Shown here: positions 1 to 64,000 of the stretch, piece by piece
Numbering within the stretch: position 1 is the stretch's first letter
How the letters are laid out: each line of letters opens with the position of its first letter
NCBI GenBank assembly: GCA_000961655.1
Contig: LADR01000021.1
Location: 1 to 64,000, forward strand
From: Desulfatitalea sp. BRH_c12
GTDB taxonomy: Bacteria > Desulfobacterota > Desulfobacteria > Desulfobacterales > Desulfosarcinaceae
Reading direction: 5' to 3'
DNA: 64,000 bases
Notes under the pieces: generated by a model
The model's database searches: none
What the model saw: the letters and a program-made list of their open reading frames with translations, nothing else
What the model was told of the DNA's origin: nothing
Program-made: the position numbers and the translations under genes

Positions 1-1059
1 AGCGGGAGGGCCACGGACGAAGCCCGTGCGCCCGAGGCCGACACGCCGCACGACAGGCTGGCGGCCGCCGCAGCGGTCGTGGGTGGAAGACTCCTGAGCA
101 AGGGCACCTATTATGTTCCTACCACCAAAGAACTGGATTTCGAAATCGATCTGTCACAGCATCCCATGATGGCGCTGCAAAACACCACCCTGATCTTCGC
201 CCGTGATGGACGCATCATGCAGCATGACGCTGACACTGTCCGGAATATGTGGCCGGAAGCGAAAACAGTCGCCTACGATGACCAGCTATCGGTCGAACAG
301 ATCGTCGCGGGCATCTTCGAAGCAGTTGACGGCCGTACACCCGACACCGACGAGATCGTGTTCGACGACCAGGGCATTCTCGTGTCTGTGCGCGCAAAAT
401 GGGTCACGCCCGAAGCCGATCAACGCCGCCTGTGCATCACCCCGGTCGGCTCGCGCAACGAGCAAACACCTGAATCCATGCGCCGTTACCTGGAACAGCA
501 CGGCATCGTCATCAAGGAACTCCTGCCCGGTGGCGGAGAATCCTCCGCGGCCGACAGCGGGCGACATGCCATCAAGGACATCCTGGCCATTACCCCCACG
601 GGTCAAAAAGATTTCGTAAGCCGCTTGGCGCGCATTCTCAATTTTTCCTACGCACCCAATGTTCCGATCACTTTCACCTATGCCGGCATGTCGATCCAGG
701 CCTACGCCGATCTGATTTCGACCCAGACCGGCAACGAAATCCTCGTCGATTTCGGAGACCTCTACGGCGATACTCTCCAGGCCATCCGCCAGGGCGGCCA
801 GGTGGTGGTTCAGATCGAAGCGCAGGATGACAACGCGGCCATCATCCGTAAAATGCTCGGAGGCCTGGGTGAGACCTATGCCGAAAACCCGGCTTTCCTG
901 GCGGCGGCGCGCCCAGCCGAATTCAATACCACCATCACGGTTCCGGGCGTGATGTATGCCGGCGCAGAAAACAAACGCACGCTGATGTCCGGCGTGGAAA
1001 TGCCCCCGGCCGTCAGTGACCTGTTAAGCGCGAATGGGGTTGCTGTGGTGACGTGGTAA
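1..1059 (+). CDS. Unrecognised protein, C-terminal part (5' end outside the window)
   Basis: The reading frame is open to the left edge, so the true start lies outside the window. A GTG at 79 is an in-frame alternative start, but the residues before it (Ala-, Arg- and Asp-rich) look like a natural linker. About 350 residues are visible. I see no signal peptide, membrane segment or catalytic motif. The middle is mixed alpha/beta (for example YAGMSIQAYADLISTQTGNE). The end carries a Gly/Val-rich stretch (TVPGVMYAGAENKRTLMSG) that could be part of a beta-structured domain. The gene stops 193 bases before the following lipoprotein gene, which has a different base composition, so the two are probably not one operon. 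I do not recognise the family. Confidence 0.7.
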   Translation, partial: SGRATDEARAPEADTPHDRLAAAAAVVGGRLLSKGTYYVPTTKELDFEIDLSQHPMMALQNTTLIFARDGRIMQHDADTVRNMWPEAKTVAYDDQLSVEQIVAGIFEAVDGRTPDTDEIVFDDQGILVSVRAKWVTPEADQRRLCITPVGSRNEQTPESMRRYLEQHGIVIKELLPGGGESSAADSGRHAIKDILAITPTGQKDFVSRLARILNFSYAPNVPITFTYAGMSIQAYADLISTQTGNEILVDFGDLYGDTLQAIRQGGQVVVQIEAQDDNAAIIRKMLGGLGETYAENPAFLAAARPAEFNTTITVPGVMYAGAENKRTLMSGVEMPPAVSDLLSANGVAVVTW

Positions 1060-1252
1060 GCTGAAGTATATTGGTGATCGTGAATCTCGTTGACCAGAAC
1101 GAAATCATTGGCGAGAGTAAAGTGTTAAGGTCGGTATTCTGTCGATTTGGAACCCGCGCCTTTTGTGGGGTACAATGCGAAAGGAAATTCTTTCAATTGG
1201 CACTATTGAGACCTGCAAGCAAGCCCCGGATACAACGGCTAAAAGGAATTGG

Positions 1253-2029
1253 ATGACCATGAAGATCATGAAAGTTTTTGGAAGTCTCAGTTTAATAGGG
1301 TTTTTAGCATGGACCAGCCTATTAGGCTGCGGAGGCCAGCAGGCCAAGCACAATGAACAATTGGCGGCAGCTACACGCGAAATAGGCGAAGCCTACATGC
1401 GTCAAGGCGATTATACTGCCGCCTTGCGAGAATTGTTGGCAGCTGAACGCATGGCTCCAGACGATCCTTTTGTTCATAATGATTTAGGACTGTGCTACAT
1501 GGTCAAAAAGCGCATGCCCGTTGCGATCACCCACTTCAAAAAGGCAGTGGCGCTCAATCATAGTTACACACCAGCACGTAATAACTTAGGAGTCGCTTAC
1601 ATGACGGTGGAGGATTGGGATACAGCCATAGCCACCTTCAAAGAAATAACGAAGGATGTCCTTTACGCGACACCCCAATTTCCATTGTCGAATTTAGGCG
1701 TGGCATACTACAATAAAGGTGAATACAAGACAGCCTTAAGTTATTATAAAGAAGCATTGAAGATTCAGCCCGATTACTACCAAGCCCATCTCGGTACGGG
1801 TCGTACTTATCTTAGCATGAACCAAGGACGACTGGCTTTACGCTATCTGGAGCGTGCGGCTCAATTGTCGCCCAAAATTCCAGAAGTTCATTATTACTTA
1901 GGTGAAACCTATCTTCTGACAGGGCAAGCAGATAAAGCGAGTTTTGCATATGACACTGTGATCGATCTCGCCTCACCAGAGAGCGATTGGTATGAAAAGG
2001 CAAAAAGGCGCTTGGAGGGATTACGATAG
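1253..2029 (+). CDS. TPR-repeat lipoprotein (PilF/PilW-like)
   Basis: A 258-residue outer-membrane-type lipoprotein. The N-terminus MTMKIMKVFGSLSLIGFL leads into a lipobox, LLGC, so Cys is lipidated after cleavage. Most of the rest is tandem tetratricopeptide repeats (YMRQGDYTAALRELLAAE, LGVAYYNKGEYKTALSYY, LGETYLLTGQADKASFAY). I chose ATG 1253 because AAAGGA lies just upstream; an upstream in-frame ATG at 1163 would bury the signal peptide. PilF/PilW proteins of this build help secretin (PilQ) assembly. The pil operon, including pilQ, lies on the opposite strand just beyond, which fits, but this is inference: TPR lipoproteins are common. Its codon use is clearly more AT-rich than the flanking genes and it adjoins an inverted-repeat element and a transposase relic, so it may have been acquired. 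Confidence 0.75.
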   Translation: MTMKIMKVFGSLSLIGFLAWTSLLGCGGQQAKHNEQLAAATREIGEAYMRQGDYTAALRELLAAERMAPDDPFVHNDLGLCYMVKKRMPVAITHFKKAVALNHSYTPARNNLGVAYMTVEDWDTAIATFKEITKDVLYATPQFPLSNLGVAYYNKGEYKTALSYYKEALKIQPDYYQAHLGTGRTYLSMNQGRLALRYLERAAQLSPKIPEVHYYLGETYLLTGQADKASFAYDTVIDLASPESDWYEKAKRRLEGLR

Positions 2030-2041
2030 CGGTTTTTAGAT

Positions 2042-2051
2042 AACTACTATC
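2042..2051. repeat. Target-site duplication, left of MITE copy 1
   Basis: AACTACTATC, repeated exactly at 2165-2174 on the other side of the element. Confidence 0.65.
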
Positions 2052-2164
2052 TGGGTTATCCACTTCGGACAAGTGAGATACGGCGTGGGTGCCGCAGAAA
2101 ACCCCCGGTGATCCGGGTCAATCCCGAAAACGCCAATAGTCACTGGAGCAACTGGATAACCAAA
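2052..2164. mobile_element. MITE-like inverted-repeat element, copy 1 (113 bp)
   Basis: The left end (TGGGTTATCCACTTCGGACA, then AGTGA) and the reverse complement of the right end (TTTGGTTATCCAGTTGCTCC, then AGTGA) form imperfect terminal inverted repeats of about 25 bp. The element is flanked by an exact 10-bp direct repeat, AACTACTATC (2042-2051 and 2165-2174), as expected of a target-site duplication. No coding capacity. Copies 2 to 4 lie near 9.0, 32.3 and 38.1 kb. The transposase that mobilises it is not identifiable here. Confidence 0.7.
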
Positions 2165-2174
2165 AACTACTATC
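2165..2174. repeat. Target-site duplication, right of MITE copy 1
   Basis: AACTACTATC, identical to 2042-2051. Confidence 0.65.
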
Positions 2175-2349
2175 ATGCGACTTTGTGTAATGAACTGCAT
2201 GACGGGATGCGTTCACGCAAAGACGCGCAGCTATAGACGACAACCTTCTATTGCAACATCACCTTTATCTTCAGCACCCCGACCCCGCTGTAATTCGAAG
2301 CCCTGTGGTGAATCACCATTCGAAAAGTTAGGCGATAATACTCAATATC

Positions 2350-2477
2350 TTTTAGGATTGGGGCAGCTATCATACCTTCTGGCGTTGGCTTCAGAAAATT
2401 CGAACCTACAGGGCCGTGGTCGCGAGAACCTGGTCGACTGCATCGAGGCCGATGAGTTTTATTTGGGTGGCCAATAA
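2350..2477 (+). pseudogene. Decayed IS1595-type transposase fragment
   Basis: Two frames together give a fragment resembling the middle of an IS1595-family DDE transposase. In one frame (about 2364-2420) SYHTFWRWLQKIRTYRA matches the helix before the first catalytic Asp. After a frameshift the other frame reads ENLVDCIEADEFYLGGQ, where IEADEFYLGG is the typical first-Asp motif. A stop follows at once, and no N-terminal zinc ribbon or later catalytic residues are seen. It is therefore a remnant, not a working gene. The open frame starting at 2175 is a chance extension of it. Confidence 0.45.
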
Positions 2478-2554
2478 AGCGGCAAGCAGCTTGCGGGTGT
2501 CATGCATAATTGCTCCTGCTGCTTAATGTTTCAGCATGACTTCCTGAGCAAAGC

Positions 2555-2590
2555 AAAAACGGCGAAAGGCAATCCTGCCCTCCCGCCGTT
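2555..2590 (-). terminator. Rho-independent terminator after pilQ
   Basis: Read on the minus strand, AACGGCG (2584-2590) pairs with CGCCGTT (2558-2564) and is followed by a short T run. It sits about 40 bases past the pilQ stop. A second perfect palindrome, ACTTAG-TTAT-CTAAGT (2598-2613), lies between the stop and this hairpin. Confidence 0.65.
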
Positions 2591-2627
2591 AATATCTACT
2601 TAGTTATCTAAGTACACCCATCGATTT

Positions 2628-4970
2628 TTAATGCGACATCGCTTGTTCCAAATTGACTATACGAGGCGTAAGAAAAATCAACAACTCGTTGCTCTGCTTT
2701 ACTTTGGTAGTATTTTTGAACATCCAGCCTAACAAGGGAATGCTGGCCAGACCGGGGAATCCATCCTGACCGGTAGTTTCAGAAGACTTGATTATGCCAC
2801 CAATGACGATAGTGTCGCTGTCATTGACCAGCAGTTCGGTCTCGGCCTCGTTGGTGGCAACCGAAGGCACGCCAGCCGTAATGCCGGCCACATCGTTTTT
2901 GGTAATGTAGATCATCAGCGACACACGGTTGTCGGGCGTGACATGCGGCGTGACCTCCAACAGCAGGTCAATATTCTTGAATTTGACCGAAGAACCGCCC
3001 GAGGAGTCGCGCTCGAGGTAGGGATACTCCACACCCTGCTTGATTTTGGCTTTTTTGTTGTCGAGCGTCAGAATTTTCGGGGAAGAGAGAATTCGTCCTT
3101 CGCCTTTTGTTTCAAGAGCATTGAGCCTGGCTTCGAGGGCCCATGGAAGACCGGTTAACCGCGAAAAATTAATACCAATCGAAGAACCACCCTGCGATGG
3201 AAAATTCATGGACATATCACCGCTGCCGATAACACTCCCGAAACTATCGGGCCCCAGGTCGAGATTCCAGGCGACCCCCAGTTCTCTAGAAAAGTTACTG
3301 TTCACCTCCACCACGCGCGCTTCGATGACCACCTGCGAGGTGACCTTGTCGATTCGGCGCACAATACTTTCGGCCTGCCGGACAACTTCTGCGGTATCGT
3401 TAATGATGATCTGGTTGTTCTTCGCATCCACACTCACGCTGCCACGGTCCTTGGTCAGGATCTTGTCCAAATGCGGTTTGACTTCGGTAGCGGCATTGGA
3501 GTAGCTGATCGGAATGTAACGTGTCACCAGCGGCTCCAAGGCTTTGACCTCTTCACGCGCTTTGCGGTAGGCTTCCAATTTGGCCTTGCGCAGGTCGTCC
3601 TCTTTCTTCAAAGTTTCCAGAGTGGCAATGCGCACGATGTCGCCTTCCTGAGCCATACCCAACTGGTTCATGCGCAGAACCAGGTCGAGCACCTGATCAT
3701 AAGGCACCGGTTTGTCCAGCGTCATGGTCACCTTGCCGGTCACATTCTTGTCAATGGCGAAGTTTTTACCGCTCACTTCGCGCAGGATGCGGAAGACATT
3801 TTTGATATCTGTTTCATAAAAATCCAAGGCGATCTTTTCGCCGGTGAAGTTTTTGCGCCGCGGCCCCAGCATCGCCCGCAATTCGGAATCCTCGGCCTGG
3901 GCGGCTTCAGCAAACGCTTCCATGTTCGACATGGCCGGCGCCGGAGCATTCAAATCAGCCGCAGCTGCCACCGGGGCGGATTTCTCCGTGCCGAGTTGCG
4001 CGGGTGCGGCCTCGTTGTCGGTTCCACTGGCAATGCGTTTCCATGCCGGCAAATCGGCCTGCTCCATAGGTTTGGGCGGAATGCTCGAAGGTTCAAAATG
4101 AACGAGCAGCAGGTTGCCGGCCTGCTCGGCCATATAAGGAACGGCTTCGCGCAATTCGATGCCGATCACCGATTCATTCTTATTTTTGACCGGCTGGACG
4201 GGGAGGACCCGATCGACGGCACTGTTGAAGCGCGTAGTGATCAGCGGCCGCAGATGATACGAAGGAATGCGGGTGTCGTACATACGAATTTCGAGCTGCT
4301 TGGGCGAAAGCTTGTGAATCCGGAAATCGACCTTGTCGGTGGTGGCCACCGAAAGGGTCGAACGGCCGTTTTCCTCGCTTAAAAAATCGATCTTGTTTAC
4401 CCAGCGGACTTCGCCACTGGGGGAAGCTGCCCGCGCGGGCTCTTGACTGGCAGCTGGCGCAGTCGGAGCGGGAGGCGGGCTATCTTCAGCGTTAACCGCT
4501 GGAACGGCCGCCTTAGAAGGTATAGCGTCCGAACGCTTCACAAAAGTCACTTTGACTGAATTGCCCTCATTGACGGCTGTGTAGGCGCTATCGGCCACCA
4601 ATTGGATCTCGACACGGGCAGTGCGCTCGCCATTACCCTGGCGGGTGGTGATCCCCCCGATTACACCGTTATCCGACGGCTGGGACACTTGGGCCTGATC
4701 GGCTGTGGTTTCAGGAAAATAAAGCACCACCGCAGGCGGATCGGGTTGTTTCAAGGAGGAGAAAGTCAGCGGAGCGTCGGCCGCGATGGTGACTACCGCC
4801 CCATCCGAATTTTCGAAGGCCGTCACCGATGTGATCGCCGCCATCGCAGACGAATCTCCCGGCTGGACGGACTGTTCGGTAACAGGCTGGGATGCACAGC
4901 TGAAAAGCAGGGCTATCAAGCCAACCATTGTCAGGGTCCGTATCGCACTATTCGCACTCTTTGTTCTCAT
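2628..4970 (-). CDS. pilQ: Type IV pilus secretin PilQ
   Basis: A 780-residue outer-membrane secretin through which the type IV pilus passes. The order is: hydrophobic N-terminus with a lipobox-like LLFSCAS; an AMIN-type beta region (about 35-310, cell-wall binding); an acidic/Pro-Ala linker; an STN/secretin N0 domain (about 375-445, IALDFYETDIKNVFRIL); an N1 domain (about 485-550, VSVDAKNNQIIINDTAEVV); and the C-terminal secretin barrel (about 555-780) ending LLIFLTPRIVN. I start it at ATG 4970, not at the upstream in-frame ATG. GGAG precedes it by 8 bases inside the end of pilP, leaving one base between the two genes. It is the last gene of the pil operon, followed by a terminator. Confidence 0.95.
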   Translation of the reverse strand: MRTKSANSAIRTLTMVGLIALLFSCASQPVTEQSVQPGDSSAMAAITSVTAFENSDGAVVTIAADAPLTFSSLKQPDPPAVVLYFPETTADQAQVSQPSDNGVIGGITTRQGNGERTARVEIQLVADSAYTAVNEGNSVKVTFVKRSDAIPSKAAVPAVNAEDSPPPAPTAPAASQEPARAASPSGEVRWVNKIDFLSEENGRSTLSVATTDKVDFRIHKLSPKQLEIRMYDTRIPSYHLRPLITTRFNSAVDRVLPVQPVKNKNESVIGIELREAVPYMAEQAGNLLLVHFEPSSIPPKPMEQADLPAWKRIASGTDNEAAPAQLGTEKSAPVAAAADLNAPAPAMSNMEAFAEAAQAEDSELRAMLGPRRKNFTGEKIALDFYETDIKNVFRILREVSGKNFAIDKNVTGKVTMTLDKPVPYDQVLDLVLRMNQLGMAQEGDIVRIATLETLKKEDDLRKAKLEAYRKAREEVKALEPLVTRYIPISYSNAATEVKPHLDKILTKDRGSVSVDAKNNQIIINDTAEVVRQAESIVRRIDKVTSQVVIEARVVEVNSNFSRELGVAWNLDLGPDSFGSVIGSGDMSMNFPSQGGSSIGINFSRLTGLPWALEARLNALETKGEGRILSSPKILTLDNKKAKIKQGVEYPYLERDSSGGSSVKFKNIDLLLEVTPHVTPDNRVSLMIYITKNDVAGITAGVPSVATNEAETELLVNDSDTIVIGGIIKSSETTGQDGFPGLASIPLLGWMFKNTTKVKQSNELLIFLTPRIVNLEQAMSH

Positions 4971-4971
4971 C

Positions 4972-5835
4972 TTACAGCTCTCCAGCAGGTTTCTGAAGTT
5001 TAAGCTCGGCGCTTTGAATTTTGAGCTCTCCCATGACATCTTCAATTTCCTCTTCGACAACTATGCGATCGTTAGTGATCTCGACCACGCGACCCGAATT
5101 CAGTCCAATATAGACGCCGTTTTGAACCACATACCCCTTGCCGGTGGCATCTTCCACCAAGGCGCGATTACCGCTGGGCGCCCTGATGACAGCGGTGACT
5201 TTCAACTGGCTGAGAGCCACCCGCTCCAGGGGAGTTTGGGGCGCACGCTTTTCGCGCTTGCCTTTGGAAGACCTTTTCAACTCGGCGGGCTGTTCACTGA
5301 ACAATGGCGCAAACGGATTGATCCGCCCCGAAGGATCATATGAACCCTGAAGCAGCAAGGACTCCTTCACCAATGCGGAGGTTTTCAAAAGATCTGCAGC
5401 CCCATCTATGGTAGGCACTACCGGAGCCGGGTTATCAATGGCACCGGCCTGCTCACCAGAGAGCGCTGCTCCCGGAACCGCTATCGCATCAGGCATTTCT
5501 TCGGTTGCGGCAGCAGGCTCTGACAAAGACGCAAGCGTCTTCCCCTCCAAGGAGAGAACCGTATTCTCAGGCGCCACCTCGTCCTTCATCACCGGCACAG
5601 CCGTTGGTAACATGTCGGCAGATTTCGTTTCGGCCAATTCCGGTGCGGTTTCAGGAACATCGGAATTCTGAACCGCAGCCACCGCGGGCACAACCGTCGA
5701 AGCCGCTGGAATGGCAATTTTTTTGCTGACCGATTTGGACGGCGCGGGCGCTGGAGCATCTTTTCCGCATGCGGACGTGCCCACCAGCATCAGAACCAAG
5801 GTAGTCTGTAGTAAAAATATCCGTAGCCTAGTCAT
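4972..5835 (-). CDS. pilP: Type IV pilus assembly lipoprotein PilP
   Basis: Inner-membrane lipoprotein that links the PilNO platform to the PilQ secretin. It has a signal sequence with lipobox LVGTSAC, then a long Ala/Pro/Val/Glu-rich disordered linker (to about residue 165), then the conserved PilP beta domain (FAPLF...PLERVALSQLKVTAVI, ending with a GYVVQNGVYIGLNSGRV-type strand). At 287 residues it is longer than the usual 170-180 because of the linker. ATG 5835 has GGAG just upstream; a GTG four codons earlier (5847) is the alternative. Ten to twenty bases separate it from pilO. Confidence 0.9.
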   Translation of the reverse strand: MTRLRIFLLQTTLVLMLVGTSACGKDAPAPAPSKSVSKKIAIPAASTVVPAVAAVQNSDVPETAPELAETKSADMLPTAVPVMKDEVAPENTVLSLEGKTLASLSEPAAATEEMPDAIAVPGAALSGEQAGAIDNPAPVVPTIDGAADLLKTSALVKESLLLQGSYDPSGRINPFAPLFSEQPAELKRSSKGKREKRAPQTPLERVALSQLKVTAVIRAPSGNRALVEDATGKGYVVQNGVYIGLNSGRVVEITNDRIVVEEEIEDVMGELKIQSAELKLQKPAGEL

Positions 5836-5856
5836 CTTCTCCGTCACCTATCGTAG

Positions 5857-6495
5857 TTATTTTTTCTTTTTACCCTTTTTCACAGCGCGGGCGGGAGTCG
5901 ATTCAATAAACTTGTAGGTCACCGCCTGGCAAGCTGTCGTTAAGCTTTCAGGGCTGCCTTTCTGCGATTGCGGCGTCATTTTCATATCCCTAATGTTGAC
6001 GATACGCGGCAGGTTAGCCACTTTGTCGAAAAACACCGCCACCTGATGGTACGACCCGCTCACATTGATATTGACGGGTATTTCGGCATAAAAATCCTTT
6101 TTTACTTCCGGTTTGGGCTGAAAAAGCAAAAATTCCAACCCGGCATCCTTGCCGGCTTGAGATATACCGGCCAACAAAGATGGAATTTCTTCTTTTTCGG
6201 GCAAAGCGCGCATCACTGTACGATACTCGGCTTCTTTCTTTTTCATTTTGGCGCGCCAGTCGTTAAGTTCAGCGGCATTCTTCTTGGCTTTTTGCAGCTC
6301 TTGCTGAACGGCTGCCAATTGTTTGCCGAGGGCGTCGATTTCAACATGTTTCGGCCAAAGGAGAAAATAGACCACCAGGCCGATGAGCACCACCAGCACG
6401 CCTGCGTATAAACCGATCCGCTGGGGTCTGCTCAACTCTTCCATTTTTTCGAATAAAGGCGCCAAGGCGCTGGTCGACGCATTGCCTTTTTTCAT
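5857..6495 (-). CDS. pilO: Type IV pilus inner-membrane protein PilO
   Basis: Bitopic protein that pairs with PilN in the alignment complex. A short cytoplasmic tail is followed by one membrane helix (about 26-48, IGLYAGVLVVLIGLVVYFLL), a coiled coil (about 52-95) and a periplasmic ferredoxin-like fold (LEFLLFQPKPEV... EIPVNINVSGSYHQVAVFF), a classic PilO signature. Its ATG overlaps the pilN stop codon by four bases (ATGA), indicating translational coupling. The tail is very basic (KKGKKKK). Confidence 0.93.
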   Translation of the reverse strand: MKKGNASTSALAPLFEKMEELSRPQRIGLYAGVLVVLIGLVVYFLLWPKHVEIDALGKQLAAVQQELQKAKKNAAELNDWRAKMKKKEAEYRTVMRALPEKEEIPSLLAGISQAGKDAGLEFLLFQPKPEVKKDFYAEIPVNINVSGSYHQVAVFFDKVANLPRIVNIRDMKMTPQSQKGSPESLTTACQAVTYKFIESTPARAVKKGKKKK

Positions 6496-7076
6496 TTGTT
6501 TTTACCTTCAGCCGTTTCCGCCGGTATCGGCTTTTTCTCAAAATTTACATTAAACTGTTTCAAGCTCAGGTTTTCTTTCCCCTGCATTTTGTAATGCTTG
6601 ATATCGAAAAGCCGTACATTTTGAAACCTATCGCCTTTTTCGATGCGCGTCATGTAATCGGCCACCGTTTGGTTGTCGATGGCGATCCCGCTCACTTTTA
6701 TTGCGGCGCCCTTCTCCTCGAGCTGGGTGTACCACATGCGTTTTTCGACCAGCAGGTTGTAAATGCTGTCCAAGTTCTGGACCGGTGCCTTGCGATCCCT
6801 TTCCAATGAATCGATGACTTCGATCTTCTTCTCCAAGGTGGCCAAATTCTTTTTGATTTCGTCAATCTCTTTATTGATGGCCTGATACTTGGCGACCTGC
6901 TCCCTGGTGCTGCTGATATCACTCTTCAACTTATCGATGCGGTTATTCAAAATCGTATTGTACCAGAATACCGCCAAGCAAACGAAAATGATCGATCCGA
7001 TGAATACATTCACCTGGTAGCGAATGTTTTCTTTCTTACGGGCGGCCCGATAGGGAAGTAAATTTATGCGTATCAT
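6492..7076 (-). CDS. pilN: Type IV pilus inner-membrane protein PilN
   Basis: The 194-residue partner of PilO. It opens with MIRINLLPYR, the cytoplasmic motif that docks onto PilM, followed by one membrane helix (about 24-44), a coiled coil (about 47-100) and a small periplasmic domain with YTQLEEKGAAIKVSGIAID. Start and stop overlap neighbouring genes by four bases on both sides (pilM upstream, pilO downstream), so the operon is translationally coupled. Confidence 0.93.
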   Translation of the reverse strand: MIRINLLPYRAARKKENIRYQVNVFIGSIIFVCLAVFWYNTILNNRIDKLKSDISSTREQVAKYQAINKEIDEIKKNLATLEKKIEVIDSLERDRKAPVQNLDSIYNLLVEKRMWYTQLEEKGAAIKVSGIAIDNQTVADYMTRIEKGDRFQNVRLFDIKHYKMQGKENLSLKQFNVNFEKKPIPAETAEGKNK

Positions 7077-8128
7077 TTGTCATCCACTTTGCGAGTGGCC
7101 AACCCCATGCATATGGAAGCCTGGGGGGCAATTTGCTCCAAATATTGCGTGTCGAATTTTTCGTTATCCACAAAAAAGCGCTGGAACGGATTGATCGTGC
7201 TCACTTCGGCCGATGTTTCCACGGCCAGCAGCTGACGCAGTTCCTGAATGTTGCCGCCACCGCCACTCAAAACGATCTTTTTGACTTGATCCTCGGGGTA
7301 GGTGGAGTAGAAAAAGTCGAGCGCACGCCGGATCTCGGTACACCAGTCCGTCACCACCGAAGAGATGATGTCCGACAGGGACTCAGGCGGTATTCTGTCG
7401 CTGCCTTCACCAAACTTGATGGCCTCGGCTTCTTCGATGGTGCAATCGACTAAATTAGCGATTTTCTGGTTGATCTGTCCGCATCCGAGAGAAACATCGC
7501 GCATAAATACCGAAGTACTGCCTTTAAGAATGTTCAAAGACGTTTTGCTGGCGCCAATGTCGATCAATGCGACATTTTCCTGCGCAGAGGGTTCGTAATT
7601 GAGGTCGAAAATATTTTGCAATGCAAAGGCGTCCACATCGATGATGCGCGGGTCCAGGCCGGCCAGCTCCGCCAAACTCACATAGTCGCTGACCATCTCC
7701 TTTTTAGCGGCTACCAGCAATACGTTCATCTGGTTGGCATTGATATCGTTTTCACCGAGAATCTGAAAGTCCAGGTTGACATCGTTGATGTCGAATGGAA
7801 TGTACTGCTCTGCTTCGAAGTGAATGGAATCTTGAAGTTGCGCCTCCGTAGTGCTCTGCACGCTGATTTTTTTGACGATCACGGAGTATCCGCCGATGGA
7901 TATGGCCACATTGCGGTTCTTTATACCATAAGTTTTAAACAATCCGCGCAGCATATCGGCGACTGCTTCGGGATCCTTAATCGCCCCATCCTCAATCAGC
8001 CCCGGCGCAATGTCTACCATTCCAAACTTAGACAGGGTAAACCCTTTTTTGCTTTCGACGATTTCGGCGGCCTTGATGGATTTGGAGCCGATATCCAGCC
8101 CTACCAATTGATTCTTGGTACCAAACAT
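7073..8128 (-). CDS. pilM: Type IV pilus actin-like ATPase PilM
   Basis: Cytoplasmic FtsA/actin-like ATPase (351 residues) that binds the PilN N-terminus. The ASKHA signatures are VGLDIGSKSIKAAEI near the start (phosphate 1), VALIDIGASKTSLNIL (phosphate 2, about residue 190) and IVLSGGGGNI (adenosine motif, about 290). I start it at ATG 8128 with GAGAG about 10 bases upstream; a TTG two codons earlier is in frame but less likely. Its TGA overlaps the pilN ATG. It is the first pilus gene of the operon, preceded by a small HTH gene. Confidence 0.95.
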   Translation of the reverse strand: MFGTKNQLVGLDIGSKSIKAAEIVESKKGFTLSKFGMVDIAPGLIEDGAIKDPEAVADMLRGLFKTYGIKNRNVAISIGGYSVIVKKISVQSTTEAQLQDSIHFEAEQYIPFDINDVNLDFQILGENDINANQMNVLLVAAKKEMVSDYVSLAELAGLDPRIIDVDAFALQNIFDLNYEPSAQENVALIDIGASKTSLNILKGSTSVFMRDVSLGCGQINQKIANLVDCTIEEAEAIKFGEGSDRIPPESLSDIISSVVTDWCTEIRRALDFFYSTYPEDQVKKIVLSGGGGNIQELRQLLAVETSAEVSTINPFQRFFVDNEKFDTQYLEQIAPQASICMGLATRKVDDK

Positions 8129-8137
8129 AGTCAACTC

Positions 8138-8335
8138 TCATTCGCTGAAGATTTTTTTTGCGTCCGATAAGCTATATCCAAGGGCCAAGAGGATCTTCCG
8201 CTTGGTCTCCATGCGGCATGGCATTCCCTGCTCGATACGCGTGATCGTAATCGGTGAAACATTGGCTTCCCTGGCGAGTTCGGATTTGCTCATCAAAAGA
8301 GATTCGCGGACTTTTTTGAGTGTATTCTTCGCCAT
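8138..8335 (-). CDS. Small helix-turn-helix protein heading the pil operon
   Basis: A 65-residue protein that is essentially one Xre/Cro-type HTH: SKSELAREANVSPITITRIE places the two helices at about residues 17-35. The ATG at 8335 is chosen because the HTH begins soon after; longer in-frame starts up to 8440 add only a basic, poorly folded stretch. It ends nine bases before the pilM start, so it is co-transcribed. Similar tiny HTH genes are often found just ahead of pilM in related bacteria. Autoregulation of the pil operon is a reasonable inference but is not shown by the sequence. Confidence 0.8.
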   Translation of the reverse strand: MAKNTLKKVRESLLMSKSELAREANVSPITITRIEQGMPCRMETKRKILLALGYSLSDAKKIFSE

Positions 8336-8985
8336 TTTAATTTTTCTGCCTATCCATGGTGTGGGTGAGTCGGAGAAGTCTTTCATTTGCCGACTTCTCC
8401 TTTGGGAGATTTTCGATTCCGATTCCGATCTTATACTCATGGATTGGCTGCTTTGCTGTCAAGTATAATTATATATAATTCTATTTATTTAGTCCTTATT
8501 GTGGTAAGATTTCCGACACAACAAGATGTTGTGCGTACTTTCTCGATACGATAAGATGCTCTGGACTTTGGACGCCCTCGCGACACCCTGAGGTGACATG
8601 CAGCCAGACCGGGTTTGTCACAAAATGGCCTGCTGCTGTTGTCACGGAAGAGATGTGCATCGTGTGTTTCCTTTGCCAAGGGTACGCTTGTACCGACTGT
8701 TCTTGCCCGGATCTTTTATGTATCGTGCCCACCCGGGCGTTGAATACGTCATCGGTATCCACTGATGCAAACTTTAGGCCGTTTTTTTAGACAGGCGCGA
8801 CTATCAGGAACGACGTCCTGCAAGTGGCGCAATCCTGACTTATCGATAATTAAAGACCACAGATGTATAGAAACGTGTAACAAGCAGGATACATCTGTGG
8901 CACGGTCAAAATTCGGACACTGTCTGAATCCCGTCAGGCTAAAAACATATGTCACCTGCCTGGACGGGCTTTATGATATATAAAT
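8336..8985. promoter_or_regulatory. Divergent intergenic region between the pil operon and the two-component genes
   Basis: No convincing gene in about 650 bases. It holds an AT palindrome, AATTATATATAATT (8467-8480), just upstream of the pil-side leader. There is a tight hairpin CACAACA-AGA-TGTTGTG (8517-8533). There is also a perfect 12-bp inverted repeat, CCACAGATGTAT / ATACATCTGTGG (8857-8868 and 8889-8900). On the minus strand a TTGACA (8457-8462) precedes the HTH gene, but the best -10 match is 21 bases away, so I do not call that promoter. Confidence 0.5.
8857..8900. repeat. Perfect 12-bp inverted repeat with 20-nt loop
   Basis: CCACAGATGTAT (8857-8868) and ATACATCTGTGG (8889-8900) are exact reverse complements, separated by 20 bases. 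No T run follows on either strand, so it is not an obvious terminator. It could be a paired operator or a structured RNA element. Confidence 0.7.
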
Positions 8986-9193
8986 CTGGTTATGCACTTC
9001 GCTCCAGACACAGGTATGAGGTGTCAATAAGAAGGTTACGGTGTCATTTTTAGAACCTTTAACAAAAGCATGCACGTCACAGCGTGCAACATGGGGAGGT
9101 GAGCATGTCAAATCGACAGAATGCCTCTCTTTACACTTTAAACTTTACACTTAACACTTCGCCCATAATCACTGGAGCGGAGTGCATAACCAG
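8986..9193. mobile_element. MITE-like inverted-repeat element, copy 2 (208 bp)
   Basis: The left end CTGGTTATGCACTTCGCTCC and the reverse complement of the right end CTGGTTATGCACTCCGCTCC differ at a single position. The right end continues into AGTGATTATGGG as in copy 3. The interior differs from the other copies and includes a run of GTGTAAA-type heptamers on the minus strand (about 9130-9158). An exact target duplication is not seen (the flanks are AT-rich and only similar). The element lies immediately before the sensor kinase start. Confidence 0.6.
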
Positions 9194-9229
9194 ATAATTT
9201 TTTTTTAAGAACCTGCTCACCGGTGCCCT

Positions 9230-10660
9230 ATGCGAAAACGACTCCATCCGATCCATTCTGAAAGAGTCAAACCTTTCCGTCTGGTCAAGTATTTCACATT
9301 CTCGAGCCTGATTCTGATTTTTGCGGGTACAATCGTTTTGTCCATGCTGAACACGCACTGGATTCGTTCGATGCAATTCAGCAAAAGCGAGGCTTACGCC
9401 TTATTATTGATTGAAAATCTGAACCATCAGGTCTTCATGCAGTTCATTTTACCCGTGGGACTGACCTTCGGCAAAATCGAACTGCATAATAAGGATCAAT
9501 ATGAACGCATGGACAGCGTCGTCCGCAGCACCTTGCACAGCTTCAAAGTCAGCATGGTCAATATATATGGTACCCGCGATATTATCGCCTACAGTTTTTC
9601 CAATGACCTGATGGGAATGGAAAACCTCGGGGGCACCAGCTTTCAAAATGCCCTTGAAGGCAAATCGTCGTCCAAGCTCGTTCAAAAAGGAAGTTTCTGG
9701 GAGCTGTTTTTCGGGGTTCCCAAAGAAATCAGAATCATCACTTTCGCGGCCTTGCGCGCCGAAAAGCCGTTGAGCCCGGTCGCCGGACCCGTACTCGGCG
9801 TGGTCGAAATCGAGCAGGACCTTTCCGATGACTATCGCGGCATCTTCCGCTTCCAAATGCTGACCCTATTGACCGTCAGCGGGGTCATGTTGATGCTTTT
9901 TCTGATTCTGATTTCCGTGGTCAAGCGCGGAGAGGGGATCATTCAGAAAAGAGCGCAGGAACAACTCAAGCTCAAAGAACAGCTCAGCCGGGCCAAGCAT
10001 TTATCCTCAATTGGCGAAATGATGGCCGGCGTTTCCCACGAGATTCGCAACCCGCTGGGCATCATCAGCAGTTCTGCCGAGTTGCTGCAGAAAAAAATGG
10101 CGTCCGAAGACCCCATGACCAGAATACCATCGATTATTATAGAGGAATCCACGCGGCTGAATAACATCATTACCGACTTTTTAAATTATGCAAAACCCAA
10201 GGTCCCCAATCTATCCGACTGCCGGATCGAGGATGTGATCGATAAAAATATTCGCTTTCTGTCCACCCAGACCGACGCGAGGGGATACCGTATTCACACT
10301 TATCTCGATCACGGTCTGCCCATCATCCAGGCCGATGGGGATATGCTCTACCAGGCGTTTCTCAACCTCTTCATCAACGCCATGCAGGCCATGCCCGATG
10401 GCGGCGACATCGCCGTGTGGGCAAAAACGGCCAACGGCAGCTTATGGATCGCGGTCGAAGATCAGGGCAGCGGCATTTCCGAAAACGCCATGGAAAAGCT
10501 CTGGGATCCTTTTTTCACCACCAAGGACAAGGGCACGGGATTGGGCCTCGGCATCGTGAAAAACATCATCGAGGCCCACCAGGGCAAGGTGCGCATTGAC
10601 AATCGGACGGAAGGCGGGGCAAGGGTGAGCATTCGCTTACCGATCCAAGAGGAAATTTAG
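9230..10660 (+). CDS. Membrane sensor histidine kinase (NtrB/HydH-like)
   Basis: A 476-residue two-component sensor. It has TM1 at about 22-42, an extracytoplasmic sensor region of about 160 residues, TM2 at about 205-228, and a short coiled coil. The HisKA domain carries the phospho-acceptor His in SHEIRNPLG (about residue 268). The HATPase domain has N box LFINAMQ, G1 EDQGSGI and G2 GTGLGLGIVKNI. It should phosphorylate the sigma-54 regulator encoded two bases downstream. No strong ribosome-binding site precedes ATG 9230, and the first in-frame upstream DNA is the inverted-repeat element. Divergence from the pil operon suggests, but does not prove, a PilS-like role; the sensor region is unlike the multi-helix PilS. 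Confidence 0.9.
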   Translation: MRKRLHPIHSERVKPFRLVKYFTFSSLILIFAGTIVLSMLNTHWIRSMQFSKSEAYALLLIENLNHQVFMQFILPVGLTFGKIELHNKDQYERMDSVVRSTLHSFKVSMVNIYGTRDIIAYSFSNDLMGMENLGGTSFQNALEGKSSSKLVQKGSFWELFFGVPKEIRIITFAALRAEKPLSPVAGPVLGVVEIEQDLSDDYRGIFRFQMLTLLTVSGVMLMLFLILISVVKRGEGIIQKRAQEQLKLKEQLSRAKHLSSIGEMMAGVSHEIRNPLGIISSSAELLQKKMASEDPMTRIPSIIIEESTRLNNIITDFLNYAKPKVPNLSDCRIEDVIDKNIRFLSTQTDARGYRIHTYLDHGLPIIQADGDMLYQAFLNLFINAMQAMPDGGDIAVWAKTANGSLWIAVEDQGSGISENAMEKLWDPFFTTKDKGTGLGLGIVKNIIEAHQGKVRIDNRTEGGARVSIRLPIQEEI

Positions 10661-10662
10661 GC

Positions 10663-12054
10663 ATGGACACAATTCTCATTGTGGATGACGAAAAAAACTA
10701 CCCTCTGATCCTCAGCGCGGTGCTTCAGGAAGAGGGTTTCGAGACGCTGACGGCCAACAGCGGTCACGAAGCGTTGGCAGTGCTGGAAAATTCGGATGTG
10801 GACCTGGTGCTGACCGATATGAAGATGCCCAAGATGGATGGCATCGAACTGCTGCAACGCATCAAAGCCGTGAATCCCGAACTGCCGGTCATTATGATGA
10901 CCGCCTACGGTACTGTCGAGAAAGCCGTGGAAGCCATGCAAAAAGGCGCCTACAGCTATATTCTCAAGCCCTTCGACAACGAGCAATTGATTCTGTATGT
11001 CGACAAGGCCATGGCCATGTACCGCGTGGTCAAAGAAAACCGCCAGCTGCGCAGTGCCGTGGAAACGCGCTACAATTTCGGCAATATCATCGGCAAGAGC
11101 AAGCCCATGCAGGATGTGTTCGAGACGATCCGCAAGGTCGCGCCAGCCAGCGCCACCGTGCTCATCGAGGGCGCCAGCGGCACCGGCAAGGAACTGGTGG
11201 CCAAATCGATCCATTTCAATAGCCCGCGGCGCAACCAGCCGTTTGTGCCGGTCAACTGCTCGGCCCTGGCGGAAAGTCTGCTGGAAAGCGAGTTGTTCGG
11301 ACACGAAAAGGGGGCTTTTACCGGCGCTATCTCGATGAAAAAAGGGCGCTTTGAGCTGGCCGACCAAGGCACCCTTTTCCTGGATGAAATCGGGGAACTC
11401 TCTTCTTCGCTACAGGTCAAACTGCTGCGCGTGCTGCAGGAAAAGGTGTTCGAACGGGTCGGCGGCATGCGCCCGATATCCGTCAATATCCGGCTGATCG
11501 CCGCCACCAACAAATCCTTGAAAGAGGAAATCCGACAGGGCCGCTTTCGCGAAGACCTTTTTTACCGATTGAACGTTGTCCCCCTCATTCTGCCCCCCTT
11601 GCGCGAGCGGCTCGAGGATATCCGACCGCTGACAGCCCATTTCATCCAGAAATACGCCGAGGAACGCCAGGGCATCACACCGGTGACCCGGATCGAAAAA
11701 GAGGTCGAGCGCCTCTTTTTCGACTACAACTGGCCTGGCAATGTCCGCGAGTTGGAAAATGTGATCGAAAGGGCCATGGTCATGTGCCCCGGAGACACCA
11801 TCCGGGTGGATGATCTTCCCAAAGACTTCAGGCAGAACGTCCAGAAAAACAGCAGCCTGCGGCTGGACGATCTGACACCCCGGGCAACGTTGTACGAGAC
11901 GCTGGCCTACGTGGAAAAAGAAATGATCCTGCGCGCCCTGCGCAAAGCCGATTATGTCCAGTCCCACGCGGCGGCTATGCTGGGCATCGGCAAAAGCGGG
12001 TTGAATCAAAAGTTGAAAAAGTTCGGGATCGATGTATCCGGATTGCAGGAATAG
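10663..12054 (+). CDS. Sigma-54-dependent response regulator (NtrC family)
   Basis: A 463-residue transcription activator. The receiver domain (1-120) has acidic pocket VDDE and phospho-Asp in LVLTDMKMPKMDG (about 54). The AAA+ domain (about 140-380) has Walker A GASGTGKELVAK, the sigma-54 contact loop GAFTGA (about 219), Walker B LFLDEIGEL, and arginine-finger region RQGRFREDLFYRLNV. A Fis-type HTH lies at the C-terminus (HAAAMLGIGKSGLNQKLKKF). It is translated two bases after the kinase stop, so the pair is one operon. The target genes are not evident; the neighbouring pil operon is a candidate by analogy with PilR. Confidence 0.95.
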   Translation: MDTILIVDDEKNYPLILSAVLQEEGFETLTANSGHEALAVLENSDVDLVLTDMKMPKMDGIELLQRIKAVNPELPVIMMTAYGTVEKAVEAMQKGAYSYILKPFDNEQLILYVDKAMAMYRVVKENRQLRSAVETRYNFGNIIGKSKPMQDVFETIRKVAPASATVLIEGASGTGKELVAKSIHFNSPRRNQPFVPVNCSALAESLLESELFGHEKGAFTGAISMKKGRFELADQGTLFLDEIGELSSSLQVKLLRVLQEKVFERVGGMRPISVNIRLIAATNKSLKEEIRQGRFREDLFYRLNVVPLILPPLRERLEDIRPLTAHFIQKYAEERQGITPVTRIEKEVERLFFDYNWPGNVRELENVIERAMVMCPGDTIRVDDLPKDFRQNVQKNSSLRLDDLTPRATLYETLAYVEKEMILRALRKADYVQSHAAAMLGIGKSGLNQKLKKFGIDVSGLQE

Positions 12055-12163
12055 CGGAGTGGCACGCAGCCGTGAGGCCTCGTTCCGTAATGACTCAGGT
12101 GTGTTTGTGTGTGCACGGTACCACAGCGTGCACGTTGGGTCCGTGCCTCGAGGTGGGATCCGT

Positions 12164-12184
12164 GGGCGAACACAAGGTTCGCCC
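12164..12184. repeat. GGGCGAAC hairpin repeat
   Basis: GGGCGAAC (12164-12171), loop ACAAG, GTTCGCCC (12177-12184). It lies between two convergent genes, where it may also act as a terminator. The same motif forms one edge of the longer dispersed repeats near 15.6, 22.8 and 31.1 kb. Confidence 0.6.
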
Positions 12185-12219
12185 CCCGCGGATTAACGCG
12201 AAAACCGTGCAGCCTGCTA

Positions 12220-12909
12220 TCAGCCGGCGGCCTTCTCTTTGGCCACCTCGCCGTAAATGGAGTCCGGAAAATCGCTTCGGAGCTGCTCATAGGCTTGTTT
12301 GCTTTTTTCCACATCGCCCGACAATCGATAAAGCCGCCCCAGATTGAACAGGGCGGTGTCCTTGAGCACCCCGCTGCGGCTATCGGCTATTTGCCGGAAT
12401 TCCTCGACGGCAGCGGCATTGTCCCCTTTTTCAAGATAGGCTGTTGCCAAACCATTGCGAATGGCATTGGTCACTGCCAAATCCTTCCCGAAATCGGACA
12501 GTGCCCTGCGATACAGGACAATGGCATCATCCGCGGCGCGGTTTTTCAGGGCGATATGCGCATAGATGACTCTGCCCATGCGGCCGGCGGACTGCCCGCC
12601 GTATTCATCGATCAACCTTTCAAACTGCGGTTTGACCAGGGTCAGTGCTTGTTGGGCGTTGCCTTCACGACTCTCGGCAACCTGGTACGCACCCAGACTT
12701 TCGCTCAACAGCGCGGTCGCGGCACGCTCGCGTCTGGCATCATATAAACTATAGACAGCGATCAGGATGATCACCGCAAAAAATGCTGCGGTTCCATAAA
12801 GCAGGGGCTTCGTGTTGCCACGGGCCCATTGAATAACACTTCCGGTCAAGGTGATGAACTCATCAGGTCCCTTGATCAACTCCTTGCGGCTTAAGCGTTT
12901 CTTGGCCAT
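12220..12909 (-). CDS. TPR-domain membrane-anchored protein (YfgM-like)
   Basis: A 229-residue protein with a basic N-terminus, one membrane helix (about 36-57, LLYGTAAFFAVIILIAVYSL) and periplasmic TPR repeats (LATAYLEKGDNAAAVEEF, LGRLYRLSGDVEKSKQAYE). This is the arrangement of YfgM-type proteins, which work with periplasmic chaperones and the SecYEG translocon. AGGAGG six to nine bases upstream fixes the start at 12909. As a result its first 47 bases lie inside the end of the upstream kinase gene. The specific function is inferred from architecture only. Confidence 0.8.
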   Translation of the reverse strand: MAKKRLSRKELIKGPDEFITLTGSVIQWARGNTKPLLYGTAAFFAVIILIAVYSLYDARRERAATALLSESLGAYQVAESREGNAQQALTLVKPQFERLIDEYGGQSAGRMGRVIYAHIALKNRAADDAIVLYRRALSDFGKDLAVTNAIRNGLATAYLEKGDNAAAVEEFRQIADSRSGVLKDTALFNLGRLYRLSGDVEKSKQAYEQLRSDFPDSIYGEVAKEKAAG

Positions 12910-13909
12910 TGCGCCTCCTATGATTGTGAATGATCTTCCAGCGCGCCTCGGGTATTGTCGCCCCCATCACCTGGCACACTTCATAACCGCATGCCGAGCC
13001 CAACTCCGCACACTGTTCCAGGGGCAGGCGTTGCACCAGTCCATACAAAAAGCCGGATGCCCATAGATCCCCGGCACCGGTCGTGTCCACCGCCCGTCCG
13101 TCGCCTTTGGCCTTAACGGTCAGGACGCAGCCGTCGTGGGCTACCAGACTGCCCTTGGCGCCGACTTTGAGTACGGCAATGCCCACCCCTTTAGCCATCA
13201 CGCGCACAGCCTCGTGAACGTCGCGGATGCCGGTGTAGGCAAAAGCCTCATCTTCGTTGGCCATCAGAATATCCACATTCTGGGCGATCAGGTCCGGCAG
13301 GATATCCCGGGCTTCGGTCACCACATTGAAACTGGCCAGATCGAGGGATACCAGGGCCCCGGCCTGCCGGGCCGCCGTGAGGGCCGCCATGATCAGGTCG
13401 GGGTTGAACAAAAGATATCCTTCGATATGCACGACCGCCGCATCGACAAAACACCCGGGCGTCATTTCGTCCGGCCGGGCCTCCGCGGAAGCCCCTAGAA
13501 ACGTGAACATGGAACGCTGGGCATCGGGCGTGACGATCGAGAGCACCCGGCCGGTAGGCGAGTCCGAACCAAAAAGCAAAGATTCCACCCCCTTTTGGGC
13601 CAGATCGTCTCGTAGCAAGCGGCCCATGGGCCCATTGCCGCACTTGCCGACAAAACGCGCTTTTCCGCCCAGCTGTCCGATGCCTACCACCGTGTTGCAG
13701 GCCGATCCGCCCGGAACCACCTGGGGCGGTGTGGACATTTTTTGGATGATGTCTTCGATAAAGGCAACATCCACATAGGTCATGCCGCCCTTCAACGCGC
13801 CAACGGCGTGCAGAAAGGCATCATCTTCACGCGCCAGAATATCGACCAGGGCCGAACCGACCCCCGCCACCTGCTGCTTTACAGGATCGAGCCTGTCAAA
13901 AATCGTCAT
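12863..13909 (-). CDS. PfkB-family carbohydrate/adenosine kinase
   Basis: A 348-residue ribokinase-fold kinase. It shows N-terminal GVGSALVDILA, the GG switch VVPGGSACNTVVGIGQLGG, and the C-terminal catalytic motif DTTGAGDLWASGFLYG with the catalytic Asp. In many genomes this subgroup is annotated as adenosine kinase or sugar kinase; the substrate cannot be decided from sequence alone. It follows the SH3-protein gene by six bases. Its last 15 or so residues (RRRNGQETLKPQG...) overlap the next gene and look unlike a kinase tail, suggesting that the original stop was lost. Confidence 0.88.
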   Translation of the reverse strand: MTIFDRLDPVKQQVAGVGSALVDILAREDDAFLHAVGALKGGMTYVDVAFIEDIIQKMSTPPQVVPGGSACNTVVGIGQLGGKARFVGKCGNGPMGRLLRDDLAQKGVESLLFGSDSPTGRVLSIVTPDAQRSMFTFLGASAEARPDEMTPGCFVDAAVVHIEGYLLFNPDLIMAALTAARQAGALVSLDLASFNVVTEARDILPDLIAQNVDILMANEDEAFAYTGIRDVHEAVRVMAKGVGIAVLKVGAKGSLVAHDGCVLTVKAKGDGRAVDTTGAGDLWASGFLYGLVQRLPLEQCAELGSACGYEVCQVMGATIPEARWKIIHNHRRRNGQETLKPQGVDQGT

Positions 13910-13915
13910 TGTCCG

Positions 13916-14401
13916 TCACCATACCAGGTTTTCGGCGAGCCAGCCCTTGTCGCCATCCGCGTGCTGAACCTCCAACCATTGTCCTTTGACCTGCAGCACT
14001 TTAAACGGAATGCCCTTGTCGGAGTTGAAGCCGATCGCGAACTGTGTGCCCGGTCCGGTACGCACATTGCAGCGCGGTACCTGTATGATCACCGTCCGGG
14101 TTGTGTCGACCAGGGCAGCATGGATCCAGCCCTGATCCCCTTCGAAATCCTCGAACCGATACCACCCCTCTTTTTTTTCGAGCACCATAATCGGGTGATA
14201 TTTTTCAATCTGCCATAGAAGATCATGCTGCGTGCCCGGACCGGATCGAATATTGGCGCTATCGTTCTTGACTGCCATGCGCTCAGCCGCCAGCGCCGAC
14301 GCCGACCCGCCTATCAGCAGAATCATCATCACCAGGAAGGGGCCCACAAAGCTATGTCGCATGCATGGAGTAACGGTCTTCATCGGTGTTGAAAGGTCCA
14401 T
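13916..14401 (-). CDS. Secreted protein with two bacterial SH3 domains
   Basis: A 161-residue exported protein. The signal peptide (FLVMMILLIGGSASALA, cleavage after ALA) is followed by two SH3b domains. The first begins VKNDSANIRSGPGTQHDLLW, the second VPRCNVRTGPGTQFAIGF. Each carries the N(I/V)R(S/T)GPG signature and a W-rich end (GDQGWIH, GDKGWLA). Such domains bind peptidoglycan stems or other envelope ligands. I start at ATG 14401 (GGAT upstream); ATG 14383 is equally possible. The longer frame up to 14557 would overlap the Fur gene and adds no recognisable sequence. Confidence 0.82.
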   Translation of the reverse strand: MDLSTPMKTVTPCMRHSFVGPFLVMMILLIGGSASALAAERMAVKNDSANIRSGPGTQHDLLWQIEKYHPIMVLEKKEGWYRFEDFEGDQGWIHAALVDTTRTVIIQVPRCNVRTGPGTQFAIGFNSDKGIPFKVLQVKGQWLEVQHADGDKGWLAENLVW

Positions 14402-14459
14402 TTTATCCGCCACATGTCTTCTAAGTGAAACACATACCCTGCCGGTATGTTGCGCGCAT

Positions 14460-15167
14460 CTACCCGGCGCTTGGTTCAGTATCGACCGTAATGGGCGACA
14501 CGTGGATTTTACGGGCCAACCCCTGTCCCAGCACCAGACGGCTGAAATCCAGGGCAATCACCACTTGCCCTTGTAAGATATTGGTAATCACTTCGATTTG
14601 ATCCCCGACCCGCAGCCCCATGCTCATCAACCGCAACTTGGACTGGGTGCCGCCGGCAAAGGCCACGATTTTGAGCCGTTCGCCAGCGCGGGCCATATCC
14701 AGGGAAAGAACCGGCGCGCGCTGATCGAGACACCCGCGGCAGATGCCGTACAGTTCCATCTTGTGTTGCAGGATATGAAAACCGTACATCGCCGCGATCT
14801 GAACCTGCAACCGCTCAATCGACTGGTCCTCGAATTCGATGATTTTACCGCATTTGGTACAAATTAAATGATCGTGATGCTGACCCAGATGGCGGTGTTC
14901 GTATCGTATTTGACCGTTATTGAAACGATTGGCCTGAGCAAAACCGTAATGGCACATCAATTCGATTGTCTCACGCACAAAATCATCCGGGAAATCGCGT
15001 CCCTCCTGGCGCACCAGCGCCGCGAGTTCTTGCGCGGTCGCATGGCGTTCGGTTTGTAAAAACACCTCCAGAATCATCAGCCGGTCTTCGAACCGATCGA
15101 TACGATCCTTCTCGAACAGCTTGATGAACTGTTCCTTTTCCTGTTTATGATTGGCTTTTGAAGTCAT
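14460..15167 (-). CDS. Fur-family metal regulator fused to a FeoA domain
   Basis: A 235-residue fusion. Residues about 10-150 are a Fur-type repressor: a winged helix with ATAQELAALVRQEG, the histidine-rich regulatory site HRHLGQHHDHLICTKCGK, and CxxC pairs CTKC and CRGC for structural zinc. Residues about 158-230 are a FeoA/SH3-like domain (LKIVAFAGGTQSKLRLMSMG, VVIALDFSRLVLGQGLARKI). FeoA normally is a small separate partner of the ferrous iron pump FeoB, or is fused to DtxR-type repressors. No feoB is in this window. The domain probably acts as a dimerisation or metal-sensing module here. It lies between the FmdB and SH3-protein genes on the same strand. Confidence 0.9.
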   Translation of the reverse strand: MTSKANHKQEKEQFIKLFEKDRIDRFEDRLMILEVFLQTERHATAQELAALVRQEGRDFPDDFVRETIELMCHYGFAQANRFNNGQIRYEHRHLGQHHDHLICTKCGKIIEFEDQSIERLQVQIAAMYGFHILQHKMELYGICRGCLDQRAPVLSLDMARAGERLKIVAFAGGTQSKLRLMSMGLRVGDQIEVITNILQGQVVIALDFSRLVLGQGLARKIHVSPITVDTEPSAG

Positions 15168-15203
15168 GGCACTCCGATCCCAGGGGGTTTTGCGTGACCC
15201 TGG

Positions 15204-15452
15204 TCAACGGGCGTGCCCAGGCAGATTCCAGGTATTACAGGAACCGCCGGAACAGGTTCGTGATTCGGTAGAGGGTCCTGATTGGGCCGCGCTGCCACCG
15301 GCCACGCAGTAGGACGTAGTGCTCAAAATGCGCTCCAAAGATTCGGAACCGCATTTCTGACATTTCATTTCAACTTGCTTATCGTCGGCGCCCATGACGA
15401 GGATTTCCATAAACTCCTGACATTCAAGGCACTTGAACTCGTAAATCGGCAT
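15204..15452 (-). CDS. FmdB-type zinc-ribbon protein
   Basis: An 82-residue protein beginning MPIYEFKCLECQEFMEI, the hallmark of the FmdB regulatory-protein family, with CxxC (CLEC) and CQKC forming the ribbon. After it comes a Ser/Gly/Cys-rich tail. AGGAG five bases before ATG 15452 fixes the start; the in-frame ATG ten codons upstream is rejected. The role in the cell is not known beyond zinc binding; FmdB was proposed to regulate formamidase or amidase genes. Confidence 0.88.
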   Translation of the reverse strand: MPIYEFKCLECQEFMEILVMGADDKQVEMKCQKCGSESLERILSTTSYCVAGGSAAQSGPSTESRTCSGGSCNTWNLPGHAR

Positions 15453-15572
15453 AACACTCCTTTGAGAAACAGAAAAATACAAATCAGTGCATTTAGTACC
15501 AATCCGCGAAAATTGTCAAGGCCGCACAAAGGACTCAGCAGAGTAACCGCAAAATGGAACATCGTTCTTTAT

Positions 15573-15690
15573 TGGACGAACCCTGTGTTCGGCCGGTGCG
15601 GGGGATGTCGTGGGATCTTTGGGGCGAATGGACAACCTTGATGATCACGATGCTTATGGTTATGGGCACATGCCCGCTGCAGGGGCGAAC
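15573..15690. repeat. Dispersed intergenic repeat B, copy 1
   Basis: Related to 22756-22857 and 31031-31133. Shared blocks, read on the complement, are CGCCCCTGCAGCGGGCAT, ATCATCAAGG, TCCATTCGCCCCA and GCCGAACACAGGGTTCG. This copy carries about 17 extra bases near one end. No coding capacity. Confidence 0.6.
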
Positions 15691-15713
15691 TCCGAAAAGC
15701 GGCTGATATTTTT

Positions 15714-16322
15714 TCAGCGTTTAGCGTCCGGCCGGCGACGCACTGGAAGTGCTTTTTTCTTTTTGCGCACCGAATAACCGAAGGTGCCTATAATGCGGCC
15801 AAGGGGAAAATAGCGGCCGTGGGCATAACAGATCGGGTGGGCATGAGAAAACTCGAAGGCGCCGGTACGGGGGTTGATCAGGCGCTCTTCGGCATTGACC
15901 GCCACGACTTCGGAAACGAACATATCATGGCTGCCCAGGTGGGTGATGTCGCGCACGCGGCATTCGATATTCAGCGGTGACTGAGCGACCAGTGGGGCCG
16001 CAACGATCTGGGCCTTTTCCGGGGTTAACTGCATCTCGCGAAATTTATCGAAATCGCGGCCCGACTTGACCCCGCACCAGTCCACGGCATAGGCCAGTTC
16101 GCGCGTGGTCAGGTTAATCACGTACTCGCCGCTCTCATTGATTAAATGATAGGAATAACGCTCGGGTCGTACCGATATATAGCACATGGGCGGATCGGTA
16201 CAAATTGTCCCGGTCCAGGCAATGGTAATGAGGTTGTAGCCCCGTTGCTGATCGCCGCAACTGACCAGCACGGCCGGCAGCGGGTAGATCATTGTGCCGG
16301 GTTTCCAGGGTTGTTTGGCCAT
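15714..16322 (-). CDS. Flavin reductase-like FMN-binding protein
   Basis: A 202-residue protein of the flavin reductase / DIM6-NTAB split-barrel family, usually a homodimer binding FMN. Visible signatures are the N-terminal PLPAVLVSCGDQQRGYNLITI, the WTGTICTDPPMCYISVRPER strand-turn, and YVINLTTRELAYAVDWCG. The C-terminus is very basic (VRKKKKALPVRRRPDAKR), which is unusual. A short spacer separates it from recN upstream (16481), so co-transcription is possible. Electron donor and substrate are unknown. Confidence 0.87.
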   Translation of the reverse strand: MAKQPWKPGTMIYPLPAVLVSCGDQQRGYNLITIAWTGTICTDPPMCYISVRPERYSYHLINESGEYVINLTTRELAYAVDWCGVKSGRDFDKFREMQLTPEKAQIVAAPLVAQSPLNIECRVRDITHLGSHDMFVSEVVAVNAEERLINPRTGAFEFSHAHPICYAHGRYFPLGRIIGTFGYSVRKKKKALPVRRRPDAKR

Positions 16323-16480
16323 GCACGTTTCCTTACGCTGACCGGGCTATGCCGGAGTTTGTCATCGCACAAGACTGCGTTTACCTGGCTGCAGCCGATC
16401 CTGACGCTCGCCGCCCCGAAGCGGTTCCTCGTTGCACAAGAGGTTCGGCCAACGGATAAACGACCAGGGCGCACAAATCT

Positions 16481-18181
16481 TTAGCGGCCCTGAGACAGCA
16501 TCTCGCGCGCATGCTGCAGGGTGGTGGCCGTCATCTGCTCGCCACCCAACATGCGCGCGATCTCCGCGACCCGCTCTTCCGGTTCAAGTGGTGTGATCGT
16601 GGTGCGCGTGCGCCCGTCGGCAACGCTCTTGACGATGCGGAAGTGGTGATCACCGTATTTGGCGATCTGCGGCAGATGGGTGATGCACAAGATTTGATGG
16701 CGGCTGGCCAAGGCAGCCAATTTCTTGCCGACCATGTCGGCCACACCGCCGCCGATACCCGCATCAACCTCGTCGAACACCACCGTTTCCAGGGCATCGC
16801 TGCGCGCCAGAATGGCCTTGAGGGCCAGCACCACCCGCGACAACTCACCGCCCGATGCAATGGCCGCCAGCGGCTTAATGGCTTCGCCCACGTTGGGGGC
16901 CATCATGAACACGGCCCGGTCCGATCCGCTTTCCGTCAAGCCTCGGCCGTCGGCCGACAAGTAAGGGGCGTCATCAGTGGCTTGCAGCGTCTGGAGTGCC
17001 ACTACGAAACGCGTGCCGTCCATCTTCAGGGCGGTCAGCTCTTTTTCGACATTCTTTGAAAGGCGCCGCGCCACCTCACTGCGCCGCGCAGACAGATCGG
17101 CTGCCGCCCGGCAGGCTTGGGCATGCGCTTCGGATAATGCCGCGCGCACCTTTGCGATGGCATCATCGAGCGCGTCAAAATCCTGCAGCTGATCAGTAAT
17201 TCCGGCCGCGTGCGCCAGCACGTCATCCAACGCGCCGCCATACTTGCGTTTGAGTCTGTTCAAGGTATCCAGGCGTTGCTCGACCACCTCGAGCCGCTGG
17301 GGGTCCAGATCGACCTTTTTGAGATAATCTCTCAACTGGGCGGCCATGTCTTCGATCCGGTAGGTCACTTCCGACAATTCGCCGGCCCGCTCCGCCAGAA
17401 AATCGTCCAGGCGGCCGATCCGGCCCAGTTCCTTGGCCAGATGTCCCAGCTGTTCGTAGACCGCGCCTTCGCCGCTGTACAAACCGTCTACGCAGAGCTG
17501 TACGGTTTGGTACAAGTCCGCGCCGTTTTTCAGGCGCAGGCGCTCCTTTTCCAATTCGGCATCCTCGCCGGGCTCCGGGGCACAGGTTTCGATTTCCTGC
17601 TGCTGGAAACGCAGCAACTCGGTTTGCTCGCCCTGGCGGGCCTGGCGCTGCAGCAGCTCGCGTTCCTCTCGGATCAGCGGCAGCAGCTGGCCATACCAGC
17701 GGCTGTACTCGGCACGCAGCGGCAGCAGGTCGCCAAACTGATCGAGAATGAACAGGTGTTCTTCCTCCTTGAGCAAGCCCTGGTGGGCGTGCTGCCCGGA
17801 AATGCTGGCCAGACGACTGGTCAATTCGGCCAGGACCTGCATGGTGGACAGACGGCCGTTGATATAGATCCGATGGCGGTCGTTGCTGGATATGATCCGC
17901 CGGACCAGCAGGCCTTCGCCGGGATCATAGCCCTGCTCGCGCATCATACGGGCCACCTCGCTGCCGTCGGTCACATCGAACAGCGCTTCCAACTCGGCAC
18001 TCTCCGCGCCGGAACGGATCAATGACGCGGAAGCCCGGCTGCCCAGCAGCAGGTTGACGGCATTGATAATGATCGATTTTCCGGCACCGGTTTCGCCACT
18101 CAAAATGGTCAGGCCGCCGCTGAAACGGATGTTCAGGTCTTCGATAATGGCAAAATTGCGAATGGATAGTTCCTGGAGCAT
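16481..18181 (-). CDS. recN: DNA repair protein RecN
   Basis: A 566-residue SMC-like ATPase for double-strand break repair. Walker A GETGAGKS lies at about residue 30; a long coiled coil (about 150-370) has the short zinc-free hinge of RecN; the ABC signature ASGGELSRVVLALKAI is at about 445; Walker B VFDEVDAGIGG is at about 468; and a D-loop/His region SRHQILCITHLPQIA follows. Length and order match RecN throughout. A candidate Fur-box-like palindrome lies 80-100 bases upstream. Confidence 0.96.
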   Translation of the reverse strand: MLQELSIRNFAIIEDLNIRFSGGLTILSGETGAGKSIIINAVNLLLGSRASASLIRSGAESAELEALFDVTDGSEVARMMREQGYDPGEGLLVRRIISSNDRHRIYINGRLSTMQVLAELTSRLASISGQHAHQGLLKEEEHLFILDQFGDLLPLRAEYSRWYGQLLPLIREERELLQRQARQGEQTELLRFQQQEIETCAPEPGEDAELEKERLRLKNGADLYQTVQLCVDGLYSGEGAVYEQLGHLAKELGRIGRLDDFLAERAGELSEVTYRIEDMAAQLRDYLKKVDLDPQRLEVVEQRLDTLNRLKRKYGGALDDVLAHAAGITDQLQDFDALDDAIAKVRAALSEAHAQACRAAADLSARRSEVARRLSKNVEKELTALKMDGTRFVVALQTLQATDDAPYLSADGRGLTESGSDRAVFMMAPNVGEAIKPLAAIASGGELSRVVLALKAILARSDALETVVFDEVDAGIGGGVADMVGKKLAALASRHQILCITHLPQIAKYGDHHFRIVKSVADGRTRTTITPLEPEERVAEIARMLGGEQMTATTLQHAREMLSQGR

Positions 18182-18261
18182 GGGTCGGCCGGTTCACGTT
18201 TGCAATGATTAAGTCAAAAACCCACACCATCGCGGTACCAGTACCTGCAATGATCGTTTAT

Positions 18262-18280
18262 CATAATGGAAATGATTATC
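18262..18280 (-). promoter_or_regulatory. Candidate Fur-box-like site upstream of recN
   Basis: Read on the minus strand, GATAATCATTTCCATTATG agrees with the classical Fur consensus (GATAATGATAATCATTATC) at 14 of 19 positions. It lies in the 157-base spacer between recN and the large membrane-protein gene, both on the minus strand. A Fur-family gene is encoded 3 kb away. Statistical significance was not tested. Confidence 0.3.
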
Positions 18281-18338
18281 TGCAATCAACTGAAATTGAT
18301 AGGCAGCCCCCTTGCACCCCGCACCCCGATCATTCCTT

Positions 18339-21300
18339 TCACCGATTCAAACCATCGACGACCGCGTCCTTCCTGCGCCGCAACACCACCTTGCGCCACC
18401 CCCCGCCCTTGCCCAGGCTGCGCCAGGCCCACTTGAGCCAGCCGAGTAGCGACCAAGCCAACCAAAGCGACCAGGCCAACATCAAAATCCTGAAGACCCA
18501 CACCGGCAGACTGAGCACCCAAGGCTGGGGCATGATCCGGTCGATATGATCTTGGGTCCAATGCAAGGTCATATAGGTCGACTGATTGCCGGCGATCTGC
18601 ATTTCAGGCTGTCCCAGCAATCCGGCCCGGACCGCTTCGAACAAGGCAATCAGGGCGACCACCGTCCACACCACCAACAGGATCTGAACCGCATCGAAAG
18701 CAAACCAGTGTCGCGGCATACTCTGGCGCTCGCGCACTCCCAAAGCCACAAGCCAGCCCACGATCACCAGGGCCAGGGGGGCCGGAATCTGGGTCAGGCC
18801 CAACCCCAGCAACACCCATTGCCAGGTCTTCAGCGGTGATGGGGCCACACGCCCCAAGCCCACGGCGGCCAAGACAATGGCCGCCAGATAGCTCCAGAAT
18901 AAAACCGCCGGTCCCCAGCGCGGTCCTCCGGTCATCAGGATCCAACGCTGGGCCGGCATGTGCACGGTGACCCTGGCATTGACCGCCTCTTGGCCCACTT
19001 CGACCGCAGGGGATTTGAACACAGCGGTGTAAGGCGCCAACTGCTGCCATTGCAGATGAACCTGTTGCGCGCCCGGCTGCAATGGCACCGTGACCTTGCG
19101 ATCTTCCTGGCGGATCGGAAGCGTTCGGCCGTCCACCGTGACCTGTTGCAAATTGGCCTGGGGCGGCAGCGCCAGCGTATGCTGCCCGCCACGGCTCGTG
19201 CGGATCGACAAGTCCAAGGTGCCCTGGCCAAAACGTTGACCGGGCGTCAGCACCAGGTCGGCCCGGTCGATCGTTTTGATCTGACCGGCCACGGCTGCCG
19301 GGCGATGGATCCGAATGGTCGCCCGTTCGCCCGGCCAGGGTTGCCAGCGCGGCTGCCACTGACCGGCGCCATCTTGATGGTGCACGACCGGAATACCTTC
19401 CAGATCGCAATGCCAGATCTCGCCGGCATCCAATACCCAGGTTTCGGACCAGGGTACGGCCCTGGGGGCTTCAAGCACAATCCGCTCACCGATGGGAAGC
19501 GTGGCCGCATACGTGACGGTCTGCTGATCGGGCGCCAAGGTAATCAGCGCCTCCCCCTGGGCGGTTTCGATGCCGGCAGTCGTGACCGACTCATCGGCCA
19601 GCAGCGGAATGGTGACGGACACCGGTGAACCGACGGGCGTCAGGCGCCGCACGGTCGTCGTGGTCTGCCAGCTCAACCCCAGATGCAGCACCCGTTCCAC
19701 CTGTAAAAACGGTGGCAGGTCATGGGTAGGCTTAACCGCAGCGCCGTTGTCTTCATTTGACGCCAGCCGGGTCAATTGAATCCCCGCAGCGACGCTGCCG
19801 TCGGGGTGAATGCCGGTGACACGCCAACCTTGGGCCGAGTAGGCGGCGGTATGGGGTTTGAGCGGCAGCGGTATTTGCAAGGCGCTTTCCGGTCCGATCG
19901 CGCCCAGCAACACCACAGTATGCAGACCCGCCGGCACCAAGGCCCACAGCTGCCCCCCATCATCGCGGGTCAGAGCGCCGATGGGCGCATTGTCCAGCAA
20001 GATCTGCTCAGGCACCCACGATTTGCGGTGGACCGGCAAAGGCACCGCCACCCGCTCGGCGCAGTTGACCCTGAGCTTCACCTGCAAAAATGAGGGGCCG
20101 GCCAACAGCTCCATGTGCGATATGTCGGCACATTCCGGGTAACAATCGGACTTTTCCAGCAGCCGTTGACGCAGTTCATCAAGCAGCGGTTGCGGCGGAA
20201 AAACCGCGTTCCCCGCAACGGCGAGTCCGGGACCGGCCCAGCAGATCCCCATCAGCACGATGCCAACGGCCCCCGCCTGCAGATGCGCCCGCATTTTTTG
20301 CCACCATGGCCGCCAGTCGATCAACGCCACAACCAGCAGCGCCAGCAGCCCGACCCGCAACAGCGCCAGGATCAAATTCAGTATCGGCGAAAGCAGATAA
20401 AGGGTCATGGGCTGGTCTTTGGCCACCGGCCCGCTCCAGCGCAGGTCAACCGATTGCCAGCGCCAATCCGGCAGCCCCGGGCCGGTGGGGATCAGCGCAT
20501 CGGGATCCTGCTGGCGCAGGGCTGTTTTGGGTTGAACAGTCGCTGCCATGCTATCCTGAATCGGCTTGGCAAGCAAGGTTTTGGATCGGGCGTCACCGCC
20601 GCGCATCGCCTCGGCCGGAGCCGACGGCTTGCTTTGCGGTTCGAACGCCATCTCCTGAAATGGGCGGTAATCGCCACCGGGGTGCGCCAATTGAGGATAC
20701 ACGCCCCAGCGAAGCTGCTGGACCACGAAAGGAACAGCGGTCACCAGGAGCACCACCACAGCCCCGATGCCCCATGCGCCCACCAGGCGTCTGAGCCAGC
20801 CGGCCGGCAGCACAGGCAGCAGGGCCAGCACGGCCAGCAGGTGCAGCCACACCAGGCGCGGTGCGCCCGGTTCCTGAAAAATGAGCACCATGGTGCCGAG
20901 CGCCACCAGCCCCCAGAGCCATGTGCGCAGCTTGAACACGGCCAGCGCGATGATCAGGATCAGGAAAAAGTCGAGCAACGACCAGCGTTGCACCCACGTG
21001 TCCGACACCTGATCGATCCCGGATGCGGCCAGCAGGCGCCAACCGGGCGGCAGGTGCAGCACGCCGCCGACGGATTGAAAATCGTGCTCCCAGCCGACCG
21101 CCGACATGACAGAGACGCGCTGCGGCAGACGGGCGTCAGCCTGCAGGGCCATTCGACCCCGGCGCAGTTCCACACCCCTTTTCTTCTCCGGCCCCTGTTC
21201 GGTAATCACCCGCTCCTCGCCGGCGACCGCCACCCGCCCCAGCTGCATGGGCGGATTCATGGCCAGATACCACTGCCGGCTCAGTGTGCCATCGATCTCA

Positions 21301-22391
21301 TCATGCACCGTGAAGCCGCCGCCATCAAAATCGAGCCACCAGGTCCGCTGCAAAGACAATTGATCCGGGGCCGGATCAGGGTCGCCGCGCCGGATCTCCT
21401 TTATGGTCATACTGCTGCCCGCTTGCATCACATAGGCCGGCAAGTCGCGCCAGGCCATGGGCATCTCGGTCCGACCCGGCGCCACGGCCGGAACATCCAT
21501 GATTTCAACCATGCGTAGATCATGCCGCGGCTGAAAGGACCAGATTTCCTCTCCATACGGTGCCGCGCCAGCAGGAATTTTGGATTGCGGTCCGGCCAGC
21601 CGGGCTGCAATGCGCACCTCCCAGCGTCCCGCCCGCGCCTGGAGGGTCAACCGGCCGTCGGGCTGGATCCGGGCAGGCAGCGGGCTGTCCAACGACATGG
21701 GGATGGCGCCCGAAAGCAGGGCGTCATTCAAAACAATCTCGCGTGGCTTGCCGGACACCTCCAGACGCAGAAGCGTATGCACCAGCATGGGAATGGTATC
21801 GTCGAGCAATCGAAACACCTGGACCGTGACAGCTTCCGCGCCGCTCTCAGCGGCCGGACCCTCCTGCAGCCACAACCGACCATGCTCGTCGATAGACGGC
21901 GCTGCAATGGGCTGGTCATCGATGACCAGGGAAAACAGGCCTGATGCGGGCGGCACGGGAATCATCTCGGGCAGACGCGACCAGGTGAAACGGCCCACGA
22001 TGCGATGCTCGCCGGCACCCAGGTGCACGGCGGGCACATTGTCGCGCTGTATGACGGCCACCGGACGCCCATCGGCGGTCACGCTTTCGGGCCATAGCTC
22101 CGCGCCGCCGGGCAGAACGACCCAACCCTCGGCAAACACGGACCAGTGCTGTTCAAATTCAGCTCCCCCGGAAGAAACTGTCAATCGCAAGCGCGATGGC
22201 CATTGGCAGCGTACGATGGCGCTGTCGTTGTACTGGCTGGGGCACAGCGATGCTTGCCGACCATGCAGTACCCATGCCTGCCAGGGAGTCAGGTCCGGCG
22301 GTATATCACCGGGCGACACGGCGCTGAAAACCTGTACGGCGCCACACACAATACCAGCTACAACCAACCCCAGAACGAGAAAACGTACCAT
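18339..22391 (-). CDS. Large membrane protein of unknown function (1350 aa)
   Basis: I do not recognise this protein. An N-terminal signal/anchor (MVRFLVLGLVVAGIVCGAVQ) is followed by about 440 extracytoplasmic, beta-rich residues. Then comes a block of four or so membrane helices (about 465-565). A short loop leads to two more helices (about 665-725). A second extracytoplasmic region of about 400 residues follows, with Pro/Gln/Trp-rich beta strands and a Cys pair motif SDCYPECADIS. The final block has about five helices (about 1160-1335), ending in a very basic tail (WRKVVLRRRKDAVVDGLNR). Two ectodomains alternating with helix bundles suggests an envelope scaffold, transporter or polysaccharide-related machine. 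No catalytic motif is seen. It stands alone, with repeats upstream. Confidence 0.85.
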   Translation of the reverse strand: MVRFLVLGLVVAGIVCGAVQVFSAVSPGDIPPDLTPWQAWVLHGRQASLCPSQYNDSAIVRCQWPSRLRLTVSSGGAEFEQHWSVFAEGWVVLPGGAELWPESVTADGRPVAVIQRDNVPAVHLGAGEHRIVGRFTWSRLPEMIPVPPASGLFSLVIDDQPIAAPSIDEHGRLWLQEGPAAESGAEAVTVQVFRLLDDTIPMLVHTLLRLEVSGKPREIVLNDALLSGAIPMSLDSPLPARIQPDGRLTLQARAGRWEVRIAARLAGPQSKIPAGAAPYGEEIWSFQPRHDLRMVEIMDVPAVAPGRTEMPMAWRDLPAYVMQAGSSMTIKEIRRGDPDPAPDQLSLQRTWWLDFDGGGFTVHDEIDGTLSRQWYLAMNPPMQLGRVAVAGEERVITEQGPEKKRGVELRRGRMALQADARLPQRVSVMSAVGWEHDFQSVGGVLHLPPGWRLLAASGIDQVSDTWVQRWSLLDFFLILIIALAVFKLRTWLWGLVALGTMVLIFQEPGAPRLVWLHLLAVLALLPVLPAGWLRRLVGAWGIGAVVVLLVTAVPFVVQQLRWGVYPQLAHPGGDYRPFQEMAFEPQSKPSAPAEAMRGGDARSKTLLAKPIQDSMAATVQPKTALRQQDPDALIPTGPGLPDWRWQSVDLRWSGPVAKDQPMTLYLLSPILNLILALLRVGLLALLVVALIDWRPWWQKMRAHLQAGAVGIVLMGICWAGPGLAVAGNAVFPPQPLLDELRQRLLEKSDCYPECADISHMELLAGPSFLQVKLRVNCAERVAVPLPVHRKSWVPEQILLDNAPIGALTRDDGGQLWALVPAGLHTVVLLGAIGPESALQIPLPLKPHTAAYSAQGWRVTGIHPDGSVAAGIQLTRLASNEDNGAAVKPTHDLPPFLQVERVLHLGLSWQTTTTVRRLTPVGSPVSVTIPLLADESVTTAGIETAQGEALITLAPDQQTVTYAATLPIGERIVLEAPRAVPWSETWVLDAGEIWHCDLEGIPVVHHQDGAGQWQPRWQPWPGERATIRIHRPAAVAGQIKTIDRADLVLTPGQRFGQGTLDLSIRTSRGGQHTLALPPQANLQQVTVDGRTLPIRQEDRKVTVPLQPGAQQVHLQWQQLAPYTAVFKSPAVEVGQEAVNARVTVHMPAQRWILMTGGPRWGPAVLFWSYLAAIVLAAVGLGRVAPSPLKTWQWVLLGLGLTQIPAPLALVIVGWLVALGVRERQSMPRHWFAFDAVQILLVVWTVVALIALFEAVRAGLLGQPEMQIAGNQSTYMTLHWTQDHIDRIMPQPWVLSLPVWVFRILMLAWSLWLAWSLLGWLKWAWRSLGKGGGWRKVVLRRRKDAVVDGLNR

Positions 22392-22525
22392 AGTAAGAGC
22401 GCTTATTTAGGGTTAAAGTGTAAGGAGAAGAATACTCACCATGATGTGCATGGCCCCATCGCTACCTCAATGCAGGCTTCAGGTCAATAGAAGCGCCGGT
22501 TGCTCCGGGTTGCTCCCGGGATTTT

Positions 22526-22587
22526 CGCATTTGGAAATTCAGTTCTTTAGAAATTCTGACCTAGTGTTTCGAAAAAAGCTGCCGTTC
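22526..22587. repeat. Dispersed repeat C, copy 1
   Basis: A 62-base unit starting CGCATTTGGAAATTCAG and ending AGCTGCCGTTC. It is related to the reverse complement of 24622-24683; both ends are identical and the middle has diverged. Confidence 0.6.
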
Positions 22588-22755
22588 ACCATAGGTGCGG
22601 ACCTGTGGGGGACGCCCCACCCGGCACTTAATCCCGTTCCACCTGCCGGGCGACCGTCGGTCGCCCGGCGGGTGCAAAGCCACCTTCCCAGGCAATCATG
22701 GGTGCGGGAGAAAAAGGCTGCGCCATTTTGTGCGATGACCCAAATTCAGTGGTTC

Positions 22756-22857
22756 GCGTGGGCGACCGCCGGTCGCCCCTACAGCGGGCATCGTGACCAT
22801 CAAGGTGTTCATTCGCCCCAATCCAATGACATCTACGCGCCGGGCGAACACAAGGTA
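22756..22857. repeat. Dispersed intergenic repeat B, copy 2
   Basis: Matches the reverse complement of 31031-31133 over most of its length, with the shared core CGCCCCTACAGCG and the end GGCGAACACAAGGT. Confidence 0.65.
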
Positions 22858-22862
22858 CTTCT

Positions 22863-23258
22863 TTACCCCATAAGATCACGGCATGCTTTTTCGCAACTGC
22901 GGCAGGCTTCACTGCAGATGCGGCAATGCTCATGCATGCTTGCATGTTTGGCGCACTCTTCAGCACATTGATGGCAGGCCTTGACGCAGGTTCCCAGCAT
23001 GCTGCGGAGCAAATCGGTGGGAGAATGGGTTACACGTGACAGCATGGCGCCCGTGGCAAGACAGGCGTCGGCGCAATCCAGATTGGCCCGGATACAGGGT
23101 ACCAGCGATGACAGCTCCTTTTCTCCCAGACATGCATCGGCGCATGTGGTGCAGGCTTGCGCGCACGTATACAATTTGGCGATAGCCGCAGCCAGGTTTT
23201 CGGGCGCGATCCCCGTCGCGCTCGGATGGGTCTTCAGCATTTGCAAGGTTGTTTGCAT
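22863..23258 (-). CDS. Cys-rich four-helix-bundle copper-binding protein (DUF326/Csp type)
   Basis: A 131-residue protein with 16 cysteines laid out in helical CxxxCxxC(xxxC) blocks: CAQACTTCADAC, CIRANLDCADAC, CVKACHQCAEEC, CRICSEACRSCEKAC. This pattern is that of the DUF326 / copper storage protein (Csp) family, whose four-helix bundle is lined with Cys thiolates that hold many Cu(I) ions. There is no signal peptide, so it is the cytosolic (Csp3-like) kind. AGGTGCC-type sequence (GGAGGTGCC on the coding strand) precedes ATG 23258. No copper pump or regulator is adjacent. Confidence 0.88.
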   Translation of the reverse strand: MQTTLQMLKTHPSATGIAPENLAAAIAKLYTCAQACTTCADACLGEKELSSLVPCIRANLDCADACLATGAMLSRVTHSPTDLLRSMLGTCVKACHQCAEECAKHASMHEHCRICSEACRSCEKACRDLMG

Positions 23259-23472
23259 AAGGCACCTCCCTTATCGATTTGTACGAACAGGTGTTGTACG
23301 TACAGGTGTAAGGTACGGATATGCATTGAAGCGCACCGGTTCCATGCGGCCCTGACCCCTTTCAAAACGGGATCAGACTGTATTCACGGGAATAATTCAG
23401 TATTCAGTACTGTTTCACTTCGCTGGATACAAGATAGCCGCCCAGGTCGAAACAACGAAGACAATGTACCGA

Positions 23473-24309
23473 TCAGCGAGCGACAAATCGATTTCTGATA
23501 CTCCCAATATTCTCGATCCAACATTCGACCTCATCCCCGTCCTTTAACACGATCGGCGGATCCCGAAAAATTCCCACGCCAGCCGGCGTGCCGGTGGAAA
23601 TGACGTCTCCGGGCATCAGAGTGATATCCTCGCTGATGTTGGCGATCAGGAAGGGAATCGTGAAAATCAAATCGCGGGTGCTGCCTTCCTGCATCAACTC
23701 GCCATTGACCTTGGCGATCAATTTCAACTGATGCAGATCTGCGATCTCATCCAGGGTCACCAGCGCCGGACCGAGCGGGGCGAAGTTATCGAAGGATTTC
23801 CCACGAAACCACTGTGAATCGGCAAATTGGGCCTGCCGGCCGGAGACATCGTTCATCACGGTCACTCCGGCGACATGTTCCAGGGCCTGCTCGCGGGCGA
23901 TGCGCTTGCCCTGCTTACCGATCACCACAGCCAGTTCGACCTCCCAATCGATCTGTCCCGAACTTTGCGGCAGCAAGACTGGGTCAAAAGGCCCATTGAG
24001 CGTGTTGGGCGTTTTGCAGAAAAGCAGCGGCGTTGCCGGTGCTTCGAACCCACCCTCTTTGGCATGCTCGACATAATTTTTGCCCAGGCAGATAATTTTT
24101 GAAGGCCGCGCGAGAGGTGCGCCCCACCGTTCGCTGCACGGTTGTCCGGGCACATTCAGCGAGGCCAGCCGTTCGAGCCAACCTTGCTTGAAAAAGGTTT
24201 CGTCAACGTCGGGAATGTCCGGAAAAAGGGTCCGCAAATCGACAACGCCGTCCGCCTGCCATAGGCCGGGTCGCTCCTGCCCCTTGGTTCCAAAGCGAAT
24301 TACTTTCAT
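23473..24309 (-). CDS. Fumarylacetoacetate hydrolase (FAH) family protein
   Basis: A 278-residue enzyme with the FAH fold. Near residue 70 it has ICLGKNYVEHAKEGG. The metal-binding acidic residues lie in WEVELAVVIGKQGKRI and MNDVSGRQAQF, and the C-terminal signature is LMPGDVISTGTPAGVG. Members hydrolyse C-C bonds or isomerise/decarboxylate 2-oxo acids in aromatic and amino-acid breakdown; the substrate is not predictable here. GGAG six bases upstream supports ATG 24309 over the in-frame ATG four codons earlier. It is divergent from the hybrid kinase gene. Confidence 0.9.
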   Translation of the reverse strand: MKVIRFGTKGQERPGLWQADGVVDLRTLFPDIPDVDETFFKQGWLERLASLNVPGQPCSERWGAPLARPSKIICLGKNYVEHAKEGGFEAPATPLLFCKTPNTLNGPFDPVLLPQSSGQIDWEVELAVVIGKQGKRIAREQALEHVAGVTVMNDVSGRQAQFADSQWFRGKSFDNFAPLGPALVTLDEIADLHQLKLIAKVNGELMQEGSTRDLIFTIPFLIANISEDITLMPGDVISTGTPAGVGIFRDPPIVLKDGDEVECWIENIGSIRNRFVAR

Positions 24310-24782
24310 GCTGCGCTCCAATCACTTGAAGTTCTATGCCTGCGTGGATCTTAGTACAAGGCTGCCGTTTACCTTCAAACGGGTGCCTGCATGGATGCCA
24401 CACGCTTTCCCGCCACAAGCAGCTGCACTGCCGCCATCATAGCTCTCGTTCTGACACGAAAGCGCATAAGTGTAAATACACGCACATGAAACCGGCGCTC
24501 AAGTATTCCCGGTACACGCCCGAAAATATATCATCAGCTGCGCTCACTGCGTCAGGACAGGGCAACCGCCTTTGCGTGTGGCTTGATCACAGAAACGGAA
24601 CCGCGTTCTACTCGTAGGGGCGAACGGCAGCTTTTTAGAAACAATAGAGTGAGAAGTCTTAGGGAGCTGAATTTCCAAATGCGGTTACCCTGTGCGACAG
24701 GAACCTTTCTCTTGAAATTTAAAGAACGATATGAAATGGAATTAAGGATTTGGCGGCAAATTCGTGCTGCGGAGAGATGGCC
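24310..24782. repeat. Intergenic stretch with repeat C copy 2
   Basis: No gene seen. It contains the reverse-oriented repeat C (24622-24683), an isolated AGTGTAAA heptamer near 24468, and a GTAGGGGCGAAC motif (from about 24615) like that in repeat B. Confidence 0.5.
24622..24683. repeat. Dispersed repeat C, copy 2 (reverse orientation)
   Basis: The reverse complement starts CGCATTTGGAAATTCAG and ends AGCTGCCGTTC, as in copy 1 at 22526-22587. Confidence 0.6.
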
Positions 24783-27284
24783 ATGACGCCCACAATATTC
24801 ACTCAGGATGCCCCGCGGATCAATCGACCGGAACCGCCCATAGATCAAAAACTTAAGAAACTCAGTGAGTTATTTAGCTTATTGGGGTCCGATCCCGAGC
24901 AGAACATCCGTATTATCGTCCAACAGGCGTCTCAGGTTCTGGAAAGCGCATGCGCGCTTTACAATCGCATTGACAATCAACAAGGCTCGTTGACCTGCTG
25001 GTCCGGATTCGACCTGCCGCCGGATTTTCCGCCCAAGGACAGCCCGCATGGCCACATTTGCTACGAAGCCACCCTTCAAAGCGGCAACCAATCTCTGGCC
25101 ATCGGCGATCTGACCCAAACACCTTACATGGAAAGCGATCCCTATATTCGCAGGTACGGACTCAAATCCTACCTGGGATATCCGGTGCACTGCAAAGGCA
25201 AGACGATCGGTGCCCTGTGCATCGTGGATATGCGTCCCCGTCAATTCACACAGGTGGATACGTACATCATCGGCACCCTGGCCAAGTCGCTCTCCCTTGA
25301 AGAAGAGCGCAAAGAAGCCGAAACCGCGTTGCGTCGCAGCGAGTCCGAGCACCGCCGCCTGTACAAGATGCTGCGCCTGATGGCCGATAATGTGCCGGAT
25401 ATGATCTGGGCCAAAGATCTGGACAATCGCTACATTTTCGTCAATCAGGCCATGTGTGACCGACTGCTCAAATGCAGTCGTCCCGATGACGCCATCGGCA
25501 AAACCGATGCCTATTTTGCCCAGAAAGAACAAGAACGGGGACACCGGCACACCTTCAGGGGAATCGGGGACGACTCGGATCGCATCACCAAGCACCGCAA
25601 GACCGCCGGCCGTTTCGTGGAAGAGGGTTTGATCCGCAACGAACTTCTGGCCCTGGACATCCACAAGGGGCCCTTCTGGGGTGAAGATGGTGAAATGATC
25701 GGCACCGTGGGCTGCGGTCGCGACATCACGCGGGAAAAACAAACTGCCCAAGCCCTGCGCGAAAGTGAAAAGCGCTATCGCGACCTGTACAACAACACGC
25801 CGGTGATGTTGTACTCACTCGATCATGAAGACCGCGTCACCAGTGTCAGCAATTTGTGGCTCGACACCATGGGCTATCGGCGCGAAGATGTCATCGGCCG
25901 GCATGCTTTCGATTTCATGACCCTGGACAGCCGCCGCGGTGCCATCGAAATTTTGTTCCCCGAGTTCTACAAATCCGGGCAAATGAAAAATCAGCCCTTT
26001 CAGTTCATCACCAAAGACAGCAAGCTCAAGGATGTTTTGCTCAGTGCCATCGCCCAGCGCAACAGGGATGGCAATTATGCGGGCGCCTTGGCCTTCGTGG
26101 TCGATATGACCCAATCCAAGGAGGCGGAAAAGGATCAGCGCAGGCTGACCGCCCGCCTGCAGCAGGCCCAAAAAATGGAAGCGATCGCCACATTGGCCGG
26201 GGGCATCGCGCACCAGTTCAACAATGCCCTGGCCGTCATCCTCGGCAACATCGAATTGATCCACATGGATGGATTGCCCGACCCCAAATTGGCCCGCTTC
26301 ATCGAACCGATCAATCAGGCCAGCCAGAAGATGGTGCAATTGACCAGCCAATTGCTCGCGTATGCCCGCGGCGGCAAATTCCAGACCCAGACGGTTGCCT
26401 CCTGCAAATTTGTGCGTGAAGCGCTGGGGCTGGTCAGCCACAGCCTGTCTTCGTACGTTGAACTGAAAACCGACCTGAATGAGGCCACCGACCCCATCGA
26501 AGTAGACACTACCCAGATGCAGATGCTGTTGGCGGCAATCCTCTCCAATGCCTCGGAGGCCATCGATAAAAACGGCAGCGTGACGGTTTCCTTGCAGAAC
26601 ACCGACGTGACACCTGCCCAGTGCCTCAAACACCAGGGCCTCAAATCAGGACGCCATGTACTGCTGCGGATCCGGGACACCGGCAAGGGCATGGAAGAAC
26701 TGGCCTGCGCGCGTATTTTCGAGCCCTTTTTCACCACCAAATTCCAGGGACGCGGCCTGGGCATGTCCGCGGTGTATGGTATTGTCAAAAAACACGGCGG
26801 CTATGTGTATGTGGAATCGGAAGTCGGCAAAGGAACCGTTGTCTCGATCTACCTGCCGGTCGCCCGGCCCGCCCGGGCGGAGAACCCAAAAGTCAGGGCG
26901 CTTCCGGTTCATCGCTCCGGCACGGCATTGATCGTGGAAGACGAACACCTCGTGATGGAAGTGAACCGGGCCATCGTGGAAAAACTGGGCTATCACGTTC
27001 TGGAAGCCAAATCGGGCAAAGAGGCCCTGCTTATCGCCCAAACCTACCCGGGCACGATCGATTTTGTCCTGCTGGACATCATTCTGCCGGACATGAGCGG
27101 CAATCAGATCTATCCGAAATTAAAAGAACGCCTGCCGCACATCAAAGTGATCGTCTGCAGCGGGTTTACCCTGGACGGACCAGCCCGCGAGATCCTCAAC
27201 GCCGGCGCGCAGAGCTTCCTGCCGAAACCCTTTACCGTGGCGGCATTGTCAGCAGCATTGGATGAGATTCTGGTCGATCGCTGA
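24783..27284 (+). CDS. Hybrid sensor histidine kinase (GAF-PAS-PAS-HisKA-HATPase-REC)
   Basis: An 833-residue cytoplasmic hybrid kinase without membrane helices. A GAF domain (about 25-170, HGHICYEATLQSGNQSLAIGD) is followed by two PAS domains (about 195-315 and 330-455). The HisKA domain has H in LAGGIAHQFNNALAVI. The HATPase domain has DTGKGMEEL and FQGRGLGMSAVYGIVKKHGG. A C-terminal receiver has the phospho-Asp in VLLDIILPDMSG and Lys in LPKPF. ATG 24783 is placed eight bases after GGAGAG; earlier in-frame ATGs are weaker. The HisKA sequence HQFNN is of the type used in kinases that signal through their own receiver. No partner output protein is adjacent. Confidence 0.92.
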   Translation: MTPTIFTQDAPRINRPEPPIDQKLKKLSELFSLLGSDPEQNIRIIVQQASQVLESACALYNRIDNQQGSLTCWSGFDLPPDFPPKDSPHGHICYEATLQSGNQSLAIGDLTQTPYMESDPYIRRYGLKSYLGYPVHCKGKTIGALCIVDMRPRQFTQVDTYIIGTLAKSLSLEEERKEAETALRRSESEHRRLYKMLRLMADNVPDMIWAKDLDNRYIFVNQAMCDRLLKCSRPDDAIGKTDAYFAQKEQERGHRHTFRGIGDDSDRITKHRKTAGRFVEEGLIRNELLALDIHKGPFWGEDGEMIGTVGCGRDITREKQTAQALRESEKRYRDLYNNTPVMLYSLDHEDRVTSVSNLWLDTMGYRREDVIGRHAFDFMTLDSRRGAIEILFPEFYKSGQMKNQPFQFITKDSKLKDVLLSAIAQRNRDGNYAGALAFVVDMTQSKEAEKDQRRLTARLQQAQKMEAIATLAGGIAHQFNNALAVILGNIELIHMDGLPDPKLARFIEPINQASQKMVQLTSQLLAYARGGKFQTQTVASCKFVREALGLVSHSLSSYVELKTDLNEATDPIEVDTTQMQMLLAAILSNASEAIDKNGSVTVSLQNTDVTPAQCLKHQGLKSGRHVLLRIRDTGKGMEELACARIFEPFFTTKFQGRGLGMSAVYGIVKKHGGYVYVESEVGKGTVVSIYLPVARPARAENPKVRALPVHRSGTALIVEDEHLVMEVNRAIVEKLGYHVLEAKSGKEALLIAQTYPGTIDFVLLDIILPDMSGNQIYPKLKERLPHIKVIVCSGFTLDGPAREILNAGAQSFLPKPFTVAALSAALDEILVDR

Positions 27285-27339
27285 TTCATAACGGCCGGCA
27301 ATGCGCAGTCCGCAGTTTCGCCGGCCGTATCCCGGACAC

Positions 27340-28767
27340 TCACTCTTTGAGGGGAACACAAGAGATAAAACAACCGCCATGGCTATGGCCGTTATTCGGT
27401 GCTGCCACGCCCGGCCCCGATGGATCGACGATCACGCCATTGGCCACACCATCGGCATCGCCGAAACCGCCGTCGATCAGTTGGATCGTAACCGCCGTGC
27501 GCGCCTCATCAAAAGTGACATAGCCGGTGTAATCCTGCCAGCCGTTGACCGCGTCCACCTTGATCCAGCCCCAAAACGGGTCTATGCTTTCAGAAAAATA
27601 GGCCCGCAGCACCGTTTCCGTGTCGGGGTCGGGCACGGACAGCCGAAAACCATACAGCCCCAAGCGCATAGGGTCCGGTCGGCTATCGTTTGCGGTGAAG
27701 GTTTTCGGATCGACACGCTCCAGAATCTGGATTGCATCCACATTGGTGATAGGCTTGAGGCAGAAAAGGCCATCCCCGTCGGGAAGGGTGACGCAGCGCA
27801 TATCCCCCTGAGTCAGATCGTCCTGTCCGTCGCCGTCAAGGTCCCATTCATCGTCGGAACCGGCCTGCTGATCGTCAGGGATGCCATTGGCATCGGCATC
27901 GGTGAAACGCGCCTGGGCGGTTGTGACAAAACGCCACCCCGCCGACCACATGCGGGCGTGGCCGTCGCTGCCGATAAAACATGCCCGCCAGTGATAAGTG
28001 ATTCCGGCTTGCAGGACCATCTCCGGAACCGCCAATACCAACAACTGATCGGCCGAGGTGATATCCAAGGTAAGCTGAACGAAGGCGGCGTCGGTTGCAA
28101 TCTGCCAGCGCGTGGCACCGTGCAGGGACGGCTCGGCGCCGGCAGCGTAATCCGTCGCCAGTAGCGCAGCCATCGGAATGTCCATGGCAGCATCCGCCGG
28201 AGCCACACGCACGGGGATGCCCGGTCCGGCATCGGCCTTCAGGGGGTCGCTCTCGCCGGCGTCCACCTCGCCGTTGTGGTTGGCATCCTCCATGCCATCG
28301 GTCATGTTGTCATGGTCACTATCGGTATCGAAAGGGTCGGTGCCCAACCTGTTTTCAATGCCGTCGCCCAGACCGTCACCATCGCTGTCGCTGGCGCCTG
28401 AAGCGCTGTTGACGGCCCCGCAGGCGCCGGTGAAGGTGATGGTGCGCGTGTCGGATATCACAAAGTCGCTGTTGTTCTCCCACGTGCCGTTCATCGTCAG
28501 AACGCCGGTGCCGTCGTTAAAGGCGGCCCGGTCGGCCAGGATCACATTGCCGCAGTTCTCGACGCGACCGCCATCCGCAATATCCAGAACGCCGCCTCCC
28601 GTTACTGTCATTGTTCCGCAATGCAGGTTCATGACAACGCCGCCGCGAACCACCAGGCGCCCGCCGCTGCTCACGGTAACATGCGCCGATGCCGCAAGCG
28701 GAACGAGAAACCAGATCATTGCCAGAAGAAATCCTTTTAAACGCAAGCCCGTGCCGATACCCACCAT
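27340..28767 (-). CDS. Secreted thrombospondin-3-repeat protein with choice-of-anchor U-like domain
   Basis: A 475-residue exported protein. It has a signal peptide (LLAMIWFLVPLAASAHV), then an N-terminal Gly-rich beta-helix-like part (VVRGGVVMNLHCGTMTVTGG). Asp-rich calcium-binding thrombospondin-3-type repeats follow (ASDSDGDGLGDGIENRLGTD, DTDSDHDNMTDGMED). Next is a fibronectin-like segment, further Asp repeats, and a C-terminal domain with GGFGDADGVANGVIVDPSG resembling the choice-of-anchor U domain. The end GGCFISCVPLKE resembles the start of the GGxCFI sorting tails of such proteins but stops soon after. ATG 28767 (GGGGG upstream) avoids overlap with the gene before it. Confidence 0.75.
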   Translation of the reverse strand: MVGIGTGLRLKGFLLAMIWFLVPLAASAHVTVSSGGRLVVRGGVVMNLHCGTMTVTGGGVLDIADGGRVENCGNVILADRAAFNDGTGVLTMNGTWENNSDFVISDTRTITFTGACGAVNSASGASDSDGDGLGDGIENRLGTDPFDTDSDHDNMTDGMEDANHNGEVDAGESDPLKADAGPGIPVRVAPADAAMDIPMAALLATDYAAGAEPSLHGATRWQIATDAAFVQLTLDITSADQLLVLAVPEMVLQAGITYHWRACFIGSDGHARMWSAGWRFVTTAQARFTDADANGIPDDQQAGSDDEWDLDGDGQDDLTQGDMRCVTLPDGDGLFCLKPITNVDAIQILERVDPKTFTANDSRPDPMRLGLYGFRLSVPDPDTETVLRAYFSESIDPFWGWIKVDAVNGWQDYTGYVTFDEARTAVTIQLIDGGFGDADGVANGVIVDPSGPGVAAPNNGHSHGGCFISCVPLKE

Positions 28768-28798
28768 AGCAGTATGCCCCCATCCGTACGGCGTCCAT

Positions 28799-30481
28799 TC
28801 ATATGCCACTTCCCGTCTGCTGAGCGGGATCCGCTGAAACCACCGGAGAGGTCCTTTCGAGTTCTTTTTCGAGATCGGCAACCCGCCGCGACAACGTTTC
28901 GATGGTTTGCTGCTGTTCCTGGGCGACCTTGGCCAGCACGGCCACCAGATCCATGGGGCTCAGGGACTTGCGGCTGTTGGTGGCCACGAGGTCCGGAACC
29001 TCCTCGGCGATGAACCCCAGGGATTCTTCTTCCGGATCAATCTTGTAGTTGAATTTAACGGGTCGAAGCGCCGCCAGCACGGCCATGGCCGCAGTGGCAT
29101 CAATGGGTTCGATGTTCTGCTTGAGACCCCGGCTGCTGCCCACTTCCAGATTGCCTGAGACCAGGGCATTGCCCACCACATGCAGCGACTCGGTCGGCGC
29201 GGCGGTACCAATGCCAACCCGGCCAACGGTATCGATGGTCATGGCGACAGTGCTGTTGACCACCAGGTTGAGGGGGTGATCGCTCTTGCTTCCCAAGACC
29301 ACCGCCGCGGCCGTCGCGGAAAGCATGCCGCTGGCCCCGTCCGTGCGATCGAGCAGGAATTCGGCATCCTTGGCCGTGGTTTCCAACTCCATGGGCGCTG
29401 CCGGCGCCCAGGTGCCAAACCCCACACCATCGTCCCTCAGACACAGGGTGTCTCCTGGGGTGCCGGGCTTGATTCTCAATGGTCTGCTACCGTTGGTCAC
29501 ATCACGGATGAAAAAATGGGCTTCATTGCCGGCCACTTCCCAGGTTTGCGGAGCCCAACCGCCGCTGCCGTCCTGCTCGAACCGTATGGTCGGCGTATCG
29601 CCGTCGAAGATATGCAGTTCTGTTTGAGGAATGGCCGTTCCGAAGCCGATGCGACCGCTGCGACTGATGGTCAGGGCATCTGCCGGGGCTTTGGCTTCGA
29701 TCTTGAACGGAATGCGTCCGGCGGTCGAATCCTCCACGGCAAAGTAGCTGGCCCCGCCAGATGTAATGTCGTTAATGAGAATTCGCCAATCGTTGCTGGG
29801 AAAGGTATTGTCGCTGGTATCGTCAAAATGAATGCGCAGGTTGTTATCCTTGAGCCGCAAGGTATCACCACCGACATAACCGAAAAATTCACCATCGACG
29901 CAATCAACACCTACACATTCGCTTCCAGTAACGATCAGGTCATCGCCGATAACCTGATCGGCATGCGCCGCGGGCACTAGAAAATCCATGACCAGGGCGC
30001 CCAGGGCGGATATCCCGCCGCGGATCTTGCGCAAACGGCCGACTTCTTCCAGCGAGGGGTCAAGAATAGTACCGTTTTTGACGGTGAACGCGCCCGATTG
30101 GCGCCAGGGACGGATGCGCTCTGTTGAATTCTGGGCGTCATCACCGCGGGTCCGGTTGCGCGGCCCGAAATTGACGCTGATTTCGTAGATATAAAGACCG
30201 TCCGAAGCACCTTGCGAAAGGATCCAGACAAGGCTGCCGGTGTCACTCTCCGAATTCACGATCATCTCCCCCGAGGGGTTGACGATCCGAAGATTAAGAT
30301 AGGTGACCTTCGGGTTCGCGGCCGATACCTGAATGCCGTCGGCTTGCACGGTTACATTGACAACCGCTTGCGCCCATGCAGTTGCCGTATCGGTTATGAG
30401 AAGAAAAATCAGGATGATGCCGATAGCCATCCGGCCGGAAAAGAAAAATGTACCGATAAGAGGTCGCTTGCCCACGTCCAT
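28799..30481 (-). CDS. Fibre-like secreted protein with C-terminal S74 intramolecular chaperone
   Basis: A 560-residue exported protein: signal/anchor (IGIILIFLLITDTATAWA), a beta-rich N-terminal part, repeats typical of tail fibres and adhesins (TISRSGRIGFGTAIPQTELH, VGRVGIGTAAPTESLHV), and a C-terminal peptidase S74 domain. The S74 part has SSRGLKQNIEPID, ALRPVKFNYK, ESLGFIAEEVPDLV and a terminal coiled coil (VAQEQQQTIETLSRRVADLEK). S74 domains trimerise the fibre and then cut themselves off at the Ser of the SxxxLKxNI motif. GGAGG seven bases upstream fixes ATG 30481. It is followed 31 bases later by the thrombospondin-3 protein, so the two are likely exported together. No phage structural genes are nearby. 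Confidence 0.85.
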   Translation of the reverse strand: MDVGKRPLIGTFFFSGRMAIGIILIFLLITDTATAWAQAVVNVTVQADGIQVSAANPKVTYLNLRIVNPSGEMIVNSESDTGSLVWILSQGASDGLYIYEISVNFGPRNRTRGDDAQNSTERIRPWRQSGAFTVKNGTILDPSLEEVGRLRKIRGGISALGALVMDFLVPAAHADQVIGDDLIVTGSECVGVDCVDGEFFGYVGGDTLRLKDNNLRIHFDDTSDNTFPSNDWRILINDITSGGASYFAVEDSTAGRIPFKIEAKAPADALTISRSGRIGFGTAIPQTELHIFDGDTPTIRFEQDGSGGWAPQTWEVAGNEAHFFIRDVTNGSRPLRIKPGTPGDTLCLRDDGVGFGTWAPAAPMELETTAKDAEFLLDRTDGASGMLSATAAAVVLGSKSDHPLNLVVNSTVAMTIDTVGRVGIGTAAPTESLHVVGNALVSGNLEVGSSRGLKQNIEPIDATAAMAVLAALRPVKFNYKIDPEEESLGFIAEEVPDLVATNSRKSLSPMDLVAVLAKVAQEQQQTIETLSRRVADLEKELERTSPVVSADPAQQTGSGI

Positions 30482-30810
30482 ACCGAATCCTCCGCTGAAT
30501 GTGTTTCCAGATCTGTCACCGTGGAACAATAGCTGTGAGACGAAACGTGTACTATTCTAAAGGATGGAAAACCGCTGGAAGTTACTGGCAATCTTTTATG
30601 AAGTCAATTCAAATCACGCGGCTTCAAATCCGCCAGCTGGTGGTAAGGCCCACGCGAACAAACGTCTTCGTATCATCCGATATTTAGACATGGGGGGGGG
30701 AGGACCCAACAGGATTTTTCTGGCATGATCGGTGGGAAGAGAGATATAAATCAGGACGGAAGCGATTATCGACCACGACGGCCATCATCATTGACCTGAA
30801 TTTACGAAAG

Positions 30811-30886
30811 TGGCAGGCCAGGAGGGACTCGAACCCCCAGCACCCGGATTTGGAGTCCGGTGCTCTACCATTAGAGCTACTGGCCT
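30811..30886 (-). tRNA. tRNA-Trp (anticodon CCA)
   Basis: The minus strand folds as a cloverleaf: acceptor AGGCCAG / CTGGCCT, D stem GCTC/GAGC, anticodon stem CCGGA/TCCGG with loop CTCCAAA (anticodon CCA), T arm with TTCGAGT, discriminator G and an encoded CCA end. It stands alone, with no other tRNA beside it. Confidence 0.95.
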
Positions 30887-31030
30887 GTATCGGCAGGTGG
30901 CGCCGGAAACACCCATATGGAATGTGCCGGCAAACGTTCGCTTCTCATACCAAATCCCCTCGCCTTAAGCAAGCCTTACTGCAAAGTGGCGCCGGGTAAC
31001 CGCATTTGCGTATGGACCGGCGTTCTTCTC

Positions 31031-31133
31031 AGGGGCGAACCTTGTGTTCGCCTGGTGCGTAGTGTCATTGGATCCCCTGTAGCCAATGGACACCGTGATG
31101 ATCTCGATACGCGCTGTAGGGGCGACCGGCGGC
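31031..31133. repeat. Dispersed intergenic repeat B, copy 3
   Basis: Runs from GGGGCGAACCTTGTGTTCG to GTAGGGGCGACCGG. Its reverse complement matches 22756-22857. Confidence 0.65.
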
Positions 31134-31146
31134 GTCAGCCGGAACC

Positions 31147-32196
31147 TCATTCATCCGTGATGATCCCCAGTGTGCGGGCACGTTTGAGCCATTGTTGCCT
31201 GGCAAGGGCGCGCATATCGGCCACGGTGTCCGTTTCATCCATGATTTCTATGCCCAGCAAGGTCTCGATAATATCTTCCATGGTCAAGATGCCGGCTACC
31301 GCACCATACTCGTCGACCGCCAGAACGGCATGCTGGCGATGTTTCAGGAAATGTTCGTACAGTTGAATCAGCGTCACTGTTTCCGGAACCGCAGGCAAAT
31401 CCCGGCGCAGAGCCGATAGGGGGGTGGCCTTATTGCCGCGCGACGCCTCTAAATAGACATCGCTTTTCAGGACGAATCCATTGATATGATCGATGTTCTC
31501 TTCGTAGATCGGAATCCTGGAAAAGCGTATGTCCGGAAATTTCGAGACAACTTCACCGACCGTCATGCTTGTGGGAAGCGTGAACATGACCGTGCGAGGT
31601 GTCATGACATCATCGGCCCTCAATTTTCTGAGCAGGAAAAGATTTTTGATGATGCGCGATTCCTGTTCGCGGAACTGCCCCTCCTTGAACCCGATATCGG
31701 CGATAGCCTGGAACTCCTCGCGGCTGAAACCCTGCTGTTTCTTACCCCGCGATATTAATTGGGTAAGCCCCATGGAAAGAAAGACCAGGGGGTAGAGCAC
31801 TATGATCAGAACGCGCAGCACCCGTGCCGTAAGGGGGGCCAACTCACGCCAGTAAAGTGCACCGTAGGTCTTGGGAATAATCTCCGTAAAGATCAGGATC
31901 AGAAGCGTCAGCCCCGCCGAAGTGATCGCGACGTAGCCGCTGCCAAATACCACCATGGATTGGGCGCCGACACCAGCGGCGCCAATGGTATGCGCCATGG
32001 TATTGAGACTGAGGATAGCCGCCAGGGGGCGGTCGATGTCCTCCTTCAATGTGCGCAATAATAGCCCTGTGCGGGGAGATTTTTTTTCAAAAGCACCGAC
32101 AAAGCCCGGTGTGATGGATAGTAGAACCGACTCCAGCAAAGAGCACAGGAAGGAAAACCCCAAGGCGATAAAAAGATATATCAGTAGTAGATGCAT
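31147..32196 (-). CDS. CNNM/CorC-type transmembrane protein with CBS domains
   Basis: A 349-residue member of the DUF21 (CNNM) plus CBS-pair family. The N-terminal domain has about four helices (LLLIYLFIALGFSFLCSLLES, the LLILIFTEIIPKTYGA motif and VLIIVLYPLVFLSMGLTQLI). Two CBS motifs follow (VMTPRTVMFTLPTSMTVGEV, RQHAVLAVDEYGAVAGILTM). Relatives transport or sense Mg2+ or Co2+ and are often labelled hemolysin-like. The C-terminal CorC/HlyC extension typical of longer members is absent. The start ATG 32196 opens directly with the first helix. Confidence 0.9.
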   Translation of the reverse strand: MHLLLIYLFIALGFSFLCSLLESVLLSITPGFVGAFEKKSPRTGLLLRTLKEDIDRPLAAILSLNTMAHTIGAAGVGAQSMVVFGSGYVAITSAGLTLLILIFTEIIPKTYGALYWRELAPLTARVLRVLIIVLYPLVFLSMGLTQLISRGKKQQGFSREEFQAIADIGFKEGQFREQESRIIKNLFLLRKLRADDVMTPRTVMFTLPTSMTVGEVVSKFPDIRFSRIPIYEENIDHINGFVLKSDVYLEASRGNKATPLSALRRDLPAVPETVTLIQLYEHFLKHRQHAVLAVDEYGAVAGILTMEDIIETLLGIEIMDETDTVADMRALARQQWLKRARTLGIITDE

Positions 32197-32249
32197 TTAC
32201 CCCTTTCAAAACTTTGAGGGTTTCTTAAAGCAGTAGCTCTCCGATTACA

Positions 32250-32259
32250 ATAACGATTT
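32250..32259. repeat. Target-site duplication, left of MITE copy 3
   Basis: ATAACGATTT, repeated exactly at 32556-32565. Confidence 0.65.
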
Positions 32260-32555
32260 CTGGTGATCCACTTCGGTCAAGTGAGATACAGGTGTGGGGT
32301 GACGTAGGTAGACCCCGGTGATCCGGGTGGGTGGTCCGCGCCACCATCCATTCGATTAAGTGAGGCTATAAGGCATGCTCCGGACGGGCCGCAAACTCGC
32401 TGCGCTCAAACAGTGCGGCCCCATGTCCTGCGCACACCTTATGCCTCACTAAATCTCATGGCTGACGTGGCGCGGACCACCCACCCGGATCACCTCCTCC
32501 GTGCCAATCCCGAATACACTTTGCCCATAATCACTGGAGCGAACTGAATAACCAG
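32260..32555. mobile_element. MITE-like inverted-repeat element, copy 3, with hairpin insert (296 bp)
   Basis: The ends are CTGGTGATCCACTTCGGTCA (then AGTGA) and, on the complement, CTGGTTATTCAGTTCGCTCC (then AGTGA). The flanks are an exact 10-bp repeat ATAACGATTT (32250-32259 and 32556-32565). Compared with copy 1, the shared frame ...CCCCGGTGATCCGGGT / CAATCCCGAA... is interrupted by a long nested palindrome. Confidence 0.72.
32318..32493. repeat. Nested long hairpin inside MITE copy 3
   Basis: The outer arms 32318-32344 and 32467-32493 are a perfect 27-bp inverted repeat. A second, imperfect pair (GTGAGGCTATAAGG near 32360 versus CCTTATGCCTCAC near 32438) lies inside. At the centre GGGCCGCA (32386-32393) pairs with TGCGGCCC (32414-32421). 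Almost the whole 176 bases would fold as one stem. Confidence 0.75.
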
Positions 32556-32565
32556 ATAACGATTT
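32556..32565. repeat. Target-site duplication, right of MITE copy 3
   Basis: ATAACGATTT, identical to 32250-32259. Confidence 0.65.
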
Positions 32566-32582
32566 ATGGTTATACAGCGCTT

Positions 32583-35500
32583 TTACGTGCATTTTTTTGA
32601 TAAAGTGTCAACTTTCCCCAGCAGCTGGCGCTTCAGAAATCGCGCCGTATGCGACTTAGCGCTCTTGGACAGCATTTCGCGGGGGGATCCGCTGGCCACG
32701 ATGCGACCGCCGTCCGCGCCGCCTTCAGGTCCCAGATCGATGATAAAGTCGGCGGCTTTAATGATTTCCATGTTGTGCTCGATGGTCACCACGCTGTGGC
32801 CCTGATCGACCAGGCCCTGCAGCACGTCCAGCAAACGCTGCACGTCCGCCGGATGCAGGCCGGTGGTGGGTTCGTCCAGGATGTACAGAGTGTGCCCGGA
32901 AACGGACGGCTGGGCCATCTCGCGGGCCAGTTTGATACGCTGGGCCTCCCCGCCGGACAAGGTAGGGCTGGGCTGTCCCAGTTGAAGGTAACCCAAACCG
33001 ATATCGCACACAAACTGAACAGCCCGCCGCAGGCGCGGGATGGCTGAAAAGAACTGCACCGCCTCGGCGAAGGTCATCGCCAGCACCTCGGCCATGGTCT
33101 TGCCTTTGTACCGCACCGCCAGGGTCTCGGCGTTAAAGCGCGCCCCGCCGCACACGTCGCAAGGCACGTAGACATCCGGCAGAAAAGCCATCTCCACTTT
33201 GGGCCGGCCCTGGCCCTTGCAAGCCGGACAGCGACCGGCTTCCACATTGAAGGAAAACCGCGCGGCCGAATAGGCGCGCGCGCGCGCTTCCGGAACCTGG
33301 GCAAAGAGGTTGCGGATATCGGTCAGGAAGCCGACATACGAAGCCGGCACCGAGCGCGGGGTGCGCCCGATGGGCGTGTGGTCTACCTCCAACACGCGGG
33401 CCAGGCCTTCCCAACCGGTCATGTCGCGGCAAAAGCCGGCATTGCCGATGTTCCCTTTGCGGCGCAAACGCTGCTGCAATCCTGTGTACAAGGTGGCTTT
33501 GACCAGGCTCGATTTGCCCGAACCGCTCACGCCCGTCACGCACACCAGGCGATTGAGCGGCAGGCGCACATCGATGTACTTCAGATTGTTGGCCGCCGCG
33601 CCCACGATGGTCAGCGCCGGTTGACGCCGATACGGTCGCAGGCGGCTGTTGATATCGGAGCGGCCGCCGTCCAGCAAGGCGCCGGTCACCGAGGCCGGCG
33701 CTTTGCGCAGATCTTCCAGGCTACCCACGGCGACCACTTGGCCGCCATTGGCGCCGGCGCCCGGCCCCAGGTCGATCACCGTGTCGGCCGCGCGGATGGT
33801 TTCTTCATCGTGCTCGACCACAATGACGGTGTTTCCGCGGTCACGCAGTTCGCGCAAGGCGTCGACCAGGATATGGTTGTCACGGGCATGCAGACCGATG
33901 GTTGGCTCGTCGAGAATATAGGTCACGCCGGTCAAATTGGAGCCCAACTGGGCCGCCAGCCGCACACGCTGCGCCTCGCCGCCCGACAGGGTCTCGCCTG
34001 AACGGGACAGGGCCAGGTAGCCCAGTCCCAGCCGGTTCATCAACGCCAGGCGGGTGGTCAATTCAGTGACGATCGGTTCGGCCAGCGGCTGCTGATGCGC
34101 GGAAAACGCCATGCCCGACAAAGTCGTTTGCAGCACTGCGGCCGGTTGGCTGACCAGATCCCAGATGGTGCGGCCCTGCACCGTAACCGCCAGGGCAGCC
34201 TTTTTCAGACGGCTGCCCTGGCATTGCGGACAGATCGCCGCCTGTTCGGAATCGTCGTGCTCGCCCACGCCGACCACGCCCAGACCGTCGCAACGCTCGC
34301 AGGCGCCCTGGGGCGAATTGAAGGAGAACAGACGCGGATCACCTTGGGTCGCGCCGATCCCGCAGGAGGGACAGCGGCCGTGCACGCTGAAAACATCTTC
34401 GCTGCCGGTGTCCTTGTCCAACACGAACAGGCTGCCGTCCCCCTCTTTGAGGGCTTCGGCCACCAAGTCCGCCAGACGCGCGCCGGCCCCTTTGCCGCGC
34501 GGTGTTTCCCCGATCACCAGGTCGATGGCGTGGGCCTTAAAACGGCTCAAGGCCATGTCGGGTTCGAGCGCGACCAGGCTGCCATCGATACGCGCTTGCG
34601 TGTAGCCCATCTTGCGCGCGCGCGCCAGGACATCCTTGTGAAACCCCTTGCGGCCGGCCACTTTGGGCGCCAGAAGCAGCGCCTTGCGGCGACCATAGCG
34701 CGCAACAATTTGATCCTGCAACGCGCCGGCGCTCTGGCGCGTCAGCGGACGACCGCAGCCCGGGCAATGGGGTGCGCCCAGCTTGGAAAAAAGCAGGCGC
34801 ATGAAATGGTAGATTTCAGTCAGCGTGGCCACTGTGGAGCGCCGGCTGGTGTGGCTGATACGCTGCTCGATGGCCACTGTGGGCGACAACCCACTGACCA
34901 GGTCCACCTCCGGGCGCTCCAGAATTTTCATGTACTGGCGCACAAACGGCGCCAAGCTCTCCAGGTAACGCCGCTGGCCTTCGGCAAAGATGATGTCGAA
35001 AGCCAGGGTCGATTTACCCGAGCCGCTCACGCCGGTCAGCACCACCAGCTGATTGTGCGGCAGGGACACGTTCACATCCTTGAGGTTGTGCTCGCGCGCG
35101 CCGCGCACATGGATGGCGCGGCCGTTGTCGCCACCAGGCGCTGGCGCATAAACCGCCGGGGCCTCGCCGACGACGGCGGTACCGTCCAGATAGGGCTTGA
35201 GAAAACGGCCCGTGTGCGAAGCATCCTCAGCGGCGATCGTTTCGGGCGGTCCGGCTGCCACCACCCGGCCGCCGCCGTCGCCGCCCTCCGGCCCCAGGTC
35301 GATGACCCAGTCGGCCGCCTTGATCACATCCAGGTTGTGCTCGATCACCAGGACCGTATTGCCCTCGTCAACCAGGCGCTGCAGCACGTCCATCAATATG
35401 GCAATGTCCTGGAAATGCAGACCGGTGGTCGGCTCATCGAAGATCAGCAGGCGCTCCCGGCTGCCTTCGCCCAGATAGCGCGACAATTTCAGGCGTTGGG

Positions 35501-37913
35501 CTTCGCCACCCGAAAAGGTCGAAATGGGCTGCCCCAGGCGCAGGTAGCCCAACCCCACGTCGGCCAACGGCCCCAGCGCCGAACGGATGCGCGGCTGATC
35601 GGCAAAGAACGCCAGACCCTGATCGACCGTCATGGTGAGCATGTCGTCGATGCTGCGCCCCTGGTAAGTTACTTCCAGCACTTCCGGTTTGAACCGCCGC
35701 CCCTGGCAATCGGGACAAGAGATCAGCACATCCGAAAGAAACTGCATCTCGACCACTTCGAACCCTTCGCCCTTGCAGGTATCGCAGCGACCGCCGTCTA
35801 CATTGAAGGAGAAGAAGCCGGGACCGAAGCCTTTGGCCCGGGCCATCTCGGTATCCGCCAGCAGTTTGCGGATCGGGTCCAGGGCTTTGGTATAGGTCAG
35901 CACATTGGCCCGCGGCGTGCGGCCGATCGGCCGCTGGTCGACCAGGTCCACAGCGGCGATGCGCTCGGCGCCATCAATGGCGCGGAAGCGTCCCGGCCGC
36001 CCCTCGCCCTCGCCCTGCAGCCGCTTGAGCCCCTTGTAAAGAATCTCTTCGGCCAAGGTGGATTTGCCGGAGCCGCTCACGCCCGTCAGGCAGACCAGCA
36101 GCCCCAACGGCACGCGCACATCGATGTTGGCCAGATTATGTTCGGCCGCGCCGCGCACGCTGAGCCAGTGCCCACGCCGGGCCTTGCGGCGCTGCGCGGG
36201 CATGGGAAGTTGCAGCGCTCCGGACAGATATCTTCCAGTCAACGATTCGTTGGCCTGGCCGGCTGGACCGAAGTACATGACCTGGCCGCCCTGCTCGCCG
36301 GCCCCGGGCCCCAGGTCGAGCAGATAGTCGGCCGCCCGGATGATGGCCGGATCATGCTCGACCACCACGATCGTGTTGGGCAAATCGCGCAAGCGCCGCA
36401 GAATGTGAATCAGGCGCTCGTTGTCGCGCGGATGCAAACCGATGCTGGGCTCGTCAAGGACATAGAGCGTGTTGACCAACGATGCCCCCAGGGCCGAGGC
36501 CAGAGCCACGCGCTGCACCTCGCCGCCGGACAAGGTGCGCGACTGGCGGTCCAGGGTCAAGTAGCCCAGCCCGACGTCCGTGAGAAAACGCAGCCTTCCT
36601 AAAATCTCATCGAGCACCAACTGGGTGGCCTCATCCCAGCCCTTGTGGTCCAATGCGCTGAAAAAAGCCACCGCCTGGTCCACGTTGAGCGCGTAGAGGT
36701 CGGCGATCGACTGGCCCTCGATGCGGTACAGCAGCGTTTCGGGCTTAAACCGCGCCCCAGCGCAGTCCGGGCACACATCGTAGCTGCGGTAACGCGACAG
36801 GAAAACCCGCACGTGCATTTTGTAGGTGCGGGCCTCCAGCCACTTGAAGTAGCCGCGCAGGCCGTAAAAGTCCGGCGTGCCCTCGATGATCGCCTGGCGC
36901 TGCGCCTCGGTCAATGCCGCGAACGGTCGGTCCAGCGGGATGCGATGGCGGCGGCAAAAATCGCTTAAATCGCGGTACTCGAAGCGGCCCTCCGCCTCGC
37001 TGCCGAAGGGTTTGATGGCGCCCTGGGCCAGGGAGCGTCCCGGGTCGGGAATGATCAGGTCCAAGTCCATGTCGATCACCCGGCCGAAGCCGCGACAGGT
37101 ATCGCAAGCGCCAAGCGGGCTGTTGAAAGAAAACAGATTGGGCAGGGGCGCTGCATAGTCGATGTCGCAGTGGGCGCAGTGCAGGCGGTTGGAGAAGGCC
37201 AGGCAATCGCCGTCGTCCAGCCACACATCCACCTGACCGCGGCCGAGCCGTTGGGCCATCTCCAGCGAATCGACCACGCGCTGCCGCTGATCGGTTTTCA
37301 CCAGCGCACGGTCGGCCACAACGTCCCAGGTGCCGTCGGCGGCATCATCCGCCAGATCGTTCAAATCGCGCACGTGCCGGTCCAACCAAATCCGGTCATA
37401 GCCCAGACGCAGCAGTTCACGCCGGGCCGCCGCCGCATCCTCGTTCAGTGCATACGGAAACGTGATCACCACGCGGCCCCCGTCGGCGGCCTGGCGCAGG
37501 CTGCGCCAGATCTGCTCGGGCGCATCGGGCTGGACCGGCCGCCCGCAGCCGCTGCAGTGCAGCACCCCCTGGCGCGCAAAAAGCAGCTTCACATAATCGG
37601 TCAGTTCAGTCATCGTGCCGACGCTGGAACGCGATGTGCGGACCGGATCTTTGCGGTCGATGGCAATGGCCGGCGGAACCCCCAGAATCTGTTCGGCCAC
37701 CGGGCGGTCCATGCGGTCCATGAACTGGCGGGCGTACGGTGAAAAAGTTTCGACGTAGCGTCTTTGGCCTTCGGCATATAATGTATCGAATGCCAGCGAC
37801 GATTTGCCCGAACCGCTCACGCCCGTGACAACGGTCATGCGGTTCAGGGGTATATCCAGATCAAGCCCTTTCAGATTGTTCTGCCGGGCGCCGCGAATAC
37901 GAATGCTCTCCAT
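32583..37913 (-). CDS. uvrA: Double-length excinuclease UvrA (two UvrA units in tandem)
   Basis: A 1776-residue protein, nearly twice the usual 940 or so. It has four ABC nucleotide-binding sites, each with a GVSGSGKS(S/T)L Walker A (about residues 35, 611, 961 and 1459). The signatures are [24 protein letters not shown] and LSGGEAQR (about 461, 803, 1309 and 1651). Each half keeps the UvrA zinc modules ([15 protein letters not shown] and [15 protein letters not shown]) and the UvrB-binding-type region. UvrA works as a dimer in DNA damage recognition, so this is a covalent dimer. The halves are not identical, so one site may be specialised. ATG 37913 is preferred over TTG 37943. There is no uvrB or uvrC nearby. 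Confidence 0.95.
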
Positions 37914-38200
37914 GCTCAAATCGATCCTGCGCGATAGTTCCAAAGAAAAACGTGCCTCCTGGTCAAGTCATCAACAATGCCTTCACCATTGCAAACAGCC
38001 AATATATGACAGAATCCGCGAATGACACCTTGGGCAGGCAGCATTCGCAAGCGGTCTACCGCGGGCGACTGTCGCCCTCGCGAAGCATGGATCGGCGCAA
38101 TGGCACGCCGGCGAGCTTACACTTCGCCATAATCACTTGAGCGGAGTGCATAACAAGAAATGGGAATTATAACAGAAAAGGTGGGTGGGATGGTGTCGGA
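37914..38200. repeat. Intergenic region with a solo MITE end
   Basis: No gene seen. Bases about 38111-38156 (ACACTTCGCCATAATCACTT, GAGCGGAGTGCATAAC) match the right end of MITE copy 2, but no matching left end is present, so this is a truncated or solo end (copy 4). Confidence 0.5.
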
Positions 38201-39877
38201 TTATAAATGAAGGCTTTCCACGCAAAGAATCTGGCCGCCACCGTTGGACCGGGACGTCTTGACCAGATCTTCGACCGCCTTGATGACGTCGCCCGGCGAT
38301 TGGTCGTCCATGACCGGGACCAGCCCGACACTGACGGTGATCCGCAATGCGCCATGCTCCCAGTGGATGCCGGTAATGGTTTTAACGATCCGTTCAGCCG
38401 TCCCGCGCCCCTTATCCCCTTCCGTGTTGGGCATGAGCAGCAGAAAGGACTCACCGCCAAAGCGGCCCAGCAAGTCGATGTCGCGCACGCATCGGCGGAT
38501 CGTCTGACCGACATCCCGCAGAACCGTGTCGCCCACCACGAATCCATGGCTGTCGTGGATCTTGCGAAAATCGTCGATGTCGAACAGCACCACGGACAGA
38601 GGCTGCCCGTAGCGATGCCTTTTCTTGACCTCCTCCACCAGACGTTGCACGATATGGCGACGGTTGATCAGACCGGTCACCCCATCGAACTGAGATTGCT
38701 TTTTCAAGCGCTGGGTCGCCAATTGGAGTTGCACGGTTTTTTCCCGGACACGGCCGTCCAACACCGAATTGGTCTGCTTGAGCTGTCCTTGTCCGCGCTG
38801 CTGGCGCCATGCAAACACAACCAGCAAAAAACTGATGACGGCCAGTACTAATGCCAAACTTACAATCCAGAGGCCATGCCGCACCCAAAAGGCCGGCGGC
38901 CGATTGATAATAATGCTACCGGCAGGCAAGTCTGATGCACTGATAGCGTATTTATGCAGCACCGTCCCGTCGAACACATACTGGTTGGGACTTTTCACGA
39001 CCGTCACATCGTTTATCGCATCGCCCGATAGCAGGCGCAGGGCCATTTGGGCGGCTTGCTCGCCTTGCCGAAAACCGGACGTGATCATACCGCCCACAAT
39101 TCCTTTATCCAGATAAAACGCCAAGGGACTGTAAACCGCTGCCGGGGACCAACGGGCGATCACGTGGGCCCGGTCAGCCGCTGAAGCCGCATCAACGCTG
39201 CTGTCGTGATCAAAGCCCAGCAGATAAATCAGATCGGTGCCGCCCAACGACACCAGTTTGGCCGGAAAGTCGGTCAGGCTGACATCGCGCCACACTTCGG
39301 CAGCGACAGGCGGCCCCAGCACGTCCAGTTGGTTATCCATACCGGATGCAAAAGCCCTGTCAAGAGCGGTGTCGCCAAGGATGACGACAATCCGCCGGCA
39401 ATCCGGGTGCAATGTCAGCATCAAATTGAGGGTCGCCCTATGATCGATCTGTTCGACCACCCCGGTGAGGGCCGGATCTTCAATGGGCGGCAAAGCACTA
39501 CCCGCATGATTACGGCCACAAAAAACAACCGGAACGCCGGGCGCCAGGCGCTCGCGGTGACGCCGCATAAATTGCAGGGCCGGATCGTCCGACACGATGA
39601 TTACCGATGGGCGGAGGGTATGGAAGGTGACCTGGTAGAAGTCGGCCAAGGTCTGGTACCCCGCTTCGCTGCCGAAGCGTTGGACATCGAGGTATGCATA
39701 CGCGACATCGATATCGTGCGCAAATGGCTTCATGACCGACTGGATGCCTTCAGTGATCGTATCGGTCCACTCCCAACCCTGGTGGTACGCGTGCAGGACC
39801 AGCACCGTCTGCTTGTCGGCCGCTTGCGCGCCGAAGGCGGTCATCAGTAAAATGATGCAAATCAACCGGCCTATCAT
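38201..39877 (-). CDS. Periplasmic-sensor GGDEF protein (putatively degenerate diguanylate cyclase)
   Basis: A 558-residue sensor. A signal peptide (MIGRLICIILLMTAFGAQA) leads to an ABC-type periplasmic binding domain (about 22-310, TVLVLHAYHQGWEW... IYLLGFDHDSSVD). One membrane helix (about 335-362) and a coiled coil follow. The C-terminal GGDEF domain (about 395-555) has FDGVTGLINRRH and VVLFDIDDFRKIHDSHG. The active-site motif reads GGESF in place of GG(D/E)EF, so the second acidic residue is Ser. Cyclase activity may therefore be lost, and it could be a sensor or c-di-GMP/GTP receptor. AAAGG precedes ATG 39877. Confidence 0.88.
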   Translation of the reverse strand: MIGRLICIILLMTAFGAQAADKQTVLVLHAYHQGWEWTDTITEGIQSVMKPFAHDIDVAYAYLDVQRFGSEAGYQTLADFYQVTFHTLRPSVIIVSDDPALQFMRRHRERLAPGVPVVFCGRNHAGSALPPIEDPALTGVVEQIDHRATLNLMLTLHPDCRRIVVILGDTALDRAFASGMDNQLDVLGPPVAAEVWRDVSLTDFPAKLVSLGGTDLIYLLGFDHDSSVDAASAADRAHVIARWSPAAVYSPLAFYLDKGIVGGMITSGFRQGEQAAQMALRLLSGDAINDVTVVKSPNQYVFDGTVLHKYAISASDLPAGSIIINRPPAFWVRHGLWIVSLALVLAVISFLLVVFAWRQQRGQGQLKQTNSVLDGRVREKTVQLQLATQRLKKQSQFDGVTGLINRRHIVQRLVEEVKKRHRYGQPLSVVLFDIDDFRKIHDSHGFVVGDTVLRDVGQTIRRCVRDIDLLGRFGGESFLLLMPNTEGDKGRGTAERIVKTITGIHWEHGALRITVSVGLVPVMDDQSPGDVIKAVEDLVKTSRSNGGGQILCVESLHL

Positions 39878-39900
39878 CGTTGCCTTTCGGGTGATCGCGT

Positions 39901-40575
39901 TTATAAGGCGCCGTCATAAAACGTTTCGGTAAACACATGCGAGCCTGTGAACCGTTCGTCGATCAGGCGCATTGCGTCCCGGATCATGTCCGCGCGGCCG
40001 CACAGATAAAAATCATACACGCCGTTTGCCAACCCATTGGCCAGCCAGGCTGTGACACGGCCGTCAAACGCATGGGGCGGCGCGCCGGAAAGGGTCCCCC
40101 CTGTCAGACACGGGATATAGCGGCTTGCAGCGGCTGCCAGTTCCGACCGGTAATAAAGCTCGGCGACGGTGCGCACGCCGTGCAGCAGATCAAACCCCCT
40201 CAGGCCGGAGCGCACGAAAGCCACGTAGGGCGCAATGCCCGTTCCCGTGGCGACAAGGACAGCGGGACGTGGGGAAGGTTTGAAGGTAAAAAACCCCGAC
40301 GCCTCCGTCACCTGAATGGATGTACCGGGCGGCGCTGTCGCCAGGTGCGGCGTCACGCGACCCTGGGGCACGTGGCGCACACAAAAGGTCAAATCGGCGC
40401 TATCGACCGGTCCCAGCAAGGTATACTCCCGCACCAGGTCCTGGTATACGAACCCGATTTTCTGGCCAGGCAGGAATGCAAATCCGGCCGGCCGGTTGAT
40501 GCGCAATTCAAAAGTCCGCGCGTTCAGCCACCGCCGGCCGATCACCTGCGCATCGTAAAGCGTTGCACTGCCCAT
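39901..40575 (-). CDS. FAD/NAD(P)-dependent oxidoreductase (ferredoxin-NADP reductase fold)
   Basis: A 224-residue flavoprotein. The FAD-binding barrel has FLPGQKIGFVYQD and REYTLLGPVDS (the RxYS/T flavin motif). The NAD(P) domain begins PAVLVATGTGIAPYVAFVRS and ends with YLCGRADMIRDA and a C-terminal FTETFYDGAL. There is no iron-sulphur or globin domain. ATG 40575 leaves seven bases after the stop of the adenosyltransferase gene. The two may be functionally linked, since cobalamin must be reduced to Co(I) before adenosylation, but that role is inference. Confidence 0.88.
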   Translation of the reverse strand: MGSATLYDAQVIGRRWLNARTFELRINRPAGFAFLPGQKIGFVYQDLVREYTLLGPVDSADLTFCVRHVPQGRVTPHLATAPPGTSIQVTEASGFFTFKPSPRPAVLVATGTGIAPYVAFVRSGLRGFDLLHGVRTVAELYYRSELAAAASRYIPCLTGGTLSGAPPHAFDGRVTAWLANGLANGVYDFYLCGRADMIRDAMRLIDERFTGSHVFTETFYDGAL

Positions 40576-40582
40576 GGCCGGA

Positions 40583-41152
40583 CTACCCGCGCCAGATCGC
40601 ATCGGCGACGCCCGCTTTGTGATTGAGCCAGCGCGCCAAAACGAAAAAGTAATCGGACAAGCGGTTCATAAATGCGATCGCCGGTCCAAGCGCCTGCGTC
40701 TCTCCGGTCTGTTCGCCTGCATCTTCGGCCAGGTCGATAACACTGCGCTCGGCGCGCCGGCACACCGTGCGGGCAACATGCGCCCAGGCCGCCGGAAGGC
40801 ACCCGCCCGGCAGAATAAAGGCGGTTAAATCGGGCAATTCGGCCTGCATCTTGTCGATCAGCGCCTCGAGTCGCGCACTGTGCGCCTGTGTCACTGGCAT
40901 CAAACGCCCGCGCGGTTCGGAACCCGGTGTGGCCGCCAGCCATGCGCCCACCTGAAACAGGTCGGACTGGATCTGCTTCAGAGGCGCAACAGCGTCCGAG
41001 TCCGGCACCATCGCCGCGATCAGGGCGCCGATAACAGCATTGAGCTCATCCACATCGCCGTAAGCGTTGATGCGCACATGCGTTTTGGGCACGCGTTCGC
41101 CACTGAGCAGGCTGGTTTTACCCCGATCGCCGGTCTGAGTGTATATTTTCAT
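40583..41152 (-). CDS. ATP:cob(I)alamin adenosyltransferase, PduO type
   Basis: A 189-residue enzyme that makes adenosylcobalamin. It has MKIYTQTGDRGKTSLLSGERV (ATP-binding N-terminus), DELNAVIGALIA, FILPGGCLPAAWAHVARTVC and the RRAERSVIDL helix, all diagnostic of PduO-type corrinoid adenosyltransferases. GGAG lies five bases before ATG 41152. Its start codon overlaps the stop of the small rubredoxin-like gene (ATGA), so the two are coupled. A flavin reductase-like gene follows. Confidence 0.93.
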   Translation of the reverse strand: MKIYTQTGDRGKTSLLSGERVPKTHVRINAYGDVDELNAVIGALIAAMVPDSDAVAPLKQIQSDLFQVGAWLAATPGSEPRGRLMPVTQAHSARLEALIDKMQAELPDLTAFILPGGCLPAAWAHVARTVCRRAERSVIDLAEDAGEQTGETQALGPAIAFMNRLSDYFFVLARWLNHKAGVADAIWRG

Positions 41153-41280
41153 GAGGACTCCGTGGGCGGGCCTTGGCCGATGCGTTCGAACATTCTGGCT
41201 GGCGCCCCGCATATCGGACAGCGGTAGGGCGGCTGGTCGCCATCATGGATATACCCGCAAATCAAACATCGCCATCGCAT
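41149..41280 (-). CDS. Tiny rubredoxin-like iron protein (43 aa)
   Basis: A 43-residue protein with MRWRCLICGYIHDGDQPP and YRCPICGAPARMFERI. The two CxxC(G) pairs, 13 residues apart, and the aromatic neighbours are the Fe(SCys)4 site seen at the end of rubrerythrins. AAGGAGAG five bases upstream is a strong ribosome-binding site. Its stop overlaps the adenosyltransferase start. It could feed electrons to the flavoprotein that lies two genes further on, which would make a compact route to Co(I) reduction; this is inference. Sized below usual annotation cut-offs, so easily missed. Confidence 0.8.
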   Translation of the reverse strand: MRWRCLICGYIHDGDQPPYRCPICGAPARMFERIGQGPPTESS

Positions 41281-41458
41281 AGCGTCTCTCCTTGACTGTT
41301 CGATTTAACTTTATCAGCAAGCCGGTTGGCATTGCAACCCAACAGAAAAGTGTTAAGTGTAAAGCGGTACTCAAACTTTCGGGTGCGCACCGTCCCGGTG
41401 AGCCGCGTGGGCCGCGCCTGCCAAATACCAGCGCCTTTGCTTCGAAAGGAACGATTGC
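41281..41458. promoter_or_regulatory. Divergent promoter region with a GTGTAAA heptamer
   Basis: A 178-base spacer between the rubredoxin-like gene (minus) and the DUF1786 gene (plus). AAGTGTTAAGTGTAAAGCGG (about 41348-41367) is one of the dispersed heptamer sites. No clear promoter boxes. Confidence 0.35.
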
Positions 41459-42535
41459 ATGAGCCGTTTGTTGATGATCGATATCGGGGCCGGAACCCTG
41501 GACCTGTTGTGCTACGACAGCCAGGGCGGCGAACACTTCAAAGCCGTGGTGCCCGCGCCGGTGCGCCATCTGGCCGAACAGATCGGCCGCACAACCGGTG
41601 CGCTGCTGGTGGTCGGTGGCGAAATGGGCGGTGGACCGGTCACCGAAGCCTTGCAGGAAAGGGCCCGGACGGCCGAAGTGATCATGTCGCCCACTGCGGC
41701 CGCCACATTGCACCATGACCCGCAACGCGTGCGCGATTGGGGCATCGCCATAGCCGACGATCAGCACATCGCGCGCTTGTCGGCCGACAGCCGCTACACC
41801 ACCGTTCGCCTGGGCGACATCCAACCCGAACGTATCAGCCGCATCGTCGAAGGGATCGGCTGGCCCATGGCTTTCGATGCCGTGGCCATCTGCGCCCAGG
41901 ACCACGGCGTGGCGCCGCAAGGCGTGTCCCACCTGGACTTCCGCCACCGTCTCTTTGAAGAGATGCTCAACCGTGACCCGACACCCCACCAGCTCCTGTT
42001 TCACCGGGATGCAGTTCCCGCAGCCTTCAACCGGCTGCGCAGCATTGCGGCCGACGCCGTCCGTCTGAATGCCCGCGACATATACGTCATGGACAGCGGC
42101 ATGGCCGCCATGGCCGGCGCCGCCCAGGATCTGCAAGCCCGGGACTTATCGCCCGTGATCATCCTGGATGTGGCCACCTCGCACACGGTGATCGCCGCCC
42201 TGACGGGCGACCAGGTCGCCGGGTTCGTCGAATACCACACCCGCGATATCACCCTGGAACGTCTTGAAACCCTGATTGTCGCGTTGGCCGACGGCCGCCT
42301 CCGTCATGATCAGGTTCTGGCAGAAGGCGGCCACGGCGCTTATCTTCGGCAAGCCGTTGGCTATACCAACGTCAGGGCGATCATTGTCACCGGACCCAAA
42401 CGCCGCCTGATGGCCGGCACGCGCCTTCCGGTTCACTGGGGGTCGCCTTGGGGGGACAACATGATGACCGGCACGGTCGGGCTGCTGGAATCGTTGCGGC
42501 GGCGTATCGGAATACCTCCGATTTCTTTTTTATGA
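41459..42535 (+). CDS. DUF1786 family protein (ASKHA-like)
   Basis: A 358-residue protein of the DUF1786 family, often annotated as a putative pyruvate formate-lyase activating protein. The opening MSRLLMIDIGAGTLDLLCYD is an ASKHA phosphate-1 motif. ALLVVGGEMGGGP, VAICAQDHGVAPQGVS and VIILDVATSHTVIAAL (a second nucleotide-binding-like strand) follow, and the C-terminus has VHWGSPWGDNMMTGTVGL. The biochemical role is unknown. GAAAGGAACG just upstream supports the start at 41459. Confidence 0.85.
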   Translation: MSRLLMIDIGAGTLDLLCYDSQGGEHFKAVVPAPVRHLAEQIGRTTGALLVVGGEMGGGPVTEALQERARTAEVIMSPTAAATLHHDPQRVRDWGIAIADDQHIARLSADSRYTTVRLGDIQPERISRIVEGIGWPMAFDAVAICAQDHGVAPQGVSHLDFRHRLFEEMLNRDPTPHQLLFHRDAVPAAFNRLRSIAADAVRLNARDIYVMDSGMAAMAGAAQDLQARDLSPVIILDVATSHTVIAALTGDQVAGFVEYHTRDITLERLETLIVALADGRLRHDQVLAEGGHGAYLRQAVGYTNVRAIIVTGPKRRLMAGTRLPVHWGSPWGDNMMTGTVGLLESLRRRIGIPPISFL

Positions 42536-42568
42536 CACCACCGGCGTAACGAAGAAAGAGTATGCGGA

Positions 42569-42740
42569 ATGGAAGAATTCTGGCTCTGCTTTGTTCCCCT
42601 GTTTGTTGCCTGGGCGCTATCGGCATTTTGCCGATTTTTGTATCGTTGACACACGATCTCACCCCGCGCCACCGCCGGACAGTGCTGGTGCAATCCACTC
42701 TGACGGCCTGCGCCATTGCCCTGGTTTTTCTGGTGTACGG
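42569..42740 (+). pseudogene. Decayed marC-type membrane protein gene
   Basis: Reading across one frameshift gives MEEFWLCFVPLFVA, then GAIGILPIFVSLTHDLTPRH and VLVQSTLTACAIALVFLVYG. This is the start of a MarC-family multi-pass protein (typically about 200 residues). Everything after the second helix is missing, and the downstream sequence runs into the 3' end of the convergent acyl-CoA ligase gene. The open frame from 42562 covers only part of it. Confidence 0.6.
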
Positions 42741-42781
42741 GCCGGGCCTGCCATGCAGTGCCAGGCGAACGCGGCTCTCGC

Positions 42782-44308
42782 CTATGACACTTTCTGCCGT
42801 CCGCCGAACAGGGCTTTGACCTTGGCGCGGTCCACCGACCCATCGGCCGCCATCGGCAGGTCTTCTGCAAACGCGACATATTGCGGTTTTTTGTAGCGCG
42901 CGATGCGGGCACCCACAAATTCGATCAATTCGCGCGCCGTCAGCGTGAATCCCGCTTTGAGGCGGCAGACGGCTTTAATCCCTTCGGTCCACTTGGGGTC
43001 CGGCACGCCGAAAACGACCACCGCCGCAACTGCCGGGTGTTCCAGGATAACGGTCTCCACCTCGGCCGGATAGACATTTTCGCCGCCCGGTTTGATCAAC
43101 TCCTTTTCAGCCTTGCGGGCCACATACCACAGATAGCCGTCCGCATCGAAGCGCCCCATGTCGCCCGTGTGATGCCAGCCCTTGCGGAAGGTATGCGCGT
43201 TTTCAGCATCCAGGCGCCAGTAGCCCTTGAATACCATGGGCCCGCGAATGACAATCTCGCCGGCTTGTCCGGCCGGCACAGGACGATCCTCCTCGTCGAC
43301 CAGCTGAATGTCGACCAGCGGAATCGGCCGGCCAGCCGAACCGGGCCGCTCGCGGTACGGGCTCATGGTGGCAACCATCGCGGTTTCGGTCTGGCCGAAC
43401 ATCGAATAGAATGCGCCGCCCGTGATCTTTTCGTAACGATCGATCACCTCAGGCGTATCGATACCCAGCACCGCCCGCAACGAACGGATGTCGGTACCGC
43501 TCTGGTCCACGTGGGCCAGGAGCATCTGCATCATCGGCGCAAAGGCGAACAGCACACTGGCCTTGTGGTCCGCAATCACCTGCGCCGCCATAGCCGGATC
43601 GAACTTGCGCATCACCACGTTCATGGCCCCCGCGTGAAAGCTGCAGAAAGTCATGCACAGGCCGGCAATATGGAAAAACGGCAACGGGCTCAGATGGACA
43701 TCGGCGCTGTTCAACCCGATCGGATGCATTACCTGGACATGCGCGCAGAGCATATTACGATGACTGAGCAGCGCCCCGCGCGGACGACCGGTGACCGCAG
43801 CCGTATGGATAATGACCCAGCCATCATCGGCGGCCACTTGCGGCAGTCCACCGGGCGGCAGGGCGGCTTCGGGCAGGTCGGCCCAACGGCCCGCCCCAGG
43901 TTCCAGGTTGTAAAATACCGTTTCGGCCGGCATTTTGGCCTGCGCGGCAGCAGTCGCATCCGGGTCTTCGTGATCGGCAAATACAAAACGGCATTGGCCG
44001 TCGTTGAGATTGTAAGCCATTTCATCGGCGGACAGACGCCAGTTGATCGGCACCATAATCCCACCCAGGGCCGCGGCCGCGCCGTACAAAACAACATAGG
44101 CCAGGCAGTTCTTGGCGATCACCCCGATGCGATCGCCCGTTATGAAACCGGCGGCCGCCAATCCGGCCGCCATACGATCCACTGCCTCCTTGTAGGCGCC
44201 GAACGTCATTTGGCGTTTTTCTTCGACACCCAGCCAAGCCACTTTATCAGGATAAAGGTGGGCATTGCGTGCAATGATATCGTAAACGGTCAGATCGTAT
44301 AAATGCAT
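42782..44308 (-). CDS. AMP-forming acyl-CoA synthetase with altered motifs
   Basis: A 508-residue class I adenylate-forming enzyme. The fold is intact: FYSMFGQTET (A5), WHHTGDMGRFDADGYLWYVAR (A7-A8) and PGGENVYPAEVE. Two positions are unusual. The P-loop reads HTAAVTGRPRGALLSH in place of the common TSGTTGxPKG. The A10 region reads ADGSVDRAKVK, lacking the usual GK lysine that aids adenylation. It may use a neighbouring Lys or have a different activity. ATG 44308 follows AAGGAG. Substrate unknown; context (Liv genes) suggests a carboxylic acid. Confidence 0.87.
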   Translation of the reverse strand: MHLYDLTVYDIIARNAHLYPDKVAWLGVEEKRQMTFGAYKEAVDRMAAGLAAAGFITGDRIGVIAKNCLAYVVLYGAAAALGGIMVPINWRLSADEMAYNLNDGQCRFVFADHEDPDATAAAQAKMPAETVFYNLEPGAGRWADLPEAALPPGGLPQVAADDGWVIIHTAAVTGRPRGALLSHRNMLCAHVQVMHPIGLNSADVHLSPLPFFHIAGLCMTFCSFHAGAMNVVMRKFDPAMAAQVIADHKASVLFAFAPMMQMLLAHVDQSGTDIRSLRAVLGIDTPEVIDRYEKITGGAFYSMFGQTETAMVATMSPYRERPGSAGRPIPLVDIQLVDEEDRPVPAGQAGEIVIRGPMVFKGYWRLDAENAHTFRKGWHHTGDMGRFDADGYLWYVARKAEKELIKPGGENVYPAEVETVILEHPAVAAVVVFGVPDPKWTEGIKAVCRLKAGFTLTARELIEFVGARIARYKKPQYVAFAEDLPMAADGSVDRAKVKALFGGRQKVS

Positions 44309-44324
44309 CGATGGTATCTCCTTG

Positions 44325-44720
44325 CTACTTGGTGGTCGTCACCGGGCACGGTCCTTTTAGAATGATGAACTGCGCAGTGGACCCAAGCAGAAGCTTTTGT
44401 GTACGCGACTTTTTCTGAATTCCCAGAAAAATATGTTCAACACCATTTTCCTGGGCAAATTTCACCAAATCTTCTCCGGGAGAAAGACCGCGCGCCAGCT
44501 GCACGGCTTCACAGGCCACATGTTCCTTGAGCAGGAAATCCTTGCCTTCCTGCAACTTTTCTTCAACTTTGCGAATGTCCTCTATCGTCTCGTTGCTACC
44601 GCCCTCCATGGAGGTGACCACGTATACAAAAGCATTCGCCTTGTTCTTGGCCATTTCACACGCCAGCGACAATGCGCGCTGCGCCGATGACGAGGCATTG
44701 TAACCCACCAGAATTTTCAT
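44325..44720 (-). CDS. Universal stress protein (UspA family)
   Basis: A 131-residue single-domain UspA protein. It has MKILVGYNASSSAQRALSLA at the N-terminus and the ATP-binding tail GIQKKSRTQKLLLGSTAQFI (G-2x-G-type loop with Ser/Thr), ending CPVTTTK. AGGAG six to nine bases before ATG 44720 rules out the longer frame to 44837. It lies between the acyl-CoA synthetase and livF, on the same strand. Confidence 0.9.
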   Translation of the reverse strand: MKILVGYNASSSAQRALSLACEMAKNKANAFVYVVTSMEGGSNETIEDIRKVEEKLQEGKDFLLKEHVACEAVQLARGLSPGEDLVKFAQENGVEHIFLGIQKKSRTQKLLLGSTAQFIILKGPCPVTTTK

Positions 44721-44751
44721 TACCGAGCTCCTGAACGTTGTTCTACTAATG

Positions 44752-44886
44752 AGTGTAAAGTGTAAAGTTTTAAGTGTAAAGAAAGGTATCCTGCCGATTG
44801 TACTGCCACAACATATCTTTGTGAATATTTCCAACAAATATTACGCGTGTTTTTCTTTACACTTTACACTTATCACTTAACACTTA
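44752..44886. repeat. Heptamer repeats in inverted arrangement
   Basis: GTGTAAA units at about 44753-44783 and their complements (TTTACAC) at about 44852-44885 face each other across about 70 bases between livF and the universal stress gene. They may form a stem. Confidence 0.5.
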
Positions 44887-44893
44887 AAAAATA

Positions 44894-45715
44894 TCACATC
44901 CACCGCTTGCGCCGCTTGTACGATTTTACTTCTTTAAATGATTTACGCCCGCCGCCCTGCGTGACCCCCATGTAAAATTCTTTGACATCCGGATTGTCCT
45001 GAAGCGATTGCGAAGGTCCTTCCAGAACGACTTTACCGGATTCCATGATATAGGCGTAATCGGAAATGGCCAGGGCGGTTTTGGCGTTTTGCTCGACCAC
45101 CAGAATGGTCGTTTGCAGCTCTTCGTTGATTTTCCGAACGTTATCGAAGATCTCCTTGACCAGCAGCGGTGCCAGGCCCAATGAGGGTTCATCCAGCATC
45201 AGCATAATCGGGGCCGCCATCAGGGCGCGGGCGATGGCCACCATCTGCTGTTCTCCGCCCGAACAGTATCCGGCCAGGCGGTTGGTGATCTTCGACAGCC
45301 GCGGGAAATGCGCATACATGCTATCATGATCCCTGCGGATGTTGGCCGCGCCGTCATTGCGGGTCACCGACCCGACGCGGATGTTTTCATCTACCGTCAG
45401 ATGTTTGAAGATCCGGCGTCCTTCAGGCACCATCACGGCACCCAGCAGCACCACCTGGGTGCCCAGCACGTTGGTGATGTCGTATCCGTTGAATTTAATG
45501 AACCCGCTGCGGATGAACCCATTTTCCGGTTTGAGCAATCCGCTGATCGCCCGCAAGGAGGTGGTTTTGCCGGCGCCGTTGGTGCCCAGCAGGGCCACGA
45601 TATCCCCTTTGGCGACGGTCATACTGACCCCTCGCAGCACCTGGATGATATTGTTGTATACCACCTCGATGTTGTTGACTTCCAGCAACAGATCTTTTTT
45701 GATGGGCTCCGCCAT
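44894..45715 (-). CDS. livF: Branched-chain amino acid-type ABC transporter ATPase LivF
   Basis: A 273-residue ABC ATPase: Walker A LLGTNGAGKTTSLRAI, signature CSGGEQQMVAIARAL, Walker B LMLDEPSLGLAPLL and H-loop ILVVEQNAKTAL, the LivF-type pattern. The C-terminus is extended and basic (KEVKSYKRRKRWM). AAAGG precedes ATG 45715. It belongs with the substrate-binding protein, two permeases and livG in this region; the order is livG, acyl-CoA synthetase, livH, livM, livK, livF. Confidence 0.93.
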   Translation of the reverse strand: MAEPIKKDLLLEVNNIEVVYNNIIQVLRGVSMTVAKGDIVALLGTNGAGKTTSLRAISGLLKPENGFIRSGFIKFNGYDITNVLGTQVVLLGAVMVPEGRRIFKHLTVDENIRVGSVTRNDGAANIRRDHDSMYAHFPRLSKITNRLAGYCSGGEQQMVAIARALMAAPIMLMLDEPSLGLAPLLVKEIFDNVRKINEELQTTILVVEQNAKTALAISDYAYIMESGKVVLEGPSQSLQDNPDVKEFYMGVTQGGGRKSFKEVKSYKRRKRWM

Positions 45716-45748
45716 GGGTCCTTTCCGATCATTACAGGAATAAAGCGA

Positions 45749-46975
45749 CTACTTTTTGATTTTTTCGACATACTCCGGTGCAAACGGTTCACCGACGGCT
45801 CTGAAAACCCCCTTTTGAACCGAATAGATCTGTACGCTGTCCACTCCGGCGCGATCGGACGGTGAATAGGTTACCGGCGCGACCGTGTTGCCCGGAGAGT
45901 AAGCATTGTCGCCGTTCATGGCATTCAACTCCTTGAACAATGCCTCCCGAGTCACCTTGCCCCCTTTTTGCTTCACGCGCCGCATGGTTTCAACGGCGGT
46001 CTGCGCCACCATCATGCCGTTGGTGTAGTTGTGCGAATTGGCGGTTTTCTCATCGCGATTGTACTTTTTGGCCAGCATCATCTGAAAATCGGTGCCCTTG
46101 CCCGGCTCCGATGTCAGCGCGTACGAAGTTGTCCAGAAATACCCTTCGGCAGCCGAACCGGCCAGTTCGATCAGATCGTTGCCGCCAGTGTAGTGGGCCC
46201 CTACGAAGGTCAGTTTGCCGTCTTCGCCAAACGTTTTGGCGGTCAGCCCCAAGCGTTGCGCATCCTTGATCAGGGTGGCCACCGGCGACTGCACCGTCTG
46301 GCAAATCACGTAGCGTACCTTTTTGCTCATCAACCGCTGCAGCATGGCGGTATTGTCCAGATCCTTGCCGTGCTCGACCACTTCCACGATATCCATCTTG
46401 AGACCAGCCTTGACGGCCTTGCGGACATCATCGACCGGGCCGCGCCCGAATGCCGACGGATGGATGAACATGGCCACTTGCGGTGTGCCGTTTTTGTGAT
46501 TTTTGGTAATGTATTCGGCCAATGCAATGCATTGACTCGAATAGGAGGCAATCGGCAGAAAAATGTAGGTGGAGTCAACCAGGTTGCCGGCATCCATCGA
46601 AGCAGGAATGACCGGTATCTTCTCTTCATCAAAATCGCGCTTCAAGGCCTGGGTGCTGCCAGTGGAGTAATTCAGGTAGAACACGATGCCATCGTCCAGA
46701 AACTCTTCAAAGTTGCGTTTGGTGATATCGGTCTGATACTGGTCGTCGCGAATCGGGCATTGCACGGTGTCCTCGCCCAGCAGTTTGGTATCGTTAACAT
46801 AGCGGATATAATCTTCCACGCCTTTGGCGTAAGGATTGCCCGCATCGGATGTCGGCCCGGTAATCGCCAAGGACAACGCCATCTTGTAAACTTCGGCCTG
46901 AGACGGCGCCACAGCGAACATGACCGTCAACAAGGCAACCGTGATGGGAACCATCCAAAATTGTCGGCTTCTCAT
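45749..46975 (-). CDS. livK: ABC transporter periplasmic substrate-binding protein (LivK-like)
   Basis: A 408-residue exported type 1 periplasmic binding protein. The signal peptide MRSRQFWMVPITVALLTVMF is cleaved after PSQA. KMALSLAITGPTSDAGNPYAKGVEDYI is the usual ligand-domain entry, followed by the two-lobed fold (QVAMFIHPSAFGRGPVDDV and later strands). AAGGAGG precedes ATG 46975. The ligand is not assured to be an amino acid: with acyl-CoA synthetases on both sides it could be an organic or aromatic acid. Confidence 0.9.
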   Translation of the reverse strand: MRSRQFWMVPITVALLTVMFAVAPSQAEVYKMALSLAITGPTSDAGNPYAKGVEDYIRYVNDTKLLGEDTVQCPIRDDQYQTDITKRNFEEFLDDGIVFYLNYSTGSTQALKRDFDEEKIPVIPASMDAGNLVDSTYIFLPIASYSSQCIALAEYITKNHKNGTPQVAMFIHPSAFGRGPVDDVRKAVKAGLKMDIVEVVEHGKDLDNTAMLQRLMSKKVRYVICQTVQSPVATLIKDAQRLGLTAKTFGEDGKLTFVGAHYTGGNDLIELAGSAAEGYFWTTSYALTSEPGKGTDFQMMLAKKYNRDEKTANSHNYTNGMMVAQTAVETMRRVKQKGGKVTREALFKELNAMNGDNAYSPGNTVAPVTYSPSDRAGVDSVQIYSVQKGVFRAVGEPFAPEYVEKIKK

Positions 46976-47057
46976 TTTTCCCTCCTTTTTTGGGCGCCTG
47001 GTGCGCCCGCCCTCGTCAAGCGTGCTTGTTGGGTTGGGAATGCCCTTCCGATAGCAG

Positions 47058-48152
47058 CTAGTACCGGAAGGGCCAAAGCTTCACATACGTGCGGCCGATG
47101 CGCCACCAGTTGGCGATGCCGCGCGGTTCGAACATCAAAAACAAAACGATGACCAAGCCGAAAGTCAATGGCTTAAGGGCCGTCGCCAGGTTCATGTTGG
47201 CCGGCATAAACCGCGCCGACCACTCCACCAGATTTTCAACCTGCAAGTCCAGCAAACGAATGGCCGCCGGCCCCCAGAATGACCCGGTCAGCGTACCCAG
47301 GCCGCCCACGATGGCCATGGCCAGATAACTGATGGATTGGTGCAAGGTAAACGATTCGATGCCGGCCCCGCGATACAGATAAGCGTGCAAGCCGCCGGCC
47401 ACGCCGGCGAAGAAGCCGGCCAAGGCAAACGCGAAAACCTTTGTCATACCGGGATGAATCCCCATAGCGTCGGCGGCGCGGTCATTGTCACGCACCGCCA
47501 CCAGGCTGCGCCCGTATCGCGTGCGCAGCAAATTGCGCACCGCCAGACCGCACATGATCACGACAATCAAAATCACATAGTACCAGAAGAGATAATGATC
47601 GGAGCGCGCCACTTCACCGCCGAACCATTGCACCCGGCCAATAGAGATCGTCTGGCCTTGATTGAAGATGGGCAGAAAATTGATCGTCCACTGAAAGATC
47701 ATTTGGAAAGACAGCGTGGCAATGGCCAGGTAGAGGTGTTTGAGACGCAAGGCCGGCAAACCCACGAAGCCGCCGAAGAGTGCGCCGACCAACCCGCACA
47801 GCAGCAACATACCCGGCCAGAAGTGAGTGATAAGTATATGCGAATCGCCCATTTGGCGGGCGATAAAGGCCAGCGTGTAAGCCCCCACCCCAACGAAAGC
47901 GGCATGCCCGATGGATATAAGCCCCGCAAAGCCGGTCACCAGGTTCAGGCCAATGATGGCCACCATGGCGATCATGATGTTATCGATCACCAGCATATAC
48001 TTATTGCTGACCTCAAAGCACATGGGCCAAACCAACAATGCCAGGATAAAGACAGCGAACACGGCACGATCAAAATGGGTCGCGAAGATGCGCTGCTCTT
48101 CTCGATAAGAGCTGAAGAAATTCCCGGTAGCTAACCAACGATTGGCCGACAT
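47058..48152 (-). CDS. livM: ABC transporter permease LivM
   Basis: A 364-residue inner-membrane permease with about nine to ten helices, opening near AVFAVFILALLVWPMCFEV. It has the LivM/LivH-family EAA-type loop (RYGRSLVAVRDNDRAADAMG) that docks the ATPase, and VGGLGTLTGSFWGPA near the C-terminus. The tail FEPRGIANWWRIGRTYVKLW is typical of LivM. It follows livH by a 75-base spacer on the same strand. Confidence 0.93.
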   Translation of the reverse strand: MSANRWLATGNFFSSYREEQRIFATHFDRAVFAVFILALLVWPMCFEVSNKYMLVIDNIMIAMVAIIGLNLVTGFAGLISIGHAAFVGVGAYTLAFIARQMGDSHILITHFWPGMLLLCGLVGALFGGFVGLPALRLKHLYLAIATLSFQMIFQWTINFLPIFNQGQTISIGRVQWFGGEVARSDHYLFWYYVILIVVIMCGLAVRNLLRTRYGRSLVAVRDNDRAADAMGIHPGMTKVFAFALAGFFAGVAGGLHAYLYRGAGIESFTLHQSISYLAMAIVGGLGTLTGSFWGPAAIRLLDLQVENLVEWSARFMPANMNLATALKPLTFGLVIVLFLMFEPRGIANWWRIGRTYVKLWPFRY

Positions 48153-48227
48153 ATAGTTTCCAATTTTCGAAGTTTACCACGAATCGACGGAATACCTTGA
48201 CCGTCCTTTTTTTCCACTTTCTTCTTT

Positions 48228-49121
48228 TTAAACCCTTTCGATCTCATGCGTCCCGAACAGCCCATGCGGCTTGAACAACAAGATGATCAGCAAAATGATG
48301 TAAGGCAGCACATCGGCCGTGCCGTTGAGCCCCCATTTGCCATCCAGGTAGCCCGAGGCGAATTGCTGAATCACACCCATGATGATGCCAGCCACGACCG
48401 CGCCCACAATCGAATCCAGCCCCCCCAGGATGACGACCGGAAAGACGATGATGCCGAACGCATGCAAGGTCTCGAAATTCAAACCGGTAATGTTACCGAT
48501 GATGCCCCCGGCTGCCGCCGCGCTCATGCCGGCCAGGGCCCAAGCCAACCCGAACACCCTGGGCACCGAAATGCCCACGGACATGGAGGCAAGCTGGTCA
48601 TCGGAAACCGCCCGCATGGAAATACCGATCGTCGACTTTTTAAAAAACCAGGAAAAAAGACCAATGAGTATAAACGTAATAATGACCCCCACCAGCTGGG
48701 TCCATGAGATCGATACGGGCCCCAGATTGATCGGCGTTTTGGGGAAAAACTCCGGAAAAGAGAAATTGGACCCGCCAAAAGGCGTTAGATAGATGATCCC
48801 GTCCAGAATGGACATCAGGCCGATAGTGACCATGATCACCGAAATGATCGGCTCGCCGATCAGGCGGCGCAGGAAAATGCGTTCCACGCTCATGGCCAGA
48901 AAGAAGGTGACCCCCATGCTGAGAAAAAAAGAGAGGTACAGGGGCAGACCACCCCACACCGTCAGAGTATAGGTGATGAACGCCCCCGCGGCGATGATCT
49001 GACCATGTGCGATATTGAGCACCCGGCTCGATTTGTAAATCAGAACGAACCCCAACCCCGACAGAGCATAAATCGAGCCCACGACGATACCGCTTAGGAC
49101 GAGTTGTAAAAAATAGCTCAT
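48228..49121 (-). CDS. livH: ABC transporter permease LivH
   Basis: A 297-residue permease with about eight helices. It has the family opening FLQLVLSGIVVGSIYALSGL and GFVLIYKSSRVLNIAHGQI, and the coupling loop FKKSTIGISMRAVSDDQLAS. The C-terminal LLFKPHGLFGTHEIERV is diagnostic of LivH. AGGA precedes ATG 49121, only a few bases after the stop of the acyl-CoA synthetase gene, so they are one transcription unit. Confidence 0.94.
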   Translation of the reverse strand: MSYFLQLVLSGIVVGSIYALSGLGFVLIYKSSRVLNIAHGQIIAAGAFITYTLTVWGGLPLYLSFFLSMGVTFFLAMSVERIFLRRLIGEPIISVIMVTIGLMSILDGIIYLTPFGGSNFSFPEFFPKTPINLGPVSISWTQLVGVIITFILIGLFSWFFKKSTIGISMRAVSDDQLASMSVGISVPRVFGLAWALAGMSAAAAGGIIGNITGLNFETLHAFGIIVFPVVILGGLDSIVGAVVAGIIMGVIQQFASGYLDGKWGLNGTADVLPYIILLIILLFKPHGLFGTHEIERV

Positions 49122-49128
49122 GGTATTC

Positions 49129-51048
49129 CTATTCTAGCGTATAAAACGCCATCTCCATCTCCACCGTCGTCGTCTGCCCATCCTGATACTGGTAGGTCGC
49201 CTCTACTTTTTTGCTTTGGACGCTGCTGTCGTACAAGGCGTCGTAGAGCGACCGATATCGGTCCTGCACAAATTCGCGGCGGATTTTGCCGGTCTTGGTC
49301 AACTCGCCGTCATCCACATCCAGCAGCTTGTACAAGATGGCGAAACGCCGGATCTTGAAGTGCTCTTTTTCCACCGAAGCATTGATGCTCCGGATCTCCC
49401 GCTGGATCAGCTCGGCGATTTCCGCTTTCTGGGACAGATCCATGAACGTGGTAAATGAGATGCGTCGGTCTTCGGCCCATTTGCCCACGATCACCGGGTC
49501 GATGTTGACCAGCGCCGCCACATAGTCCTTCTGGTTGCCGAAGACCACGGCCTCCTTGATGTAAGGGCTGAATTTGAGCTTGTTCTCCAGGAACATAGGA
49601 CTGAATATCAGCCCCTCGCGATTGTGCATGACATCCGAGACGCGGTCGATCACCACCAGGTGGCCGTTTTCGTCGATGAATCCGGCATCGCCCGAATGCA
49701 GCCAGCCATCCTGCAGCAGTTCCGCGGTTTTTTCGGGCAGCTTGAAATAGCCGGCGCAAACCGAAGCGGAACGCGAAAGAATTTCTCCTTCTTCCGAAAT
49801 GCGGCAATCGGTGCCCGGCAGCGGTTTGCCGACCGTATCGGAGCGCACGTCGCCATCCCGGTGCATGTAGGCAATGCCGGTAATTTCCGTCTGCCCGTAG
49901 ATCTGCTTTAGATTGACCCCAATGGCTTGATAGAAAGTAAACAGCTCCGGCCCCAATGCTGCGCCGCCCGTGTAGGCCCGCCGCAAACGCAGCAACCCCA
50001 ACTGGTTGATCAGGGGGCTGAACACCATCGTCGTCCCCAGCCAGGCCAACATGGCCAGCCCCACCGGCATCTTGCGCCCGGCCATGCGATAGGTGGCCGC
50101 CTTTTGACCGATGTGCATGAAATACTGGTAGCATTTGCGGTTTAACCAGTAGGATTCGTCGATCTTCAGCCAGATCTGCGACCGGATCGTCTCGTAAATG
50201 CGTGGCGCGCCGAACATGAAGTGCGGTCCGATCTCCTTGAGATCGGACATGATGGTCTCCACCGATTCGGGAAAGTTGATGGCAATGCCGGTCGCCAGGG
50301 CGACGCCGAAAGAGTTCATCTGCTCACCGATCCAGGCAAATGGCAGGAAAGAGACATATTCATCCGTCTCTTCCAACGGATCCACTTCGGTGATGCGCAG
50401 TCCCATGTTGATGTAGTTGCGGTGGGTCATCATAGCGCCCTTGGGCAGACCGGTCGTACCGGATGTCAGACACAGGTGGCAGACATCGTCGGGCTGGCCC
50501 TTGGCGATCAGATCGTTGAAACGGTCCGGCTGTTCGGCATGGGCGGCCTCTCCCTGACGGTAAATATCGTCGATGGGAACGAACCAGGCATCCGACCGAT
50601 AACCGCGCATGCCGCGCGGGTCTTCATAGATGACCTTTTGCACCCGGGGAACTTTGGCGCGGATGTCCACCAATTTATCCACCTGCTCTTGATCGTCGCA
50701 GAAGACAAACGACGCTTCGATGTAGTTCAGGATATCGGCAATCTCGTGCGGCAGACTGCTCTGGTAGATCCCGGCCGAAATGGCGCCCAATGACTGCGCG
50801 CCGATGGCCACGATAAGCATTTCGGGAATATTATCGGTAACCAGGGCAATGGTCTGGCCGCGTTGCAGTCCTAAGCGCTCCAAGCCCAGCGCCGCCTTGC
50901 GCACCTGCGCGTAATACTGATTCCAGGTGATACTGTGCCAGACGCCGAACTCTTTTTCACGCAACGCCACCCGGTCGCCTGTCTTGTCGACCCGCCAGCG
51001 CAGCAGTTGGGGAATGGTATAGTCCAGCAAAAATTCGCGCTCGGTCAT
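49129..51048 (-). CDS. Long-chain-type AMP-forming acyl-CoA synthetase
   Basis: A 639-residue adenylating enzyme of the FadD15 / long-chain acyl-CoA synthetase type. It has normal motifs: LTSGTTGLPKGAMMTHRNY (P-loop), YGQTEITGIAYMH (A5), WLHSGDAGFIDENGHLVVIDR (A7-A8), and the C-terminal LTKTGKIRRE with the A10 Lys. The long insert with WLKIDESYWLNRK is typical of this group. Adjacent to livH (a few bases) and upstream livG. This gene order, ligase between livG and livHM, is common in clusters that take up and activate organic acids. The substrate is not predictable. Confidence 0.92.
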   Translation of the reverse strand: MTEREFLLDYTIPQLLRWRVDKTGDRVALREKEFGVWHSITWNQYYAQVRKAALGLERLGLQRGQTIALVTDNIPEMLIVAIGAQSLGAISAGIYQSSLPHEIADILNYIEASFVFCDDQEQVDKLVDIRAKVPRVQKVIYEDPRGMRGYRSDAWFVPIDDIYRQGEAAHAEQPDRFNDLIAKGQPDDVCHLCLTSGTTGLPKGAMMTHRNYINMGLRITEVDPLEETDEYVSFLPFAWIGEQMNSFGVALATGIAINFPESVETIMSDLKEIGPHFMFGAPRIYETIRSQIWLKIDESYWLNRKCYQYFMHIGQKAATYRMAGRKMPVGLAMLAWLGTTMVFSPLINQLGLLRLRRAYTGGAALGPELFTFYQAIGVNLKQIYGQTEITGIAYMHRDGDVRSDTVGKPLPGTDCRISEEGEILSRSASVCAGYFKLPEKTAELLQDGWLHSGDAGFIDENGHLVVIDRVSDVMHNREGLIFSPMFLENKLKFSPYIKEAVVFGNQKDYVAALVNIDPVIVGKWAEDRRISFTTFMDLSQKAEIAELIQREIRSINASVEKEHFKIRRFAILYKLLDVDDGELTKTGKIRREFVQDRYRSLYDALYDSSVQSKKVEATYQYQDGQTTTVEMEMAFYTLE

Positions 51049-51189
51049 ATCATTATCTTCTTTGAAGTAGTCTTCAGGTCTGCGACATCCAAGCTAAAAC
51101 ACCTATCTTTGAAGACGTCACGGTCAATATCGACAGAATACCTTTACTTTTATCTTTCAACTTTCCGCATTCTAACAATCATTCAAAGA

Positions 51190-51963
51190 TTAACTCTCCC
51201 CGATATAGGCTTCCACCACCTTTGGATCGCGGGCCACTTCATCCGGGCGTCCGGACCCGATCAATTCCCCGAAATCGAGCACATAGATTTCATCGGAGAT
51301 GTCCATGACCACGCCTAAATCGTGCTCAACCAGCACGACGGTGATATGGCGCTCCTTCTGGATATCGATCACAAAGCGGACCATGTCTTCCTTTTCCTCG
51401 ATATTCATGCCCGCCATGGGCTCGTCGAGCAGGAGCAATTCCGGCGCCATGGTCAGGGCGCGCGCGACTTCCACGCGTTTTTGTACGCCATAGCTCAAAC
51501 TACCCACAGTTTGCTTGCGGTGGGGCTCCAGTTCCATGAAATCGATGATATCTTCTACAAAGGCCCGGTTTTCGGCCTCCGAACGCGACGCCTTGCCCTG
51601 GTAGATCAGCGCATGCAAAAAACCGTAACGCAAGTTGCGGTGCCGCGCGAGCATCAAATTATCCAGAACCGTCAAGCCGCCGAACAGTTCAATATTCTGA
51701 AACGCGCGGGCAATGCCCATACTGGAGACCCGATGCGGCGGTGCATGCGTAAGCGACCGTTCTCCGAAAAGGATGGTGCCCTGCGTGGGATGGTAAAATC
51801 CCGAAATGCAGTTGAGCAAACTGGTTTTGCCGGCACCGTTGGGACCGATAATAGAGGTGATCAATCCCGGCTTGATCGCCAGACTGATGCCGGACAGCGC
51901 ATGCAGGCCGCCAAAAGTGAGCGTAACATCGGAAACAAGCAAAGTATTCATCGTAGAAAGCAT
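51190..51963 (-). CDS. livG: ABC transporter ATPase LivG
   Basis: A 257-residue LivG-type ATPase. Walker A IIGPNGAGKTSLLNCISG, signature GSLSYGVQKRVEVARALTM, Walker B LLLDEPMAGMNIEEKEDM and H-loop VVLVEHDLGVVMDISDE are all present. The helical insertion after Walker A (RNLRYGFLHALIYQG...) is typical of LivG versus LivF. The start is either 51963 or ATG 51951; neither has a strong ribosome-binding site. It is the first gene of the transporter run on this strand. Confidence 0.93.
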   Translation of the reverse strand: MLSTMNTLLVSDVTLTFGGLHALSGISLAIKPGLITSIIGPNGAGKTSLLNCISGFYHPTQGTILFGERSLTHAPPHRVSSMGIARAFQNIELFGGLTVLDNLMLARHRNLRYGFLHALIYQGKASRSEAENRAFVEDIIDFMELEPHRKQTVGSLSYGVQKRVEVARALTMAPELLLLDEPMAGMNIEEKEDMVRFVIDIQKERHITVVLVEHDLGVVMDISDEIYVLDFGELIGSGRPDEVARDPKVVEAYIGES

Positions 51964-52079
51964 CTGCCGTGGAATAGTTGTGAACCGCGCCGGATCTTTG
52001 CACCCGTAATTGATTAAACGGCACCCTGGCGCCGCTTGTCAAGTTTATAAAACAGTGGCGGATTAGCGGGTTATTCCCA

Positions 52080-53669
52080 CTACTCTTCCAAGGACAGCAA
52101 ATAGGATCGCAGATTGCCGGCCGTGCCGGTCAGCTTCAATTTCCTGCGGATGTTGTGGCGGTGAAACAGGACGGTATTCCTGGCGATAAGCATCAATTCG
52201 GCAATCTCTTTATTGGTCTTGCCCTCTTTCACCAGGCTGGCGATGCGGATCTCGGTGGGCGTCAGACTGGCGATACGGGTCGACAGACGGTTGATAAACG
52301 GAGATACGATGTTATCCAGATTGGTGGACAGGATCAGCAGCAGTGTTTGCTGGCGCGTGCTCAAATGCATCTTGCGCATCTGTTCGAGGTAGGGCAGGAC
52401 CAGCTCTTTGACATTTTTGAGAACATTCTTGCGCAGCTCGTCGCGGTCATCGAGCCGCTGCTGCAACAATACGCGCAGAGCGGTGTTGACCTCCTCCAGG
52501 TGCTGCGACTGGGCCTGCAGATCCACTTCGCGGCGCCGCAAAGCTTTTTCCGCGCGTTTGCGATCCTCTACTTCGCGCCCCAACTGCTGATTGGCCGCAT
52601 TCAGCTCGATGGTCCGCTCCTGCACCAACTCTTCGAGCTGATCCTGGTAGTTGCGCAATGCCCGTTCGGCGCGCTTGCGGTCGGAAATGTCACGCAAGGT
52701 GACAATATTGCCGATTACCTTGCCGGCCGCGTCCGTGTACAGGCAGGAACTGAGTTGAACATCCAGCTTGCGCCCGTCGCGCGTCAGGCGCTGGGTCTCG
52801 AACAGGCTGATTTTCTGCCCTGAAAGCATGGCCCCGATGGCCGCACGGGTTTCGGGCCACGCCTCGGGTGGCACAAAATCGATGGGCTGCCCCAGGATCT
52901 CGCTGCGCGCCATGCCGAAAGTTTGTTCGAAAGCCGGATTGACGTAAGTGGCCACGCCTTGCATGTTGTAAACCACAATGGGATCGGGCGAAGATTCCAG
53001 AAAGATGCGATAGCGCTGCTCGCTTTCGCGGATGCGCGCTTCGGCCTTGTGGCGTTCACGCAATTCGTGGCGCGCGGCCTTGTACAACGCCCCTTTTTCA
53101 AGAGCCAGTGTGGCCAGAGCCGCAAAACGCTCCAGAAGCCGAACATCTTCATCGTCAAAACGGCGCTCCGGATCCACGTGCCCCAATCCGATGACGCCGC
53201 GCACACGCTGCTGCTCGGCAATAAGCGGAATGCCGACCGCGCAATGCAGACGGTCCAAAGCGGGATCCGGCAGCCGCTCGTCCCAGCGCTGGTAATCATC
53301 GACCACCACCGGTCGACCATGCTGCCAAACCTGGCCGCCCAGTCCTTGGCCGCAGGTCACGCGGCGGCCGACCTGCCCGGCGAAAAACCCCATGCCGACC
53401 TGCATTTCCATGCAGCTGTCAGCGGAAGTCGCCAAATAGATGTACCCGTGGCCGGTGCCGGTCAGGCTCATGGCCCGTTCAAGTATCGTATGCAGCAACT
53501 CCTGGGTATCGAGTTTTCCGATCAGGTCCAGGGCGGTTTCGTGCAGTGCCGTCAAATAGGCGTTCTGACGCTGAACGGCCTTTTCCACCGCGCGCAGACG
53601 CTCAGATTGTTGCCGCAGCGCTTCGAGCTCCCGCCCCAGCGCCTCATATGTAGGCTGCTGCACCGTCAA
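52080..53669 (-). CDS. GAF-PAS-LuxR-type transcriptional regulator
   Basis: A 529-residue regulator without membrane helices. An N-terminal coiled coil and GAF domain (about 40-190, VTCGQGLGGQVWQHGRPVVV) precede a PAS domain with PAC (about 215-335, YRIFLESSPDPIVVYNMQG). A long coiled coil (about 335-430) connects to a LuxR-type HTH at the C-terminus (LTPTEIRIASLVKEGKTNKE, IAELMLIARNTVLFHRHNI). The start at TTG 53669 is supported by GGAGG nine bases upstream; a GTG (53663) is the alternative. The gene is convergent with nothing and lies in its own unit. The signal is unknown. Confidence 0.9.
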   Translation of the reverse strand: MTVQQPTYEALGRELEALRQQSERLRAVEKAVQRQNAYLTALHETALDLIGKLDTQELLHTILERAMSLTGTGHGYIYLATSADSCMEMQVGMGFFAGQVGRRVTCGQGLGGQVWQHGRPVVVDDYQRWDERLPDPALDRLHCAVGIPLIAEQQRVRGVIGLGHVDPERRFDDEDVRLLERFAALATLALEKGALYKAARHELRERHKAEARIRESEQRYRIFLESSPDPIVVYNMQGVATYVNPAFEQTFGMARSEILGQPIDFVPPEAWPETRAAIGAMLSGQKISLFETQRLTRDGRKLDVQLSSCLYTDAAGKVIGNIVTLRDISDRKRAERALRNYQDQLEELVQERTIELNAANQQLGREVEDRKRAEKALRRREVDLQAQSQHLEEVNTALRVLLQQRLDDRDELRKNVLKNVKELVLPYLEQMRKMHLSTRQQTLLLILSTNLDNIVSPFINRLSTRIASLTPTEIRIASLVKEGKTNKEIAELMLIARNTVLFHRHNIRRKLKLTGTAGNLRSYLLSLEE

Positions 53670-53713
53670 AAATCACATCCTCCACTTGCCCCTGCCGAGA
53701 TGGCCTTGCGCCG

Positions 53714-54364
53714 CTACAAAATCACAAACCGCTTGACCAGATCCACCACCTCTTGGGGATCGTCAATGATATTAACAATATCCATATCTTTAGGTGAAAT
53801 CATGGCCGGATCGCGCAAATGAACCCGAATCCAATCCATCAAACCGGACCAGTATTCCTTGCCAACCAGAATGATCGGAAACGGCTTGACGCGTTTGGTC
53901 TGGATCAAGGTCATCACCTCGAACACCTCATCCATCGTGCCAAACCCACCCGGTAAGGCAATATACGCCGATGCATACTTGAGGAACATCACTTTGCGAA
54001 TGAAGAAATACTTAAATTCAACCTTGAGATTGGCATAGGGATTGGGCACCTGTTCGAAAGGCAACTTGATATTCAGGCCGACCGACGAACCGCCCGCGTC
54101 GGACGCGCCTTTGTTAGCTGCTTCCATAACGCCGCCGCCGCCGCCCGTGATCACAGAAAAACCGTTTTTGACAAACAGACCGGCCAGTTGCTCCGCCTTT
54201 TGATAGACCGTATTTTCGGGCAGGATCCGCGCCGATCCGAAAATGGTCACGGCGGGCCCCAGATCGTGCAAATTTTCAATACCTTCCACGAATTCACCCA
54301 AAATTCGAAACAGGCGCCAGGATTCACTCAACTTGAAATCATCGATCAGATATTGCCGTTCCAT
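53714..54364 (-). CDS. LOG-family protein (TIGR00730 type)
   Basis: A 216-residue Rossmann-fold protein of the LOG (lysine decarboxylase-like) family. GGGGGVMEAANKGASDAGG and PGGFGTMDEVFEVMTLIQTK carry the two signatures (GGGxGxM and PGGxGTxxE) that define the nucleotide 5'-monophosphate phosphoribohydrolase activity. AAGGAG a few bases upstream fixes ATG 54364. The longer frame to 54427 is rejected. Likely hydrolyses nucleoside monophosphates (cytokinin-type or AMP). Confidence 0.92.
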   Translation of the reverse strand: MERQYLIDDFKLSESWRLFRILGEFVEGIENLHDLGPAVTIFGSARILPENTVYQKAEQLAGLFVKNGFSVITGGGGGVMEAANKGASDAGGSSVGLNIKLPFEQVPNPYANLKVEFKYFFIRKVMFLKYASAYIALPGGFGTMDEVFEVMTLIQTKRVKPFPIILVGKEYWSGLMDWIRVHLRDPAMISPKDMDIVNIIDDPQEVVDLVKRFVIL

Positions 54365-54580
54365 AAAACTCCTTATCCTGTGAGAAGTAACGTCGCTGCG
54401 AGCGGTGCGCCTGTACACCGGCCGCAAGGGCAGCCGTTGGTTGAAAAGCGCTGTCCATACCTACCGGCCGGCAAGGAAATTGTCAATCAACCCGGTTGAC
54501 ACCCCATAGCGCAAATGCTAAACAATGTCGCTTTATTGCCAGCATATACGCCGCATCCATCTATCCAGGCATGACTTCTG

Positions 54581-54862
54581 ATGACTTCCAAAGATGAATC
54601 ACTCTACCGGGATCTGATAATTGTCAATGAATTGGGGCTGCATGCCCGATCGGCGGCCAAGCTTGCAAAAACAGCGCAAGCGGCCGATAATGGGGTATGG
54701 TTGCAAAAAGGGGCGGAGCGTGCCGACGCCAAACAAATCATTGATATCCTGACGCTGGCGGCCGCCAAGGGCGATCGCGTGAGGGTGGAGATCGAAAAGC
54801 CGGAAGATCTGGATACACTCAATCGAATCGTTGAGCTGTTTGCCAGCGGCTTTGGAGAATAG
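54581..54862 (+). CDS. ptsH: Phosphocarrier protein HPr
   Basis: A 93-residue HPr. The phosphoryl-acceptor His is H21 in NELGLHARSAAKLA, where the usual Pro after HAR is Ser. The second regulatory site, Ser in AKSxxxLM of Gram-positive HPr, is Gln52 here (DAKQIIDIL), so HprK-type control is unlikely. ptsI follows seven bases after the stop. No sugar-specific EII genes are in the window, so this may serve a regulatory PTS. It diverges from the LOG gene. Confidence 0.93.
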   Translation: MTSKDESLYRDLIIVNELGLHARSAAKLAKTAQAADNGVWLQKGAERADAKQIIDILTLAAAKGDRVRVEIEKPEDLDTLNRIVELFASGFGE

Positions 54863-54869
54863 TTCCATT

Positions 54870-56645
54870 ATGCCGGACAGAGGAAACCAGGAAATCATCT
54901 TGCGCGGGATCGGCGGATCCCCCGGTATTTGCATTGGCAAAGCCTACCTTGTCGACAAGGAAGGCGTCGATGTGGTGCCCAAGTATGCCATCGGCAAAAA
55001 CAAGCTGGCCGCCGAAAAAAATCGCTTCAAGGCCGCCGTCAAAAAAGCCATCGACGAACTGCACAAAATCATTCTCGAAACGCCCGAAGCGCTGCGCGAA
55101 AACGCCCAGATCCTGGAGACGCACACCCTGCTGCTCAAGGACAAGATGCTCTACGGACGGACCATCGAAACCATCGAATACGAGCAGATCAACGCCGAGT
55201 GGGCCCTGCGAAAAGTGGTCATGGCCATCAAGCCGCTTTTCGACAACATGGACGACAGCTATCTCAAAGACCGCGCTGAAGATGTGGTCAACGTATCCGA
55301 CCGCATCATGAAACACCTGATTGGCGCCGAGGAGGTCCGCATCGGCACCATCGACAAACGCGTGATCCTGGTGGCGCGCGATCTCTCGCCCGCCGAAACC
55401 AGCCAGATTCAGCTCGAGCGCATCATGGGGTTCGTGACCGACCGCGGAGGCCGGGCATCGCACACCAGCATCATCGCCCGCAGCCTTGAAATACCGGCGG
55501 TACTGGGTCTCGAAAAAGCCACCAGCACCATTCGCAACGACGATATCATCGTTGTGGACGGCATCTCGGGGTGCGTGGTGATCAATCCCAGCGAAGAAAC
55601 CCTGGCCTCCGCCGAAACGCGCAAAAGCGCCTACGAAGAGCGCCGGGCCAGGTATGCCCGCAGCGGACACCTTCCGGCCAAGACCAAAGACGGCCTGCAC
55701 ATGGCCGTCATGGGCAATATCGAACTGCCCGAGGAAGTGGTGGCGGTCATCGACAGAGGCGGCGACGGCATCGGCCTGTATCGGACCGAGTTCCAATACA
55801 TGGCACGCAAAAACTTCCCCAGCGAAGAGGAATTGTTCGAGCATTACAAAGATGTGGTCGATGTCATGCCGGACAAACCGGTGACCATCCGCACCCTGGA
55901 CATTAACGGCGACAAAGCCGTGGCCTATGCCTCCGAGCCGGAGGAAAACCCCGTTTTGGGACTACGGGCCATCCGCTATTGCCTGCACAAACCCGAAGTG
56001 TTTCTAACCCAATTGCGCGCCATACTCCGGGCAGCCTATTACGGACAGGTTCGCATACTGCTGCCCATGATATCCCGGATCGAAGAGATCCAGGAAACCA
56101 AACGGCTCCTGGCCCAGGCTGTCGATTCCTTGAAAAAAGACGGCCTGCCCCATCAGAAAAAGCTGCCCATCGGCGTGATGATCGAGGTTCCTTCGGCTGC
56201 CATCATGGCTGACAGTCTGGCCCGCGAGATCGATTTTTTCAGCATCGGCACCAACGACCTGATCCAGTACACGATGGCCATCGATCGCGGCAACCGCCAG
56301 GTGGCCTACCTGTACAGCCCGACCGCACCAGCCGTGCTGCGCCTGTTGAAAATGGTGGTCACTGCAGGCGAACGAAACAACATACCCGTTTTCATGTGTG
56401 GCGAAATGGCAGGCGAAGGCATCTATGTCCCCATCCTGCTGGGACTGGGCATCAAGGAGCTGAGCACCAATCCCCAGTCCATCCCGTTAATCAAAAATGC
56501 CATTCGCCTGCTCAATGTCGATCAAACGAAAAAGTTCGTGGACAAGCTATTAAAACTGACCACCACCGAAAAGATCGAGCGGCTGGTCGAAAACACCTAC
56601 GGCGACCTCTTGAACAACGGCCATCACAACCACGGGGGACACTAA
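54870..56645 (+). CDS. ptsI: Phosphoenolpyruvate-protein phosphotransferase (enzyme I)
   Basis: A 591-residue enzyme I that moves phosphate from PEP to HPr. The N-terminal domain has the active His in DRGGRASHTSIIARSLEIP (about residue 193); the swivel region is VLGLEKATSTIRNDD. The C-terminal PEP barrel has FFSIGTNDLIQYTMAIDRGN and VFMCGEMAGEG with the catalytic Cys. I start at ATG 54870, just after the ptsH stop, not at the in-frame codon at 54831. The gene ends two bases before smpB. The extreme C-terminus is His/Gly-rich (NNGHHNHGGH). Confidence 0.95.
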   Translation: MPDRGNQEIILRGIGGSPGICIGKAYLVDKEGVDVVPKYAIGKNKLAAEKNRFKAAVKKAIDELHKIILETPEALRENAQILETHTLLLKDKMLYGRTIETIEYEQINAEWALRKVVMAIKPLFDNMDDSYLKDRAEDVVNVSDRIMKHLIGAEEVRIGTIDKRVILVARDLSPAETSQIQLERIMGFVTDRGGRASHTSIIARSLEIPAVLGLEKATSTIRNDDIIVVDGISGCVVINPSEETLASAETRKSAYEERRARYARSGHLPAKTKDGLHMAVMGNIELPEEVVAVIDRGGDGIGLYRTEFQYMARKNFPSEEELFEHYKDVVDVMPDKPVTIRTLDINGDKAVAYASEPEENPVLGLRAIRYCLHKPEVFLTQLRAILRAAYYGQVRILLPMISRIEEIQETKRLLAQAVDSLKKDGLPHQKKLPIGVMIEVPSAAIMADSLAREIDFFSIGTNDLIQYTMAIDRGNRQVAYLYSPTAPAVLRLLKMVVTAGERNNIPVFMCGEMAGEGIYVPILLGLGIKELSTNPQSIPLIKNAIRLLNVDQTKKFVDKLLKLTTTEKIERLVENTYGDLLNNGHHNHGGH

Positions 56646-56647
56646 CG

Positions 56648-57115
56648 ATGGCAAAAGATGACGACCATATCAAAATTATAGCCGAAAACCGCAAAGCGCG
56701 GCACGAGTATTTCATCGAGGAGCGCTACGAAGCCGGCATGGTCTTGACCGGCACCGAGGTCAAATCCCTGCGCCAAGGCAAATCCAACCTGAAGGACTGC
56801 CACGCCAAAATCAGAAAAGGCGAGATTTGGGTTCATCAGATGCACATCAGCCCGTACCCTTTTGCCTACTACGACAACCACGACCCGCTGCGTCCGCGCA
56901 AACTGCTCCTGCACAAACACGAAATCATGCAGCTGACCGGCAAAATCAACGAACGCGGCTACGCACTGATCCCCTTGCGCCTCTATTTCCGCGCAGGCAA
57001 GGTCAAAATGGAACTGGCCCTGGCCAAAGGCAAACACAAGTACGACAAGCGTGACACCATCCGCCGCCGGGACGAACAGCGCGATATGGATCGCATACGC
57101 AAGGATTACAAATAA
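56648..57115 (+). CDS. smpB: SsrA-binding protein SmpB
   Basis: A 155-residue small basic protein that delivers tmRNA to stalled ribosomes. NRKARHEYFIEERYEAGMVL, GTEVKSLRQGKSNLKDC and the C-terminal KHKYDKRDTIRRRDEQRDM (which inserts into the mRNA channel) are diagnostic. It begins two bases after ptsI. Its RNA partner ssrA lies 113 bases downstream on the same strand. The longer frame starting at 56396 runs through ptsI and is not real. Confidence 0.96.
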   Translation: MAKDDDHIKIIAENRKARHEYFIEERYEAGMVLTGTEVKSLRQGKSNLKDCHAKIRKGEIWVHQMHISPYPFAYYDNHDPLRPRKLLLHKHEIMQLTGKINERGYALIPLRLYFRAGKVKMELALAKGKHKYDKRDTIRRRDEQRDMDRIRKDYK

Positions 57116-57128
57116 CTACAAATGTTGT

Positions 57129-57157
57129 TTGACAAACCCATCCGACTCCATTATCTT
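57129..57157 (+). promoter_or_regulatory. ssrA promoter (sigma-70 type)
   Basis: TTGACA (57129-57134), 17-base spacer, TATCTT (57152-57157; four of six matches to TATAAT). The start would be near 57164, right at a perfect hairpin GTTTCAT-GACC-ATGAAAC (57164-57181). Confidence 0.55.
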
Positions 57158-57228
57158 ATAGACGTTTCATGACCATGAAACTTGCTCTTTAACAAAGTTC
57201 GGCACTCACCTTTCTAAGCAGTCCAATT

Positions 57229-57583
57229 GGGGGCGAAACGGCTTCGACGGGGACAAAGAAGTGCTGGTTGCATACCGAGTGCTCATCGGCTCGTTAACTC
57301 GATGGGAAATAAACATAATCGCAGACGATTATAACTACGCCGTAGCCGCTTAGGCGGCTGCCGTCCTGCCGATTCACCTCCTGCGGATTCGGTAAGGGCG
57401 TCGACTAGCAGGATCAGTTCATACCCAATGCCTGTTAAGGTATGGATGAAATTTTAGCAGGCTAGCGGTTCCAGCCTCTCGCCCGATGGAGCCTCGAACC
57501 GCGAAATTAATCATCGGGACATGTATGTAGACGCCAGTGCGGAATGTTTTCGGACGCGGGTTCAACTCCCGCCGCCTCCACCA
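57229..57583 (+). ncRNA. ssrA: Transfer-messenger RNA (tmRNA)
   Basis: A 355-nt tmRNA. The 5' end GGGGGCGAAACGGCTTCGAC and 3' end CGCCTCCACCA make the tRNA-like acceptor arm, with the CCA encoded. The T arm GGGTTCAACTCCC is visible. The tag frame is 57321-57353, encoding ADDYNYAVAA followed by TAG; the tail AVAA is the expected protease signal. The adjoining integrase gene shows that the 3' end is a phage-type attachment site; the tmRNA end is kept intact. Confidence 0.96.
57560..57583. other. Likely attachment site of the integrated element
   Basis: The T-arm/acceptor end of ssrA, with the integrase gene starting its 3' side 95 bases away. ssrA 3' ends are frequent sites for tyrosine recombinases. 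The matching attR lies outside the window, so the exact core cannot be defined. Confidence 0.45.
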
Positions 57584-57678
57584 ATTTTAAACCAATAAAT
57601 TACTATAAAAACAACACTTTACTACAGAGCCGCTTTTGGGCTGCACCGTCATGGGGCCAAATTGGGGCCAATTTTGGC

Positions 57679-58824
57679 TCACCTGACACCGACGGCCTCC
57701 TCTTTCAAGCCATCTGTCGATGAGATCAAATCACCCTGCACGCCAGCCGTTGACTGATACACGTGGGCCATAAATGCCGCCCCATCATCCCGCTGATAAT
57801 TTTTGATGTAGCTATAGTAGCGCTCGTGGATCATCTTAAGATTCGTATGACCCATCATGCGGGCCACCCAGCCGGGCTGCTCCCCGGCATCGAGCATCAA
57901 GGTGGCAAAGGTGTGACGGGTTTGATACAGCGGACGAGGCCGAAGATCACATTTGGCAAGCGCCGGCTTCCAGGTGTGGATGTTGACCGAGTGGTGAAAC
58001 AATGTGCGCCCGTAGTAATTCAAAAACACATAATCGCTTTTACCCATGGTGGCTTTGCGCTGATCACGAAAAGCTTCGACGACAGGTGGCAGCATCTTGA
58101 TATCCCTGACCGAGCTGGAGGTCTTGGGCCGCCCCTCTTCACCATCGACCAGCGTTTCACGAATTTTTACCACACCAAGCTTAAAATCAACGTTGCGCCA
58201 CTTGAGCGCAGCCATCTCCCCAAAGCGCATGCCCGTAAAAAAAGCGATGATAAAAAAGGCCTTGTAACGGGGCGAGACGGCATCGATTACCATGCGCACC
58301 TCTTCCATGGATAAAGGCTGGATTTCGGGCTTTTGGGTTTTCAGATTGCTGATCAGGGCCATAGGGTCTTTTTCAATGTAGCCGGCCTTCAAAGCCATCT
58401 TAAATACCGAGCGCATGGGCACCAGCAAGTTGTTGATCCGTTTGTTGGAACACGACAGCTTAGCAATAAAGGCTTCAACCTCCAAAAAGGTGATGTTGAC
58501 TATCGGGCGGTTGCCAAAATGGTCAAGGATGTAATAATTCATGGCCGATCGGTAGTCTTTGAAAGTTGAGCTCTTTAGTCGTTTTTTCTGGATATCGGCC
58601 CACAATCGAGCCACCTCACCAAACAGTTTGGGCGCTTCGGCGGGGCAGTTGTTCTCATCCAAGATGCGCCCGTGGATGGCGAGTTGGTCTAGATACTGAT
58701 CGCGCAAACGTCGGGCTTCGGTTACATTGGCTGAAAGTGCTTTTCGAATCCGCACACCATGAGCTGTTTTTTTAAAATACCACGTGCCGCTTCGTTTAAT
58801 CAGATTATGGTTTTTCTTTTTCAT
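57679..58824 (-). CDS. Tyrosine site-specific recombinase (integrase)
   Basis: A 381-residue phage/island-type integrase. It has an N-terminal Arm-like basic region, a core-binding helical domain (about 70-155), and a catalytic domain: TGMRFGEMAALKWRNVDF (first Arg), YQTRHTFATLMLDAGEQ (box II Arg; Tyr in the usual first-His position, as often in P4-like integrases), MMGHTNLKMIHERYYSY (His and catalytic Tyr). ATG 58824 is preferred because GGAGG lies eight bases upstream; GTG 58839 and ATG 58830 are alternatives. It sits at the left end of the element, transcribed towards ssrA. Confidence 0.94.
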   Translation of the reverse strand: MKKKNHNLIKRSGTWYFKKTAHGVRIRKALSANVTEARRLRDQYLDQLAIHGRILDENNCPAEAPKLFGEVARLWADIQKKRLKSSTFKDYRSAMNYYILDHFGNRPIVNITFLEVEAFIAKLSCSNKRINNLLVPMRSVFKMALKAGYIEKDPMALISNLKTQKPEIQPLSMEEVRMVIDAVSPRYKAFFIIAFFTGMRFGEMAALKWRNVDFKLGVVKIRETLVDGEEGRPKTSSSVRDIKMLPPVVEAFRDQRKATMGKSDYVFLNYYGRTLFHHSVNIHTWKPALAKCDLRPRPLYQTRHTFATLMLDAGEQPGWVARMMGHTNLKMIHERYYSYIKNYQRDDGAAFMAHVYQSTAGVQGDLISSTDGLKEEAVGVR

Positions 58825-58826
58825 AG

Positions 58827-59111
58827 TCATATCCTCCACTTGTCACGGTTATCGGTGGAGGATACCTCAGGGGCTTTCCTTTGATATGCAGGTCTTGGGC
58901 TTCCCTCCTTTCGCTCCATCTTGGTGTGCTCTGATTCGATCCGCTCGATTTCCAAGACCGGATAGAGCACACGTGCCGAGTTTGGCAGTTGAAAAAACGG
59001 TATGGTTCCCTTTGCTCGATAGTTTTTAACACAGCTTTCAGACAGATGCCAGCGCTGTGCCAACTGTTTCTGAGTCAAATACCTGGTCCCTTTGTTTTCG
59101 TTGTTACTCAT
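58827..59111 (-). CDS. Excisionase / AlpA-like DNA-binding protein
   Basis: A 94-residue protein with a winged-helix MerR/HTH_17-type fold: YLTQKQLAQRWHLSESCVKN, then YRAKGTIPFFQLPNSARVLY and PVLEIERIE. This is the shape of excisionases and AlpA regulators. Its stop lies a few bases before the integrase start, so the pair is likely one unit that controls excision. The C-terminal tail is basic and unstructured. Confidence 0.8.
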   Translation of the reverse strand: MSNNENKGTRYLTQKQLAQRWHLSESCVKNYRAKGTIPFFQLPNSARVLYPVLEIERIESEHTKMERKEGSPRPAYQRKAPEVSSTDNRDKWRI

Positions 59112-59697
59112 CGATCAGTACTCACCAAATCCCTGCAAGGCGCCACCGGTTAGTCGTTCCAACATACCGAAAATCGAATGTGCCTTGGTTCATGCCAGGA
59201 TTGAGACGCCGCAATAGATAACTTCAAAATCAATCGATGGTTGGACGGGTGTCTCGCTCTGAACCATAAACAACCGATACATGGTGGATCATCTTTGTCC
59301 GCAATTGATATTACATGAGCTGTACAGGTTTCCTGCGCTGCGGGACGACGATGATCAACGGGCATCTTAATAGTAATGGTTGGGTTCTTTGGAAAAGTTA
59401 AGTAATCGTCCTAAAAAAAACGTCTTGATCCACTCGGTTAGGTAATAGCCCGTTAGCTGCCACACCGGTGCAGCAAGGTCTCCAACTATTGACCTTGCTC
59501 TCGGCTGACAGCTTCGATGCTGCCAGCAGCCTGCCCATTATGAAGATAAAATTGATGTGATGAGTTGGGAGGCAGAGCTGTTTCGGATCAAGATCAGATA
59601 TTGTGGTTTGTTGAGGGTTGCGGATACATCTACCCACTCTCACCTATAGCCAGCCTTGAATGCCACATTGATCGCCAATTGACGTCTTAACCGTTCG
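59112..59697. other. Region without a convincing gene
   Basis: About 590 bases. Two short minus-strand frames (59150-59365 and 59398-59643) lack ribosome-binding sites and recognisable composition. I see no promoter or repeat. It may be the regulatory spacer between the excision genes and the cargo, or hold decayed sequence. Confidence 0.3.
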
Positions 59698-60261
59698 TCA
59701 AAGTTGAAATCCGCAACCACACAGTTCTATCAAACGGTCTTCGGGTGTCTTGAGGTATTCAAGATAATCTTCGACGTTAAATAAGCACCCGTGCTGGTCA
59801 TCTTCCAGGTCATTGCAATAATGCCGGATCAAGAGCTGGTACTCGAGCCATTGGCATTCTTCATGCCAGCCATTGAAAAAGATGGCGTCGTCTGGATCGA
59901 GGTTAAACTCCTGGCGATAACGGGCCATGAGCAGCTTGTCATCGACCTGATCAAATTTAAAACTCAGGCACACGTCCGATTGATTCACCATCCGAACCAG
60001 CGGCGACGTGAAACAGTCCCCCAGCTCTGATACATAGATCTCCGGTAACATGGGTATCGTGGTCTCAGGAAAGCGCCAGCCACTGCCGATCTTCTCTACC
60101 ATGCTAACCATCACCGCTTCTGGCTTGAATTCAGAACAAAACAGCAACGCGCGCGGGCTGTGTTGCCACAGCAGGGGCAAAAACTTGCTGTTGATTAAGC
60201 TATGGGTGTTGATGGCGACGATGCTGTTTTGAAGGTCCACAGGACCATTTTGCTTCATCAT
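59698..60261 (-). CDS. Element-encoded protein of unknown function (187 aa)
   Basis: I do not recognise this protein. It has no signal peptide or membrane segment and looks like a soluble globular protein, acidic overall (AMERY... LDPDDAIFFNGWHEECQWLE, DLEDDQHGCLFNVEDYLEYL). A terminal Cys cluster (ELCGCGFQL) is notable. GAGGAG six bases upstream supports ATG 60261; the frame reaches a TTG at 60291. It lies in the cargo position of the integrated element, on the strand of the integrase, with the 60342-60842 gene just upstream. Confidence 0.65.
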   Translation of the reverse strand: MMKQNGPVDLQNSIVAINTHSLINSKFLPLLWQHSPRALLFCSEFKPEAVMVSMVEKIGSGWRFPETTIPMLPEIYVSELGDCFTSPLVRMVNQSDVCLSFKFDQVDDKLLMARYRQEFNLDPDDAIFFNGWHEECQWLEYQLLIRHYCNDLEDDQHGCLFNVEDYLEYLKTPEDRLIELCGCGFQL

Positions 60262-60341
60262 AAGATACTCCTCATATTCAAGTTTGGCCAAAAGGTATAA
60301 GAGCCAAGGTAAACAGGTTTAATCGAGTAAAAGGATCTTAC

Positions 60342-60842
60342 TCATGCACACATCCTATAAATCTCTTCATTTTGATACTCATCGAAGTCTATCATCCGTT
60401 TTTCCGAGCCCTTTTGGTTGACGGAGAAATTGTAACAATACAGCTGATAGCCTATACGCATTGCTTCTTGTCCATCCAAGATGAGCACATGCTCGTCATC
60501 AGGATCGAACTTTTCCGTGCAAGGGGTCAGAAGCACCCACTCAGAACCGTCACTTTCGGTTTCAAGAGCAAGTGTCACCTCACCTTCAGTTGCCATGTAC
60601 ACCCGGCTGGCAAGGGATAGATATGGGCCCGCCATACTAAGAGCGATTTGATAAGGCATAACCACAATTTTGCCTGCTTTCAGTTGATCTGCTTCCTTAT
60701 CCTTAGATCCTTTCACAACGGACGCCACTATTTTACAGTCACGCGTGATCAGAAGCTTTTTGATTCCACAAAGAAACACACGTTCCAGAAAATCATCACA
60801 GAGTAGTGCATCTTGATCGATAATGGCCAATTTACATCGCAT
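60342..60842 (-). CDS. Element-encoded protein of unknown function (166 aa)
   Basis: I do not recognise this protein. It opens MRCKLAIIDQDALLCDDFLE and contains VASVVKGSKDKEADQLKAG; the second half is acidic (EKFDPDDEHVLILDGQEAM). No membrane helix. AAGGA precedes ATG 60842 by about eight bases. It is followed after 80 bases by the 187-residue unknown gene, and the two look like a pair. In size and position it resembles the variable cargo of phage satellites, which often includes anti-phage genes, but nothing in the sequence proves that. Confidence 0.65.
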   Translation of the reverse strand: MRCKLAIIDQDALLCDDFLERVFLCGIKKLLITRDCKIVASVVKGSKDKEADQLKAGKIVVMPYQIALSMAGPYLSLASRVYMATEGEVTLALETESDGSEWVLLTPCTEKFDPDDEHVLILDGQEAMRIGYQLYCYNFSVNQKGSEKRMIDFDEYQNEEIYRMCA

Positions 60843-60883
60843 GTCATTAATCCTTTTTTTTAAAGTATATTTTTCTCGGATTT

Positions 60884-61210
60884 TTATACAGCAAACATCT
60901 CGAAGCTCTTGGCTGCACTTAACGAGACCTTGCCCTGCCCCGGTTTTCTGGTAAGATCACTCAGGTATGCATGGGCCCGGTTTTGCCTTGCGGTTCCCCG
61001 CATGTTGCCGGCGATGCAGTAGGCCGCCTCAAGAGTGATCAAGACCTCGGCTCTTGTATAGCGCCCGCCCTCGACAACGAGATAGTCTTGTCTGGGCTCG
61101 TATCCGTGGCTCCTGAGCCGTGCACCGATCCAGGTACTAAAGGGGGTTCCGATCCGCGCAGCATCGTAGAGGTCGCGAGCGTTAACAGAGAATTTGAATG
61201 TTTTAGCCAT
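60884..61210 (-). CDS. AntA/AntB-type antirepressor-like protein
   Basis: A 108-residue protein resembling the antirepressor N-terminal domain of phages: FKFSVNARDLYDAARIGTPF (family VNARxLHxxL...F), STWIGARLRSHGYEPRQDYL and a helix with ITLEAAYCIAG (family xxxL..AKELAM). No ORF6N or C-terminal extension is attached, so it is a minimal version. AAGGAG upstream supports the start. It overlaps closely with the 151-residue gene before it (two-base gap), forming an operon. Likely modulates the repressor of a helper or resident phage. Confidence 0.7.
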   Translation of the reverse strand: MAKTFKFSVNARDLYDAARIGTPFSTWIGARLRSHGYEPRQDYLVVEGGRYTRAEVLITLEAAYCIAGNMRGTARQNRAHAYLSDLTRKPGQGKVSLSAAKSFEMFAV

Positions 61211-61211
61211 T

Positions 61212-61667
61212 TCAATCTACTCCTTGTTTTCTATCGTGTTTCTTGTTGCGGCTGATGACAATCAGGGTGCTCACACCCGGGTTATACCATCCTCGGGATT
61301 CGGTCCGGTAAGTGAGCCCGTACTTGTGACAAAACTTGCCCAACGCTTCGTAGTCTTCCATGAACATGTGATATGGCTCCATCGTATAAATAACAGGCTG
61401 ACCGTCTTTTAACCACAGCATGACATGGTCATTACCTGGCAGTTCGCGCATCAGTTGCGCCCCATCTCTTCCGACCAACCGGTCGATGTAGCGTCTTTCA
61501 GGCGCTTCTTCCACTCCGCCGTGCCGATTAATGAACGATTGTCTCCAGTCATCTTTGAGGGATTTTTCAAAAAAGCTTTCCAGACGTTGTACTTCATCGT
61601 TAACACGATTTTTTTGGGAATCTTTTGGTGCAATATCAAAAGCTGATACAAAATCGAAATTGCTCAT
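61212..61667 (-). CDS. Element-encoded protein of unknown function (151 aa)
   Basis: I do not recognise this protein. Soluble, mixed charge, with an N-terminal helical part (VNDEVQRLESFFEKSLKDDW) and later aromatic segments (HVMLWLKDGQPVIYTMEPYH, GWYNPGVSTLIVISRN). The gene ends one base before the antirepressor-like gene and probably shares its transcript. GGAGACAAT lies just upstream of ATG 61667. Confidence 0.65.
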   Translation of the reverse strand: MSNFDFVSAFDIAPKDSQKNRVNDEVQRLESFFEKSLKDDWRQSFINRHGGVEEAPERRYIDRLVGRDGAQLMRELPGNDHVMLWLKDGQPVIYTMEPYHMFMEDYEALGKFCHKYGLTYRTESRGWYNPGVSTLIVISRNKKHDRKQGVD

Positions 61668-61817
61668 TATTGTCTCCTTAGTACGATGGTATTTTTAGGG
61701 GAGAATCACGCCCTATCTATAAAATAATGGAGGGCCATTTCTCCGCATTTTAAGTAAATCTGACACAAATTTTGGGATCGCACCCAGAAAAAGGTGTCAG
61801 CGTCACTGACAAGACGC

Positions 61818-61874
61818 GGCATAGCCGGGAACCATTTTGAAAGATCCCCGGTATGCCAACCCGGGCTTTTTTTT
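61818..61874 (+). terminator. Hairpin with T run in the element
   Basis: GGCATAGCCGGG (61818-61829) pairs, with one bulge, with CCCGGTATGCC (61847-61857); after a few more bases comes a run of eight T (61867-61874). It would stop plus-strand transcripts. No plus-strand gene is identified upstream of it, so its role is unclear. Confidence 0.45.
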
Positions 61875-61955
61875 CGTTACATTTGTTGTTGCTTGGCAAT
61901 GTCTTTCAGGGAAGCCCTTTCACAACATACTTGGTCTCCAAAGAAGATAGGAAGT

Positions 61956-62186
61956 TCATTCTGTAACCTTGCAATTCAAAGCTTGAGTGTTTCTTACGGC
62001 CTCAACCATGGCTACTTCAACCAAAGGTGAAATGGCCACAAGAGCGCGTCCATTTTTGGTCAGGATCTTGCGCTTTTTTGTTTCCCGCACTTCGTGGGCG
62101 ATCCTGAAAAAGTTTTGAACTGCTTGCCCAATTGGTATCCGGTCAGGGTCATCGAACATTGTCTCTAAACGGTCTTGTGTCTTCAT
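61956..62186 (-). CDS. Phd/YefM-family antitoxin-like protein, no visible toxin
   Basis: A 76-residue protein of the Phd/YefM antitoxin type: IGQAVQNFFRIAHEVRETKK then KRKILTKNGRALVAISPL, the conserved DNA-binding/dimer part. The C-terminal toxin-wrapping part is short. No RelE/ParE/Doc/PIN toxin frame lies on either side (288 bases downstream are empty). It may regulate element genes alone, or neutralise a toxin coded elsewhere. AGGAGG upstream supports the start. Confidence 0.7.
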   Translation of the reverse strand: MKTQDRLETMFDDPDRIPIGQAVQNFFRIAHEVRETKKRKILTKNGRALVAISPLVEVAMVEAVRNTQALNCKVTE

Positions 62187-62325
62187 AAGTATCCTCCTGC
62201 ATTCATTTCTATTTGAAGTATTATGTAAAGATCTATTACATATTGTGAGTATTTGACTTGAAAGTTAAGTGTTTAAAAACACTTTTTTTTAGCAATCGCC
62301 TTTTTTTTTGATTGTCGATTCTATT

Positions 62326-62586
62326 TTATCCTTTGAGACTATCAAGTACATCCAATGATTCTATGAGCATTTGCTTTGCAAGCCGGCGCTTCTCAATTGA
62401 TGCCTTGCTATAATGGCCATGTTTAATTGAATTCTTGTTTCCGATCGGTGCTCCGGAACCAGGGGCACCGCCATGAATTCGGCAACGCTTCTTCCCAGGT
62501 TCAGGTTTGTTCTGGCAGGTTGTTCCCTGGCGTGTTTTTGCGCCGCATCTGGTCTCGGGTTGTTCTGCTTGATTATCCATTTTCAA
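62326..62586 (-). CDS. Small HGG-motif phage protein
   Basis: An 86-residue protein with paired Cys/His (RCGAKTRQGTTCQ, KRCRIHGGAPGSGAPIGN, NSIKHGHYS). The CRIHGGxxGxGAPxGNxNxxKHG motif is common in small proteins encoded near phage packaging or terminase genes and looks like a zinc-binding fold. Function not established. Two bases separate it from the preceding gene, so they are coupled. Confidence 0.75.
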   Translation of the reverse strand: MKMDNQAEQPETRCGAKTRQGTTCQNKPEPGKKRCRIHGGAPGSGAPIGNKNSIKHGHYSKASIEKRRLAKQMLIESLDVLDSLKG

Positions 62587-62588
62587 TC

Positions 62589-63077
62589 TTATCCCCCATT
62601 GTTAGTCAAGGACCCAAGAATATTGTGTCCCCCGTTGATATTAACGTGCTCTACTCTTATTTCTTGCCGCCCTTTTAGACGGCTCTTTCGAAGGGCATCC
62701 ATTTGTCGGGTATATGTCCCCATTAATTTTGTAGCCAAGTTAAGGTATAACTGGCGAGACTCCGGTAAGCTGCAAAAAGTCGCCTGCCGCATCAAATCCA
62801 CCGCCTGAAAGTGAACCGTAATCATCTGGGCAGCCAACATAGACTCGGCAGGGTCTTTGGGAGCCAGATCTAAAAGCATTGCATAAATGGCCTCCACGCG
62901 ATTATCTTGATTCGATGAAGACTTTAACGATCCGTTAATTGTTTGCTCCACAATTGTAAGTGCAGCTTCAGAATACTGTGTACTCAGGGCTTCTTTTAGA
63001 TTTTTCAAGACCTTGGGTTCAGAATCGTCGGAATTGGATCTGTCCGGCGTGCACACTTCTATAGGGTAATTTTGCAT
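62589..63077 (-). CDS. Element-encoded helical protein of unknown function (162 aa)
   Basis: A mostly helical 162-residue protein. The end (YTRQMDALRKSRLKGRQEIR, VEHVNINGGHNILGSL) resembles a widespread phage and chromosomal hypothetical family whose members finish in a KGxQxVxVEHVxVxxGGxA motif. It is followed two bases later by the HGG-motif gene. I know of no established function; a DNA-packaging or small-terminase-like role is only a guess from position. Confidence 0.65.
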   Translation of the reverse strand: MQNYPIEVCTPDRSNSDDSEPKVLKNLKEALSTQYSEAALTIVEQTINGSLKSSSNQDNRVEAIYAMLLDLAPKDPAESMLAAQMITVHFQAVDLMRQATFCSLPESRQLYLNLATKLMGTYTRQMDALRKSRLKGRQEIRVEHVNINGGHNILGSLTNNGG

Positions 63078-63135
63078 ACTATCCTCACATGTAGATTTGG
63101 TTTAAAATAAGTAATGAAGAGCATCTTGATGCATA

Positions 63136-64000
63136 TTAGATTGAAAAAGCAGGACTGTCAGAGTCCGCGCTTTTTCTTGATGATTGGTGGCCCCTAATTT
63201 TTTTGAGTTCGTTGTTGTCCATTTCCATTTTATCTGCCTGGAGATAACTTTTAAGCATCTTAGTTTTGTGAAAATCGTCTATATAGGTGTCAATGAAATA
63301 GTGGTTCAGACGAATGTTATTTACCCTGCGCGGTCCGCCATTGCTTCCAGGCAATAACTCAATTCCATTGCCCAAACGTGATAGTCGCTGTGAGAACTTG
63401 TTTCTTGCCAGTACCCGGTGAAGACCACAAGCCCTTGCCCACACAGTGAAGGCAGTGTAGAGGTCACTAGATATTTCACTATAATCCGAGCCAACATCGC
63501 AGCATTCTATGACGAACTGTTCTGCCTGATCAGCATTCAGCCTCCATTGTGCTTTTGCCTTTATCATCGAAGGGGGTTCGGTGAGATAACCTCGCTGGTA
63601 AGCACGGGCCAAGGCCTGCAAGGAAAGATTCAGGATGCCACTTTTTTCAGCAATGAGTTTCTCTGTAAGCTGTCGGTCCTGTTCGTGCTCGGCAAATACG
63701 CGATTGCAGGTAATGATCACTGACCGTCTAAAAAGAGCATCAGAAAAGTCCCTGGTATGTGGCATATGGTTAGTGCCAAACCAGCAGGTACAAAAGGGCC
63801 TTATATCAAAGGGCGGCTTGTTTTTATGCTCAACTGTCGTCAATTCACCTGACGCGATCCCTTTCAATTCAGCATCATCAAGCTGATGGCCTTCAGAAAT
63901 TTCCGTCACCAAGTTTAACAGCTTGTTATGCAGGTGCGCGCGTTGGAATTTATTAGCAAACTGGCTTGGTTGGACCGCCGCCACATTTTCTGGCCCTACA
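63136..64000 (-). CDS. P4-type phage primase/helicase, C-terminal part (5' end outside the window)
   Basis: The frame is open to the right edge (reading VGPENVAAVQPSQFANKFQR at the edge). This is the D5-like helicase end of a P4-family DNA primase. FQRAHLHNKLLNLVTEISEG is the Walker B/sensor region, FDIRPFCTCWFGTNHMPHTR the C-motif, and RRSVIITCNRVFAEHEQDRQ the arginine-finger segment. A helical and winged C-terminal part follows. Such proteins replicate satellite phages and integrative elements, and support a P4-like element here. The primase and Walker A parts lie outside the window. Confidence 0.88.
   Translation of the reverse strand, partial: VGPENVAAVQPSQFANKFQRAHLHNKLLNLVTEISEGHQLDDAELKGIASGELTTVEHKNKPPFDIRPFCTCWFGTNHMPHTRDFSDALFRRSVIITCNRVFAEHEQDRQLTEKLIAEKSGILNLSLQALARAYQRGYLTEPPSMIKAKAQWRLNADQAEQFVIECCDVGSDYSEISSDLYTAFTVWARACGLHRVLARNKFSQRLSRLGNGIELLPGSNGGPRRVNNIRLNHYFIDTYIDDFHKTKMLKSYLQADKMEMDNNELKKIRGHQSSRKSADSDSPAFSI

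Follow-up and report, generated by a model that had tools for sequence, protein, structure and literature searches.

Elements with Common Ends in the Window

The window considered here, namely the whole stretch of 64,000 nucleotides from Desulfatitalea sp. BRH_c12 (contig LADR01000021.1, positions 1 to 64,000), contains three elements with common ends and a solo end of the same family. The three elements lie within 1-2 bp of the positions given in an earlier note, which had described them as copies sharing inverted-repeat ends from the sequence alone. The features are as follows (coordinates refer to the window).

2042..2049, no strand: left 8-bp target duplication of copy 1, AACTACTA (register from paired copies)
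2050..2164, plus strand: copy 1, short type B mini-element of 115 bp, with one additional G at its left end
2165..2172, no strand: right 8-bp target duplication of copy 1, AACTACTA
8985..9194, plus strand: copy 2, type A mini-element of 210 bp, duplication lost
32251..32258, no strand: left 8-bp target duplication of copy 3, TAACGATT
32259..32556, plus strand: copy 3, long type B mini-element of 298 bp with a palindromic centre
32318..32495, no strand: palindromic central module of copy 3
32557..32564, no strand: right 8-bp target duplication of copy 3, TAACGATT
38118..38157, plus strand: solo right end of the same family (end-pattern match at 38133-38155)

When the terminal inverted repeats are compared without gaps, 22 of the 25 end bases are identical in copy 2 and 20 of 25 in copy 3; for copy 1, the figure of 15 of 25 says little, given the additional G and a right boundary placed one base off. 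The right-end pattern finds six matches in the window at up to three mismatches, versus a mean of 0.02 in shuffled sequence; five of them belong to the three elements and the sixth is the solo end at 38133-38155, absent from the list of the earlier note, for which no left partner was found. Copy 2 has no recognisable duplication, its flanks TATATAAA and TAATTTTT differing at five of eight positions. No open reading frame (ORF) of at least 100 codons is present inside the window copies and no conserved coding was seen in the mini-elements, in agreement with the earlier view of a non-autonomous family. Copy 1 begins 20 bp past the stop codon of ORF 1163-2029, and 26 bp separate the end of copy 3 from the stop of ORF 32583-37943.

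Three other features of the window were recorded. Adjoining copy 1, positions 2337-2528 hold a fragment of another transposase of the IS1595 family, in decayed form (39-43% identity), for which a Pfam search of the fragment alone gave no match. Between two ORFs, a low-complexity segment of 32 bp (44854-44885) resembles the CACTTTA-rich portion of type A interiors at 91% identity, a likeness that may be due to chance. Rfam models matched one tmRNA (57229-57583, plus strand) and one tRNA (30814-30886, minus strand) and nothing else in the window.

Copy Number and Anatomy of the Family

The genome of the organism (6.0 Mb in 91 contigs) contains 322 ends at up to three mismatches, versus one for the reversed pattern used as control. 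Since one copy yields at most two ends, these correspond to at least 161 copies or remnants, and the genome search with the ends that the earlier note had proposed thus returned further copies in plenty. On some contigs (C2, C32), the sequence breaks off no more than a few hundred bases from a type A interior, and additional copies may therefore be absent from the assembly.

Pairing of the ends was carried out automatically, with up to five mismatches per end, in 884,386 bases of the organism's own sequence, a non-random sample consisting of the window and 80 stretches picked around matches. It produced 68 pairs corresponding to mini-elements, 99-448 bp long, and 69 pairs when the insertion sequence (IS) described below is included. 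A few of these pairs may be due to chance, because the reversed pattern yields 49 ends in the same sample versus 287 real ones at up to five mismatches (7 versus 216 at up to four); the pair at 33836-34158 of the window, with five mismatches at both ends and lying within a long ORF, is such a chance pair. Of the 216 ends found at up to four mismatches (control 7), 88 remain unpaired.

Two types of interior are enclosed by these ends. The type A interior is about 200 bp long, whereas type B elements can be as short as 115 bp (copy 1) or as long as 298 bp (copy 3), and a palindromic centre of 178 bp marks the long form. Hybrids are evident in the alignment, with the left half of type B joined to the right half of type A in L097 4870, L100, L105 and L107, while in L111 and L087 both sides carry a left end of type B. 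The presence of two interior types together with their hybrids indicates that the interior is replaceable. The central module of copy 3 recurs at about 40 places in the genome, the scoring covering 40 of 250 candidates; of the 17 places within retrieved sequence, four have family ends on both sides, nine on one side and four on neither (within 130 bp), so that the module may also occur alone. Type A was considered as a coding gene, which is not supported, its apparent ATG being ATA in many copies. Tandem interiors are found at two places, with a period of 311 and 332 bp; those at L092 9167-9933 and L119 8350-9060 also bear palindromes of the GGTGGGCATTGCCCACC type, possibly a second, nested repeat family.

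Genomic Placement and Distribution among Relatives

The insertions avoid genes. After removal of the element in silico, an open frame of 60 codons or more extends on both sides at 4 of 66 sites, compared with 1,276 of 2,000 positions drawn at random from the same sequence (three of the 69 pairs, near the ends of their stretches, were omitted). The four intragenic candidates are the chance pair of the window, L105 (intergenic on inspection), L249 and L129. L130, also considered as an intragenic insertion, proved to be intergenic when inspected.

Ends with up to one mismatch number 203 in the organism's own genome, versus 3, 2 and 1 in three of ten genus-mates and none in the other seven; any match at this level is found in 7 of 97 genomes, own included. 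The type A core, searched with up to three mismatches, has 69 occurrences in the organism's own genome and none in any of 59 relatives. G007 has what appears, by eye, to be a solo end of the IS with its subterminal part. Beyond the genus, a metagenome-assembled genome (MAG), L063, carries a mini-element of 102 bp whose ends are the same and whose duplication, ATCTGAAA, is exact. The end type is thus spread over the group, but the burst is private to the present organism among the genomes searched. Four contigs of one Desulfobacterales MAG (L065, L066, L067 and L068) end about 25-90 bp from an end of this kind, which suggests that it also has a multi-copy element.

At the locus of copy 2, paired ends are present in none of the six aligned genus-mates (of ten found at that gene); solo end-like matches occur elsewhere in the corresponding gap of G008 and G002 (one each, four mismatches) and G001 (one, six mismatches), the other three having none. 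The intergenic sequence at this locus is too diverged and yielded no base-exact empty site, and no usable alignment spans both flanks at the loci of copies 1 and 3. The joined flanks of 71 initial pairs, compared with all retrieved sequence, gave no clean empty site; the matches across the junction fall in the same places only, at side-by-side copies or repeat edges. A search of plasmids with one type A copy gave no match, and none of the viral contigs has the end pattern.

These data bear on whether the host now makes use of the repeats at the RNA or DNA level (for instance as terminators, mRNA stabilisers or binding sites), so that selection keeps them, a situation comparable to that of some ERIC or REP repeats. 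Their intergenic placement, the vicinity of copies 1 and 3 to ORF stops and the strong RNA folding of copies 2 and 3 relative to shuffled sequences (z of -8.4 and -12.5, respectively) are in line with such a role. However, inverted repeats fold well trivially and copy 1 reaches a z of just -1.9, while the intergenic bias would also follow from selection against gene disruption combined with an AT-rich target. Moreover, the family is nearly absent from the genus-mates and the apparent start codon of type A is not conserved. We consequently regard host use as improbable.

Target Duplication and Target Site

The target duplication of the family is 8 bp long. In the 8-bp register, 19 of the 69 paired copies have exact duplications and 16 further copies have one mismatch; left flanks compared with the right flanks of other copies give 0.17% exact matches and 0.52% with one mismatch, namely 0.68% at up to one mismatch versus 35 of 69 for the true pairs. 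The other 34 pairs have no duplication at this level. The 8-bp duplications bear out the earlier claim that these are transposed elements with inverted repeats and target duplications. The 35 good copies have A or T at target positions 1, 2, 7 and 8 in 34, 33, 35 and 34 cases, respectively, in a sample with 55.2% G+C, and the target preference is WWNNNNWW.

The earlier note had reported exact flanking repeats of 10 bp. The repeats AACTACTATC (copy 1) and ATAACGATTT (copy 3) are literally present in the sequence, but the register of the paired copies assigns one or two of the letters to the element itself. Column identity between the flanks is 0.62-0.74 within the 8 bp, falls to 0.52 and 0.51 at the two neighbouring columns and does not exceed 0.38 further out; the two neighbours correspond to the T and A at the termini of the element itself, adjoining AT-rich flanks, which accounts for the earlier reading. 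A target duplication of 10 bp is rejected, since the best 10-bp register has 5 exact cases of 69 versus 19 at 8 bp. It could still be argued from these five cases, from the 10-letter repeats of copies 1 and 3 and from one copy that matches over 11 letters in another register (none does over 12) that another transposase, so far unseen, drives the family and makes 10-bp duplications. Considering the predominance of exact 8-bp cases, the drop of column identity outside them and the presence in the same genome of an IS with identical ends and an 8-bp duplication, this idea is hardly credible.

The IS1595-Family Element Bounded by the Same Ends

An element of this kind was reached by scanning genome contigs with the end pattern, which returned eight stretches. 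In Desulfosarcina widdelii (NZ_AP021875.1, L064), the same ends enclose an element of 1,089 bp, which is flanked by the duplication TAACTGAA and contains a gene of 335 codons, the product of which matches PF12762, PF12760 and NF033547 (IS1595 family transposase). When this protein is searched in the genome of Desulfatitalea sp. BRH_c12, five matches are obtained, of which only that on contig C48 is uninterrupted; the others are partial (C83, C10) or weak (C74 and window 2337-2528). The full-length element with a transposase between the same ends, which the earlier note had recommended looking for, is thus in the genome itself: an IS of 1,094 bp (G000:C48:106557-107650) bounded by the ends of the family and by the 8-bp duplication TATTGAAA, in which the transposase gene (C48:106666-107616) is uninterrupted and its product 84% identical to the D. 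widdelii protein. The C48 protein has the DDE_Tnp_IS1595 domain (PF12762, E 1.9e-30) and the zinc ribbon (PF12760, E 1.2e-11). Four zinc-ribbon Cys together with D151, D218, H252, K259 and E281 are invariant in all five aligned transposases. Its frame is free of stops, and the C48 element is the likely driver of the family.

In the mini-elements and the C48 IS alike, TCTGGTTATGCACTTCGCTCCAGTGA and its inverse form the terminal inverted repeats. The ends of L077, L096 and L098, the best mini-elements, are identical to those of the IS over 24-27 bp; for copy 2 of the window, identity is 100% over 23 bp and 96% over 27 bp. Past about 22-40 bp at the ends, mini-element and IS do not align. Hence no interior derived from the IS by deletion, a common but not required feature of MITEs, was found, the ends alone being alignable.

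Recent Movement and Neighbouring Copies

Three type A copies, each 202 bp long and identical to one another, are flanked by exact duplications that differ from copy to copy (TAACACAA, AATTTTTT and TAAATATA), which indicates recent movement. Although hybrids, tandem interiors and unpaired ends do exist, identical copies within different exact duplications, and ends identical to those of an IS with an uninterrupted transposase, leave scarcely any room for an immobile palindromic repeat amplified by recombination alone.

Two elements lie side by side, sharing one 8-bp target, at three places. On C26 (L096 4719-4920 and 4929-5141) two elements have TAACACAA before, between and after them, and the same arrangement is formed on C34 (L104 4841-5053 and 5062-5190) by two elements with AATTACAA. 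On C48 (L113 6359-7651) a mini-element is followed by the IS, the successive flanks being TCTTGAAA, TATTGAAA and TATTGAAA. A genome-wide search for a left end shortly after a right end gives eight matches at six distinct places, versus none in the control. By analogy, the transposase may re-use the edge of a resident copy, as is known for IS30 and IS911; alternatively, these could be tandem pairs that moved.

Interpretation and Relationship to Known Elements

The results of our analysis, obtained by sequence comparison, indicate with a probability of about 95% that the elements are MITEs of a single family and that an IS1595-family transposase mobilises them in trans. The enzyme would act on any segment lying between two such ends; this segment would be inserted into an AT-edged intergenic target of the form WWNNNNWW, and the 8-bp stagger would be copied on each side of the insert. 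A single uninterrupted IS stands against no fewer than 161 copies or remnants of mini-elements, and this ratio suggests that the mini-elements are more successful substrates than the IS.

IS1595-family MITEs, as well as MITE families of similar or higher copy number, are already known from the literature. The family is described as having zinc-ribbon and DDE_Tnp_IS1595 domains, one transposase gene and, usually, 8-bp duplications (PMC8101967); the C48 partner shares all these features, whereas the window elements lack a transposase. Table 4 of PMC3852290 includes a MITE of ISHwa6 (IS1595 family) from Haloquadratum walsbyi, with a length of 165 bp, IR of 25, DR of 8 and seven copies. It resembles the present family in its IS1595-family partner and in the size of IR and DR, but its host is archaeal and its copies are just seven, the comparison being one of description and not of sequence. 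The statement of the earlier note that no published element with these ends was known must thus be qualified, insofar as an IS1595-family MITE of comparable IR and DR size has been published; an IS that already has a name may carry exactly these ends, and our literature search (titles and beginnings of abstracts) found no paper about the present MITE family. IS1595 transposases are common in a Desulfuromonas strain (PMC8235581), the available part of that paper not mentioning MITEs.

Among MITEs of high copy number, Correia elements exceed 120 copies, ERIC reach up to 711 and Chunjie of Geobacter uraniireducens has 38 copies with ends and repeats and 57 partial ones (PMC10969869). These are similarly short, mostly intergenic and variable in length, with terminal inverted repeats and many truncated copies. 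The likeness is again by description and not by sequence, and the text of PMC10969869 does not contain the word IS1595.

What is notable here is the private burst, the interchangeable interiors and the neighbours at the same target. It is conceivable, albeit unlikely, that the IS1595 end pair is a general vehicle homing to its own edges, with interiors (types A and B, hybrids, nested palindromic modules and tandem interiors) being exchanged between copies, new elements settling next to resident ones in the identical 8-bp target and a single uninterrupted IS sustaining a private burst of many unrelated intergenic payloads. The organism offers a clean pair, in which a single uninterrupted IS1595-family element and a large family of non-autonomous elements carry identical ends, and the other members of its genus that were searched are nearly free of this family. 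This makes it a natural system for studying what lets mini-elements outgrow the element that drives them, how their interiors are swapped and whether the transposase favours the edges of resident copies.
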